Virus record (IMG/VR): IMGVR_UViG_3300009130_001184
Span: 1-45,233 of that record
Strand: one strand, 5' to 3'
Source of the DNA: a virus
Length of the DNA stretch: 45,233 bases
Below are positions 1 through 45,233 of the stretch, one piece after another (the first letter of the stretch is position 1; each line of letters begins with the position of its first letter). The notes under the pieces are model-generated. The model did no database searches and was not told the DNA's origin. It saw only the letters and a list, made by a program, of their open reading frames with translations. Made by a program: the position numbers and the translations under genes.

Positions 1-256
1 CCGGCCGATTGCGTCGCGGCCTGCATTCGTTCTCCAAACTAGCTGGCGACTGGTTTCGTCGTCAGGCGAAGCTGCCGGGCAGTCGAGAGCCGGCCGCTAG
101 TCAGTCCCAAGATAGTGGCGAGACTGCTCAACCCACTCAACCAGCCGACCAGCCACCAGCCGACCAGCCACCAGCCGGCCGATTGCGTCGCGGCCTGCAT
201 TCGTTCTCCAAACTAGCTGGCGACTGGTTTCGTCGTCAGACGAAGCTGCCGGGCAG
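1..256 (+). repeat. 82-bp direct repeat, two copies 174 bp apart
   Basis: Positions 1-82 and 175-256 are identical except for one base (G66 against A240). They encode the duplicated block of the tape-measure-like protein. The 174-bp period is 58 codons, so the frame is kept. The linker between copies has its own short repeats encoding ADQPP units. More copies may lie before the window edge. Confidence 0.95.
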
Positions 257-1889
257 CAGAAAGACTCCGTTTTCAGCCGCGAACAAACCTGATGTCGGCA
301 ACGTTGCCGACGTTGTTACGTCGAAGGTGAATGAAACCGCCTCGCCGCCTGACGACGCCAAACCCGTTAAATCGTTCACCGAAAAATCTCTGCCGTTCCT
401 GGCTCGCTGGCTCGGACCTGCTGCGACAGAACTCGTAACCGGGGTCGATCCATCACAAAAAGCCGAACCAACCGGAGGGGCCAGCGCTGAGTCCAGCCCG
501 CCTCTGGCCAGCGCTGCGTCCCGTCCGGAACACTCTGCTCCATCGGTGCCTGGATGGACTGATCCGCCGATCGAGACCACGCCCGGACTCACGCCCGAGC
601 AACAGGCGATCGAGAAAACGACGCAGGAGCGGGCTCGCAGCAAATGGGCCGAGTTCCGGCACAAATTTGTCAGTACGCACGGGAAATTCAATGAATCCGG
701 AACCATAAAACACGCCGAAACGAGCAAACGAAATTGGTTCAAATTTTTCAAAGAGCATACCGGCGGAAAATCCGAACACCTTGGCAAAGCGGCGGAATAT
801 CTGAACAAACGATTGCTTCACGAGGTTATGGCCGATCCTGAAAAACTGGTCATGCCGAAATCTGAGACGCACGACGAGGATGAACACGAAGGCGTATCAA
901 AACGAGCCGCGGTACGACTACTGTTCAGCAAAAGGCGACCATATGACCAGTTCGGCAAACGGAATCCGGCCGCAGCGGCACGTAAGGGCCGACTGCTGAC
1001 CGCTGAGCAGCTCAACGCCATACCGTCTCGCGGGCTGCGGCGGGTCGCGCATAAGTTGAATGCCGCACATAATTTGTACCAGCGGCTGCCGCGAGCCCAG
1101 AAAGTGATGGCTCGGCGTCGTGCACGGCAAGTGGTCGGGGGAGTCGCAAAAAGTCGCCTCGGTGGCATGCTGCTTCGTGGAGGTGCCCGAGTTCTGGCCA
1201 GCACTGCCGGTCGAGCAGTTGCCGGCGGTGCGTTGGCGGCTGGAGGCACGGCAGCGATAGTGACTGGTGGCGCTTTGCTCGTGGCAGCGTTCGCCGCACT
1301 GGCGGCTGTGATCACCATTAAAGTGATTGGGGCGTTCCAGAAGTTTATCAGCAATATCGTCGAGAGTAATCGAAGCCTGGCGATGTATAACGGGACGATC
1401 GCGCTCGCGATGGCTCGGTTGGATATCGCCCGAATCCGCAGAGAGATACACCGCGGCCACGTTTTGGCTGACAGTGCTAAATTTGCGGCCGAAGGGCTCG
1501 ACCGCTTCGAGGAAGCGGCTGAGCCGTACTTGACGAATTGGTCGATGCTGTGGAACAACATTGCCGGTGGGGTCGGCCATGCTGGTGGTGCGGTACTGGA
1601 GACGGGCACCGCTATTGGTGGCGGGATTATCGGGGCCTGGACTGGTACGCAGGACTGGCTCAGCGAGCTCATGATGTCTGCAATGGGAATGACCGAGGAA
1701 GAAATCGAGGACGCCAGGAAACACCGCGAACTGCTCGAAAAAATCGAGGAAAACACTCGTCGCGAAAACAATATGCCACTCGGGACGCAAACACTGCGGC
1801 GTCTCGAACAAACGAACTTCCAGCACAGCGACGCTCAGGGCAACGTTCCCGGTGGCCCAATGCCGTCGCTGTGGGAGGAAACTCTGTGA
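1..1889 (+). CDS. Tape-measure-like tail protein, 5' truncated
   Basis: The reading frame is open to the window edge, so the true start lies upstream; the TTG at 9 is only the first start-like codon. The N-terminal part visible here carries two near-identical copies of a 58-residue block (motif RRGLHSFSKLAGDWFRRQ) joined by a Pro/Gln-rich linker. The middle is basic (residues about 290-390) and is followed by Gly/Ala-rich hydrophobic stretches near residues 395-440 and 520-545, then a charged helical tail. Long helical proteins with membrane-like segments just before other tail genes are typical of tape measure proteins, which set tail length and can be ejected into the cell. No enzymatic domain was recognised, so the assignment rests on composition and position. 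The next gene starts inside its stop codon. Confidence 0.5.
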   Translation, partial: GRLRRGLHSFSKLAGDWFRRQAKLPGSREPAASQSQDSGETAQPTQPADQPPADQPPAGRLRRGLHSFSKLAGDWFRRQTKLPGSRKTPFSAANKPDVGNVADVVTSKVNETASPPDDAKPVKSFTEKSLPFLARWLGPAATELVTGVDPSQKAEPTGGASAESSPPLASAASRPEHSAPSVPGWTDPPIETTPGLTPEQQAIEKTTQERARSKWAEFRHKFVSTHGKFNESGTIKHAETSKRNWFKFFKEHTGGKSEHLGKAAEYLNKRLLHEVMADPEKLVMPKSETHDEDEHEGVSKRAAVRLLFSKRRPYDQFGKRNPAAAARKGRLLTAEQLNAIPSRGLRRVAHKLNAAHNLYQRLPRAQKVMARRRARQVVGGVAKSRLGGMLLRGGARVLASTAGRAVAGGALAAGGTAAIVTGGALLVAAFAALAAVITIKVIGAFQKFISNIVESNRSLAMYNGTIALAMARLDIARIRREIHRGHVLADSAKFAAEGLDRFEEAAEPYLTNWSMLWNNIAGGVGHAGGAVLETGTAIGGGIIGAWTGTQDWLSELMMSAMGMTEEEIEDARKHRELLEKIEENTRRENNMPLGTQTLRRLEQTNFQHSDAQGNVPGGPMPSLWEETL

Positions 1890-2656
1890 CGGCATACGAT
1901 GCAGAATTAGCAATTAGACTCGCTAGAGCCTCGCTGGACGCGTACGCCGGACCAACGCACACGGAGCGGCTACAGAAACAGTGGAAATCTGACAGCGCGA
2001 AATTGATAGTTGCAGGCGAGACTGAGGCGTTGTTGCTGTTGTTTCCGGATCACGCCATTCTGGCGTTTCGCGGCACGTCGTCTGCGGCAGACGTGCGGAC
2101 TGATATTCGCTCCGGACGAGCGATCTGGAAAGGGACCAGCGTCCACGAGGGATTTCTGACCGCGTGGCTCGAAATTCGCCCGGCGATAGTGGCCGCATTA
2201 CAGGGGCACTTGCTCGACGGGCAGCCACTGTACGTGACCGGGCACTCGCTCGGCGGTGGACTAGCGACGCTCTGCGCCTGCGATTTTTCGGGTGGTCGAT
2301 ATGCCGGCCGGACAGTGCTCTACTCTTTTGGATCGCCTCGCGTGGGTGATCGCCATTTCGCCAGTCTCTGTAACCAGCGGCTCGCAAATCGGCAATGGCG
2401 AGTCGTGCACGGCAATGATGTCGTGCCCCGAGTGCCGCGCGTATTTCGCACTTCCATGCTGTTGCCGAAATACATTCCACTATTACCCACATCGCGACGA
2501 TATCGTCACTCTGACAGCTTAGTGCTACTGACGGAGGACGGGCACACTCTGCTGGATCCGTCTGCGTTCCGACTGTTAGTCGAGCGAGTGATCGGATTTC
2601 GGGCGGATTTCGGGCGTGATCATCTGATGGTGGCCTATCTGGAGGCGTTGCTATGA
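1886..2656 (+). CDS. Class 3 lipase / esterase
   Basis: A 256-residue alpha/beta hydrolase of the Lipase_3 family (PF01764). The nucleophile elbow GHSLGG places the catalytic serine at residue 121; D178 (in HGNDVVPR) and H208 (in RYRHSD) fit the rest of the Ser-Asp-His triad, and the oxyanion-side motif AFRGT is at 60-64. Such enzymes hydrolyse acyl esters of lipids. The GTG start overlaps the TGA of the upstream gene and has GGAGG six bases before it. No signal peptide is visible, so it would need the holin, or would act from the virion. Neighbours are a secreted protease and small membrane proteins, which suggests a lysis or envelope-entry cassette. The substrate cannot be told from sequence. 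Confidence 0.85.
   Translation: MTAYDAELAIRLARASLDAYAGPTHTERLQKQWKSDSAKLIVAGETEALLLLFPDHAILAFRGTSSAADVRTDIRSGRAIWKGTSVHEGFLTAWLEIRPAIVAALQGHLLDGQPLYVTGHSLGGGLATLCACDFSGGRYAGRTVLYSFGSPRVGDRHFASLCNQRLANRQWRVVHGNDVVPRVPRVFRTSMLLPKYIPLLPTSRRYRHSDSLVLLTEDGHTLLDPSAFRLLVERVIGFRADFGRDHLMVAYLEALL
2493..2510. promoter_or_regulatory. Operator-like palindrome inside lipase gene (weak)
   Basis: CGCGACGATATCGTCACT matches 14 of the 16 fixed positions of CGTNACGATATYGTNACG. It lies inside the lipase coding sequence over the codons around the likely catalytic His208. It may be a chance match favoured by Arg and His codons. Confidence 0.3.
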
Positions 2657-3930
2657 CCTTGCTGCACAAAATGTATTGCGTAATCGCAATTTTATTTGTG
2701 CCGTTGTCCAGCCAGGCAAACGAGGCGGCCGTCGTGCGAATTGACGATGGCTGTTCTGGCGTTTGCGTATCGGGTGACGGGCTGATTCTGACGGCCGATC
2801 ACTGCGGAACAGATCAGAACGTGTCTGTCGTGTTTCCAGATGGGTCCAGGTTTTCGGCGGCACTGATTTACCTGCCGCCGCAAAATGGCGTGGACGAAGC
2901 CCAGTGCTACCGAATCCCGAACGCCAGTCGGCTGCCGTTTGCGGCGGTCGCGAGCGAATCGATAACGGCTGGCCAGCCAGTCTGGTCTGTCGGCTACCCG
3001 GCTGGTAATTATCAGCTCAACCGTGGAACTGTATCGCGGATTGGATTCACAACTCGTCGCAATGACACCTTCAGTGTACGACTCGACGATGGCGTGGTCA
3101 CTGACTGGGGCAGTGACGCCGGAAATTCGGGCGGGCCGTTATTTAATTCGCGGGGCGAAGTCTGCGGCCTGCTGTCGATGACAGGAGACACTGATTCGTA
3201 CTGGATTGGCCTATCGTCAATCCGCACGGCAATCGATCGGCCGGACATACTCACAGTCTACAAGCGGCGTTCTGTGATTGTTTTTACGACTGACACGTGT
3301 AGCGCATGTGATCGGCTTAAATTCGACGCGGCGGCCGGGAAACTTGGCGAGTATGAATTCAAGTTCGTCAATTGGGACAACAACCTGAAAACGTGGAGCG
3401 ATCCGGTTCTCGCTCGTGAATTCTCAACGACAGCCGGAGCGCCGGGCGGTTTAGGTTTTCCGGTCGTCTGGGTACGCAACACGAAAAACTATCGAGTTGG
3501 TTATGAGCCCGACAGACGTGGTGGCCTGATTGGCTGGATTGCCGGCATCTTCGACGGACTCGGCCGGTTAATTGTAGGTGAGAAGCCGACGATCGAGTTT
3601 CCGCCGGCAGAACCATTAGAGCCTTCGCCTGACGATCCGCCGCCTGCACCAACGCAGACTGATGTCGCGATGGAGGCAGTCCAGAAAGTGAAGGATGATT
3701 TGCTCCGGATCAAATCGGACGTGGAATCAGTGAAGTCCGCTAATCCAGTAACGAAACTCAAGGCGGTATTCGCGCTGAAGGCTGACGCCGCGGCGGCAAA
3801 GGCCAACGCGGCTATCGCGCTGGCCGAAATAAAGGGCGTGAAGGACGACGCGAAAGAAAAACCACTCCAATACCTGTGGGGGTTGTTCGGGATCCTCACA
3901 GGGCTCGCACACAGGAGGCTTGATTCCTAA
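2653..3930 (+). CDS. Secreted trypsin-like protease with thioredoxin-fold domain
   Basis: 425 residues. A hydrophobic N-terminal signal (about 8-22) is followed by a chymotrypsin-fold serine protease: H50 in TADHC, probable D81, and S159 in GNSGGP. From about residue 205 a thioredoxin-like domain follows, with a CSAC redox motif at 216-219 and a FPVVWV segment in the usual cis-proline position. The C-terminal 100 residues are Pro-rich, then Lys/Ala-rich helical, ending in a short hydrophobic stretch (YLWGLFGILTGL) that could anchor it. The protein would act outside the cytoplasmic membrane, cutting envelope proteins and possibly handling disulfides. ATGA overlap with the lipase gene indicates coupling. 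The domain pairing is unusual; each domain call is firm, the role is inferred. Confidence 0.85.
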   Translation: MTLLHKMYCVIAILFVPLSSQANEAAVVRIDDGCSGVCVSGDGLILTADHCGTDQNVSVVFPDGSRFSAALIYLPPQNGVDEAQCYRIPNASRLPFAAVASESITAGQPVWSVGYPAGNYQLNRGTVSRIGFTTRRNDTFSVRLDDGVVTDWGSDAGNSGGPLFNSRGEVCGLLSMTGDTDSYWIGLSSIRTAIDRPDILTVYKRRSVIVFTTDTCSACDRLKFDAAAGKLGEYEFKFVNWDNNLKTWSDPVLAREFSTTAGAPGGLGFPVVWVRNTKNYRVGYEPDRRGGLIGWIAGIFDGLGRLIVGEKPTIEFPPAEPLEPSPDDPPPAPTQTDVAMEAVQKVKDDLLRIKSDVESVKSANPVTKLKAVFALKADAAAAKANAAIALAEIKGVKDDAKEKPLQYLWGLFGILTGLAHRRLDS

Positions 3931-4133
3931 TGGGCACGCTCGCAGGGATTATCGCGACGTTTGCCGCCAGTCATCTCGGTGGCACTGCTATCGGTGGCAT
4001 GCTGGCGTCACGCGGCTGGCTCGGATTCGCGAGCAAGGCCGGGACACTGATCGTTAAACGACGGATGGAAAAACGAGCGGAAAAAGCGAGGTCAGATCTC
4101 GAAGCCTGGCTGGGAGAACACGCTGACGAGTGA
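3930..4133 (+). CDS. Small Gly-rich membrane protein (holin candidate)
   Basis: 67 residues. The first half is Gly/Ala-rich and hydrophobic (about residues 3-40, with spaced glycines), enough for one long or two short membrane helices. The last 25 residues are charged (RRMEKRAEKARSDLEAWLGE). This architecture and its place right after a lipase and protease fit a holin or another lysis membrane protein, but no family was recognised. The start codon shares a base with the upstream stop (TAATG), so translation is probably coupled. Confidence 0.55.
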   Translation: MGTLAGIIATFAASHLGGTAIGGMLASRGWLGFASKAGTLIVKRRMEKRAEKARSDLEAWLGEHADE

Positions 4134-4149
4134 ATCGGAATTTCAACTC

Positions 4150-4230
4150 ATGCTGTGTGTGCTGGCCATAGCGGCCGTCCGACTGGCTCGCAGCTTGTTT
4201 TTAATACTTAGGACGAAAAATGACGCCTGA
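4150..4230 (+). CDS. Possible 26-residue membrane peptide
   Basis: A short open frame fills the gap between two small lysis-type genes: ATG at 4150, stop at 4228-4230, overlapping the next gene by 11 bases. It encodes a hydrophobic stretch followed by basic residues (MLCVLAIAAVRLARSLFLIL). No convincing ribosome binding site is visible. It could be a tiny membrane protein or chance. Confidence 0.25.
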   Translation: MLCVLAIAAVRLARSLFLILRTKNDA

Positions 4231-4435
4231 AACGATAGTGGGAGTAACTGCACTTTGCCTGTCAATCACCGGATCGGCCTGGTGGCTCGGGCGAGAACTC
4301 GGCGAAATCAAGAGCCGGCTCACGATTATCGATCGACACATGACTTCGGCCGCCAGAAAGGCCGACGACCTGGACGAACGTGTCGACGATCACGCTGAAC
4401 GAATTGTACGACTCGAAACCAGCTATGGGGCATAG
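4220..4435 (+). CDS. Small membrane protein with coiled coil (XhlA/spanin-like)
   Basis: 71 residues: an N-terminal membrane helix (about residues 5-24), then a heptad-patterned charged helix to the end (IKSRLTIIDRHMTSAARKAD onwards). One membrane span plus a coiled coil is the layout of XhlA-type hemolysin-associated proteins and some spanins or holin partners. The cassette context (lipase, protease, holin candidate) supports a lysis role. GGACG lies eight bases before the ATG. No sequence family can be named with certainty. Confidence 0.55.
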   Translation: MTPETIVGVTALCLSITGSAWWLGRELGEIKSRLTIIDRHMTSAARKADDLDERVDDHAERIVRLETSYGA

Positions 4436-4436
4436 T

Positions 4437-4454
4437 CGTTACGATATCGTAACG
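4437..4454. promoter_or_regulatory. Operator palindrome, perfect copy
   Basis: CGTTACGATATCGTAACG is a perfect 18-bp palindrome and matches every fixed position of the window-wide consensus CGTNACGATATYGTNACG. It lies in the 33-bp gap before a tail gene, 14 bp ahead of its ATG and just upstream of the AAAGGG ribosome binding site. Confidence 0.8.
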
Positions 4455-4468
4455 TGAAAGGGTGTTCG

Positions 4469-6253
4469 ATGGCTGCTGAAACCTGGCTGACTTACAACGG
4501 AATTTCGCTGCGGAACGTGCTCACCAAACGGTTTGAGCAGCAATCTGAATATGATGCGTCAGACACTGATCTGGCGTGTTTCAAATTCACGATATCAGTC
4601 ACCGGCTACATGCACGCGCAATCCGCCAATTTCGGCACGGAGGGACCAGCGGCGCAGACCAGCGGTGCTGACTATTTGTCAGCCGTCCGCAGCAAATTGA
4701 TGAGCCCGCGTGGCGACCTGAAATTTATTGTCGGCGCTGACGGCACCGGCGCGAATGGCGATGTACTGCTGGAAGTAAACGGGCCGGCGCTGCGAATGAT
4801 GCACCGGCAGGACGTGAAAAACGGTCCTAAGCCGCGGACATGCAACATTACCCGAGCGGTTAATAGTTCTGTGCTGGAGATTGAGTACACGATCGAGGCA
4901 TGGGTGGTGGAATGCCGAGATGGTACTGATGCCTCGCCGGCCACTGACGTGCCTGGGCGGCAAAATGTAGTGCTGTCAAATCGCTGGAGTTGCGTTGACT
5001 CAATTGATCAGAACATGCGCACAGTCCGCACTATTTCGGGCCTGCTGCGTACGGGGTCGTCCAATATAAACCCAAACTCACTACGGCACATGGTCGTGCC
5101 GCGGCTGCAAATGGGCTTCAGACGCGACAGTATGACGTTCAAGGTCACGCCAGACGCGCTGAACCTGGAGTACACCATCGTTGATCGAGAAGTCGCGTGC
5201 TCGCCACCACCACCGGCCACGAGCTGGAACTACTCTGCTAACGAGACTACCGCCGACAATAAAATCAGTATATCGTCGATCGACATAACTTTGGCAGGCC
5301 CGCGAGATGTCGATAAGGGCCATTTAGTGAGGATTGCGGTCGCGATCATCAAGGCGCGGCTGTACGACGGCAATTTCGCGAACGACAATGCGATTCTCCA
5401 CAATCTGTCGATCACTGATTCCTACGGCGACGACATAAATTCGGTCAACGTACAGGCACAAGTTCAGCGGACGGCCGCTGGCAAACAGCTCTTAGGATTG
5501 CGCACCAAAAACATCGGTAAACCTATTTCCGCGGCCGATCTGGCTGGCGCATCGCCGAATTACAGTCGCAGCCGATCGCGCGGAAATTATCCAGGTGATC
5601 CCGTCGAAATCGAGGGGCCAATCCCGCTGACATCCGCCTGGAACGCGTTCCTGCAAAGTCATTGCAACGATGACCATTATATCAACAACGCGGTAAAGAG
5701 CGGCAGCCAGGGGATGGGTCTGTCGAATCGAGTTGACTACCAACTGGCAGCGTCGATTACTACAGACGTGACGAACCCCACGGACAGGACCAGCTCGGCA
5801 CACAAATACCAACCGTACACGCACTACGAGTTGGAATCGAAGTATCAGAACTCGGTGAATAACGTCGCGTTGCCGGTCGCTGGCCAGCGTTACGCGGCTG
5901 GCCCTGCCACGCCGTCGTTGTCGGTAGTAGGGCTCGCATTGCCAAACACCACACGGACGATTCGGATATCCGCTCAACGATACGCTCAGCAGCCGAAACT
6001 GCCGAAACCCGCTGAAGAGTACACGTTCGGGACCGGCAAGGCGGTGCTGCTACGAAATGTCGTCACGCCCAAAGTTCCAGATGTCAGCGCGGACGGCAAG
6101 GAACTGCACACCGTGCTGGCTGAATTTACCTATGCGTTGACGGTGCCGCCCCCAGTCAACTCGACGTTGCCGATCGGCGTAAATCCCTGGGAAGATCCCG
6201 CGTTCGCGACACACATCACCGATCCCATACTGCTGTCTGGAGCGAATCCATAA
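4469..6253 (+). CDS. Tail/virion structural protein, unknown family
   Basis: 594 residues counted from ATG 4469, chosen because AAAGGG sits six bases before it; an in-frame GTG at 4454 overlaps the operator and is less likely. The sequence is soluble, rich in beta-type residues and has no signal peptide, membrane helix or catalytic motif. It starts AAETWLTYNGISLRNVL. It stands between lysis-type genes and other large beta-rich proteins, so a tail or baseplate role is likely by position only. The next gene overlaps its stop as TAATG. Confidence 0.55.
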   Translation: MAAETWLTYNGISLRNVLTKRFEQQSEYDASDTDLACFKFTISVTGYMHAQSANFGTEGPAAQTSGADYLSAVRSKLMSPRGDLKFIVGADGTGANGDVLLEVNGPALRMMHRQDVKNGPKPRTCNITRAVNSSVLEIEYTIEAWVVECRDGTDASPATDVPGRQNVVLSNRWSCVDSIDQNMRTVRTISGLLRTGSSNINPNSLRHMVVPRLQMGFRRDSMTFKVTPDALNLEYTIVDREVACSPPPPATSWNYSANETTADNKISISSIDITLAGPRDVDKGHLVRIAVAIIKARLYDGNFANDNAILHNLSITDSYGDDINSVNVQAQVQRTAAGKQLLGLRTKNIGKPISAADLAGASPNYSRSRSRGNYPGDPVEIEGPIPLTSAWNAFLQSHCNDDHYINNAVKSGSQGMGLSNRVDYQLAASITTDVTNPTDRTSSAHKYQPYTHYELESKYQNSVNNVALPVAGQRYAAGPATPSLSVVGLALPNTTRTIRISAQRYAQQPKLPKPAEEYTFGTGKAVLLRNVVTPKVPDVSADGKELHTVLAEFTYALTVPPPVNSTLPIGVNPWEDPAFATHITDPILLSGANP

Positions 6254-7914
6254 TGACAATCAATTTTTACGATGGCTCTGCTGGCCTGTTCGATGTGCTG
6301 GGCAAAGTCTTCCACGCGATGCAGGTCATTGCAGACGCATCTGGCACGACAGTGCGAGACGAGATACAGGATATCGTCACACAACACGAAAACGTCGCGG
6401 ACGATCTGGATCTGAACGCGATCATTGCCGGGGTTTCGTCAATCGCCGATGATCACGATTCGTCCGCTGGTACGTCGATGGCATCGCTGCAACAGGTAGC
6501 GAGAGACTATCTGGTTGAGGTAGTCCATGATGATAATCCGCTTTCCTCGAAGACGTACACGACGGCTCTGTCTGAGCTGCGCACGCAAATGCTCGCTAAT
6601 TCTGAATCGTTCGATGCGTCCGCTGTGACCGCCACCGTTGCGACAGTGGGCTCGATGGCTGGCAATGGTGTTCTCGTCGCGACTGTCACTCGCGGCGACG
6701 GACTGCTACAGCAGACCGCGTACGCGGAGACATGCACTGTCGAATTGACTATAGACGGCAGCGTCGGATTTACAGTCACTGGCGAAGCTACTACCGTCAG
6801 CGAGTTGGATTTGTCGTGGCCTGCCGGCAGCGGTGTCACCAATACGCTGACCGCGATCGCACCGGCCGGGAGCCTGATTACGGCAGGCAATTTCGACACT
6901 CTCAGCAGTCTCGACTCGAATGTTCCTGCCGGCTGGATTGCGTCTGTCGCGCAACCGGGCACCACGGTAAAAATGACAACGCCGGAGCAACAGACTGTTG
7001 CAATTACTGGCGATCCGTCTGGCGGATACAGCCTGCTGCATTACGTTGACGCGGCTGGGAAAACGCAAACAACAGAGCAGATCGCCTACAACGCGACGGC
7101 CGCGACGGTGCAATCACGTCTGCGGGTACTTGCCGGGCTGGCGTCAGTCACGGTTACCGAAACTGGAACCAGTCCGAATGTCACGCACACGGTGACGTTT
7201 CTGGGCACTGGCGGCGATGTCGCGATGCTCACGAGTTCCAACCACTTGACGGGCGGAGTCTCGCCTACCCTGACGCACGCTGAGTCAGTCGCTGGCACTC
7301 CGCAGGTCTATGCCGGTTCCTACGCGTTACTGTTCGATTCAGACGGCAGCGAATTGACGCAACTCGATCACGCCGTTGCTGTTGATTCGGAGACCGCGTA
7401 CGCGCTGAATGTGTTCCTGACGGTCGCGGCTACAGCAGTCTCGGGCGTCCTCCAGTTTTCGCTGGTTGACGGGATCAGTGGCACTGTAATCAATGACTCG
7501 CAGGGAAACGCAAACACAATCTCGGTCAACGTTTCGGATTTGACAACAGCGTGGCAGTCGTTGGATGCAGCGCAGGCAGCAGAACCGATTTTTCGCCTGC
7601 CCGCGGTCGTGCCGGATCTTGTCTATCTGCGGATGCGCATCAGCACGGCACCACCGTCAGGCACGAAAATCTATTTCGATCATCTGGCAATGGTGGCAAT
7701 GGCCGAACTCTACAATGGTGGCCCGCTGGCGGCCATTTTCACCGGCTCTGACGCGTACAGGGTAGGCGACGAGTACAGCCTCACGGTGACGAATGACCGC
7801 GCAGGACTACTGCACGAGTGGCTCGCCCGCACGTTTGATCTAGCCGGTAACCAGATGCTGTTGCCCGTCGACTCCACGGGTGGTGAGACAATTCCGGATT
7901 CCGTCGTGTCATAA
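6253..7914 (+). CDS. Tail/fibre-like virion protein
   Basis: 553 residues. A short helical N-terminus (INFYDGSAGLFDVLGKVFHA) precedes long Ser/Thr/Val/Gly-rich, beta-repeat-like stretches typical of virion surface proteins. Residues about 340-490 look like a jelly-roll carbohydrate-binding region (AGSYALLFDSDGSELTQL, then VPDLVYLRMRISTAPPSGTK), but this is only a fold guess. Cysteine is rare and no enzyme motif is present. Start overlaps the upstream stop (TAATG). I infer a fibre or receptor-binding accessory of the tail. Confidence 0.5.
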   Translation: MTINFYDGSAGLFDVLGKVFHAMQVIADASGTTVRDEIQDIVTQHENVADDLDLNAIIAGVSSIADDHDSSAGTSMASLQQVARDYLVEVVHDDNPLSSKTYTTALSELRTQMLANSESFDASAVTATVATVGSMAGNGVLVATVTRGDGLLQQTAYAETCTVELTIDGSVGFTVTGEATTVSELDLSWPAGSGVTNTLTAIAPAGSLITAGNFDTLSSLDSNVPAGWIASVAQPGTTVKMTTPEQQTVAITGDPSGGYSLLHYVDAAGKTQTTEQIAYNATAATVQSRLRVLAGLASVTVTETGTSPNVTHTVTFLGTGGDVAMLTSSNHLTGGVSPTLTHAESVAGTPQVYAGSYALLFDSDGSELTQLDHAVAVDSETAYALNVFLTVAATAVSGVLQFSLVDGISGTVINDSQGNANTISVNVSDLTTAWQSLDAAQAAEPIFRLPAVVPDLVYLRMRISTAPPSGTKIYFDHLAMVAMAELYNGGPLAAIFTGSDAYRVGDEYSLTVTNDRAGLLHEWLARTFDLAGNQMLLPVDSTGGETIPDSVVS

Positions 7915-7932
7915 CGTTACGATATCGTAAAG
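7915..7932. promoter_or_regulatory. Operator palindrome
   Basis: CGTTACGATATCGTAAAG, 15 of 16 fixed positions. It fills almost all of the 22-bp gap between two tail genes and ends four bases before the next ATG, so a bound protein would also block that gene's ribosome binding region at the DNA level. Confidence 0.75.
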
Positions 7933-7936
7933 TCTC

Positions 7937-8440
7937 ATGGAAACAGTACCAACCACACAAACCGAGGTGATGAACGCACTGCTGACGCAGTTGCGCACGC
8001 TGACCTTGTTCGGGCCTCAGAATTCGTGGATCTCAGACGATCCTAATTCGGAGTTGTCCAGCAACTCGACCGAGAGCAAAAAAATCGCCTGTCTGCTGTA
8101 CCCAATGGAGGGCCAGTACGGCGAGGCTGAGTATGAAGGCGGGGGCGACGAGACGCTGATCGAATATACCGGCTTCACGGCTGCAATTTATGTGCACTCC
8201 AGTTTGCGGCAGGCGTCGAAGCCGTATCTGGTGATGAGTCACGCTTCCTTCGGGCTGTGGACGATCAAACGGCAACTCCTGAAATTGTACTCGGGCAAGT
8301 GGCTGGATAACGGCAGCGGCCAGAGTTTGACCACGCAGCAGATCGAACCTCTGTTCGGCGAGCGGCCAACCATCCAGGGCGAGCCGGTAGGCGACCTCGC
8401 AATTTCTTTCCGAACTCCTTTTCAGTGGGATCTGACATGA
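7937..8440 (+). CDS. Small tail or head-tail connector-like protein
   Basis: 167 residues, mixed alpha/beta, no signal peptide. Size, position between large tail proteins and a helix-strand pattern like tail terminator/completion proteins suggest a connector role, but no family was recognised. Only a weak AAAG precedes the ATG, and the operator palindrome ends four bases before it. The next gene starts within its stop codon (ATGA). Confidence 0.4.
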   Translation: METVPTTQTEVMNALLTQLRTLTLFGPQNSWISDDPNSELSSNSTESKKIACLLYPMEGQYGEAEYEGGGDETLIEYTGFTAAIYVHSSLRQASKPYLVMSHASFGLWTIKRQLLKLYSGKWLDNGSGQSLTTQQIEPLFGERPTIQGEPVGDLAISFRTPFQWDLT

Positions 8441-8577
8441 CCGACAAATCAGCCGACAAACCAGCCGTGAGGCCGCAAGAGAAGAAGCCGGCAGTGGCCG
8501 TGAAGCCGGCGGCCGTAGATGACAACAAACCCATGCAGTCCGGCGGTGGTCAGTCCACGTCGAAACTAGGTAGTTAA
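8437..8577 (+). CDS. Small Pro/Lys-rich disordered protein
   Basis: 46 residues starting MTDKSADKPAVRPQEKKPAV. Nearly all Lys, Pro, Ala, Val, Ser and Gly, so probably unfolded. It fills the space between two tail genes exactly, with ATGA overlap upstream and one base before the next ATG, which supports it being translated. Similar short tails are sometimes made as frameshift products of the preceding tail gene, but no slippery site is evident. Function unknown. Confidence 0.5.
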   Translation: MTDKSADKPAVRPQEKKPAVAVKPAAVDDNKPMQSGGGQSTSKLGS

Positions 8578-8578
8578 T

Positions 8579-11098
8579 ATGCTGCAATACGCAGGCGTCG
8601 ATTTGCTGACACCTGACGCTGGCGGATGGCTGGAGTCGTTCCTACAACGCACGGACCTGTCTCGTTTCGATTTATTCGGGGCGACTCCGGTCGCGGAGTG
8701 CGATCACCGCACGCGTTCAATCAGTCCACACCAGCCAGTGACGCCCTATCCGAGCCCAAACTATCGATCAGCACCAGATCTCAAGATCAATCAATTGCAC
8801 TGGCCGAGCGGCGCGACTCGGTGGAGCACGTTTGTCGGTTTGGTGGACAGTACAGGTCTGGACAAAATTCTGGCGATAGCCGGACAGTTTTCTGACCAGG
8901 GTGTGACTGCCAAAACGGTTGATCCGGAAATGCTGACTATTGCCGACAGCAATTTTGACGGCACGATAGGGGTTCGCCATCTGGTTGATCCTGACGGCCG
9001 CTATGCCGTCACGACGCCGATGTATTTACTGGAGCCCAGGGCACTGTCAACAGTCAAAGGCCGTGAATCGCTCTGGCTGATTCCGCTCGTCGACGTGCGA
9101 TACCACTGGCAAAATCGGCGACTGCCGCATCGCGTGCCTCCCGCGATACTCGCCAACCAAGTCTACACTGAAGCCACAATCAAACAGTCCTGGGCGGGAT
9201 GGCTTGAGCTGCTCAACCACGCGCTAAACATTAACGCGACGTTTCTGCCGGCCGACGTGCCTGAAGATTATTTTTTTCCCGACACCACCGAACTCGACCA
9301 TGCGCAGCATAATGCAGCGTTGACGCTCGACGCGGTGGCCCATTCGTGCGGGCGTCGATTCGTCAGGCAGTTCAATGGCGATTGCGAACTGATCGATGTC
9401 TCGGAGTCGCTGCATCGTCACACCTCGCAGTTAATGGACAATACCGGCGGCGGCATGGCTGTTATGCCGCATAATTCTGTCGCGGACATAGACGCCTATT
9501 CGTCGGCGATACCGCCACTGGCGAAGCATGCGGTGTACCCCGAGTTCGTCGATGTAGTTTATCGGCAGCTCGCCGAATACAACGCGTCTGATGTGCCGGC
9601 AGATTCGCCGTCTTTGAACTCGCCGATGCCTGCCTCGTATCCTGACGCGAGCATACTCGCCGGCACTGGCACGCGAGCAATTCGGAATCAGTCCAGACTG
9701 ATTCCGTTTGGCGGCAAAAACATAACCGAGGGCACGGCGAAAGTGATTTACACGCCCAGTTGGGTCGGCCGCTATCTGTGGCACGACGGGACTGGCGATT
9801 GCCCGGAGCCGCCTGGATTGATTGATCACTATTTTTATGGTGACAGATATTTCCGCCTGGCCGAGCAGATCACTCACGACTATCTCGGCTGGATGGCGCA
9901 GCAACACGAATCTGACTATCCCGGATTCGCGCCGTGGCTGTTGTCAGGATTTGACGATTTCGTGATCTGGGACCACCAGCGTGGTTCCACGCATGTCCGT
10001 TCGCACGGAAATGATTTCGGCGTAGCGACACAACTCGTACAGGTGCACCGACAATGTGCGTTTGATCCTGACCAGGCGATTACGCTACTCGTGTCAGATT
10101 GGTCTCTGTACCCGGATGACCTCGAAGACGGCTGCTGCACAGGCTGCGCGGAGGTGACGGTCACGCGTAATCCTGGTAGCCGGGTTGAATACACGGAAAA
10201 TCATTTCGCCGCGACGTGGCAATGGGCCGAGGCAGACGCCAAACCGTTAATCCCGACTGATCCGTGGGCTGATCCGATCTCGCTGGAGTACGGCCGGAGC
10301 CGGGCGTTTGCGAGCGGAGAGATCACTGTTGTTTCCAGATTACAGACGCTGATTCAGTCGCTCGCCGGGTCAGGCTCCACGCCTGCTCCGTCTGGCGGAA
10401 TTGCGTACGTGCGGCGCAATGGTTGCGAGTGGGAGGTGATAGAGTACGACGAGGACGCCGCATCACCGGACGAGTGTAGTTGTTCGTCTGATCCGCCGTC
10501 TGATCCGCCGTCTGATCCACCGTCTGATCCACCGTCTGATCCACCGAGTGATCCACCGAGTGATCCACCGTCCGATCCACCGAGTGATCCACCGAGTGAT
10601 TCTGATCCTTCGTCGGTCGGTTCGTCTGATGATTGCTACTTCTGCGCCGATTGCTGTGTTCCCGCAAGTCTGACTCTCACGCTCGATTCAACGTCTCGCT
10701 CGGACGGATCGAATACTTATTCACACGACTGCAAAACGCAGGCGACGTGGACGTATCACGATAGCGGACTGTATGCCGGCAAGTGGTTTTTTGACGGAGT
10801 CGTGTTTGGTAACAATGGTGGGTCAGATTGCTCGTGGCTCGACGGACTGTTTCGGCTTTCCGGGTTACTGGAGCCAAAAACCTATTGGGATGACGACCTT
10901 GGCCGGGATGTGTGTTATTTCGAGGTGCGTCTGACTAAATATCACCTGACTGACGCGACACAGAGCTACCCGTTCGGAGTTTTCAATCTTGATGATGTCG
11001 GCAACGGCACTACGTGCTCCCCATTTTCGTCCAGCGGAACCTGTGGGAGCGCTCAGGGTGCTGTGCAAATTACGTTTAATTACCAGATCAACGAGTAG
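8579..11098 (+). CDS. Large tail/baseplate protein with SDPP repeats
   Basis: 839 residues. The first 600 or so are a mixed globular region without recognised motifs (start LQYAGVDLLTPDAGGWLESF). Residues about 637-672 are nine SDPP repeats, an extended Pro-rich spacer. The remaining C-terminal part contains about ten cysteines in short clusters (CYFCADCC, CKTQ, CSWL), which would suit a disulfide-bonded or metal-binding tip domain exposed outside the cell. I infer a tail-tip or adhesin-like protein. It ends three bases before the GTG of the glycosyltransferase gene. Confidence 0.5.
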   Translation: MLQYAGVDLLTPDAGGWLESFLQRTDLSRFDLFGATPVAECDHRTRSISPHQPVTPYPSPNYRSAPDLKINQLHWPSGATRWSTFVGLVDSTGLDKILAIAGQFSDQGVTAKTVDPEMLTIADSNFDGTIGVRHLVDPDGRYAVTTPMYLLEPRALSTVKGRESLWLIPLVDVRYHWQNRRLPHRVPPAILANQVYTEATIKQSWAGWLELLNHALNINATFLPADVPEDYFFPDTTELDHAQHNAALTLDAVAHSCGRRFVRQFNGDCELIDVSESLHRHTSQLMDNTGGGMAVMPHNSVADIDAYSSAIPPLAKHAVYPEFVDVVYRQLAEYNASDVPADSPSLNSPMPASYPDASILAGTGTRAIRNQSRLIPFGGKNITEGTAKVIYTPSWVGRYLWHDGTGDCPEPPGLIDHYFYGDRYFRLAEQITHDYLGWMAQQHESDYPGFAPWLLSGFDDFVIWDHQRGSTHVRSHGNDFGVATQLVQVHRQCAFDPDQAITLLVSDWSLYPDDLEDGCCTGCAEVTVTRNPGSRVEYTENHFAATWQWAEADAKPLIPTDPWADPISLEYGRSRAFASGEITVVSRLQTLIQSLAGSGSTPAPSGGIAYVRRNGCEWEVIEYDEDAASPDECSCSSDPPSDPPSDPPSDPPSDPPSDPPSDPPSDPPSDPPSDSDPSSVGSSDDCYFCADCCVPASLTLTLDSTSRSDGSNTYSHDCKTQATWTYHDSGLYAGKWFFDGVVFGNNGGSDCSWLDGLFRLSGLLEPKTYWDDDLGRDVCYFEVRLTKYHLTDATQSYPFGVFNLDDVGNGTTCSPFSSSGTCGSAQGAVQITFNYQINE
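10487..10594 (+). repeat. Nine 12-bp tandem repeats (SDPP codons)
   Basis: Nine consecutive 12-bp units of the form TCTGATCCRCCG (variants AGTGATCCACCG and TCCGATCCACCG), each encoding Ser-Asp-Pro-Pro. The unit is a multiple of three, so copy number can change without a frameshift and would change spacer length. Confidence 0.95.
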
Positions 11099-11101
11099 CT
11101 T

Positions 11102-13330
11102 GTGGATCACCATTGCGTTTGCACATCATCGGGCGATTGCGAGTTCTTCCGCCGCAAGATGAACTCGCGTGAGCACGATATCTGTAGGGGTTACGACCGA
11201 AACGGTGACCAGACGATTTCTCCAGATCGACGTGACGCCCATATTGTCCATTGGTGGCAGCAGGCTGCGAATGCGGCCGGGCTCGGCGATCAGGTGAAGC
11301 GTTTGACGGACGCTGCCGGTATTCGGCAGTGCGGCGGATGCCAGAGCCGGCAGGCCGCGATGAATGTCGCTGCACCGTCGTCGAGCTGGCTCGCTCGAAC
11401 GGCAACGTCGCTGGTCGATACCGTCTTGCGCAAGCAGCCGGAGCAGCAGTTGCCGACACCGCGGCTAGACCATGAGGCATGGCAGACCAGTACGGCAGAC
11501 GTTATGCCGACAAAAATTGCGACAGCGACAGCGACACCGTTCCCCGTCGAACTGAGATGGGGCGAGCAAGCTACGTCGGCTGTACCGACTGCTCTGTACG
11601 ATCCACCTGATGGCTCGCCCATCCCGTTTGTCTATATCTACTGGGCAACCGGCGCACAGGGCGACGAGTTGCGATGGAGCCAGCGATCCATCCATAAGTA
11701 TCTCGACCGGCCGGCTGAATTCATCGTGGTCGGCGCGAAACCTTCCTGGTACAGCGGGAAATATGTACCCGTGCGACGAGTACCGTTTGGCCCGAATCGG
11801 AGATATCGCGATAGTTTGAACAAACTCTATCAGGCGTGCATGTCTGACGCGGTTCCGGACAATTTTTTCTGGATCATGGACGATGTGTATTTAATCACAC
11901 CAACCAGTTTCGCCGAATTGCGCCGACCGCGACATTATGGCCACATACCTGCCTCAAAAATCGGCACGTACAACGTCAGCAACGGATGGCACAAAGTTAA
12001 ATGCAAAACGTTCGCGGCAATCCATTCGCACGGCCTTCCATGCCATGAGTGGGGCACGCATCTGCCGCACTGGATCAACAAAAAACGATTTTTGGAGATC
12101 TGGAAGAAATACGATCTGGCAAACCAGGTGTTTACGTGGGAATTGATTTACGGTGCCGAGTTTTATGATCTGGAAGAGGCGCGACATTCTCGCGGATTTT
12201 TGAATCGATATCTCAAAGCGAAAGATCTGGACGGGCTCAGCCGCGACACGTCCGTGGCGATAAACAACGGAAACGGGGCATGGAGAGAACCGCTGCGAGC
12301 CTATCTGTGGACGAAACTGCGAGACGTTGACACGGGAGTTGACACGGGCGAGGTAGCCGATCCGATATGGGCGAAAGTGCCTGCAAAAATCGCTACGCCA
12401 CCGCCAGCGAAATCAGTCGCGCCCTCGCTGGCAGTCATCTCGACACATTTCAATCCAGAGAGCTGGGACCATACGCGACGCAACGCTCGGCGATTCGTCG
12501 ATTATTGCGAGCAGTCCGGTGTCCGTTTATTCATGGCGGAAATGGGCTTCAATGCCGATTTCGTATTGGAGTCGGGACCGAATTGCCACATCACACGGAT
12601 CCATGCTGATCGTGATCGCCACACTCTATGGCAAAAAGAACGTCTGCTCAACATTCTCATCGAGCAGTTGCCGCCGGAGATCGAGCACGTCGCTTGGGTC
12701 GACGCTGACGTGCAGTTCGAGCACGCCGATTGGCCTTTGCGAATCGTCAGCGAGTTGCAGTCGCACAAGGTCGTGCAATTGTGGGATGACGTGCACGAAC
12801 AGCTACCAGACGGCTCACGCTCAGATTGGGTAGCCAAGCCGAGCGTGCTGTCAGGCTATCTGGCCAGTGATCCGAACTTTTTCCAGTTCAACAAATTTCA
12901 CCCTGGTTTTGCGTGGGCGATACGCCGCGAGACGCTGACGAAAATCGGGGGACTCATGGACAACAACATACTCGGCGGTGCCGACGCGCAGATGTGTCGC
13001 GGGTTTTTCGGCAAGGCGTTGTTCAGTGATAAACTTTTGTCTGCCGCGATGTTGAGATCCGTCAACGCCTGGAGCGATCACACGTTTTCTGAAGTTGCTG
13101 GCAATGTCGGCCTGGTCGCGGGGCATTTAATACATCACTGGCATGGCGACCGTCGCGACCGAAAATACGTCGAGCGCCTGCGTTGGTTGTCTGCATTCGA
13201 TCCGCTGATGGACGTGGAGATCGATCCGGAAACGCAGTTGTGGCAGTGGACAGAGTCTGCGAGACGACAGAAGGCGGAACTGGTGCAGCGAGTAACCGAT
13301 TATTTTAGGCTGCGGAGGGAAGATGGCTGA
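11102..13330 (+). CDS. Two-domain glycosyltransferase
   Basis: 742 residues from a GTG start. The N-terminus is Cys-rich (CVC at 5-7, C13, then CGGC at 77-80), probably a small metal-binding region. A first GT-A-like domain spans about 175-400 with VYIYWATG near the start and the acidic motif WIMDDVYLI at 258-265, resembling Stealth/capsule-type transferases. A second GT-A domain begins near 448 (LAVISTHFNPESWDHTRRNA) and has a DxD motif in HVAWVDADVQF. Both probably use nucleotide sugars with a divalent metal. A methyltransferase gene overlaps its end. Possible roles are decoration of virion proteins, phage DNA or host surface sugars; the substrate is unknown. Confidence 0.8.
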   Translation: MDHHCVCTSSGDCEFFRRKMNSREHDICRGYDRNGDQTISPDRRDAHIVHWWQQAANAAGLGDQVKRLTDAAGIRQCGGCQSRQAAMNVAAPSSSWLARTATSLVDTVLRKQPEQQLPTPRLDHEAWQTSTADVMPTKIATATATPFPVELRWGEQATSAVPTALYDPPDGSPIPFVYIYWATGAQGDELRWSQRSIHKYLDRPAEFIVVGAKPSWYSGKYVPVRRVPFGPNRRYRDSLNKLYQACMSDAVPDNFFWIMDDVYLITPTSFAELRRPRHYGHIPASKIGTYNVSNGWHKVKCKTFAAIHSHGLPCHEWGTHLPHWINKKRFLEIWKKYDLANQVFTWELIYGAEFYDLEEARHSRGFLNRYLKAKDLDGLSRDTSVAINNGNGAWREPLRAYLWTKLRDVDTGVDTGEVADPIWAKVPAKIATPPPAKSVAPSLAVISTHFNPESWDHTRRNARRFVDYCEQSGVRLFMAEMGFNADFVLESGPNCHITRIHADRDRHTLWQKERLLNILIEQLPPEIEHVAWVDADVQFEHADWPLRIVSELQSHKVVQLWDDVHEQLPDGSRSDWVAKPSVLSGYLASDPNFFQFNKFHPGFAWAIRRETLTKIGGLMDNNILGGADAQMCRGFFGKALFSDKLLSAAMLRSVNAWSDHTFSEVAGNVGLVAGHLIHHWHGDRRDRKYVERLRWLSAFDPLMDVEIDPETQLWQWTESARRQKAELVQRVTDYFRLRREDG

Positions 13331-13892
13331 CTATACGACGAACTGGACCGCCAATCGGGCAGACGATTGGCTCCGGCTGATCGGCCATTTGCAGGGCACT
13401 CCGTGTCGAATACTGGAAATCGGCAACTGGGAAGGCCGTTCGACGAACTGGTTTTTGTCCAACTGTTGCCAGCACCCGAACTCCGAACTTCGAGCGGTCG
13501 ATCCGCATCCTCGTCCAGACCGCTACAGCCGATTCCTGTCGAACGTATCGGCAAACGAACACTGTTCGCGATTACAGATTTTCCGGGGCAGGTCGTCGGA
13601 TATCTGTGGGACCTGGCCGCGAAACACTTTCGACGCTGCCTATATTGACGGCAGCCACGAGGGGCTCGATGTGATGACCGACGCGGTACTGTGCTGGCGA
13701 CTCCTGCGACCGGGCGGAATTATGATCTTCGACGACTACCGATGGAAAGGTGATGGCCGCCGCAAAGTGCTTCCGCGGCATGCTATTGACGCCTTCGTCG
13801 AACTGACTGCGCCGTGGGCAACCGTGGTGCTGCACAAGTATCAGGTCGCCGTCCAGAAAACACAGCCGCGAGACGCAAAGACGGACGGCTAG
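13323..13892 (+). CDS. Class I SAM methyltransferase (Methyltransf_24)
   Basis: 189 residues. SAM-binding motif I is ILEIGNWEGRST (about 30-41), motif II has an acidic AVDPHPRPDR, and the FDAAYIDGSH and LRPGGIMIFDDY motifs are those of the Methyltransf_24 family (PF13578), which often act on sugars, glycolipids or small molecules. GGAGGGAAG directly precedes the ATG, which lies eight bases inside the end of the double glycosyltransferase gene. The coupling suggests that the sugar transferred by the neighbour is O- or N-methylated here. Confidence 0.85.
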   Translation: MADYTTNWTANRADDWLRLIGHLQGTPCRILEIGNWEGRSTNWFLSNCCQHPNSELRAVDPHPRPDRYSRFLSNVSANEHCSRLQIFRGRSSDICGTWPRNTFDAAYIDGSHEGLDVMTDAVLCWRLLRPGGIMIFDDYRWKGDGRRKVLPRHAIDAFVELTAPWATVVLHKYQVAVQKTQPRDAKTDG

Positions 13893-14125
13893 GCGCGGGC
13901 TTGGCGCGGGCTTGGCACCTCCTCCACGAAGGTTACACCCTCGACCACTGGCTCGAAGTTCCGAATCATGTACTTGGCATCCAGAGCCATCGGGACTTTG
14001 TAAATCCAGTAGCTGCCGCCGTAGTGGTCAAGTGCGTCCATCAGTTTTGTTAGCTCTGCCTTAGTCTCGGCAACCCGCCAATAAACTGAGGACGAGCCGA
14101 ACCAATGAGTGTCTTGAGCTGCCAT
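13889..14125 (-). CDS. Small unknown protein, single-gene cassette (moron candidate)
   Basis: 78 residues on the minus strand, opposite to all neighbouring tail genes. AAAGGA lies nine bases before the ATG, and a consensus sigma70 promoter lies 57-85 bases upstream of it. The protein is aromatic-rich (WFGSSSVYWRV, then GGSYWIYKVP) with no signal peptide or known domain. Its last codons are made of the 11-bp GCGGGCTTGGC repeat. Its own strong promoter, reversed orientation and place between the late operon and the integrase fit a moron, a gene expressed from the prophage that often benefits the host. Function unknown. Confidence 0.75.
   Translation of the reverse strand: MAAQDTHWFGSSSVYWRVAETKAELTKLMDALDHYGGSYWIYKVPMALDAKYMIRNFEPVVEGVTFVEEVPSPRQARA
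13895..13916. repeat. Two GCGGGCTTGGC repeats
   Basis: Two tandem copies of the 11-bp unit GCGGGCTTGGC at the 3' end of the small minus-strand gene. The same unit occurs in the same orientation at 14408-14449, so the cassette between them is flanked by direct repeats. Confidence 0.9.
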
Positions 14126-14181
14126 AAAATAGTCCTTTCATATGGGCCAAAATATGCTCACACTGAGCAAGGTCAGAACAT

Positions 14182-14210
14182 ATTATATCATATGTGTGCA
14201 AGATTGTCAA
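14182..14210 (-). promoter_or_regulatory. Consensus sigma70 promoter for the minus-strand small gene
   Basis: Read on the minus strand: TTGACA (14210-14205), a 17-bp spacer, TATAAT (14187-14182). Both hexamers are perfect matches to the housekeeping consensus at ideal spacing. It points at the 78-residue gene. A TGCTCA-CAC-TGAGCA inverted repeat in the leader could be an operator. Confidence 0.88.
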
Positions 14211-14375
14211 GAGTAGTATTTTCGTAGGTGTCGACGGGGAAAGGATTTACGTCGTTTCGGGTTAGTTTTCGTTCGTAATTCGCACAGAAGTTGTATGCAC
14301 GCCGTAAGTGGCAGAGTTTGCGCGGGGTGTTCGCGAACGCGCGCGGGGTGCACAAACCCGCGATTCACGGTGTTT

Positions 14376-14393
14376 CGTAACAATATCGCGAAC
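14376..14393. promoter_or_regulatory. Weak operator-like site
   Basis: CGTAACAATATCGCGAAC keeps the centre and left arm but matches only 12 of 16 fixed positions. It overlaps the 24-bp palindrome in the intergenic region downstream of the integrase. Confidence 0.3.
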
Positions 14394-14410
14394 GTTCGCG
14401 AACGTTCGCG
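14387..14410. repeat. 24-bp perfect palindrome
   Basis: CGCG followed by two copies of AACGTTCGCG reads the same on both strands over 24 bp. It abuts the GCGGGCTTGGC array. A related GTTCGCGAAC occurs at about 14338-14347. No T-run follows, so it is more likely a protein-binding site than a terminator. Confidence 0.85.
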
Positions 14411-14449
14411 GGCTTGGCGCGGGCTTGGCGCGGGCTTGGCGCGGGCTTA
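14408..14449. repeat. Tandem 11-bp repeats GCGGGCTTGGC, four copies
   Basis: Three full units (14408-14440) and a fourth ending in A (14441-14449). The same unit occurs twice at 13895-13916. An 11-bp period places each copy on nearly the same face of the helix. Confidence 0.92.
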
Positions 14450-14457
14450 CAGATTCC

Positions 14458-14512
14458 GGTGTCTAAACGGTGTCTAAACGGTGTCTAAACGGTGTCTAAA
14501 CGGTGTCTAAAC
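14458..14512. repeat. Tandem 11-bp repeats GGTGTCTAAAC, five copies
   Basis: Five perfect head-to-tail units. The integrase stop codon lies in the fourth unit, so the array straddles the 3' end of that gene. The unit length is the same as in the adjacent GCGGGCTTGGC array although the sequences differ. Confidence 0.95.
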
Positions 14513-15677
14513 CGCTGAGTTGCTTCGCGATTTCCACCAGTTCGACCGTTTGTTTTTCGACATAGATGGCCGTCGTTTCCAGCCGGGCGTGGCCGAGCCA
14601 TCGCTGAGCCGCCTGCTCGCCGAGCGTCTGGCTGATTTCAGTAGCAATTGCGTGCCGGAGTTGAAGCGGTGTCCAGCGTGGCACGTGCGCTCTGTCGCAC
14701 GCCTGTTGAATTGACTGTCGGTATGTGTCCGTCGTGTAGTCACTTCGCCGCTGATCTCGATGCTTGAGCGTCTTAGTCCGCTGCCGCTCCAGTCGCTTCA
14801 CTTCGCTGGGGTACTGCTTTGTCTTGCGTTTTGAGTTCTGCCGCTTTTGCTCGTACGCCCACTCAGACGACTCGCGAGGATCGAAGCAGTAGGTGCCAGG
14901 ATGACGGTCTAGCCACGGCAGTAGAATCTCCTGTGCAGCTCTGGGGATGGCCTTCACCAGTGACTGCCCGCGGTGCGAATTTTTGTGCTGCTCCGGTCGG
15001 TATAGCCAGACCTCGCCGGCAGTGTCGATGTCCATCGGCCGCATCCGAATTACGTCCTGTGGACGCATCCCACACAGATATTGGATCTGCACCATCGCAG
15101 CGACTGGCGGCGGCAGGATTGGCAGCGTAGCCCTCACGTCTGCCATGTTCGCCGGCTTGACCGATTCTGGATCTTTGGCCGCGGACTTGCCGGCCCGTAA
15201 CCCCTGCACAGACTCTGCGGCTGTCAACACTGACGCGTCAATCAGCTCACGAGATACCAGCCACTTTAGCCACTGACGCAGATGCCGGAGCCGCCGATTG
15301 CACGTCGATCGCGAATAGCCTTTTTGCACTAGCCACTGTTGCCAGACGAGAATTTTTTTTGGCCCAAACTGGCTGATCGGAGTCTCGCCGTAGAAACCAG
15401 TGATCTGCTCAAGCATGATCCGATGCGCGCTGAAATCCTTGGTGCTGTAGTAGTTTTCGGCCCATTGCGCGTAGCTGTTTGCCAGGTCGTGGATCTTCGC
15501 CGGCGAACCCAGCACCAGAGTCGACGGCTCGTTGCCCTGCGCCATGATTTGAGCAATCAGTTGCTTGTATTGCTCCTTGCTGGCGTGCGTGTTGTAGCGG
15601 CCCAAGTAGGTCCGCTTTCCGCGGTATTCGATGAACGCTCGGCCATCTGGGTTCTTGCGATATTTAGGCACTCGCAT
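14496..15677 (-). CDS. int: Tyrosine-family phage integrase
   Basis: 393 residues on the minus strand. An N-terminal arm/core-binding part (SAM-like, about 60-170) precedes the catalytic domain. Catalytic Arg I is in YLCGMRPQDVI, Arg II in LQLRHAIAT, the W/H box in AAQRWLGHARLETTAIY, whose tyrosine is the nucleophile. The usual His of the HxLRH box is Leu here, a known weak point of the tetrad worth checking. It would integrate the phage at tRNA-Arg(CCG), since an attP core lies 114 bp before its start. An inverted pair of 11-bp sites just upstream of the ATG could bind integrase and also repress the gene. The 3' end runs into an array of 11-bp repeats. Confidence 0.93.
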   Translation of the reverse strand: MRVPKYRKNPDGRAFIEYRGKRTYLGRYNTHASKEQYKQLIAQIMAQGNEPSTLVLGSPAKIHDLANSYAQWAENYYSTKDFSAHRIMLEQITGFYGETPISQFGPKKILVWQQWLVQKGYSRSTCNRRLRHLRQWLKWLVSRELIDASVLTAAESVQGLRAGKSAAKDPESVKPANMADVRATLPILPPPVAAMVQIQYLCGMRPQDVIRMRPMDIDTAGEVWLYRPEQHKNSHRGQSLVKAIPRAAQEILLPWLDRHPGTYCFDPRESSEWAYEQKRQNSKRKTKQYPSEVKRLERQRTKTLKHRDQRRSDYTTDTYRQSIQQACDRAHVPRWTPLQLRHAIATEISQTLGEQAAQRWLGHARLETTAIYVEKQTVELVEIAKQLSGLDTV

Positions 15678-15692
15678 GACAGGCCGCCCCCC

Positions 15693-15716
15693 GAATCGTA
15701 TCGACTGATACGATTC
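15693..15716. repeat. Inverted pair of AATCGTATC arm-type sites
   Basis: GAATCGTATC, a GACT spacer and GATACGATTC form a perfect 10-bp inverted repeat. The right half is an exact reverse copy of the AATCGTATCAG repeat found beyond the attP core. It lies 16 bp upstream of the integrase start. Confidence 0.8.
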
Positions 15717-15790
15717 CAGTTGCAGATTGGCGAGTCACCCCGTAACCCATAACACCCCACTCGCAAACAAATAGATTACTCATAATGAAG

Positions 15791-15832
15791 TACCCCCGGG
15801 AGGATTCGAACCTCCAACCTTCGGCTTCGGAA
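15791..15832 (-). other. attP: attP core: 3' half of tRNA-Arg(CCG)
   Basis: Read on the minus strand, the 42 bases are a tRNA from anticodon loop to discriminator: loop TTCCGAA with anticodon CCG, 3' anticodon strand GCCGA, variable loop AGGTT, T-stem GGAGG, T-loop TTCGAAT, CCTCC, acceptor strand CGGGGGT, A73. Bases before the loop do not pair with GCCGA and there is no D-arm, so it is not a complete tRNA. Such a fragment restores a host tRNA gene on integration, which marks it as the crossover core. Confidence 0.9.
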
Positions 15833-15971
15833 TTTTCAGTTCACTCGAACGACTGAACACCCTTAAACCTATACTCCAGAGAATGTTGCGGCGTTTTCAG
15901 GTTCTCGATGAGTCTCAGTCGGTCTCGCTGGACATCGCGAAAACTCAACGTTTTCGTATCCCGAAACTGGC

Positions 15972-15993
15972 AATCGTATCAGAATCGTATCAG
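15972..15993. repeat. Two AATCGTATCAG direct repeats (arm-type sites)
   Basis: Two perfect tandem copies of AATCGTATCAG, 140 bp from the attP core on the side away from the integrase. Reverse-oriented copies lie on the other side of the core. Likely integrase arm-binding sites. Confidence 0.8.
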
Positions 15994-15994
15994 C

Positions 15995-16267
15995 CTATCG
16001 GCCGTGCTCATGATTTCCGATCCAGCGATTTACCTGCACTAGATAATCGGTCAGCAGAGCCTCCGCGCGATCAAATTTGGTATGGCCGTCCATCTCAAAT
16101 TTCGTGATCTTTTTTGATTTCAACTCATCCACGTACTGGTCCAGCGATATCGCTGCATGGCGCAGACGATCAGCCTGTGCGACTAGCTCCAACCGCGTGC
16201 GAACTCCCTTGCGCAGCGTGCCGGCCTTTTGGCCCGGATTCAGTTCGGGTTCGACTCTGTTTGGCAT
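15995..16267 (-). CDS. Small unknown protein next to attP
   Basis: 90 residues if started at the ATG at 16267, which has GGAG nine bases upstream; longer starts are possible up to 16345. It is charged and mostly helical (RLELVAQADRLRHAAISLDQ, then FDRAEALLTDYLVQVNRWIG) with no recognised domain. It lies on the same strand as the integrase, on the far side of attP, facing the rightward early genes from a divergent control region. That position suits a lysogeny or excision regulator, but no helix-turn-helix is evident. Confidence 0.6.
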   Translation of the reverse strand: MPNRVEPELNPGQKAGTLRKGVRTRLELVAQADRLRHAAISLDQYVDELKSKKITKFEMDGHTKFDRAEALLTDYLVQVNRWIGNHEHGR

Positions 16268-16348
16268 CGAAGTACACTCCATCAGGGACCACCCCTTCAA
16301 ACACGGATACAGACATTGCTCCGCAAAGTCTGCTGCGAGATCCACGGG

Positions 16349-16370
16349 TTATGTCACGGTTGTGACATAA
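16349..16370. promoter_or_regulatory. 22-bp inverted repeat in the divergent control region
   Basis: TTATGTCAC-GGTT-GTGACATAA has perfect 9-bp arms and no T-tract on either side. It lies between the leftward gene ending at 15995 and the rightward early genes, immediately before a candidate promoter. Probably a regulator-binding site distinct from the CGTNACGATATYGTNACG family. Confidence 0.65.
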
Positions 16371-16399
16371 TTGCGACAATGTTGAGAAATTTATATCAT
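16371..16399 (+). promoter_or_regulatory. Candidate early rightward promoter
   Basis: TTGCGA (16371-16376), a 17-bp spacer and TATCAT (16394-16399): four and five matches to sigma70 hexamers. It adjoins the 22-bp inverted repeat and would read into the early operon about 90 bp downstream. It is the only promoter-like pair I noticed in this gap. Confidence 0.4.
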
Positions 16400-16470
16400 T
16401 TCAACGAACGTATCTACTGAACAAGAGAATATATTAGGATTAAGCAGTTCCGGCCTTTACGCGACAAGAA

Positions 16471-16488
16471 CGTGACGATATCGTGTCG
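16471..16488. promoter_or_regulatory. Operator palindrome
   Basis: CGTGACGATATCGTGTCG, 15 of 16 fixed positions, ending two bases before the ATG of the first rightward early gene. It replaces any normal ribosome binding site there. Confidence 0.75.
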
Positions 16489-16490
16489 AT

Positions 16491-16802
16491 ATGACCGACA
16501 TGACCTATGTGCCAATCACCTCAGCCGGCCGATTATTCCCGCATCCGCCTGGCCGCTCAACTCTGGCCCGCTACGTGTCACGCGGCCTGCGCGGCACGCG
16601 GCTGCGAGTGGTGCGGTCTGCCGGCCGGTGCCTGACTACACAGCAGTGGGTAGACGATTTTCTGGTCGCGACGAGCGACCTGCAACGAACGCAAGGGAGT
16701 GCAAGTGTCAGCAATCACACAAAAAACACGATCAGCCCAACGCCAATCTCAGCCAGCCAACGCCTCGCCGCCGTGTCAGCCGTGTCTTGTGCCGAGTTGT
16801 GA
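16491..16802 (+). CDS. DUF1580-like small DNA-binding protein
   Basis: 103 residues. Residues 8-57 follow the pattern I associate with DUF1580 (PF07618), a planctomycete family with a MerR/excisionase-like winged helix: PITSAGRLFP, then GRSTLARYVSRGLRGTRLRV and a C-terminal strand before a short helix (CLTTQQWVDDFL). The rest is Ser/Thr-rich and probably unstructured. As the first gene of the rightward operon it could be an excisionase or transcription regulator. No ribosome binding site precedes ATG 16491; ATG 16500 is an alternative start. The family call is from memory. Confidence 0.6.
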   Translation: MTDMTYVPITSAGRLFPHPPGRSTLARYVSRGLRGTRLRVVRSAGRCLTTQQWVDDFLVATSDLQRTQGSASVSNHTKNTISPTPISASQRLAAVSAVSCAEL

Positions 16803-16977
16803 TCGGCCGCGAGCACAGCGTGGCTGCTGCCAGGCCTGCCACCGGGCGGCGTTGCGACGGATACAGCGAGGGGCTACCACGGAAAAAAAATTGATGCGGC
16901 TCGGCTTGCTGTTGCCAAAGTACACGCGTCAGAATTTGAGTCCGCTCGACAGAGCGATTAAGAAGGGGAAACGATGA
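16705..16977 (+). CDS. Small zinc-finger protein
   Basis: 90 residues from GTG 16705, which has AGGGAG five bases before it; it overlaps the upstream gene by about 100 bases in another frame. A Cys cluster (CQPC, C, CCQACHRAALRR) with a following helix and ending resembles short phage zinc-ribbon proteins that carry a C-x2-C...C-x2-C knot and a basic tail (KKGKR). It may bind DNA or a host protein. The ATGA overlap with the next gene indicates coupling. Confidence 0.55.
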   Translation: MSAITQKTRSAQRQSQPANASPPCQPCLVPSCDRPRAQRGCCQACHRAALRRIQRGATTEKKLMRLGLLLPKYTRQNLSPLDRAIKKGKR

Positions 16978-17399
16978 CTACAGCACGAACGGAACGTAAC
17001 GATATTGTCACAAAACGGCGAAAAGTGATCGAGCTGGATCCGCTCCTTGAGTGCACGAATTGCGACTGCCGCGGCAATCTCGAATACGAATATCACTCGC
17101 CGTCAATCAGCACGTGCGTGGATTGCACCGGCACCGGGCGTCTGGACGAAGACGCCGAGGGTTTTGTCTGGCGGATGGTCGAGGACGCGCCAGACGAGCC
17201 CGCGGTGATGCGGACGCAGCGATTGCTGGCCGCAATGGCCAAACTGCTCGAACACCTTGAGCGCGAGGAATGTGAGGTACGGCAAGACGCTCGCGAAATC
17301 CTGGCGAACCACCTCGTGCCGGGCTCGCTCACTACATGGGATTCATCGAGAGACCACAGCGTAGACGTGCTCACGACTGGTGAGTACCGCACGCTTTAG
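16974..17399 (+). CDS. Zinc-finger protein (DnaJ-like CxxC repeats)
   Basis: 141 residues. Two CxxC pairs, CTNC at 27-30 and CVDCTGTG at 48-55, form a zinc site like the DnaJ Cys-rich repeat. The C-terminal 80 residues are acidic and helical. AAGGGG lies seven bases before the ATG, so the start is well supported even though an operator palindrome then falls inside codons 8-13. No enzymatic domain. Probably a small early protein with a metal-stabilised fold; function unknown. Confidence 0.6.
   Translation: MTTARTERNDIVTKRRKVIELDPLLECTNCDCRGNLEYEYHSPSISTCVDCTGTGRLDEDAEGFVWRMVEDAPDEPAVMRTQRLLAAMAKLLEHLEREECEVRQDAREILANHLVPGSLTTWDSSRDHSVDVLTTGEYRTL
16995..17012. promoter_or_regulatory. Operator palindrome inside a gene start
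   Basis: CGTAACGATATTGTCACA, 15 of 16 fixed positions. It lies within codons 8-13 of the zinc-finger gene, 21 bp after its ATG, where a bound protein would act as a transcription roadblock. Confidence 0.65.
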
Positions 17400-17411
17400 G
17401 GGAGAACGCAA

Positions 17412-17630
17412 ATGTACGAATCGAGTCAATATCTGGTCGGTTTAATCGTCGACCTCTCACTGATTGCGGCGGCTGCATGTGGTGCAGTCGCATTATGCAC
17501 ACGCGACGCACGGCCCGAGCCTGCCATTACGCGGCTCGGCAACAGCAGGGATCAGTCGCGTCCGGCAGTCCTCGCGCGTCGGCGAATCGCGGCCGGTCAT
17601 ACGGCCGATGGCTCTGCCGATTACACCTGA
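17412..17630 (+). CDS. Small membrane protein
   Basis: 72 residues with one clear N-terminal membrane helix (about residues 8-29, YLVGLIVDLSLIAAAACGAV) followed by a basic, polar tail. AGGGGAG sits seven bases before the ATG. It lies between a zinc-finger gene and ssb in the early operon. Early single-span phage proteins often act in superinfection exclusion or replication-complex anchoring, but nothing in the sequence decides this. Confidence 0.55.
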   Translation: MYESSQYLVGLIVDLSLIAAAACGAVALCTRDARPEPAITRLGNSRDQSRPAVLARRRIAAGHTADGSADYT

Positions 17631-17646
17631 TTTAGAAAGCTGAACA

Positions 17647-18051
17647 ATGACCACCTTCAACCAGGTCACGCTTGCTGGAAATCTGACTAGAGATCCGGAA
17701 CTGCGGCACCTGCCCACTGGCGCAGCCGTCTGCGAGGCATCGCTGGCGATCAACGACAAATACAAAACCAAATCCGGCGAAAAGGTCGAGAAAACGCATT
17801 TCGTCGATCTGGTCATCTGGGCTGCATCTGGCGAGCGGTTCGCTGAGTGGTTCCGCAAAGGCGAAAACCTGCTCGTGACGGGGAAGCTGGAACAGGACCG
17901 ATGGGAAAACGACACGGGCGAGAAACGGTCCAAAATCCGCGTCAATGTCCGTTCGTTTGAACGCTGTGGAAGCCGCAACACAGCGACAGAGCCGGCTCAG
18001 CAGGGAGATGGGCATCCTGAGTTTAGAGCTGAGGATGCTATCCCGTTTTGA
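17647..18051 (+). CDS. ssb: Single-stranded DNA-binding protein
   Basis: 134 residues, an OB-fold SSB of bacterial type: NQVTLAGNLTRDPELRH at the start, the ASLAINDKY strand, FVDLVIWAASGERFAEWFRK and the LLVTGKLEQDRWEN hairpin. The acidic tip AEDAIPF at the C-terminus matches the partner-recruiting DDIPF tail. It coats single-stranded DNA and would serve the nearby RecE/RecT-like recombination genes and DnaB-type helicase. The ATG follows a GAACA stretch with only a weak ribosome binding site (AAAGC). Confidence 0.95.
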   Translation: MTTFNQVTLAGNLTRDPELRHLPTGAAVCEASLAINDKYKTKSGEKVEKTHFVDLVIWAASGERFAEWFRKGENLLVTGKLEQDRWENDTGEKRSKIRVNVRSFERCGSRNTATEPAQQGDGHPEFRAEDAIPF

Positions 18052-18061
18052 TCCGGGCGGT

Positions 18062-18145
18062 GCGGGCGTAGCTCAGTGGTAGAGCAACGAATGGTCTTTG
18101 ATCCTCCTGACCAATCGTGACGCGGGTTCGATTCCCGCCGCCTGA
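18062..18145 (+). tRNA. tRNA-like RNA with abnormal anticodon arm
   Basis: Acceptor GCGGGCG/CGCCTGA pairs except position 1-72 (G-A), TA at 8-9, D-arm GCTC-AGTGGTA-GAGC and T-arm GCGGG-TTCGATT-CCCGC are perfect. Between them are 35 nt instead of about 22. They do not form a 5+7+5 anticodon arm; they form a 10-bp hairpin with one A-A mismatch (ACGAATGGTC / GACCAATCGT) and a 12-nt loop TTTGATCCTCCT. The anticodon cannot be assigned; TTG in the loop would be Gln. It may be a decayed, remodelled or intron-like tRNA. It follows ssb by 10 bp. Confidence 0.6.
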
Positions 18146-18219
18146 ATCAGAGACTGAGTCTCTGAATCTTGAGCAACGTGCTCGCTTGTTTGCCACAGTC
18201 TGCCGAGGCTGGAGCAGTA

Positions 18220-18250
18220 CCGGGCGGCGCAGAGAACGCCGCCCGGATTT
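18220..18250 (+). terminator. Rho-independent terminator
   Basis: CCGGGCGGCG, a 7-nt loop, CGCCGCCCGG: a perfect 10-bp GC-rich stem followed by ATTTTG. It lies between the tRNA-like RNA and csrA and would end transcripts of the ssb and tRNA unit or attenuate entry into csrA. Confidence 0.7.
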
Positions 18251-18278
18251 TGAAAAATTTCTGACGGAGCAGAAAAAC

Positions 18279-18476
18279 ATGCTGGTATTATCTCGCACAA
18301 TCAATGAGTCTGTACGAATACGTCACGATATTGTCGTGACCATCCTGAGTGTTCAGGGTGACAAAGTACGATTGGGGATCGAAGCACCGAAAGAGTTGTC
18401 GGTGCATCGGCAGGAAGTGTACGAGGCGATCAATGCCAAACTCGCAGACGCTGGCGACACTGGTCGCGTGCAGTGA
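18279..18476 (+). CDS. csrA: Carbon storage regulator CsrA
   Basis: 65 residues, full length for the family: MLVLSRTINESVRI at the start, VQGDKVRLGIEAPKEL in the middle and SVHRQEVYEAI at the end, so both RNA-binding edges (the N-terminal LVLSR and the VHR region with its conserved Arg) are intact. CsrA dimers bind GGA-containing leaders and change translation or stability of mRNAs. The ribosome binding site of this gene is itself in ACGGAG, so autoregulation is plausible. A phage copy could retarget host carbon metabolism or control phage messages. A terminator lies just upstream and an operator-like site lies inside codons 15-20. Confidence 0.95.
   Translation: MLVLSRTINESVRIRHDIVVTILSVQGDKVRLGIEAPKELSVHRQEVYEAINAKLADAGDTGRVQ
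18321..18338. promoter_or_regulatory. Operator-like site inside csrA
   Basis: CGTCACGATATTGTCGTG, 14 of 16 fixed positions, with an intact left arm and centre. It falls in codons 15-20 of csrA. Coding constraint for the conserved segment could produce it by chance. Confidence 0.4.
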
Positions 18477-18729
18477 TCAGTGCTGGATGGAGGCTACGGA
18501 GGCATTTCGGGAGTTGGATATCGATGACCGGAATCGACTGCTGAATGCACTGGAGTCGGACAGTTTGACGATCGTCATGCTGCTGCCGGCAAATTTGCTG
18601 AACGCGTTGTGCGGGTTTGCGTTAGCCGCGATCGTTGAAACCCGATTGAGAGTAGAGCGGCAGGATATTGACGAGGGGAACGACGATGACCAATTCGATA
18701 CATTCCGATTTGACTTTGAGCCCGACTGA
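18433..18729 (+). CDS. Small unknown protein overlapping csrA
   Basis: 98 residues if started at ATG 18433 (GAGG six bases upstream), overlapping csrA by 44 bases; ATG 18487 is the alternative. It has an amphipathic helix (FRELDIDDRNRLLNALESDS), a hydrophobic central stretch (IVMLLPANLLNALCGFALAA) and an acidic tail (DEGNDDDQFDTF). It could be a soluble helical protein or weakly membrane-associated. The RecE-like gene starts within it. No family recognised. Confidence 0.5.
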   Translation: MPNSQTLATLVACSDQCWMEATEAFRELDIDDRNRLLNALESDSLTIVMLLPANLLNALCGFALAAIVETRLRVERQDIDEGNDDDQFDTFRFDFEPD

Positions 18730-19618
18730 GCTATTTGCGGCGCAAGAGCCGGGAGTCTATCCGGGCATACCCGGCCACCTGTATCACAGCGTTGATTGCG
18801 TGAGCAATTCGCGGTTGAAGCCTTTGGCGGAAAAATCTCCGCAGCACTGCAAGCATGTGATCGATACCGGCGTCACTCCAACCGACGCGATGGCGTTCGG
18901 CACCGGAGTCCACGCCTGGTGCCTGGAGCCGGAAACACTGGAGCGTGATTTCGCGGTTGCTCAGCAGTGCGCAGCTCGGAAGAAAGATGGAGCGCGATGC
19001 GACGCGTCAGGTCGATATTTCGACGACGGCGAGTGGTTTTGTGGGCGACATAAAGGGCATCTTTCGGACGAAACGAATCCCGACGTGAATGTCATCACGC
19101 AGGAACGCTGGGATCAGATGGCCGCAGCGAGGGCTCAGGTCTATGCAAATCATACCGCTCGGGAATTGCTCGACGACACTGGCGGTCACAACGAACTCAG
19201 TATCCTCGCCACGCATGACGTGACTGGGCTGAATTGCAAACTTCGTGCTGACATTTGGCGGCCGAGTTTCGGTTGCATCGGCGACATTAAAACGTGCCAG
19301 GACGCCAGTCCGCGTGCGTTCGAGCGGACTATGGTAACGTACGGCTACTACCGCCAGGCAGCGTTTTACCAGCATTTCGCCCAGCAGGCAGGACTCGACG
19401 CCGAGTCGTTCGTATTTATCGCTGTAGAATCCAGTGCACCGTACGCGGTAGGCGTGTACGAGCTGGACGCTACAGCCCTCGCCGTAGGCTGGGCAGAGAC
19501 CGAACGACTGCTTGCACAATATGCCGAGTGCCTGGCTGCTGATGACTGGCCTGGGTACGGCTCAAAAATGCTTGAGCTGCCGAAATGGAAGGTTGACCAG
19601 TTCGAGAAATCCGAGTAA
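18686..19618 (+). CDS. RecE-type PD-(D/E)XK exonuclease (DUF3799-like)
   Basis: 310 residues from ATG 18686, which follows GAGGGG by seven bases. The N-terminal YHSVDCVSNSRLKPLAEKSP and the DAMAFGTGVHAW motif, then RADIWRPSFGCIGDIKT with the metal-binding D-x(n)-DIK and the following FERTMVTYGYYRQAAFY helix, are those of exodeoxyribonuclease VIII-like phage nucleases (PF12684). A Cys/His zinc-knuckle insertion sits at about residues 96-124 (C, KDGARCDASG, WFCGRH). It would resect double-stranded DNA to supply 3' strands to the RecT-like protein encoded next. Part of the zinc-knuckle DNA is duplicated at 26182. Confidence 0.85.
   Translation: MTNSIHSDLTLSPTELFAAQEPGVYPGIPGHLYHSVDCVSNSRLKPLAEKSPQHCKHVIDTGVTPTDAMAFGTGVHAWCLEPETLERDFAVAQQCAARKKDGARCDASGRYFDDGEWFCGRHKGHLSDETNPDVNVITQERWDQMAAARAQVYANHTARELLDDTGGHNELSILATHDVTGLNCKLRADIWRPSFGCIGDIKTCQDASPRAFERTMVTYGYYRQAAFYQHFAQQAGLDAESFVFIAVESSAPYAVGVYELDATALAVGWAETERLLAQYAECLAADDWPGYGSKMLELPKWKVDQFEKSE
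18981..19024 (+). repeat. 44-bp segment duplicated at 26182-26225 (copy 1)
   Basis: The segment from AGAAAGATGGAGCGC to GTCGATATTTCGAC matches 26182-26225 at 40 of 44 bases. Here it encodes part of the zinc-knuckle insertion of the RecE-like nuclease (KKDGARCDASGRYF). Confidence 0.9.
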
Positions 19619-19627
19619 CGTTAGTAT

Positions 19628-19645
19628 CGTCACGATATTGTCACG
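19628..19645. promoter_or_regulatory. Operator palindrome, full match
   Basis: CGTCACGATATTGTCACG, 16 of 16 fixed positions, in the 46-bp gap before the recT-like gene and upstream of its AGGGGAAA ribosome binding site. It is preceded by TAT, giving an 11-bp direct repetition (TATCGTCACGA, TATTGTCACGT). Confidence 0.8.
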
Positions 19646-19664
19646 TATTTACAGGGGAAACGAA

Positions 19665-20561
19665 ATGAGTAGTAACACGTCACTAATTGAGCAACCGACA
19701 GGCACCACGTTATCGACGGCGAACGAAGCTGGATTCGGCAGCGTGTCTGGCCTGGCGCAGCTCCAAACGGTCGGCGAAATTCTCGCCAAATCTACGCTCG
19801 TGCCAAAGGATTTTCAGCGGAACGTGCCTAATTGCATGATCGCCGCGAACATGGCTCTGCGGATGCAGGCCGATCCGCTGATGGTGATTCAAAACCTGTA
19901 TGTCGTGCACGGTAAACCCGGCTGGTCGAGCCAGTTCTTGATCGCCACGTTCAACCAGTGCGGCCGGTTCAGCTCGATCCGATTCGAGTTCGCGGGCAAG
20001 GAAAATGCCGACACATGGCGATGCCGCGCTGCTGCGACGGAGCTGTCGACGAGTCAGGAGATTCGGGGGTCCTGGGTGTCGATCGCGATGGCAAAGACGG
20101 AGGGCTGGTACGGCAAAACCGGCAGCAAATGGAAGACCATGCCGCAGCAGATGCTGATGTATCGAGCGGCTTCGTTCTTTGTGCGGGCATTCGCTCCGGA
20201 AATCGCGATGGGCCTCCCGACGGGCGAAGAACTGCACGACATGAGTCTGCCGACAGCCACCGCTACCTCGCACGGCGTGACCGCATTACAGGCAAAGCTC
20301 GCCGCCCGACAAGCGGCTGCTGAACGTGCTGAACCTGAGCTTGAACCTTTCGATGAGCGCTCGCTCGCCGAAATCGCCGCGGCTGCGGCTGAGCAACTGA
20401 CGTGGTCGCAACGACTCAAAAACTGTGAGTCGACCGAAGACCTGCAAACTCTTCGCGACGCAGCCATCGCCGCGATGGCCAGCGAGGATTGGGACGAGAA
20501 AAAAATTGATCAATGGGAATCCGCTTGCCAGGCCAAGTTCAACAAATTGTCTGACATCTAA
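19665..20561 (+). CDS. recT: RecT-family single-strand annealing protein
   Basis: 298 residues. The core shows RecT-family features: FQRNVPNCMIAANMALRMQA, DPLMVIQNLYVVHGKPGWSS with the following FLIATFNQCGRF, and TMPQQMLMYRAASFFVRAFA. The C-terminal third is Ala/Glu-rich and helical. RecT proteins anneal complementary strands and act with the exonuclease encoded just upstream in recombination-dependent phage replication and repair. ATG 19665 has AGGGGAAA at good spacing. A full-match operator precedes the gene. Confidence 0.9.
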   Translation: MSSNTSLIEQPTGTTLSTANEAGFGSVSGLAQLQTVGEILAKSTLVPKDFQRNVPNCMIAANMALRMQADPLMVIQNLYVVHGKPGWSSQFLIATFNQCGRFSSIRFEFAGKENADTWRCRAAATELSTSQEIRGSWVSIAMAKTEGWYGKTGSKWKTMPQQMLMYRAASFFVRAFAPEIAMGLPTGEELHDMSLPTATATSHGVTALQAKLAARQAAAERAEPELEPFDERSLAEIAAAAAEQLTWSQRLKNCESTEDLQTLRDAAIAAMASEDWDEKKIDQWESACQAKFNKLSDI

Positions 20562-20562
20562 A

Positions 20563-20580
20563 CGTGACGATATCGTTCCG
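20563..20580. promoter_or_regulatory. Operator palindrome
   Basis: CGTGACGATATCGTTCCG, 15 of 16 fixed positions, starting one base after the recT stop and 40 bp before the next ATG. Confidence 0.75.
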
Positions 20581-20620
20581 ATATGTATCGGGGCACTAAC
20601 TATTTTGAAGGGGAAATACG

Positions 20621-22165
20621 ATGAGCACAGTTACACCAGCCGCTGAAATCACTATCACGGACGCCGGGCCGCTCGAAAATTTGACGATCCCGGTCCCGCC
20701 TGACGGTGGCGTTGTCGTCCTGACCGGAAAAAACGGCAGCGGGAAAACGACGGCACTGAACTCGGCCGAGGCGCTGCTTGGCGGCAAACCGTCTGTGTCG
20801 GCTCGTGACGGATCGCAAAAGGCCGTCATCACGGGATTCGGCGCGACTCTGCGAGTGGGGCGTCGAGCCAGCCGCACCGGCGAACTGGAGGTTTCGTCGC
20901 TCGACGGCGATCTATCTCCGGCCAAGCTGGTTGATCCCGGCCTGAAATCTCCCGACGCAGCCGATGCTGTTCGGATCAAGGCACTGCTGCGACTGGTCAA
21001 AGCGGAGCCTGACCTGGCCGATTTTCACAATCTGCTGCGGGATCGGCAGACGTTTGAGACGTACGTGCCGGAGGATTTGAGCGACGAAACTGATGTGGTG
21101 GCGCTGGCGTCTCGTATTAAACGCAGCCTTGAACAGACTGCCCGGCGTGAGGAAGCGATCGCACAGAACGAGTCCGGCAAGGCGATCGCCTACGGCAAAG
21201 CGGTCGAGGGCGTCGATACGTCTGCGGCCGGCGATGCCGATGAGCTGCAAACATGGCTTGAGGCGAACGTGGCGCACCGGGCGCAGTTGAACGAGCAAGC
21301 CACGCAGTCGGCACTTGCGAAGTCTAAGGCCGATCAGGCTAGAGCCCAGATGGCCGCGGCTGAACCTGTCAGAGATTTGTCTGACGAAATCACGCAGGCT
21401 GGTGAGTCTGTCAGTCAGCGTGCGGCTGACGTGTATGCCTGGCGGAAGCGCCAAGCAGAGGCGACCGAGTCTGTCGAGCTGGCTATCGCCAACGAGGACA
21501 GTTGCCGGCGTGAGTTGGCCTCGGCCGAGTTGGCGCACAGAAACGCGATCGAGCGACGTGACGCGGTGGTGCTGCGTCAGAACGACGCGAATCAGCACGC
21601 AGATTCAATGGCTCGATGGGAAAAAACCATCGCAAACTCTGAGCAGGTAGAGTGCCCGACTCCTGACGAGCTGGAAGCGGCCGAGCAGGCGATCACCGAT
21701 ATCCGGCAGGCGATCGAGCAGGCGGCGATTATCCGGCAGGCGATCGAGCAGCAGGCGAAGGCACAGGAGCACAAACAGAAATCTCAGGAGCACTACGACA
21801 TCGCCACCGACCTGCGGCAATCGGCCAAAGCGACGGACGACATCCTGAGCGATCTGGTATCGAAATGCGGTACTGACCTGACAGTGTCAGACGGCAGACT
21901 GCATGTCGAGACGCGCCGCGGCCTGACGTTGTTCGCCGAATTGAGCCACGGCGAGCGGTGGAAAATTGCGATTGATGTAGCACTTCAATCGTTCCCTGCC
22001 GACAGCGAGCATTTGCCGGTACTCACCGTCGAGCAGGAAGCCTGGGAGGGGCTCGATCCGGCGAACCGATCGATTATCGCCGAGCACGCTCGTGAGCGCA
22101 AGGTGCTGATTCTGACGGCTGCCTGCTCAGCCGACGAAACAGTGTCGGCTGCTGAATTCAATTGA
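20621..22165 (+). CDS. SMC/RecF-like AAA ATPase
   Basis: 514 residues. Walker A is LTGKNGSGKTTALNSA (about 35-50). A long helical and coiled-coil middle (about 160-420, rich in Ala, Glu, Gln) separates it from a C-terminal half-site with an ABC signature-like ELSHGERWKIAIDVAL and a poorly conserved Walker B region (LPVLTVEQEAWEGLDP). This is the split-ATPase layout of SbcC, RecF and SMC proteins. Next to RecE- and RecT-like genes it probably helps load or process recombining ends. GGGG is seven bases before the ATG. Confidence 0.82.
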   Translation: MSTVTPAAEITITDAGPLENLTIPVPPDGGVVVLTGKNGSGKTTALNSAEALLGGKPSVSARDGSQKAVITGFGATLRVGRRASRTGELEVSSLDGDLSPAKLVDPGLKSPDAADAVRIKALLRLVKAEPDLADFHNLLRDRQTFETYVPEDLSDETDVVALASRIKRSLEQTARREEAIAQNESGKAIAYGKAVEGVDTSAAGDADELQTWLEANVAHRAQLNEQATQSALAKSKADQARAQMAAAEPVRDLSDEITQAGESVSQRAADVYAWRKRQAEATESVELAIANEDSCRRELASAELAHRNAIERRDAVVLRQNDANQHADSMARWEKTIANSEQVECPTPDELEAAEQAITDIRQAIEQAAIIRQAIEQQAKAQEHKQKSQEHYDIATDLRQSAKATDDILSDLVSKCGTDLTVSDGRLHVETRRGLTLFAELSHGERWKIAIDVALQSFPADSEHLPVLTVEQEAWEGLDPANRSIIAEHARERKVLILTAACSADETVSAAEFN

Positions 22166-22169
22166 CTCG

Positions 22170-22231
22170 TTTCCCCGCGAGCTTGCGGCCGGTGTGCCCC
22201 GTGCCGGTCGCAAGTGTAGGCGGAACGGGGA
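22170..22231 (+). ncRNA. Possible nested RNA structure before the MazG-like gene
   Basis: In a 99-bp gap, CTTGCGGCCGG (22182-22192) pairs with CCGGTCGCAAG (22204-22214) through one G-U, and TCCCCG (22172-22177) pairs outside it with CGGGGA (22226-22231). No T-run follows, so it is not a typical terminator. It could be a leader structure for the next gene. Confidence 0.35.
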
Positions 22232-22264
22232 TTTCAATTAAATCGAATCGAAGGAGCGACAACG

Positions 22265-22753
22265 ATGCTGAAATCAGATGTGCAACTGGCTGGCGAATTT
22301 TGCATGAAGGCGGCAGGCCAGAAAGTACGCGAGCGGCCGGCAACACCGACAGCCGCCGAAAACCTACTACGTGCTCAGCTAATCGTAGAAGAGGCGATCG
22401 AAACCGTTCGGGCACTCGGTTGCGTGATTCGCGATTTTACGGACAACGAAATCACGCAACTCGGGCGAGATTACACGATCGAGACGGGCGGCAACTTCAA
22501 TTTGGAGGGAGTGATAGACGGCTGCTGCGACCTGAACGTGGTCGTCGCCGGAACCATGAGCACGATCGGCGTGCCTGACCTGCCGTTCCAGCACGCTGTA
22601 AACATTGCCAACGCGGCGAAGTTTCCAGACGGGCAGGCCGTGCCTCACCCCACGGTGCCCGGTAAATACGGAAAACCTGACGGCTGGCAGCCGCCGGATC
22701 ATAGCCAAGTCCTGAATCAACTGGCACTCGATCAGATAGAAGGTCTAGCGTGA
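22265..22753 (+). CDS. MazG-like nucleoside triphosphate pyrophosphohydrolase
   Basis: 162 residues. An all-alpha NTP pyrophosphohydrolase pattern: LRAQLIVEEAIETVRAL gives the EExxE metal motif, and EGVIDGCCDLNVVVAGT gives the second-helix D-x(n)-D. The C-terminal part (NAAKFPDGQAVPHPTVPGKY, then GWQPPDHSQVL) matches the phage and Cof-like subgroup. These enzymes convert (d)NTPs to monophosphates plus pyrophosphate and tune the nucleotide pool. AAGGAG is eight bases before the ATG. A second, different hydrolase of this superfamily is fused to a nucleotidase at 31760. Confidence 0.82.
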   Translation: MLKSDVQLAGEFCMKAAGQKVRERPATPTAAENLLRAQLIVEEAIETVRALGCVIRDFTDNEITQLGRDYTIETGGNFNLEGVIDGCCDLNVVVAGTMSTIGVPDLPFQHAVNIANAAKFPDGQAVPHPTVPGKYGKPDGWQPPDHSQVLNQLALDQIEGLA

Positions 22754-23109
22754 TCGACGAGCTGGAGACTGTCGACGTGTATCGCAACCTGAGACGCAAT
22801 TGCTGGTCCGTCCGGCAACGTGGAAAGGTTGTTGCACACACGAGCCGCATCTGTTTGAGGCACGCAGTCTGTAAAGTGTCTCAGGCAGGCCGGGCTCGTG
22901 TGTTGCGGGACCGTCAGAAAAACGTGCACGCGTTTATTCGTGGGCACATCACGGACGCAGCATTGCCGGACGATGATTGGATCGCGATCACGTACGATCC
23001 GTATTTGTACGCGAGTTTCGTGAACGAACAGCTAGAGTCGATACTTGCCGCCGATCTCGTGGTGATGGACTGCGCTGCGCCGCACCCAGTTATGATCAAA
23101 CAATCGTGA
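22750..23109 (+). CDS. Conserved small phage protein, function unknown
   Basis: 119 residues from a GTG that overlaps the upstream TGA. The N-terminal part reads like a widespread phage family: VDVYRNLRRNCWSVRQRGKV, AHTSRICLRHAV and VLRDRQKNVHAFIRG. The rest (DDWIAITYDPYLYASFV) is less conserved in my memory. I know no function. The stop codon lies inside the next operator palindrome. Confidence 0.7.
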   Translation: MIDELETVDVYRNLRRNCWSVRQRGKVVAHTSRICLRHAVCKVSQAGRARVLRDRQKNVHAFIRGHITDAALPDDDWIAITYDPYLYASFVNEQLESILAADLVVMDCAAPHPVMIKQS

Positions 23110-23122
23110 CGATATTGTCACG
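23105..23122. promoter_or_regulatory. Operator palindrome, full match
   Basis: CGTGACGATATTGTCACG, 16 of 16 fixed positions. It includes the stop codon of the upstream gene and lies 21 bp before the replication-initiator ATG, upstream of its GAGGGAG ribosome binding site. Confidence 0.8.
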
Positions 23123-23143
23123 TACATTGTGAGGGAGCACAAA

Positions 23144-24091
23144 ATGAAAATTGGGACCACCGAGCTCGTGAAGTTTCGGCACCTGAAGCGACTATTGTCG
23201 CTGCCCCAGTACGCGGCTATCGGCCTGCTGGAATCGCTCTGGATGTTCGCCTCAAAAAATGCGCCCATCGGCGACATCGGACGGCATACAAACGAGGACA
23301 TCGCCTGCATGATCGAATGGAATGGCGATGCTGATGAGCTGATTGCAGTGCTGGTCAAATGCGGCTGGCTGGACGAGCACCAGACGCACCGGCTGATCAT
23401 CCACGACTGGAGCGAGCACGCTCCGAACTGGCTGAAAGGCAATCTGGCAAAGCACGGTAAGCAGTTTGCTGTGCAGTCTACTGTGCAAACTGCTGTGCAG
23501 CCTACTAAGCAAGTTGCTAAGCAAGCTACTAAGCAGCCTGCTCAACCTGATCCGCACGCTACCACCACGTCAAGTCAATCCACGTCAAGCCAAGCCAAGC
23601 CAAATCAAACCACACCCGCGGTGAGCGATTTGGATTTCAAAAATGACGAGGTGTTCTGGGACTTCGATCCGGTCGGCTGGATCGAGCTGGACTGGATGGC
23701 AGCCCGCCAGGCGTTTCTGGCTCGCTGGAAAAAATTGCCCAGCAGCGAATCCACGGGAGGCGTTCGCACGTCGCGACTCAACGAGCTGGCTGCCGACCTG
23801 CGCGGCCCGTTCGCCGATCGCTGGTCAAACCGCGAATGGCGCAATCTGTGCCGTGAGGCGTTCGCAAAGATCGCGACGGACGGCGGATTGCGAAACAAAA
23901 GCCGGTTGACGCTGAAACGCTGGTTGACAGAGGAATCGCTGGCCGACAGCGTCGTGTCCGGCACGTACGACTTCGAGCCCGGTCGTACCGAGGCAGCAGT
24001 GGCGAACGAAAAACCGACAGCCCGCTACACGGCTGCGCAGATCGAATATCTGCGCAGTCGCAGGGAGGTCGCCGAAAATGGCGGAAACTGA
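23144..24091 (+). CDS. Phage replication initiator-like protein
   Basis: 315 residues from ATG 23144 (GAGGGAG upstream). The N-terminal 100 residues look like a winged-helix domain (FRHLKRLLSLPQYAAIGLLE, NEDIACMIEWNGDADELIAV, CGWLDE). A Gln/Thr/Ala-rich linker at about 107-155 follows, encoded by 12-bp repeats. The C-terminal domain (WSNREWRNLCREAFAKIA) is helical. An N-terminal DNA-binding domain, repeat-encoded linker and a helicase gene directly downstream recall lambda O followed by P/DnaB. I infer an origin-binding initiator that recruits the neighbouring helicase. It overlaps the helicase gene by 14 bp. Confidence 0.7.
   Translation: MKIGTTELVKFRHLKRLLSLPQYAAIGLLESLWMFASKNAPIGDIGRHTNEDIACMIEWNGDADELIAVLVKCGWLDEHQTHRLIIHDWSEHAPNWLKGNLAKHGKQFAVQSTVQTAVQPTKQVAKQATKQPAQPDPHATTTSSQSTSSQAKPNQTTPAVSDLDFKNDEVFWDFDPVGWIELDWMAARQAFLARWKKLPSSESTGGVRTSRLNELAADLRGPFADRWSNREWRNLCREAFAKIATDGGLRNKSRLTLKRWLTEESLADSVVSGTYDFEPGRTEAAVANEKPTARYTAAQIEYLRSRREVAENGGN
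23461..23544 (+). repeat. ori: Seven 12-bp iterons, candidate replication origin
   Basis: Seven head-to-tail 12-bp units of the form GCARNYTRCTRW run without a break inside the initiator gene (units start at 23461, 23473, 23485, 23497, 23509, 23521, 23533). A further CAAGC-type short repeat tract lies at 23571-23609. In lambdoid phages the origin iterons lie inside the O gene in the same way. Confidence 0.7.
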
Positions 24092-25370
24092 AATCCTTCT
24101 CGCGAGAAATCTGACCGAATCACTGATCTCGGCCGGTGATGCCGAGCAACTCCTGATCGGATCGCTGCTCGTATCGCAGGACTGTCTGAGCCTGGACGAG
24201 ACGCGGCGGTTCTTGAATCCCGACCAGTTCGCCGGAGAGGTCTGGCGAGAGTCGTATCAGGCAATTCTGGAGCTGACAGCAGCGGGCAAAGAATTTCCGG
24301 CCGACTACCTTGCGCCGCTCGTGGCCGAGGCTTGTGGCATGGCGGTCGACGATGTTGTCGGCCTGTATATCCGCGCGATGGAGGGTATCGGGAGCACGTC
24401 GACTGCACCGGAATACGCTCGCACAGTTGTACGACAGTGGCAGCATTGCCAACTCCGACAGATGGCCATCGACATGGTTACGCGATTAAACCAGCCCAGC
24501 ATTGCGATCGAGGACACCGTTGCCGAGTTTGCTCGTGAGTCTGAGCGCATCCGTCAGGGATATGTTGACATGGACGAAGACGAAACAACGCTGGCCGGAG
24601 TTCTGGAGCGATTTCTGGAGCAGCCAGACGCCGAGGTACTGCCGACCGGCATTCCAATGCTCGATATCGGGTTGCGAGACGGCGTTCGGCGTGGCCAGTT
24701 CGTGGTCGTCGGAGCCCGGCCGTCTGTCGGCAAGTCGGCACTCTGCGGTCAAATGGCTATCGGGATCGCGCAACGAGATCACTCCGTCGTGTACCTGTCG
24801 TGCGAAATGTCGAACAACGAAATGGTCGCTCGCTGGCTCAATCAGACCGGCATGCGACCGAGCGACGAGATGGATCGGGAGCAGTTCGGTCTGATTCCGA
24901 TCCGGTCAATCGAGGCATCTGGCTGGACGATCGACCGAGTCGAGGCCGAGGCGAAGATCCTGCACCGCCGCGGAAACCTCGATGTGCTCGTGATCGACTA
25001 TCTCGGATTGATTCGCCCGTCCGACACCAGAGTCAATCGAGTCGAACAGATCAGCGACATAACCAGGCGGCTGAAAATACTCGCGATGAACCTCGATATC
25101 TGCGTGATCGCAGCGCATCAGTTCAACCGAGCGAAGGAAGGCCGCGAGGGTGCCCGGCCGAAAATGTCCGACTTCCGCGATTCCGGCTCGATCGAACAGG
25201 ATGCAGACATCCTGATCGGCCTGCACCGCGACCTGACGCCGGGCCAACAGAGCGAGGCGTGGCTGTACGTGATGAAACAACGCGGCGGCGAAACGTCTGA
25301 TCTGAGATTTGAATTCGATGGCCCACGGACGAAATTCAAGGAATTTATTCCAGAGTACCCAGAGGATTGA
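24078..25370 (+). CDS. dnaB: Replicative DNA helicase, DnaB family
   Basis: 430 residues. The N-terminal helical domain begins near SAGDAEQLLIGSLLVSQD. The RecA-like domain has Walker A GARPSVGKSALCG (about 216-228), LSCEMSNNEMVARWL, Walker B DVLVIDYLGLIRP and the sensor CVIAAHQFNRAKEG. The tail SDFRDSGSIEQDADILIGLH is typical of DnaB. It unwinds DNA 5' to 3' ahead of a host polymerase, as no DNA polymerase gene is in the window. Length is close to bacterial DnaB. It starts within the end of the initiator gene. Confidence 0.95.
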   Translation: MAETEILLARNLTESLISAGDAEQLLIGSLLVSQDCLSLDETRRFLNPDQFAGEVWRESYQAILELTAAGKEFPADYLAPLVAEACGMAVDDVVGLYIRAMEGIGSTSTAPEYARTVVRQWQHCQLRQMAIDMVTRLNQPSIAIEDTVAEFARESERIRQGYVDMDEDETTLAGVLERFLEQPDAEVLPTGIPMLDIGLRDGVRRGQFVVVGARPSVGKSALCGQMAIGIAQRDHSVVYLSCEMSNNEMVARWLNQTGMRPSDEMDREQFGLIPIRSIEASGWTIDRVEAEAKILHRRGNLDVLVIDYLGLIRPSDTRVNRVEQISDITRRLKILAMNLDICVIAAHQFNRAKEGREGARPKMSDFRDSGSIEQDADILIGLHRDLTPGQQSEAWLYVMKQRGGETSDLRFEFDGPRTKFKEFIPEYPED

Positions 25371-25847
25371 ATGGCGGCAGACTACGACTACGAACGAGAT
25401 GATCCTACGTTCATCGCTGACCTGCGGAAGAGTCGCGAGGCGGTAGACGTGGCCGCTGGCTGGCTCAGCGAGCACGGATACCCCGTAATCGTGCGGCCTA
25501 CGTTTGAACGTCCTCACGTCGGCGTCAAATCAGAGTTTGCCGACACTGGGGATCTGGAGATTGTCCAGCGAGTGGAAGTCAAACGACGTGTAGACATGGA
25601 TTTCACGTCTAAAACGAACTTCCCCTACCCGACCGTCATCGTAGACGCCTGTCATTGTTTCGATAACGCAAAACCTAAACCGTACGCGTATTTCGTTTTC
25701 AACAGATCGATGACGGCTGCCCTGATCGTCAATACGAGAGAGACCGCGGCGCAGTGGATCCGGACGACCAAGTTCGACAACAAAAAACAGAGGAATCGCA
25801 GCTTTTACGAGTGCGCGATTGAGTGCACGACCTTCGTGGAAATCTAG
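25371..25847 (+). CDS. PD-(D/E)XK-like nuclease candidate
   Basis: 158 residues beginning immediately after the helicase stop. A central FADTGDLEIVQRVEVKRRVD gives an acidic residue, then E-V-K as in PD-(D/E)XK nucleases, followed by FPYPTVIVDACHCFD and YAYFVFNRSMTAALIV strands. Similar small phage proteins are commonly thought to be Holliday-junction resolvase-like or restriction-type folds. Activity is unproven. It may process DNA during replication alongside the helicase. Confidence 0.6.
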   Translation: MAADYDYERDDPTFIADLRKSREAVDVAAGWLSEHGYPVIVRPTFERPHVGVKSEFADTGDLEIVQRVEVKRRVDMDFTSKTNFPYPTVIVDACHCFDNAKPKPYAYFVFNRSMTAALIVNTRETAAQWIRTTKFDNKKQRNRSFYECAIECTTFVEI

Positions 25848-25859
25848 CAAGGAACAGAC

Positions 25860-26276
25860 ATGGATTCGCGAAATGAAATGGTGATCTCGGACACTGGCCT
25901 GGATGAATTCGAGCCAATCGAGCCCGAAGATTATCCGACACCGACCGACGAGATACTCACGCTGGTTCGCTGGCCAGACGAGAGTATTTCGGCAGTTTTC
26001 TCGCAGAACAACAAATCTGATCTGTTTGATTCACTCGACGCTATCGGCAACCCGACCGGCATAGTCAAATTCGATTCGCAATTGCTTGATCACATGCGTC
26101 AGAGTGTCTACCTGGACGAAACCGAGTTCAAGCCCGTTGAACCGGGCTTTTTCGCCACCGTGCTGGCTGAACGATATCCGCAGAAAGACGGAGCGCAAAG
26201 CGACGCGTCAGGTCGATATGTCGACCCCGCGTCGCGATTGGTCAGGGTGCAGCTCAAGCGTCGTAGTCAATGGTAG
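25860..26276 (+). CDS. Unknown acidic early protein
   Basis: 138 residues, strongly acidic in the first half (DEFEPIEPEDYPTPTDE), with AAGGAA five bases before its ATG. No domain recognised. Near the C-terminus the sequence KDGAQSDASGRYVD is encoded by a 44-bp segment nearly identical to part of the RecE-like nuclease gene; the cysteine of that zinc knuckle is replaced by serine here. The gene ends overlapping a minus-strand reading frame by 23 bp. Confidence 0.65.
   Translation: MDSRNEMVISDTGLDEFEPIEPEDYPTPTDEILTLVRWPDESISAVFSQNNKSDLFDSLDAIGNPTGIVKFDSQLLDHMRQSVYLDETEFKPVEPGFFATVLAERYPQKDGAQSDASGRYVDPASRLVRVQLKRRSQW
26182..26225 (+). repeat. 44-bp segment duplicated from 18981-19024 (copy 2)
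   Basis: Matches copy 1 at 40 of 44 bases in the same reading frame, though the two genes are otherwise unrelated. It lies near the 3' end of the acidic early protein gene. Confidence 0.9.
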
Positions 26277-26439
26277 CGTTTCCGGCATGCACAGTGGCCT
26301 GATTGCCCGGCAGTCTCGATTCGTAGATTGACGCGTAGGATTCCGCCTCCGTCCTGCGGAATGACTGGAACAGGACAGTAAGGTCGAGCGTATTGGTGAC
26401 GATCCAGACCGGCAGAGTTAATCCGTTAATCACGGGCAT
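26254..26439 (-). CDS. Possible small minus-strand protein
   Basis: 61 residues from ATG 26439; a TTG at 26454 would add five. It is convergent with, and overlaps by 23 bp, the acidic early gene. The sequence is balanced and protein-like (LPVWIVTNTLDLTVLFQSFR, then EAESYASIYESRLPGNQATV). Only a weak GAAAG lies upstream and no clear promoter was found. It may be another reversed single-gene insert like the one at 13889, or a chance frame. Confidence 0.4.
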   Translation of the reverse strand: MPVINGLTLPVWIVTNTLDLTVLFQSFRRTEAESYASIYESRLPGNQATVHAGNATIDYDA

Positions 26440-26548
26440 TTGTCGCACTTTCAAGAGTTTTCGGAAGATTTTCCGGGGATGGGCTGGAGCGACTCTGATG
26501 TGTTCAATCTATACGTATGAATGTGTTTATTTGTAGCATTTACACAGT

Positions 26549-26566
26549 CGTTACGAAATCGCCACG
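26549..26566. promoter_or_regulatory. Operator-like palindrome
   Basis: CGTTACGAAATCGCCACG, 14 of 16 fixed positions, upstream of the DNA-binding and terminase gene group. Confidence 0.55.
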
Positions 26567-26615
26567 ATAACACAAAAACGCAAAAAAAAAGAATTACCAT
26601 TCAGACTACAGTTGG

Positions 26616-26633
26616 AGTTGCGATATTGTATCG
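26616..26633. promoter_or_regulatory. Operator-like palindrome (weaker)
   Basis: AGTTGCGATATTGTATCG, 13 of 16 fixed positions, centred 67 bp downstream of the preceding operator-like site. The pair would allow cooperative binding. Confidence 0.4.
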
Positions 26634-26748
26634 ATTTGACGACAGTAGTCCCGCGAGAGAGGTTAATCGGATTCGCCAGCCACTGCTTAACGGCGACGGT
26701 CACAGCGCGGAATCCCAAATTTCGGACCTTACAAGGCGGGCGACAGGC

Positions 26749-27780
26749 ATGACTGATCGAAAACTGGCGATTCTGAACGCACTTGATGACGTTCTCGCGG
26801 CGTACGATGAATGGGCTGACGACAAATCAGATTATCGAATCAATCCCGACTCAGCGCTGGCCGATCATCTGGAACTGCTCGAAACGACGGTGGATAACGG
26901 TGCAATACCGCAGCAGTGCCTCACGCTGGTGGTGGCAATTGGCAAGCTAATGACCGCATACCGCCGCTACACAGATGGGGAGTGGTGTCCACATTCGCTA
27001 GAGCCGACAGAGCGATTCTATGCGGCGATTCGCGAGGTGCAGACTGCTCGCATTGAGGCAGCGCCGCCACAGGCAACTTTGCTCGAATCTGTGGCCAATC
27101 TGCGATGCACCGAGGTCAGCTACAAGCAAATCGCACGAATGCACGGAGTTCTGAATCGTCGTACTGGTTTGTGGGAGGGGCCGTTTTTCACGAACGGCCG
27201 ACCGGATACAAAATTGATTGACCAGGAATCGGCGTATCCGCAAAGTGTGCTCGAAGAGGGTTGGGTACATCCTCGCGAAACGGCTCGTCTGGAGCAGTAC
27301 GAAGCCGACATGAAGGATCGATTGCATCGGATCGACAGCAGGGCAAACGGTGTCAAGGCGACATCAGAGCGGCGAGCAGTGCGACCTAGCGAGGACGAGG
27401 TAGTCGCCTACCTTGACGAAGGAGCTTTCCCCCGAATGGCGTTTCGTCGCTGGCGAGACAGCGGCATCACGCTGGCCGAAATTATGGACATCAGCGAACG
27501 TCACAATATCGTGCCGAGTTCTAAGGAGCAGCCGACAGCGCCGGCCGATCGCATGGACGTTGAGGATGCCGGCTTGATGGAGCCGCAGAAAACGGTCGAC
27601 ACCGCGACGTACTCACCGGAGTTGCTGAAAACTCGCGTCCTTGAACTGCACAGCAAAGACCGCAAACCGGCCGAAATTCGTGCCGCGGTTCAAACTGAGT
27701 TTGGACAGAAATTCAGTCCGCAGAAAATCGCGGCAATCGTCCGCGAATCCGCAGCGGACGAGCCCGCGACAGTAGGGTAA
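26749..27780 (+). CDS. Unknown protein upstream of terminase genes
   Basis: 343 residues from ATG 26749, chosen because the upstream in-frame extension crosses two operator-like sites and is not protein-like. The N-terminal region is helical (LNALDDVLAAYDEWADDKSD). A middle part (SYKQIARMHGVLNRRTGLWE) and a C-terminal part (ELHSKDRKPAEIRAAVQTEF, QKIAAIVRES) both look like helix-turn-helix modules. Two DNA-binding segments beside the terminase genes suggest a packaging or regulatory role; no family can be named. An operator-like site lies inside the gene. Confidence 0.55.
   Translation: MTDRKLAILNALDDVLAAYDEWADDKSDYRINPDSALADHLELLETTVDNGAIPQQCLTLVVAIGKLMTAYRRYTDGEWCPHSLEPTERFYAAIREVQTARIEAAPPQATLLESVANLRCTEVSYKQIARMHGVLNRRTGLWEGPFFTNGRPDTKLIDQESAYPQSVLEEGWVHPRETARLEQYEADMKDRLHRIDSRANGVKATSERRAVRPSEDEVVAYLDEGAFPRMAFRRWRDSGITLAEIMDISERHNIVPSSKEQPTAPADRMDVEDAGLMEPQKTVDTATYSPELLKTRVLELHSKDRKPAEIRAAVQTEFGQKFSPQKIAAIVRESAADEPATVG
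27499..27516. promoter_or_regulatory. Operator-like palindrome inside a gene
   Basis: CGTCACAATATCGTGCCG, 14 of 16 fixed positions, inside the coding region (SERHNIVPS). Could be an internal roadblock site or chance. Confidence 0.35.
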
Positions 27781-27783
27781 CAC

Positions 27784-28401
27784 ATGGCCAAAAAACGACC
27801 GGCTCGCAACGCTCGCACCGGAAAGACGCCGGAGCGGGAAGTATCAGAACGTCATCGCGAATGGTATCGCCAGCACATGGCTGGCGAGAGACATAGCGAT
27901 ATCGCTACTGCCGCACGCGTCTCACGCGCGGCAGTCAGTAAAGCGATTCGGCGAGTTGAGCAGATTGTTGCCAGCGAGTTCACCGCGGAGATCTCGAAAT
28001 ACCGAGGTCGTTGTACCATCCGACTCGAATATCTTTACGCGGAGGCAGTTCGCGAATGGCACAGATCCAAAGAGCCGATCATCACAGACAAGGTCGGACA
28101 GTCGGCAGGCTCGCAGGATGCCGAGTTCGACGATGGCCGCGAGAGTTACGCAATCGAACGCACAACCAAGAGCCAGACGGGCAATCCGGGGCTCCACGCC
28201 GCGGCGTTAAAATCCGTCGAGAAGCTCATGGAACTGCATGGCATCCGATACGTCGAAACAATGCCCGAAACGGATGAGGCCGACGACATTGCCGGCCTGA
28301 CAACCGTCGAGCAGGTCGACCAGCAGATCAGAAAACAAAAGGGCGACATTAAGCGACTGAGCGAATATCGCGAAATGGTTGTCACGATGGAGGGAGCGTG
28401 A
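27784..28401 (+). CDS. Small terminase subunit candidate
   Basis: 205 residues. A basic N-terminus precedes a helix-turn-helix (RHSDIATAARVSRAAVSKAI) and a helical region with RCTIRLEYLYAEAVREWHRS. The C-terminus is acidic then coiled (VEQVDQQIRKQKGDIKRLSE). HTH plus oligomerising helices, located two genes before the large terminase, fits a small terminase subunit that recognises the packaging site. The next gene (rusA) starts in its stop codon (GTGA). Confidence 0.6.
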   Translation: MAKKRPARNARTGKTPEREVSERHREWYRQHMAGERHSDIATAARVSRAAVSKAIRRVEQIVASEFTAEISKYRGRCTIRLEYLYAEAVREWHRSKEPIITDKVGQSAGSQDAEFDDGRESYAIERTTKSQTGNPGLHAAALKSVEKLMELHGIRYVETMPETDEADDIAGLTTVEQVDQQIRKQKGDIKRLSEYREMVVTMEGA

Positions 28402-28781
28402 TCAGACTGAGCCTGCCGTGGCCGCCATCCGCAAACCGCTACTGGAGGCACCCGACGACGGGAAAACTCGCTGGCCGGCACCTGATCAGTGCTGACGGGC
28501 GAGCGTATCGAACGGCAGTCATGGCCGCGAAACTGGAGCAGCACGGATCTGGCGTTTTGTTTGACGACTCCACGCGGATAGGCGTGTCGATTCAGGCGTT
28601 TGTACCGGATCGACGCAAGCGGGATCTGGATAATCTCTGCAAGGCGACACTGGACGCACTGGCTAAATCGGCGGTGTTCGCGGACGACTCGCAGATTGAT
28701 CACCTGGAGATCAGCCGCTGTTCAAAAGTCACTGGCGGTTCACTGATCGTCGACATCCGAGCCCTAACGAATGGGGTTTGA
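28398..28781 (+). CDS. rusA: Holliday junction resolvase RusA
   Basis: 127 residues from GTG. Family signatures are LPWPPSANRYWRH at the start, the YRTAVMAAKL helix, and the catalytic acidic cluster PDRRKRDLDNLCKATLDAL followed by FADDSQIDHLEISR. RusA dimers cut four-way junctions symmetrically, which would debranch concatemers before packaging. Overlaps on both sides with the small and large terminase genes support this link. AGGGAG lies just upstream of the GTG. Confidence 0.92.
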   Translation: MIRLSLPWPPSANRYWRHPTTGKLAGRHLISADGRAYRTAVMAAKLEQHGSGVLFDDSTRIGVSIQAFVPDRRKRDLDNLCKATLDALAKSAVFADDSQIDHLEISRCSKVTGGSLIVDIRALTNGV

Positions 28782-30262
28782 TGTTTATCCCGCGCAAGGA
28801 TCAGCCTGAGCGATTCGATCAACAGACCGCGTTCTATCTGTCGCAGAATCCCGGTATCAGTTGGCTCCTGGGCGGCAACGGCGCAGGGACCAGCGAGACC
28901 GCGCTGGCGAAGGTCGCCAAGTTCGTCAGCACAGTGCCGGCACCGCGACCGGACACGCCGTTCTGGATCATCGCCGGCTCGTACGAGCAGTGCATGGAGG
29001 CTTGCTGGAAAGAAAAACTGCACGGGCACGGGCACATCCCTGATCACAACATCGACTGGCAACGCGTGAGCTGGTATCGGCCGAACAACGGCTGGCCGTT
29101 CCGTGTTCCACTTCGACCGTGGGCCAAGCGTCACTGGGGCACCGTTCGCGAGGTCGCCGGCAAGCGATACAAGGTGCAGCCGGAAAATAATTGGCTGCTG
29201 GAATTCAAGAGCTGGAAGCAGGGCCGGCAACAGATGCAGGCTCGCGCTATCGGTGGTTTTTTGTTCGTCGAACAATTCCCGTGGGGAATTCTAGAAGAAG
29301 TGCTCCGCGGCTGCCGGGAATACGAGTTCAGCGGAAACAAACTCTGCGAGTTCACGCCGATTGATCCGGGTTTGTCGATGCCACTACAGGAGATGATCGA
29401 GGACGACGACCTGCCACCTGGCTGGGCCATTTATCGCGGCAATACCGAGTGCGCGATGGAGGCCGGCCACGTTTCCAAGCAGTGGTATGACGAGTTTTTC
29501 GGCATGGTGCCAGACGATATGCGCATGGTTCGCCAGATTGGCGAATTCGCCGGATTTGAGGGAGTGATCTACAACGATTTCAAAGCTGAATTGCATTGTG
29601 CAAAGGAAATGGATTTCCCGATTGACGGCATCCACCGTCGCGTCATCGACTGGGGATCCGGCGGCAATCATCCGTTCGTTTGTCTTTGGGCGTATCGCTC
29701 GACCGTCAACGGGATCACATGCTGGGATATCTACGACGAGTTGTACGTGAAGGACCATCACACGACGCCTGAATATCTCAAGATGGTAGACGCAAGGTCG
29801 AAGGAATGGGGCTGGGATAATCGGGATCCGTACTTCGGCACGACCTGGGCGGATACGGCCGAACCCGGTTCGATGCTGCTGGCGTCTAAACTGAGCGAGA
29901 ACTTTCCCGAGTGCGAAAATATCGGTATCAGCGGAGCGAATAAACGAATCCTGCCGGGCATTGAGCACGTCCAGATGGCTCTGAAATTCAACGCGATCGC
30001 AAAACGTCCGATACTCAAAATCCACGACCGCAACTGCCCGAACACGAAGCGCGAGTTTCGCACTTATCGCTGGCTGCAAACGTCAGAGATCGGCCTGAAT
30101 CCCCGCAACGCACGCCGTGAGCCGCTCGATCGGGATAATCACGCGATGGACTGCGTCCGCTATCTGATTTACTCCGAGATGCTGTCAGTCAAGCGCACGA
30201 TCAGCCGCGTTTCGCACGAGCACACAGCCGGCACGCGTGGTGTCCACCTCGTTCGACCTTGA
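28781..30262 (+). CDS. terL: Large terminase subunit
   Basis: 493 residues from ATG 28781 (TGATG overlap with rusA). The ATPase domain has LLGGNGAGTSETALAKVAKF where Walker A would be; the usual Lys is Thr. A FLFVEQFPWGILEE segment is in the Walker B place. The RNase H-fold nuclease domain shows the three acidic sites RVIDWGSGG, TTWADTAEP and DNHAMDCVRYLIY. The motor pumps DNA into the prohead and cuts concatemers. Family membership is clear from the nuclease triad; the deviant P-loop is noteworthy but may be characteristic of its subfamily. Confidence 0.88.
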   Translation: MFIPRKDQPERFDQQTAFYLSQNPGISWLLGGNGAGTSETALAKVAKFVSTVPAPRPDTPFWIIAGSYEQCMEACWKEKLHGHGHIPDHNIDWQRVSWYRPNNGWPFRVPLRPWAKRHWGTVREVAGKRYKVQPENNWLLEFKSWKQGRQQMQARAIGGFLFVEQFPWGILEEVLRGCREYEFSGNKLCEFTPIDPGLSMPLQEMIEDDDLPPGWAIYRGNTECAMEAGHVSKQWYDEFFGMVPDDMRMVRQIGEFAGFEGVIYNDFKAELHCAKEMDFPIDGIHRRVIDWGSGGNHPFVCLWAYRSTVNGITCWDIYDELYVKDHHTTPEYLKMVDARSKEWGWDNRDPYFGTTWADTAEPGSMLLASKLSENFPECENIGISGANKRILPGIEHVQMALKFNAIAKRPILKIHDRNCPNTKREFRTYRWLQTSEIGLNPRNARREPLDRDNHAMDCVRYLIYSEMLSVKRTISRVSHEHTAGTRGVHLVRP

Positions 30263-30274
30263 ACGTGGCGTTAT

Positions 30275-30292
30275 CGTAACGGTATCGTTCGG
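30275..30292. promoter_or_regulatory. Operator-like palindrome
   Basis: CGTAACGGTATCGTTCGG, 13 of 16 fixed positions, between the large terminase gene and the next small gene, 13 bp ahead of its likely ATG. Confidence 0.5.
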
Positions 30293-30305
30293 ACGAGGTG
30301 CAATG

Positions 30306-30500
30306 ATGAGTTGGAACATGCGTTGGATCCTGCCGGATCCTGATACATACGAAGAAACAGCGCATCGATGGGTTGACCGTTTAGGACTCAAGGACGACCG
30401 CTACCACGCCGGGAGTTTTCCCGGATTCTCCACACATCAGTATGACGGCGAGCCGAATAATGAGCGTGAATATCGCGAGGAAGAAAACGGGGAGGACTAA
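30306..30500 (+). CDS. Small acidic unknown protein
   Basis: 64 residues from ATG 30306, the second of two adjacent ATGs; GAGG is seven bases upstream. Aromatic N-terminus (SWNMRWILPDPDTYEETAHR) and a very acidic tail (NNEREYREEENGED). It follows an operator-like site and overlaps the next gene. No family recognised. Confidence 0.5.
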   Translation: MSWNMRWILPDPDTYEETAHRWVDRLGLKDDRYHAGSFPGFSTHQYDGEPNNEREYREEENGED

Positions 30501-30693
30501 ATGCGTTCCGGCGATCATGGAATTGATGGCCGACTACAGACCGCGAACATCGGATGAAATTGCCGACGAAACAGGGTTTTCGAAGCGATCCATACAGCGA
30601 CATCTAATCAACACATTCAACTATCACCAGGAGCGCATGCTGGACGCCGAGGCGAATTGGCAGACGCATTATTCGCTGGAGCGTAGAGCGTGA
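30460..30693 (+). CDS. Small helix-turn-helix protein
   Basis: 77 residues from ATG 30460; ATG 30442 would add six. The core YRPRTSDEIADETGFSKRSI plus the next helix is a winged-helix/HTH pattern (two helices with a tight turn, recognition helix SKRSIQRHLIN). It overlaps the upstream gene in another frame and shares GTGA with the GNAT gene. A small regulator, possibly of this late gene block; a candidate, among several, for the protein that reads the operator palindromes. Confidence 0.5.
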   Translation: MSVNIARKKTGRTKCVPAIMELMADYRPRTSDEIADETGFSKRSIQRHLINTFNYHQERMLDAEANWQTHYSLERRA

Positions 30694-31154
30694 GTGCCAA
30701 GGTCCGCTGGATTCTACATCTCGACTTCGCCGAGGTGGCCAGAATCGACGCGCAGTCGTTTCGGTTCGCGTGGGACATCGACGATCTCAGAGCCATGATT
30801 TCCGCTCCGCGGCATTGCTACGGGATTGCTGTCGAAGAACCAGAACGTGGTGAAGTTGTTGGCTATCTGTTTTATGAACGGCTCAGACGTCATATCCGGC
30901 TGCACAGGATAGCGGTCACCAGGGGCTACAGGCGGAACGGTTACGGCACGCAACTGATACACGAAATGATCAAACGGCTGCCGACGGGTTTTCCACAACA
31001 AAAATGTCTGGTCATCAACGTTCGCGAAACCAATCTGGTCGCTCAGTTATGGCTAAAAGCGATCGGGTTCACCGCAATCGGCATTCATCCGAATTATTAC
31101 GAGTACAGCACAGACGAGGACGCGTTCGTTTTCACCTACTTACCAAGTGACTAG
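30690..31154 (+). CDS. GNAT-family N-acetyltransferase
   Basis: 154 residues from a GTG start. The acetyl-CoA binding motif VTRGYRRNGYGTQLIHEM, the preceding strand IRLHRIAV, the CLVINVRETNLVAQLWLKAI segment and the C-terminal GFTAIGIHPNYY pattern are those of RimI-like GNATs. Such enzymes acetylate protein N-termini, lysines or small molecules. A phage copy may modify a host translation or transcription protein, but the target is unknown. Start overlaps the stop of the HTH gene. Confidence 0.85.
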   Translation: MSAKVRWILHLDFAEVARIDAQSFRFAWDIDDLRAMISAPRHCYGIAVEEPERGEVVGYLFYERLRRHIRLHRIAVTRGYRRNGYGTQLIHEMIKRLPTGFPQQKCLVINVRETNLVAQLWLKAIGFTAIGIHPNYYEYSTDEDAFVFTYLPSD

Positions 31155-31157
31155 CTC

Positions 31158-31505
31158 ATGCACACCGTCGCGTTCATTCTGTCGCTACTGGATCCGTCAG
31201 CGGTCGACATCCACCTGGAGGTGCAGGCGTGGCGATCACAGTACAATCTGCCAGCTCAGCAACTCGACCTCGTGCTCTGCCGGCAGGCTCAAAATCATAG
31301 CGACTGGATGGCCAGACACCGCAGTTTTACCCACGGCGTACACGATCAGGTCATCGGCATTGGGTATCCGTCACCGCGGCAGGCCGTAGCCGGCTGGATC
31401 TATTCACCGCCGCATCGGGCCTGGCTGCTGAGTCGCAACCGTAGAGTCGGCTGGGCTGTCAGTCGGAACAGTACCAGATACTGGTCAGGGGTGATTCGTG
31501 ATTGA
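31158..31505 (+). CDS. CAP/SCP-domain protein
   Basis: 115 residues. The sequence carries the CAP superfamily order: an AQNHSDWMARHRSFTH helix with the first His, a mid IGIGYPSPRQAVAGWIYSPP segment with the conserved W-xx-SPxHR, and the final RRVGWAVSRNSTRYWSGVI strand. Domain length is shorter than typical CAP domains and no signal peptide is visible. CAP proteins are often secreted lipid- or peptide-handling proteins; a phage role is unknown. The next gene starts inside its 3' end. Confidence 0.7.
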   Translation: MHTVAFILSLLDPSAVDIHLEVQAWRSQYNLPAQQLDLVLCRQAQNHSDWMARHRSFTHGVHDQVIGIGYPSPRQAVAGWIYSPPHRAWLLSRNRRVGWAVSRNSTRYWSGVIRD

Positions 31506-31698
31506 ACTGGTCGAATATCGGGTCAGACGTGGCGTCGAACGCTATCAAGTCGTGTTCGACTTGCGTCGTGATCTGGCGAGGGTGTTCCGGTCGGATGGTA
31601 TGCTGGCCGCCGAGGTTCGCCTGGAGTTCCAGAGCGCAGCGTATGCCGAGGCGTTGGTGGATCGATTCCAGCACCGACTCGACAAGAAACTTGACTAA
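31498..31698 (+). CDS. Small unknown protein
   Basis: 66 residues from a GTG eight bases inside the end of the CAP gene. Strand-strand-helix pattern (IELVEYRVRRGVERYQVVFD, then FQSAAYAEALVDRFQHRLDK), with no recognised family. The gene ends 18 bp before a full-match operator. Confidence 0.5.
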   Translation: MIELVEYRVRRGVERYQVVFDLRRDLARVFRSDGMLAAEVRLEFQSAAYAEALVDRFQHRLDKKLD

Positions 31699-31716
31699 CC
31701 TGCTCATCCCGTATAT

Positions 31717-31734
31717 CGTCACGATATTGTCACG
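31717..31734. promoter_or_regulatory. Operator palindrome, full match
   Basis: CGTCACGATATTGTCACG, 16 of 16 fixed positions, preceded by TAT as at 19628. It lies in the gap before the nucleotidase fusion gene. Confidence 0.8.
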
Positions 31735-31759
31735 TATGACGCGAGGGGGAACGATCGAA

Positions 31760-32650
31760 GTGCCAGAGATTAAAACGATTTTGCTCGACATGGATGGCGT
31801 ATGCTGTGATTTCGTAACGGCGGCGGCCGAGGCGAATGGGCAGGATGTTGACCACATAATGCAACAGTGGACGGCAGGCGGCGGATGGAATTTCTACGAG
31901 CTGTGGGGAGCAACGGAAAGCGAGTTCTGGCGGCCGATTGACGGCCGGCCGGAGTTCTGGAACAACCTCAAACCGACTCCGTGGTATGATGGTTTGATCG
32001 ATCTTCTGGACGGGTTCGAGTGGATGTTTGCCTCGTCTCCGAGTCATTGTCCCAGCAGTCAGGCGGGCAAGGCTGCATGGATCAGCTCACGCGGGTACGA
32101 CGCGAGTTACAAGGCGATGCTAGGCAGCCGCAAAGACCTGCTGGCGAGACCGGGCACGGTACTGATTGACGACAGCCCGAAAAAATGCAAGGCGTTCGTA
32201 GACGCTGGCGGTCAGGCTGTTTTGTTTCCCGCACACTGGAATTCGCAGCATCAGCACAAAGCGAATCCGCTGCCGTATGTCCGCGATCAGTTATCGAAAA
32301 TACGCGCGGCCGAATCTGTCGACCGGCAGGAGTTCGGCACTGGTGCGGTGCGAAGTTCCGACGCTAACCAAACACGGTACGACCTGATTTCTCACATCGG
32401 CCTGCGTCGGCTCGCTGAGGCGTACGCTGAAGGGGCTGAGAAGTACGACGACAATAACTGGCTAAAAGGCTTCCCGGCCAGTGACGTGATGAATCACTGC
32501 CTGCGTCACGTCTATCTATGGCTCAGTGGCGACACGACGGAAGACCATCTGTCGCATGCTGCGTGGAACTTGTTTTCGGTGATGCACTTCGAGGAAGTGA
32601 AGCCGGAATTGATCGATTGCTACCACCGAAATGGGGAACACGACCAATGA
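31760..32650 (+). CDS. HAD 5'-nucleotidase fused to dATP/dGTP diphosphohydrolase
   Basis: 296 residues from GTG 31760 (AGGGGG ten bases upstream; ATG 31736 is an alternative start that abuts the operator). Residues 1-180 are a HAD phosphatase of the 5'(3')-deoxyribonucleotidase type: ILLDMDGVCCDF with both catalytic Asp, and PGTVLIDDSPKKCKAFVDAG as the acidic motif IV. Residues about 195-296 match the phage dATP/dGTP diphosphohydrolase family (DUF5664-like): GAVRSSDANQTRYDLISHIG, YAEGAEKYDDNNWLKGFPAS, LSHAAWNLFSVMHFEE. Together the domains could take dNTPs to dNMPs and on to nucleosides. The exact substrates are inferred. Confidence 0.83.
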   Translation: MPEIKTILLDMDGVCCDFVTAAAEANGQDVDHIMQQWTAGGGWNFYELWGATESEFWRPIDGRPEFWNNLKPTPWYDGLIDLLDGFEWMFASSPSHCPSSQAGKAAWISSRGYDASYKAMLGSRKDLLARPGTVLIDDSPKKCKAFVDAGGQAVLFPAHWNSQHQHKANPLPYVRDQLSKIRAAESVDRQEFGTGAVRSSDANQTRYDLISHIGLRRLAEAYAEGAEKYDDNNWLKGFPASDVMNHCLRHVYLWLSGDTTEDHLSHAAWNLFSVMHFEEVKPELIDCYHRNGEHDQ

Positions 32651-33012
32651 CTGTATCACTACTCAATTCGGCCTGCGGTATGTCAGATGTGACATCGGCA
32701 ACGCTGGCTCGGCGCTCAGATTCGACAACGGCACACCTCGGGGCGCATCAGATCGCTCCGAAGCTCACCACGTTACAGTCGCGACTACTTGACGCGTTCC
32801 GTCTAATAGAGTCGCCAGCTACAGCAAATGGTGCGGCAAAAGTAGCGGCAGATCGACACGGCGGGCTCGCAGAATCTTACCGAAAACGCACGCGAGAACT
32901 GGTGCAGTCCGGTAGTCTCGAAATAGTCGGCACAGCAGTCTGTGCTGTCACTGGCAAGGTCGCGAGGACGTACCGAGTTGCCGGTATAGGAGTTTCTCAA
33001 TGGAATCAGTAA
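32647..33012 (+). CDS. Winged-helix-like small protein
   Basis: 121 residues, starting in the stop codon of the nucleotidase fusion (ATGA). After a Ser/Thr-rich N-terminus, residues 45-113 follow a winged-helix pattern: TLQSRLLDAFRLIESPATAN, ESYRKRTRELVQSGSLEIVG, and a wing ending KVARTYRVAG. This resembles small phage DNA-binding or antirepressor-type wHTH proteins. Target unknown. Confidence 0.55.
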   Translation: MTVSLLNSACGMSDVTSATLARRSDSTTAHLGAHQIAPKLTTLQSRLLDAFRLIESPATANGAAKVAADRHGGLAESYRKRTRELVQSGSLEIVGTAVCAVTGKVARTYRVAGIGVSQWNQ

Positions 33013-33176
33013 CAATCAGCGAGGGTCGATCTCTCGTCACGGTTGAGGGTTATCGAAAGTTGATCAAGGAAGATCTAGACTGGCTGATGAGGCAGGAGCA
33101 ATCGGTAGAACGCGATCACATCGCACTGATATTAAACTACGAGTCGATTGATGCTCACGATATCGTTATGAACTAA
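33000..33176 (+). CDS. Small unknown protein
   Basis: 58 residues; AGGAG is seven bases before the ATG, and the frame overlaps the upstream gene by 13 bases. Charged and helical (GYRKLIKEDLDWLMRQEQSV). Its last codons lie in an operator-like palindrome. No family recognised. Confidence 0.55.
   Translation: MESVTISEGRSLVTVEGYRKLIKEDLDWLMRQEQSVERDHIALILNYESIDAHDIVMN
33153..33170. promoter_or_regulatory. Operator-like palindrome
   Basis: GCTCACGATATCGTTATG, 13 of 16 fixed positions with an intact centre ACGATATCGT. It ends 51 bp before the phosphoesterase ATG. Confidence 0.5.
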
Positions 33177-33221
33177 CGACAAACACAGCCGTTGGCGGCG
33201 GCACACTCGAACGGAGTTCGG

Positions 33222-34268
33222 ATGGATCTGCAACAGATCGACGCCGTCATTGCGGAGCACGAGGGCAACATGACCAGAGCGGCTGAGTCGCTCGGAGTCC
33301 CAAAGTCGACGCTCTACTCACGGCGTGCCAGATTACAGCGAGAGACGCCGCAGGCAGCTCGACCGGAGCCGCTTAGCGGGCTGCAAACGGAGGTTAAACA
33401 GCTCAAAAAACGGTTAGAACTGGCGAATCAACAGATTGCTGCGCTGCGATCCTCGCGGAAACTAATCACCGGCAAGGCTCGCAAAAAACCGAAAGGCGCG
33501 TTTGATCGAGTTGTGATTCCGGACACGCACGGCTGCTATGTCGACAAGCCGGCCGCAAAGGCATTTCTGGACGACCTTGCCGTTATCGATCCGGCAGAGA
33601 TCGTCATGCTCGGCGATCATCTCGACTGTGGCGGTTTCCTCGCGCAGCACCACACGCTCAGCTACGTGGCCGAGGCTGCCTACACATTCAAGGACGACGT
33701 GGCCGCGGCTAACGAGTTTCTCGATAGAGTCCAGGCCGCTGCACCGAATGCGACCATCCACATGCTTCAGGGCAATCACGAGCGACGCATCGAAAGATGG
33801 ATCGTGACTCAGGTGTTACGCAACGAGGAAGACGCCGGATTTATGTCGTCGATGTTTTCGGCGTCTCGTGTGCTGGCGCTCGAAGAACGCGGGATCAATT
33901 ACTATCTCGAAAACGAGTTCCACGACGGGTTGCCGATTCGCGGGGCGATCAAACTGGGCAAATGCCACTTCACGCACGGGATTTCAACAGCGCGGCATGC
34001 AGCCGCCGCGACTGTTGCGAAATTTGGCGGGTCCATCGTTTACGGACACACTCACCGAGCCGATTCGTACCTGATCCGGACGGTAGGTGCCGGCGTGATC
34101 GGTGCCTACTCTCCTGGTTGTCTGTGTGAGATCCAGCCGTACTACGGATACACCAATCTGACAGACTGGTCGCACGGTTACGGTTATCAGCGAGTCCAGC
34201 GAGACGGCAGATTCGTTCACTTCAACATCCCGATCATTGACGGTCTGTCGCTCTGGGAGCCGAAATAA
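33222..34268 (+). CDS. HTH-metallophosphoesterase fusion
   Basis: 348 residues from ATG 33222 (GGAG five bases upstream). Residues 1-35 are a Fis-type HTH (AEHEGNMTRAAESLGVPKST), residues about 52-78 a coiled coil, and from about 95 a calcineurin-like phosphoesterase with VVIPDTHGCY, IVMLGDHLDCGG, MLQGNHERRIERW, TH-G and YGHTHRADS, covering the metal ligands. Such phage proteins couple DNA binding to phosphatase or nuclease activity. Dimerisation via the coiled coil would suit binding to a palindrome, so it is one candidate reader of the operators. Activity and targets are unproven. Confidence 0.85.
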   Translation: MDLQQIDAVIAEHEGNMTRAAESLGVPKSTLYSRRARLQRETPQAARPEPLSGLQTEVKQLKKRLELANQQIAALRSSRKLITGKARKKPKGAFDRVVIPDTHGCYVDKPAAKAFLDDLAVIDPAEIVMLGDHLDCGGFLAQHHTLSYVAEAAYTFKDDVAAANEFLDRVQAAAPNATIHMLQGNHERRIERWIVTQVLRNEEDAGFMSSMFSASRVLALEERGINYYLENEFHDGLPIRGAIKLGKCHFTHGISTARHAAAATVAKFGGSIVYGHTHRADSYLIRTVGAGVIGAYSPGCLCEIQPYYGYTNLTDWSHGYGYQRVQRDGRFVHFNIPIIDGLSLWEPK

Positions 34269-34307
34269 ATTTGCTCGCTGTCGACACATCCGGGCATACT
34301 CTCGGGC

Positions 34308-35183
34308 ATGTTCGATAACTACAAACGCGGAAAATCCGAGCGTGAGCAGCGAAACCGCCGCATCGGCGAGCTGGAACGGTACGCTCGCCGGCCGAGTGTC
34401 TCCGACGGAGCGACCGACCTGCTGAAAACACGGATTCTGCGATCACTGCCCAGTCAGATCCGGTCGATTCTGCGTGGTCAGGATGTTTCAGTCCAGACGA
34501 TGCCGCAACTGATCCGGCTATTGAAGGGCTCGCTGGCAGAACTCGACTCTCAGTCATGGTCTGAGGCTCGCGGCCGCACAGCTCCGCGTCAGTTGCTGCG
34601 TCCGGAGGCGTATCCGCAGGTCGAGCCGAGAAAGGAACCGCCGGCTGAGCGACCAGAACGTCGCCGGCTGGCGTTTGGCTGGCACGGGAATCCTGACGAT
34701 CCGGTGTATCGTGGCCAGATGATCGTCGTGGAGTCTAGCAATGTCCACTCGATCGGCTACCAGTTCAACGACGCGAGTCCGTCGAAGGGCACGCTGCTCG
34801 TGCGTTACCTGCAAGGCCAGAAAGGCAGCAAATACGCGGGTCCGCTGTATGAATACTACGATGTGCATCCGGCCGTATTCGACACGTTCCAGAAGTCGGC
34901 ATCGAAGGGACGGTTCGTCTGGGATCGGCTGCGAGTCCGTGGATCTGTGTCCGGCCACCGCAAGCAATACCGGCTCGTGGGCATCAGCCGCGGGTATGTG
35001 CCTCGACAGGCTAAACGGTACGGAGATAACGAGTATTTCGTGCAGCGGGCCATGACGGCACGCAATACCAAAACGGGCGAGACACGTCGGTTTGAGTCGT
35101 CACTGCCCGATCGGCCAGTGCGCCGCGTGAGTTCGCTGCAATTGCTACCAGGCGGCCGCCGAATTCCGTTGGTGCAAAGGTAA
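34308..35183 (+). CDS. KTSC-domain protein
   Basis: 291 residues. The N-terminal 120 are basic and helical. The middle (about 143-220) contains a KTSC domain (PF13619): ESSNVHSIGYQFNDASPSKG, LYEYYDVHPAVFDTFQKSAS, KGRFVWDRLRVRG. KTSC domains are short modules common in phages and attached to nucleases or RNA synthetases; their function is not established. The C-terminus is Arg-rich. The weak GGGCATG start context has no strong ribosome binding site. Role unknown. Confidence 0.7.
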   Translation: MFDNYKRGKSEREQRNRRIGELERYARRPSVSDGATDLLKTRILRSLPSQIRSILRGQDVSVQTMPQLIRLLKGSLAELDSQSWSEARGRTAPRQLLRPEAYPQVEPRKEPPAERPERRRLAFGWHGNPDDPVYRGQMIVVESSNVHSIGYQFNDASPSKGTLLVRYLQGQKGSKYAGPLYEYYDVHPAVFDTFQKSASKGRFVWDRLRVRGSVSGHRKQYRLVGISRGYVPRQAKRYGDNEYFVQRAMTARNTKTGETRRFESSLPDRPVRRVSSLQLLPGGRRIPLVQR

Positions 35184-35244
35184 CGATTCCGCGGGTTTCG
35201 TCTTGATCGCTGTGCCGTTGGTCGACCACTCTGCCAGTGTGCGT

Positions 35245-35262
35245 CGAAACAATATCGTCACA
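35245..35262. promoter_or_regulatory. Operator-like palindrome
   Basis: CGAAACAATATCGTCACA, 13 of 16 fixed positions with a strong right arm, in the 91-bp gap before a small gene and directly upstream of its AGGAG. Confidence 0.5.
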
Positions 35263-35274
35263 AGGAGAGCGACC

Positions 35275-35535
35275 GTGGAAGAACTTGAACGCTACCGAGC
35301 TGCGGTAAATATATTGTGTGCCATGATTTCAAATCAGGGAATCGTCAACAGCGCTAAAGCTGCGGAGAACTCGAAGGAGAATCTGGCAAAGACCGCCTTC
35401 GGTTTGGTGGATGCCGTCGAATGTGTTGCGCACGACATCAAAATGGAATTGGGAGACTTGGTGGCTGCCATTGAGCCAGAGCCTAAGCCAGTGGCTAAGC
35501 CGGCGAAGAAGGGCAAGAAGAAACCTGCCAACTAA
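35275..35535 (+). CDS. Small helical protein with Lys/Pro-rich tail
   Basis: 86 residues from GTG 35275, supported by AGGAG nine bases upstream. A helical body (AAVNILCAMISNQGIVNSAK, then VDAVECVAHDIKMELGDLVA) ends in a basic, histone-like tail (KPVAKPAKKGKKKPAN) that could bind DNA. It lies between two operators, immediately before the portal gene. No family recognised. Confidence 0.55.
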   Translation: MEELERYRAAVNILCAMISNQGIVNSAKAAENSKENLAKTAFGLVDAVECVAHDIKMELGDLVAAIEPEPKPVAKPAKKGKKKPAN

Positions 35536-35561
35536 CCAGTCAGTTGTCAGTTTGTCCGTAT

Positions 35562-35579
35562 CGTGACGATATCGTCACG
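35562..35579. promoter_or_regulatory. Operator palindrome, perfect copy
   Basis: CGTGACGATATCGTCACG, a perfect palindrome and 16 of 16 fixed positions, 14 bp before the portal ATG and upstream of its AGGAAGG. Confidence 0.8.
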
Positions 35580-35593
35580 TTAGGAAGGCCAAC

Positions 35594-37183
35594 ATGATCG
35601 CATTAGGCGATACGCCGCTCGCAAAGGCCATCAGCGAGCAACACAGCATGCGGCTTGATCCCGCCGCTACCATTGCCGCGCCACCGAATTTCGGTGATGA
35701 GGCGCTGCCTCACATTACGTCGTTCAGCGGATTGACCGGCGCAGTGGCGAAGGTGTACCGCAACGCAGATCAGGCCATCGCGCACAGTCTCGACAATGCT
35801 CGTTACATGCGGAATGACATTGGCATCATGGAGTCGCTCGAACAGCGGATCCGGCTCACGGCTCTGCTCGACTGGCATCTGGAGCCGGACGATCCGAAGA
35901 GTCAGGAGCAGAAGGATCTGTGCGAGAAGCTGACGAAAATCATTCAGCGTACGCGACGGTTTACCGAGATGCGAAAGTGTCTGCTCGAAGCGTTGTGGTA
36001 CGGGCGTTATGCGGTCCAGTACCGCTGGCGACGGGTCAAGATCGCTGGCAAAGAGTATGTAATGCCGGCTCCGTCCCGTGGTGACGAGTCTCCCGGCTGG
36101 AAGCCAGTGCATGGCGATAAGATTGTGTTCAGGTACTCGCAGGAGCCGCTACACGGCCCTACAGGTGAACTGCTGGGCTCGGTCGGCGTCCAGGTCAACA
36201 TTGCTCATATCACCGACGCCATGAAGCCGTACGTGCATCAGAGCGAGCACCACATGGCTTATTTCTTTCCGCACTGGCAGCGGTCGAGCCTCGCGATTCA
36301 CAAGCACATGATTGAGGATTCGCCGTACGAATCGCCATTTGATGCGGGCGCGATCAACGGTGTCGGAATCCGGTCGCGAATCTACTGGGAATGGTTCCAG
36401 AAACAGGAGATTCTGGCGTTCCTGATGGAGTTTCTCGAACGGTCTGCGATGGGGATCGAAATCTGGGAATATCCAGTCGGGAATCCGGAGGCAGAAGCGG
36501 CGGTCAAGGAAATGGCCACTCAGCGCAGTGGTTCAAATAAAAACGTCATTCTGTTTCCGAAGCCGCAGGATCCCGAAGCGGCCGGAATGTTCGATGTTCG
36601 GCACGTCGAGCCAGGCATGGCCGGTGCGCAGGCGCTTCAGAACCTGCTGGAAACGTATTACGGGCACCGAATTAAACGCTATATCCTCGGCCAGACGCTG
36701 AGCAGCGAGGCAGACGCTACAGGCCTGGGTAGCGGTGTGGCTGATATACAGCTCGACACGCTAATGGGGATCGTCCGCTACGACGCGTCCAGCCACGACG
36801 AGACGCTCACGCATGAGTTCGTTGAGCACGTTAAGAATTACAATTTCCCGCACGCCGCGGATATCCATGTGCGGTTTGTTTCGGAACTGGATACTCCGGA
36901 CGCGGAAAAACAGATGCAGGGATTCCGCGATGCGTGGGAGATGGGTGCGAGGATCAAAGAGTCGGACGTGCTCGACCTGATCGGCGCTGCCGTACCCAAC
37001 GACAACGACGTGATTTTGCAGAATCAGCAGGGAGGCCAGGAGCCAGCTCCGGACGGCGGGCAGTTTCCGGGGGCAGATATGCCAGGCGGTGGCGAACCTA
37101 CCGAGCCCGAAGAGATGCAATCGGCAATCGCCGACAACCTGACAGGTGATGCGGCGGAACCACCGCAGGCGGTGGCCGTATGA
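35594..37183 (+). CDS. Portal protein, DUF935 (Mu gp29-like)
   Basis: 529 residues. Portal features of the DUF935 family (PF06074): an early DNARYMRNDIGIMESLEQRI, WHLEPDDPKS, LEALWYGRYAVQYRW, and KRYILGQTLSSEADATGLGS. The protein would form the dodecameric ring at the capsid vertex through which DNA is packaged and ejected. The last 50 residues are Pro/Gly/Glu-rich. AGGAAGG is positioned before the ATG and a perfect operator lies just ahead, so head genes seem to be under the same control as replication genes. The next gene starts in the stop codon. Confidence 0.88.
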   Translation: MIALGDTPLAKAISEQHSMRLDPAATIAAPPNFGDEALPHITSFSGLTGAVAKVYRNADQAIAHSLDNARYMRNDIGIMESLEQRIRLTALLDWHLEPDDPKSQEQKDLCEKLTKIIQRTRRFTEMRKCLLEALWYGRYAVQYRWRRVKIAGKEYVMPAPSRGDESPGWKPVHGDKIVFRYSQEPLHGPTGELLGSVGVQVNIAHITDAMKPYVHQSEHHMAYFFPHWQRSSLAIHKHMIEDSPYESPFDAGAINGVGIRSRIYWEWFQKQEILAFLMEFLERSAMGIEIWEYPVGNPEAEAAVKEMATQRSGSNKNVILFPKPQDPEAAGMFDVRHVEPGMAGAQALQNLLETYYGHRIKRYILGQTLSSEADATGLGSGVADIQLDTLMGIVRYDASSHDETLTHEFVEHVKNYNFPHAADIHVRFVSELDTPDAEKQMQGFRDAWEMGARIKESDVLDLIGAAVPNDNDVILQNQQGGQEPAPDGGQFPGADMPGGGEPTEPEEMQSAIADNLTGDAAEPPQAVAV

Positions 37184-38715
37184 TTCCGCACACCTGGAAC
37201 GCCAACCGACAGAGTTTGTCGCACGGCCAGATCCGCAGTCAGATTTTCGGTGGCTGGCAGAATTACAAACGTGCTGCCGATCCGTGGCAACCGATCAACG
37301 CGTCAATTCGTAGCGATCTGAGCGTGACGGCGTTTCCGGGGTCGGTCCAGTTTTCCGACAGTTCTCAGGGCTGGGCAGACATTTGCATTGACGGTTCATT
37401 CTCGGTCAAACGGCAAATTGAGGAACAGAATGGCGACAACGCCGAACCAGATTTCTGTATGGGGATGGCCGTAGAGACGCAGCACAACGTCTCAGGGCAC
37501 ATTGACGACGGCAATCCGAATCAGATTCTGTATCCCGGCGCGTGGGACGCGGCCGATTTACGGGTCGGCATCTGGCACGGGCGAGCCGCACGAATAGAGA
37601 AGGTTGTCGACATCCACACGATGCCGGCTGGCGACTCTGAATTCGTCGAATACTCGTTTCTGATGCGATCCAGTCACGCCAGGGTCTGGACTGGTGAAAA
37701 TTACGACGAGCGGCCGTTTGCTGACAGCAATGTCGCCGAGTTGATTGCCGCCGACGCGTTTATCGCTCGCGACGATTCGACAATTCGCGGCACAATTCTG
37801 AGAACTCCGGTTGCTTGGTATTACGAGTCTGGTGACATCGTCCGCGTTCCCGTGCTGGTGACGTTTGAAATTCAGCCCGATGGCGAGACTGTGCGAGCGA
37901 CGAAGTTTATCCCGCGAGCGTTGATTGCTGTCGCGCTCGCGTCCGGGTCACGTCTCTATACAGACGCCACATTTTCGCCGGACGCCAGCCCCGAAACGAG
38001 CACAGTCGATGGACGTACTGTTGCGGCCAACAAGAGTTTGTCGTGGACGGACATGATCGCGGAAACAGCGAATTACGTCAGGGACACCGCTGTTTCCGAG
38101 GAATTACGCGTGTGGGCTAAAAACACCACAGATAACTGGGACGTGATCGAGCGAATTCATCTGCTGTTTGACACTTCCTCAATCGGAAGTGATCAGTCGG
38201 TGGATTCTGCTTCTTTGGACGTTTCGATCGACAGTGTCTATTTCGACGACCTCGGTCTGTCCTGGAATATCTACGGCACAGATCCGGCGAGCGATACGAG
38301 CCTGGCAACGGGCGATCACGATAATGTCGGAACCACTCCGTTTTCAGATAGTCCGCGGTATCTCTCCAGTGAATCAACCGACTGGACAACCGTCTCACTC
38401 GATCTGAACACCGACGGTGAGTCAGCCATCGATTTAGACGGCATCAGCAAATTCGGACTAGCCACTCAGGAAGACCGCGAAAATGACTCGTGGGGCGATC
38501 CGACGTGGACTGCGTCGGATCGGTCAGGATTCAAAGTTCGGCTCGCTGAAAATGCCAGCAACATTCCGACGCTGACAGTCACTCATTCTGGTGGTGATGG
38601 GGGCGATGGTGGTGATGACTCAAACGGTGGTGGTGGTGGCGACGACACACTGATGGACACGCATCTGGCAGCCATCGATTTCGTGCAAAACATTCTCAAT
38701 CGAAAACAGGTATAG
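37180..38715 (+). CDS. Virion-associated beta-rich protein
   Basis: 511 residues. The N-terminal part (WNANRQSLSHGQIRSQIFGG) is followed by beta-rich regions. Residues about 300-460 resemble a jelly-roll, DNRLRE-like module (IERIHLLFDTSSIGSDQSVD, ASLDVSIDSVYFDDLGLSWN). An Asp/Gly linker (GGDGGDGGDDSNGGGGGDD) separates it from a final hydrophobic helix. Located between the portal and a small beta protein, it is probably a capsid fibre or head-associated protein. No enzyme motif. ATGA overlap with the portal gene. Confidence 0.5.
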   Translation: MIPHTWNANRQSLSHGQIRSQIFGGWQNYKRAADPWQPINASIRSDLSVTAFPGSVQFSDSSQGWADICIDGSFSVKRQIEEQNGDNAEPDFCMGMAVETQHNVSGHIDDGNPNQILYPGAWDAADLRVGIWHGRAARIEKVVDIHTMPAGDSEFVEYSFLMRSSHARVWTGENYDERPFADSNVAELIAADAFIARDDSTIRGTILRTPVAWYYESGDIVRVPVLVTFEIQPDGETVRATKFIPRALIAVALASGSRLYTDATFSPDASPETSTVDGRTVAANKSLSWTDMIAETANYVRDTAVSEELRVWAKNTTDNWDVIERIHLLFDTSSIGSDQSVDSASLDVSIDSVYFDDLGLSWNIYGTDPASDTSLATGDHDNVGTTPFSDSPRYLSSESTDWTTVSLDLNTDGESAIDLDGISKFGLATQEDRENDSWGDPTWTASDRSGFKVRLAENASNIPTLTVTHSGGDGGDGGDDSNGGGGGDDTLMDTHLAAIDFVQNILNRKQV

Positions 38716-38717
38716 CA

Positions 38718-39062
38718 ATGGCGACAGCCGAACGGTTCAAACGGGCGATTGACTCGATTTCACTGACAGACAGCGAGGCGAGCACCGCATCCATCGCGTA
38801 CGACTCTGGGGCGGCCGCAAACATTTACATACCTGCCGCGGCCACACTGACGTTTTACGCGTCTGATGTGGACAGTGGCACGTTTGTCGCGTTGATGCGT
38901 CGAACGAACGCAGACACAGACATGACCGCGTTTGAGGCGGTCACGATGACTGTCGCCAGCGCTGGATGGTATCCGCTGCCGGATGAGTGCATGCCGCACA
39001 CGTTCCTGAAGGCCGTGCTGGCATCGGGCTCGCAGACAGTAAAAATCGCGTACACATCGTGA
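38718..39062 (+). CDS. Small beta-rich virion protein (capsid decoration candidate)
   Basis: 114 residues, almost all short beta-strand-like segments rich in Ala, Thr, Ser (SIAYDSGAAANIYIPAAATL, VTMTVASAGWYPLPDE, QTVKIAYTS). Size and composition suit a trimeric capsid decoration protein or similar. It follows the preceding gene by two bases. No family recognised. Confidence 0.45.
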   Translation: MATAERFKRAIDSISLTDSEASTASIAYDSGAAANIYIPAAATLTFYASDVDSGTFVALMRRTNADTDMTAFEAVTMTVASAGWYPLPDECMPHTFLKAVLASGSQTVKIAYTS

Positions 39063-39069
39063 GGCAGAC

Positions 39070-39417
39070 GTGGAGCGAGGACTGGCTACCGAGGTCGTGA
39101 TTGTCGATGTCTACGACGGTGATTCCGTCGTCGTCCAGCCGATGCTGCCGACGATGCGTATTCGCCTGCTCGATTGCTGGGCTCCTGAAATCAGGACGCG
39201 TGATCTGGCTGAGAAGGTTCGAGGATTCGAGTCTCGCGACCATCTGCGAACGATGTTGCCGGCCGGTTCGCGGGCCATGATGGAAATTCCAACCAGTCGC
39301 AAGCTGCAAAATTCTCTGACGTTCGGCCGAGTGCTCGGGCGTCTGTTTACGGATGAAGGCGACGTGTCGGTTCGGATGGTGGCTGACGGACACGCCACGA
39401 GGACTAAATACGAATGA
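39070..39417 (+). CDS. Staphylococcal-nuclease-like protein
   Basis: 115 residues from GTG 39070. SNase fold (PF00565): VVIVDVYDGDSVVVQP with the active-site Asp, RIRLLDCWAPEIR with the catalytic Arg and Asp-like positions, GFESRDHLRTML and TFGRVLGRLFTDEGDVSVRM. The family hydrolyses single- and double-stranded nucleic acids with calcium. It lacks a signal peptide, so it would act in the cytoplasm or inside the virion. It starts eight bases after the virion protein gene and overlaps the giant gene downstream (ATGA). Confidence 0.8.
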   Translation: MERGLATEVVIVDVYDGDSVVVQPMLPTMRIRLLDCWAPEIRTRDLAEKVRGFESRDHLRTMLPAGSRAMMEIPTSRKLQNSLTFGRVLGRLFTDEGDVSVRMVADGHATRTKYE

Positions 39418-42400
39418 TCGATGCAATTCGCGATGCTATCAACGAGCACCTTTCGGCAGGTCGGGAACGATACCGGCGTCGCAGTGTCGCGTCCGGACAG
39501 CTAGGGTTATGGGATGAAGACAAACATCCTCGCGACGAGGGTGGAAAATTTACGGAGGCAGGGAATGAGCGAAGCAAGTCAAGCGGCGGAAACGGACGGG
39601 CATCTGCCGGGAAATCTCTGGGAACAGGCTCTGGACCGGCACGTAAGCGAAAATCAGCCAGAACTGAAAAAGGCAATGCGGCGGAAGACGTACAGAGCCT
39701 TCTTGACTTCGGAATCCCGGAACGCGATCGACCAGATGGCACTAATGATTCAGCAGGGGATGAATCCGCGACTGGCGAAGGAAATAGCACAGCGGCAGAT
39801 GCTCGAAACGAACGAAAACCCGAACAAAAACCCGAACAAAAACCCGAACGAGATCGATCCGCAGGGAACTGGCGATACCCTGACAGAGACTTCGTCGGTG
39901 GAGGACTGAAAACGAAGTTCCGGCGGAATGTTGCCGCGATCAAACTGCTGCGACGAATGGAGGCTGAAGGGCAGGAACTGGCAACGCCCGAAGATCAAAA
40001 GATTCTCGCCGACTATACGGGCTGGGGTCAGTTTCCGGCACTGTTCAACAACTACGACACGACCTGGCAGAAGGAACGCAAAACACTCAAGAGTATTCTG
40101 TCATCGGACGAATTCGCCGACGCGAAGGAAGCCAGTGGAGGGCGTGATGAATACGCGTGGCAGGCGGCCAAACGGTCGACTCTAAACTCTCACTTCACCG
40201 CGCCGGCGGTGGTGGATGCACACTGGGCCGCAGCGATCCGGCTCGGATTCAAGGGCGGCCGATATCTGGATCCATCGATTGGCTCCGGTTACTACGCCGG
40301 CATGATGCCCGAAGAACTCGCAAAGAAAACGAGCATCACAGGCGTCGAGCTGGACAAGACCACGGCACAGATCGCCGAAAAACTTTACCCATCGGCGAGC
40401 ATCCGACAGCAGGGATTCCAGGACTTTCAGGCTCCGGATCACTTCTTCGATCTGGCGGGCTCAAACGTCCCGTTCGGCGACTACACACTCTCCGAGAAGC
40501 GATACAACAAGCACAAGGCACCGATTCACGACCATTTCTTCCTGAAATCGCTCGACAAGGTGCGGCCGGGCGGGCTGGTGATGCACGTCACGAGCGCCGG
40601 CACGCTCGACAAGGAAAACGACGCGATACGCAAGGAACTGGCCAGTAAAGCCGATTTCGTGGCGGCGATCCGATTTCCTGGCGGCACACACGACAAAGCG
40701 GCGAGCACGGAGGTTGTCACCGACCTGATTATCCTCCGGAAGCATAGCGCCGAAGGTCCGGCACCGGAGGAAACTCCCGATGACGTGAATCCGGAGCCAG
40801 GCTACACCGGCACGCTGACGGACAGCCTCGGCCGGATTTATCACTTCGTCGATGGGAAACGAGTCGCGAACGATCACTGGACGGAAACGACTACGCTGCC
40901 GGATCCAGACGGCGGTGAAGACATCCCGATCAGCCAGTATTTCGCCGACAATCCCGATCAGGTTCTCGGCACGGTCGATCGATCGGGCTCGATGTATCAT
41001 GGCGCGCAGATGAACGTCACAAAGAGTGACGATTTCGATGCGAAACTGGACGCAGCTATCGAGCGACTGCCGGAAGGCATCTATGAGTCCGACGACAGTC
41101 GAGGCGGTGGAACTCCGGTCTTGTCAGATATCGACGGCAAGAATGGCACGCTGAGCGTCAAGGACGGCGAGGTAGTGCAGTACCGAGACGGTGCATATCA
41201 TCGCATTGAAACGAGCGAGCTGAATGCCTCACGCATCGCTCATGCCGACGACGTGCGTGGTGTCTTTCGTGAGCTGATCGATGCAGATCTGGCCGGCGAG
41301 GAATCTGACGAACTACGCACACGACTAAATGATCAGTACGACGCGTTTCACATCGCGCACGGGCCACTGCACCAGACGGCCAATATCCGGGCACTGGCGG
41401 ATGATCCCGACCTGCCGCTACTGCTCAGTCTCGAACACTGGGACAACAAGACCAAGACCGCCACTAAAGCGGATATTTTCACGCGGAACACTATTCGGCC
41501 GGATCAGGCGATTGACGCGGCGGATTCGGTCACTGCCGGCCTCGGCATCAGTCTCAATGAATTCGGTCGCGTCGACATCGACCGGATCGCAGAACTCACG
41601 AGCACCGATGCTGAGTTGGTGATGGACGAACTCCGTCACACCGGGCTGGCATTCGAGGATCCCACCAAGGGCTGGGAATCACGAGCGGAATATCTTTCAG
41701 GCAACGTGCGCCTGAAGCTGACGGACGCGATTGTTGCCGCAGAGCAGGATGAGCGGTTTCGGCCGAACGTCACAGCGCTCCGAGAGCATCAGCCGGAAGA
41801 TATCGACTTTGAAGATATATCAGCACGGTTGGGGAACCCCTGGATTCCGCAGAATGACATGCAGGCATTCGCTGGCCATTTGATAAACGGCACTGCCAGC
41901 ACCTTCGACATTCGATACGTCCCAGAGACCGGGCAGTGGGTAGTCGATTACGCTCGTGGTGGCGATTCCTGGCGTGGCAGTGGTGCGGCCGCAAGTGGCT
42001 GGGGCACCGCAGATCACAACTACATGAAAGTTTTGGACGCCGCACTGAACAGCAAAACGCTGAACGTCTACAAAGATGACGGAAAAGGCGGCCGGATGCT
42101 CGACCGGCAGCGAACGGAGGATTCGCGCGGCAAAGTGCAGGACATGCGCGACGAGTTCAAGGAATGGCTCTGGTCGGACGACGAACGTCGCGAGCGATTG
42201 CCGAAGTTCTATAACGACAACTTCAACAACATCCGGCCGATGGAATACGACGGGTCGCACTTGACGTATCCGGGAATGGCTCCTGATTTCAACATGCGAA
42301 CGGTACAGGACAACTTTGTCTGGCAGTTGATTTCACGCGGCAAGGGTGTTCTGGCTCACGAGGTTGGCATCGGCAAAACGTCGACAATGGTCGCTGGTGC

Positions 42401-45233
42401 GATGGAGATGCGGCGACTCGGACTGGCTAAGAAGCCGGCAATCGTCTGCCTTAAATCGAACCTGGAGCAACTGACGGCCGACGCGCAATCTCTGTATCCC
42501 GGCGCTCGAATACTGTCAACGTCCGGCAAATTCACAGCAGCGAAACGCAAAGAGACGGTCAGCAAAATCGCAACGGGCGACTATGACATAATCATGCTGT
42601 CGCATGACCACCTGGACATGCTGCCGATGAGTTCCGAGGTGCAGCAGCAGTACATCCAGCAGGAAATCGAAGAACTCGAAACTGCCGTGGGGATGGTCGA
42701 GCAGAACGACAACAGCAAGAAGAATCGAGCGGTCAAGGCGTTGGAAAAACGCAAACTGAAGCTCGAAACACGGCTCCGGAAGGCTCTCGACAGCAAGAAA
42801 GATGATCAGGTCACGTTCGAGGAAACCGGCATCGACTTCATCATGGTCGACGAAGCGCACAAGTACAAAAACCTGCCGATTTACACGTCAATGCAGGAGT
42901 TGTCAGGCATTTCGTCGAGTCCATCCGACCGGGCGACGAATATGCTGATGCGTACGAGGTGGCTTCAGGATCAACACGACGGCCGCGGCGTTGTGATGGC
43001 AACGGGCACGCCGGTCAGCAACTCAATGGCTGAAATGTTCAACATTCAGCGATACGTACAGCCGGAAGAACTCGAATCGCGGGGATTGCAGACGTTCGAC
43101 GCGTGGGCAAACACGTTCGGTGAGTTTGAAACGTCGCTGGAGCCAGACCTTAAAGGTGGATACAAGAGCAAGACGCGGTTTTCAAAGTACGTCAACGTGC
43201 CGGAGATGATGCAGATTGCCCGGCAGGATCTCGACGTTCGCCGCGTTGATAGCCTGCCACCGAAAGTGGCCGACGACGGGACGGAATCGCCAGCGGTTCC
43301 GCGGCCAATCAAGCAGAACCACATGGTTCTGGCAGAGGCTACAGAGCCCGTTAAGGCGATGATGGAAGACATTCGCAAACGGGCACAGGCGATCGAAGGG
43401 CAACGAGCGAAAAAAGGCGAGGACAATCCGTTATCGATCAGCACCGCAGGCCGGCAGGGCTCGGTCGATGTTCGGCTGTACGACTCGACGATGGAGGATC
43501 ATCCAGACAGCAAGGTTAATCGGATGGTCCGGCAGGTATTGGAGCGACACAACGACGAGAACCACGAGGGCAGCACGCAACTGATTTTCAGTGATATCGG
43601 TGTGCATCCAAACCAGTCGAGCGGATTCCATCTGTACGGCGACATCATCGACAAGCTCGTGAAAGGCGGGATTCCTCGGAGTCAGATCGCCAATTTTGGC
43701 GAAGATATGTCGGATAAAAAGCGGCTGGCGATGGCCGACAAATTGCGTTCCGGCGAGATTCGCGTCGGTATCGGCGGGACCGATCGAATGGGCACCGGGC
43801 TCAACATCCAGAATAAAATCTCTGCGATGCACCATATTGATGTGCCATACAAGCCGTCAGCATTTGAACAGCGTAACGGCCGCGGGCATCGGTTTGGAAA
43901 CGAGAACGACACCGTTGACTCGTTTCATTATCTCACCGAGGGGTCGCTCGACGAAATGTCATGGGGCATCGTGGCCCGAAAAGACGCGTTCATCAAACAG
44001 GCCGTCACCGATCCAAAGGCCGGACAGCGAGAAATCAGCGAGGAAGACGGCGAAGTCTTCACGCCACAACAACTGATGGCGGCAGCGTCGGGCGATCACC
44101 GCATCCTGGAGCGAGTCAATCTGAAGGACCGCGTTAAAACCTTACGTCGAGCACAGAGCCGGCACGGGCGGGACCAGTTGCGGCTGCAACAGCGGATAGA
44201 GACGACATTGTCCGACATCGAATTGCTGACGGCACAGGCGTCCCGCACGAAGCATGACGCAGCCGCAGCGGACAAGGATTTCAACGCGTCTATCGGCTCG
44301 AAAAGTACGTCCAACCGGGCAGACGCGACGGATTGGCTCGAAGCGGCGACCGAAGCGGCCGACCAGGAACTCGCGGCGCACAGTAGATCGCATCACCGCT
44401 ATCGAGATCCGGATCCAATACACATTGGCGATATTCGCGGCATCACCGTCCATCGCGAAGACGGCGGCTATACGCTCGAAGGTCCAAGCGGTGAAAAGTA
44501 CCGAACTGGCGACAGTCTGGCGTCAATCGAAAGCGTGATTCGTAACCTGCCAAAGCGAACGGCAAAAATTGAGCAGCAGATTGCAGCGAATCGTGGAGAC
44601 ATTACGTCGATGACTCGACAGATCGGCAAGCCGTTTCTGCGTGCAGCCGACCTGAAGGAGTCACAGGCCGCATTGGCGGAACTCGAAGCCGACCTGAAGC
44701 GAAGTTCCGCGAAGAGGACGCCCGCGAAAGGTCCGAGCAATCCGGATGCGTTGTCGGCGAGTGCGCGGAATACCAATCCTGACGACTCGTTTGATGATGA
44801 GCCGGTCACCACGGAACGTCCGGGACGAGCCGATCGCTACAGTCGCCGGCAGGCGTTCGAGTCGACGATCACCGCAGCGCTATCAGGTGCGTTTCAGCGT
44901 GATCATTATGCAAAGGTGAACCGCGATGACGCAGGAGTTGAAGTTGCTGAGTATCCTGCTAACGCCAATATCAACGACCGGCATGACTCCAGTGCAAACG
45001 CGACGGATTCAGAAGATGCAGACGATGGCATCGATGAGACTGAAGGCTCTACGCACAAGCAAACAGCCGCAACGGCGATCACTACAATGTTGACGGCAGC
45101 GTTTCAGCGTGAGCACTACGCTCGGAAGAAGTCCGCACGCGGGCAGACGATGCTCAAGTGGGACGAGTCGAAGCACACACGAGCGAGCGACGGGCGGTTC
45201 GGGAATCAGGCCGGCCAGCACAAACCGAAGGAA
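39414..45233 (+). CDS. DarB-like antirestriction methylase-helicase, 3' truncated
   Basis: At least 1,940 residues, open to the window edge. After a disordered N-terminus carrying GLWDEDKHPRDEGGKFTEAG and KPEQ repeats, an N6-adenine methylase domain shows YLDPSIGSGYYAG (about 284) and the catalytic GSNVPFGDY (about 349). A helicase domain follows with Walker A HEVGIGKTS (982), DEAH box VDEAHKYKN (1145), ATGTPVSNSMAEMF and motif VI QRNGRGHRFG (1486). Coiled coils and a module repeated twice (AFQRDHYAK near 1825, AFQREHYAR near 1897) end the visible part, then a second WDESKHTRASDGRF box. P1 DarB has the same order and is injected to protect DNA from restriction. The lead position among head genes fits virion packaging. 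Confidence 0.82.
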   Translation, partial: MIDAIRDAINEHLSAGRERYRRRSVASGQLGLWDEDKHPRDEGGKFTEAGNERSKSSGGNGRASAGKSLGTGSGPARKRKSARTEKGNAAEDVQSLLDFGIPERDRPDGTNDSAGDESATGEGNSTAADARNERKPEQKPEQKPERDRSAGNWRYPDRDFVGGGLKTKFRRNVAAIKLLRRMEAEGQELATPEDQKILADYTGWGQFPALFNNYDTTWQKERKTLKSILSSDEFADAKEASGGRDEYAWQAAKRSTLNSHFTAPAVVDAHWAAAIRLGFKGGRYLDPSIGSGYYAGMMPEELAKKTSITGVELDKTTAQIAEKLYPSASIRQQGFQDFQAPDHFFDLAGSNVPFGDYTLSEKRYNKHKAPIHDHFFLKSLDKVRPGGLVMHVTSAGTLDKENDAIRKELASKADFVAAIRFPGGTHDKAASTEVVTDLIILRKHSAEGPAPEETPDDVNPEPGYTGTLTDSLGRIYHFVDGKRVANDHWTETTTLPDPDGGEDIPISQYFADNPDQVLGTVDRSGSMYHGAQMNVTKSDDFDAKLDAAIERLPEGIYESDDSRGGGTPVLSDIDGKNGTLSVKDGEVVQYRDGAYHRIETSELNASRIAHADDVRGVFRELIDADLAGEESDELRTRLNDQYDAFHIAHGPLHQTANIRALADDPDLPLLLSLEHWDNKTKTATKADIFTRNTIRPDQAIDAADSVTAGLGISLNEFGRVDIDRIAELTSTDAELVMDELRHTGLAFEDPTKGWESRAEYLSGNVRLKLTDAIVAAEQDERFRPNVTALREHQPEDIDFEDISARLGNPWIPQNDMQAFAGHLINGTASTFDIRYVPETGQWVVDYARGGDSWRGSGAAASGWGTADHNYMKVLDAALNSKTLNVYKDDGKGGRMLDRQRTEDSRGKVQDMRDEFKEWLWSDDERRERLPKFYNDNFNNIRPMEYDGSHLTYPGMAPDFNMRTVQDNFVWQLISRGKGVLAHEVGIGKTSTMVAGAMEMRRLGLAKKPAIVCLKSNLEQLTADAQSLYPGARILSTSGKFTAAKRKETVSKIATGDYDIIMLSHDHLDMLPMSSEVQQQYIQQEIEELETAVGMVEQNDNSKKNRAVKALEKRKLKLETRLRKALDSKKDDQVTFEETGIDFIMVDEAHKYKNLPIYTSMQELSGISSSPSDRATNMLMRTRWLQDQHDGRGVVMATGTPVSNSMAEMFNIQRYVQPEELESRGLQTFDAWANTFGEFETSLEPDLKGGYKSKTRFSKYVNVPEMMQIARQDLDVRRVDSLPPKVADDGTESPAVPRPIKQNHMVLAEATEPVKAMMEDIRKRAQAIEGQRAKKGEDNPLSISTAGRQGSVDVRLYDSTMEDHPDSKVNRMVRQVLERHNDENHEGSTQLIFSDIGVHPNQSSGFHLYGDIIDKLVKGGIPRSQIANFGEDMSDKKRLAMADKLRSGEIRVGIGGTDRMGTGLNIQNKISAMHHIDVPYKPSAFEQRNGRGHRFGNENDTVDSFHYLTEGSLDEMSWGIVARKDAFIKQAVTDPKAGQREISEEDGEVFTPQQLMAAASGDHRILERVNLKDRVKTLRRAQSRHGRDQLRLQQRIETTLSDIELLTAQASRTKHDAAAADKDFNASIGSKSTSNRADATDWLEAATEAADQELAAHSRSHHRYRDPDPIHIGDIRGITVHREDGGYTLEGPSGEKYRTGDSLASIESVIRNLPKRTAKIEQQIAANRGDITSMTRQIGKPFLRAADLKESQAALAELEADLKRSSAKRTPAKGPSNPDALSASARNTNPDDSFDDEPVTTERPGRADRYSRRQAFESTITAALSGAFQRDHYAKVNRDDAGVEVAEYPANANINDRHDSSANATDSEDADDGIDETEGSTHKQTAATAITTMLTAAFQREHYARKKSARGQTMLKWDESKHTRASDGRFGNQAGQHKPKE
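39822..39854 (+). repeat. Short 12-bp repeats encoding KPEQ units
   Basis: About three copies of ACCCGAACAAAA in the disordered N-terminal region of the DarB-like gene, read as KPEQ in the gene's frame. They also create a tempting but false frame at 39514-39909. Confidence 0.85.

Follow-up and report, generated by a model that had tools for sequence, protein, structure and literature searches.

The stretch of viral DNA analysed here (hereafter the window, 45,233 nt) is recorded as a linear virus contig and contains replication, terminase, and portal genes. The features considered in this report, with their proposed designations, are as follows:

14496-15677, minus strand: tyrosine-recombinase integrase gene (int), 393 aa, PF00589 E=2.9e-15, reading frame intact
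15693-15716, no strand assigned: putative P′ arm, two inverted arm half-sites forming the palindrome GAATCGTATC-gact-GATACGATTC
15717-15790, minus strand: linker between the core and the P′ arm; the three-way junction of most relatives is absent here
15791-15832, minus strand: putative 42-bp attP core, an exact match to positions 32-73 of tRNA-Arg(CCG), position 73 being the discriminator
about 15953-15960, plus strand: possible third P-arm half-site TTCGTATC, a weak 7/8 match
15972-15993, plus strand: putative P arm, a perfect tandem pair of AATCGTATCAG with an 11-bp period
16491-16802, plus strand: DUF1580-like protein, 103 aa, E=1.8e-4 (21.5 bits, below the Pfam cut-off of 24.4)

The DUF1580-like gene lies beyond the P arm and points away from it. 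Elsewhere in the window, there is a phage-borne tRNA-Thr(GGT) gene at 18061-18148 (ARAGORN; Rfam 41.8 bits), and the middle of a 382-aa frame at 31502-32650 matches a 5′-3′ deoxyribonucleotidase family, whereas the last third of that frame matches dATP/dGTP pyrophosphohydrolase and endolysin families.

The 42-bp block TTCCGAAGCCGAAGGTTGGAGGTTCGAATCCTCCCGGGGGTA is present as a single copy in the window and begins two nt 5′ of the anticodon of the tRNA-Arg(CCG) sequence. In a collection of 84,980 species, the exact 42-mer was found in 3 genomes, and in all three it forms the 3′ portion of a full tRNA-Arg(ccg) gene; two of these genomes, both MAGs, are titled uncultured Planctomyces, and the third is simply called "bacterium". 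The initial annotation had equated the core with this tRNA from the anticodon loop to the discriminator and had proposed that planctomycete genomes would contain a tRNA-Arg(CCG) gene ending in the same 42 bases, and both statements held. It was found that ARAGORN reports no tRNA at 15791-15832 in the window, so the 5′ half of the gene is missing, as it should be in an attP. A 35-bp core pattern was absent from all of the other viral contigs scanned.

The tRNA-Arg(CCG) genes at two of the three loci with the exact 42-mer, L002 and L003, are followed by palindromes of other arm types and by matches to the three-way-junction model described below, and therefore these sites appear to be occupied by other elements. 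At the third locus (L004, in genome G003), no palindrome, integrase, or three-way-junction match was found downstream of the tRNA-Arg(CCG) gene, and this locus looks like an empty attB. When the 5′ half of the L004 gene was joined in silico to the phage side, a full tRNA-Arg(ccg) was obtained, and the opposite junction gave no tRNA. The core is thus a tRNA 3′ end from which the gene is rebuilt on integration, as in other tRNA-integrating elements. The search for a tRNA-Arg(CCG) gene followed by the integrated phage succeeded only in part: the tRNA genes exist, but an integrated copy of this very phage was not found.

The 11-bp sequence AATCGTATCAG occurs exactly at 15705-15715 (minus), 15972-15982 (plus), and 15983-15993 (plus), and nowhere else in the 45 kb; this is 3 occurrences in comparison to 0.01 expected, and 0 of 100 shuffles reached 3. 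Four arm copies had originally been claimed. The tandem pair at 15972-15993 and the copy at 15705-15715 are exact, but the segment at 15694-15704 (AATCGTATCGA) matches at only 9 of 11 positions, with two mismatches. The integrase side carries an exact palindrome in which 4 nt separate two 10-bp arms; its center is 86 bp away from the 3′ end of the tRNA and 27 bp ahead of the start of int. Sites of the same sequence are therefore located on both sides of the core, as in a lambda-type attP. The arm palindrome was also seen in two further viral contigs, neither of which carries an integrase, and these occurrences were put down to chance. Separately, there are 11-bp tandem arrays at 13887-13916, 14407-14448, and 14457-14512, at or beyond the 3′ end of int, with CGCGGGCTTGG at two places and five copies of CGGTGTCTAAA; their period equals that of the P-arm pair.

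The integrase consists of an N-terminal beta/helix domain (residues 1-47), a core-binding domain (about residues 62-160), and then a catalytic domain. The catalytic residues are R205, K232, R341, H363, and Y372, of which R205, K232, and R341 are invariant in the family, and H363 and Y372 are nearly so. The first His of the HxxR motif is replaced by Leu338 in the window and mostly by Asn in relatives, which makes the activity uncertain. The structure model (pLDDT 84) has beta strands at residues 13-18 and 21-27 and a helix at residues 31-47, and its best fold match in the PDB is full-length lambda Int, although the superposition is loose (TM about 0.5, a large rmsd, and an identity of about 14% in the structural alignment). 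As modelled, the window integrase is a three-domain tyrosine recombinase, with the catalytic residues and the predicted N-terminal arm-binding, core-binding, and catalytic domains expected of an arm-binding (heterobivalent) recombinase. A single-protein scan of viral contigs and a tblastn search of phage records gave no relative of this integrase.

The attP of phage lambda and its Int (PMC4880445) share with the window the arm-type sites that flank the core and the plan of a small N-terminal arm domain followed by core-binding and catalytic domains. Unlike lambda, the window has a tRNA gene as its target and a single inverted pair at P′; its arm sequence is different, and the integrases are about 14% identical. 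The label "lambda-type" therefore fits the plan, in which arms flank the core and the integrase is heterobivalent, but not the P′ side or the low similarity to lambda Int, and the site is better described, on its sequence, as a lambda-like tRNA attP whose P′ arm is a palindrome. The KplE1 integrase IntS, an enterobacterial integrase unlike that of the window, acts at argW, and it shares integration at a tRNA-Arg gene and an attL that overlaps the int promoter (PMC2951348). In that study, negative autoregulation is predicted for the configuration in which int lies downstream of a codirectional tRNA, and the arrangement in the window, where int would follow the tRNA on one strand and attL would cover the int leader, matches it. 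Tyrosine recombinases with an arm-binding domain (Smyshlyaev et al. 2021, PMC8138268), such as the P4 cluster, share the AB, CB, and CAT domain plan and tRNA targets; the term "Planctomycet" has no match in the main text of that paper.

Of the 170 genomes searched in the order, 91 contain relatives of the window integrase (E <= 1e-20). From the best matches within this one order, 30 loci were taken for a survey of the family, on MAG contigs that are short. A complete tRNA is located beside the integrase at 25 of the 30 loci, mostly tRNA-Arg but also Val, Ala, Pro, Phe, Asn, Met, and Lys, with the tRNA 3′ end pointing to int in the same direction. At 22 of the 25 tRNA-adjacent loci, a palindrome is centered 83-87 bp from the tRNA end, compared to 86 bp in the window. 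The palindrome sequence is lineage-specific (for example, AAAGTGGTAG, CTCCGTAA, and AATCCGGTAG). The description of the window's arm sequence as new was thus right, yet arm sequences vary between lineages across the whole integrase family.

Both element ends were located in four chromosomes (G093, G091, G152, and G017), giving elements of 11, 24, 26, and 40 kb. In each, the tRNA 3′ end is directly repeated at the two ends of the element, as core repeats of 44-47 bp that start at tRNA position 31-33, close to the 42-bp core of the window. Before the far core, each has 2-4 arm half-sites, often in tandem with a period of 10-12. Over 11 att sites, 16 far-side half-sites were seen in comparison to 2.64 expected, a number reached by 0 of 1000 shuffles. 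Five more distant viral att sites (L070, L072, L073, L074, and L083) had no far-side half-site of the simple form, and the far ends of the elements in G006 and G094 were not found within 60 kb. The integrated ends of relatives agree with the predicted target, as they map to tRNA 3′ halves, with a core that spans almost the same positions and arms laid out in the same way; neither hosts lacking such a tRNA 3′ half nor prophage ends elsewhere were encountered. In the G017 element (locus L063), a second three-way junction is present right after the right-hand core repeat, at about 11475-11551 (model match 11509-11551), which suggests tandem elements at one tRNA-Lys.

The relationship between arm sequence and integrase was evaluated in 30 family members by partial correlation, which removes shared ancestry only partly. 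With the remainder of the protein held constant, half-site distance correlated with N-domain distance (partial r 0.20, P 0.006), and this was also so when the window clade was removed (partial r 0.26, P 0.0006). There was no correlation between the half-site and the rest of the protein with the N-domain held constant (P 0.70, or 0.47 without the window clade). The half-site sequence thus appears to covary with the N-terminal domain of the integrase and not with the remainder, and we infer that this domain probably binds the arm sites.

A decayed sister of the window integrase is present in G003, the genome that also contains L004. The first 51 residues of this relic, which is split between contigs C487 and C320 (L014/L015) with ends that overlap by about 55 bp, are 86% identical to the window integrase. 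A complete tRNA-Arg(TCT) lies 109 bp from the start of the relic, and between the two is the palindrome ATCGTATC-n4-GATACGAT, centered 82 bp from the tRNA end. The DNA identity to the window is 84% over the N-domain and palindrome and about 70% over the remaining int sequence, as expected if the N-domain and palindrome form one functional unit. Among 398 genomes of the class, 2 contain this 16-base palindrome; the second copy has neither an integrase nor a tRNA beside it and was taken as a chance occurrence.

In most relatives, a three-way junction (two hairpins inside a stem) lies about 14 nt past the tRNA, between the tRNA 3′ end and the palindromic arm, for example at about 2780-2830 of L023 and in about 30 related loci. 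A parse as a three-way junction beat nearly all shuffles in 31 of 45 leader segments, and a covariance model built from 7 members gave 26 matches in the loci compared. Double changes were seen in 12 of 13 pairs, and 0 of 500 shuffles reached any of the observed covariation measures; the alignment was fitted to the model, which favors it, and slid controls were far lower. In eight genomes, there were 15 matches to the model, 12 directly after a tRNA and 11 at loci that include a whole or partial integrase. The excess of G-U over A-C pairs (39 versus 15, uncorrected for base composition) leans towards a junction that acts as RNA. A search of Rfam with four loci gave no match at the gathering score (L023 gave only microRNA models far below the cut-off), and we found nothing on point in the literature on such a junction.

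A junction in the window itself was rejected, as its parse was no better than that of shuffles (p 0.56) and the fold z was +0.7. The junction is likewise absent from the sister locus L018 and is present in L019. On the tree, presence and absence switch 8 times, which is not clearly fewer than with shuffled labels, and so there has been either repeated loss or replacement of the junction or the absence calls are noisy.

Taken together, we put at roughly 90% the probability that 15693-15993 is the attP of a temperate planctomycete phage that integrates at tRNA-Arg(CCG) by means of an arm-binding integrase. This reading draws on the core, the arms, the domain plan, the target gene, the matching junctions of relatives, and the covariation of arm and N-domain. 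The integrase N-domain would read the half-site AATCGTATC(A) as an inverted pair at P′ and as a tandem direct pair at P, and the remaining domains would act on the 42-bp core, such that Int may bridge arm and core sites by analogy with lambda (PMC4880445). The recombination partner would be the anticodon loop and 3′ half of the host tRNA-Arg(CCG) gene, with the crossover probably within the anticodon loop, because the core starts there in the window and in four relatives. At the left junction, the phage copy would restore the whole tRNA, with the P′ arm and a codirectional int downstream of it, and the right junction would carry the P arm; the host tRNA gene would be left unbroken by the insertion. 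Because the P′ palindrome is about 27 bp upstream of the int start, P′-bound Int probably represses its own gene. The DUF1580-like protein is, by position, a candidate excisionase.

We consider it unlikely that the core is an attP flanked by operators of a phage regulator or excisionase in place of Int arm sites. A palindrome 27 bp upstream of int is operator-like, and the DUF1580-like gene lies beyond the tandem pair, but integrated relatives have half-sites in similar places on both sides of the core, and the spacing of the palindrome is fixed to the tRNA end over 22 loci. Operators also fit poorly with a half-site that covaries with the integrase N-domain and with a G003 relic in which the N-domain and palindrome block is 84% identical, versus about 70% elsewhere in int.

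We find it very improbable that the palindrome serves chiefly as an RNA hairpin or terminator of a tRNA-int transcript. Its inverted repeat is perfect, a lysogen would transcribe the region, and in most relatives the palindrome is preceded by the RNA-like three-way junction; however, the far side has the same motif as a tandem direct repeat, which is unable to form that hairpin. We give very little credence to a decayed or chimeric element whose tRNA fragment and repeats are leftovers that no longer have a function. The window is a metagenomic-type virus contig, no integrated copy was found, and decayed relatives are known, but the 393-aa Int frame is intact with R, K, R, H, and Y retained, the core and tandem arms are perfect, and replication, terminase, and portal genes are encoded.

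If 15693-15993 is an attP that works in this way, it predicts, to the base, the gene into which an uncultured planctomycete phage inserts, the junctions that it forms, and its arm sites. The literature on planctomycete attachment sites yielded nothing on point, and we found no earlier joint description of the att layout that, judging from the sequences compared, many planctomycete mobile elements share, with putative integrase-binding sequences specific to each lineage. We tentatively raise the possibility, which we think has less than an even chance of being right, that these planctomycete elements make up a single large family that combines a swappable arm code read by the N-domain with, in most members and not in this phage, a conserved RNA three-way junction that immediately follows the captured tRNA, is cotranscribed with it, and controls int expression or recombination. 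As a rule, a tRNA 3′ end, a palindrome about 85 bp on, and then int would mark one end of a mobile element in many planctomycetes. The paired record of arm sequences and N-domains could help to decipher how such domains choose DNA, and the family is a possible source of integrase and att pairs for planctomycete genetics.
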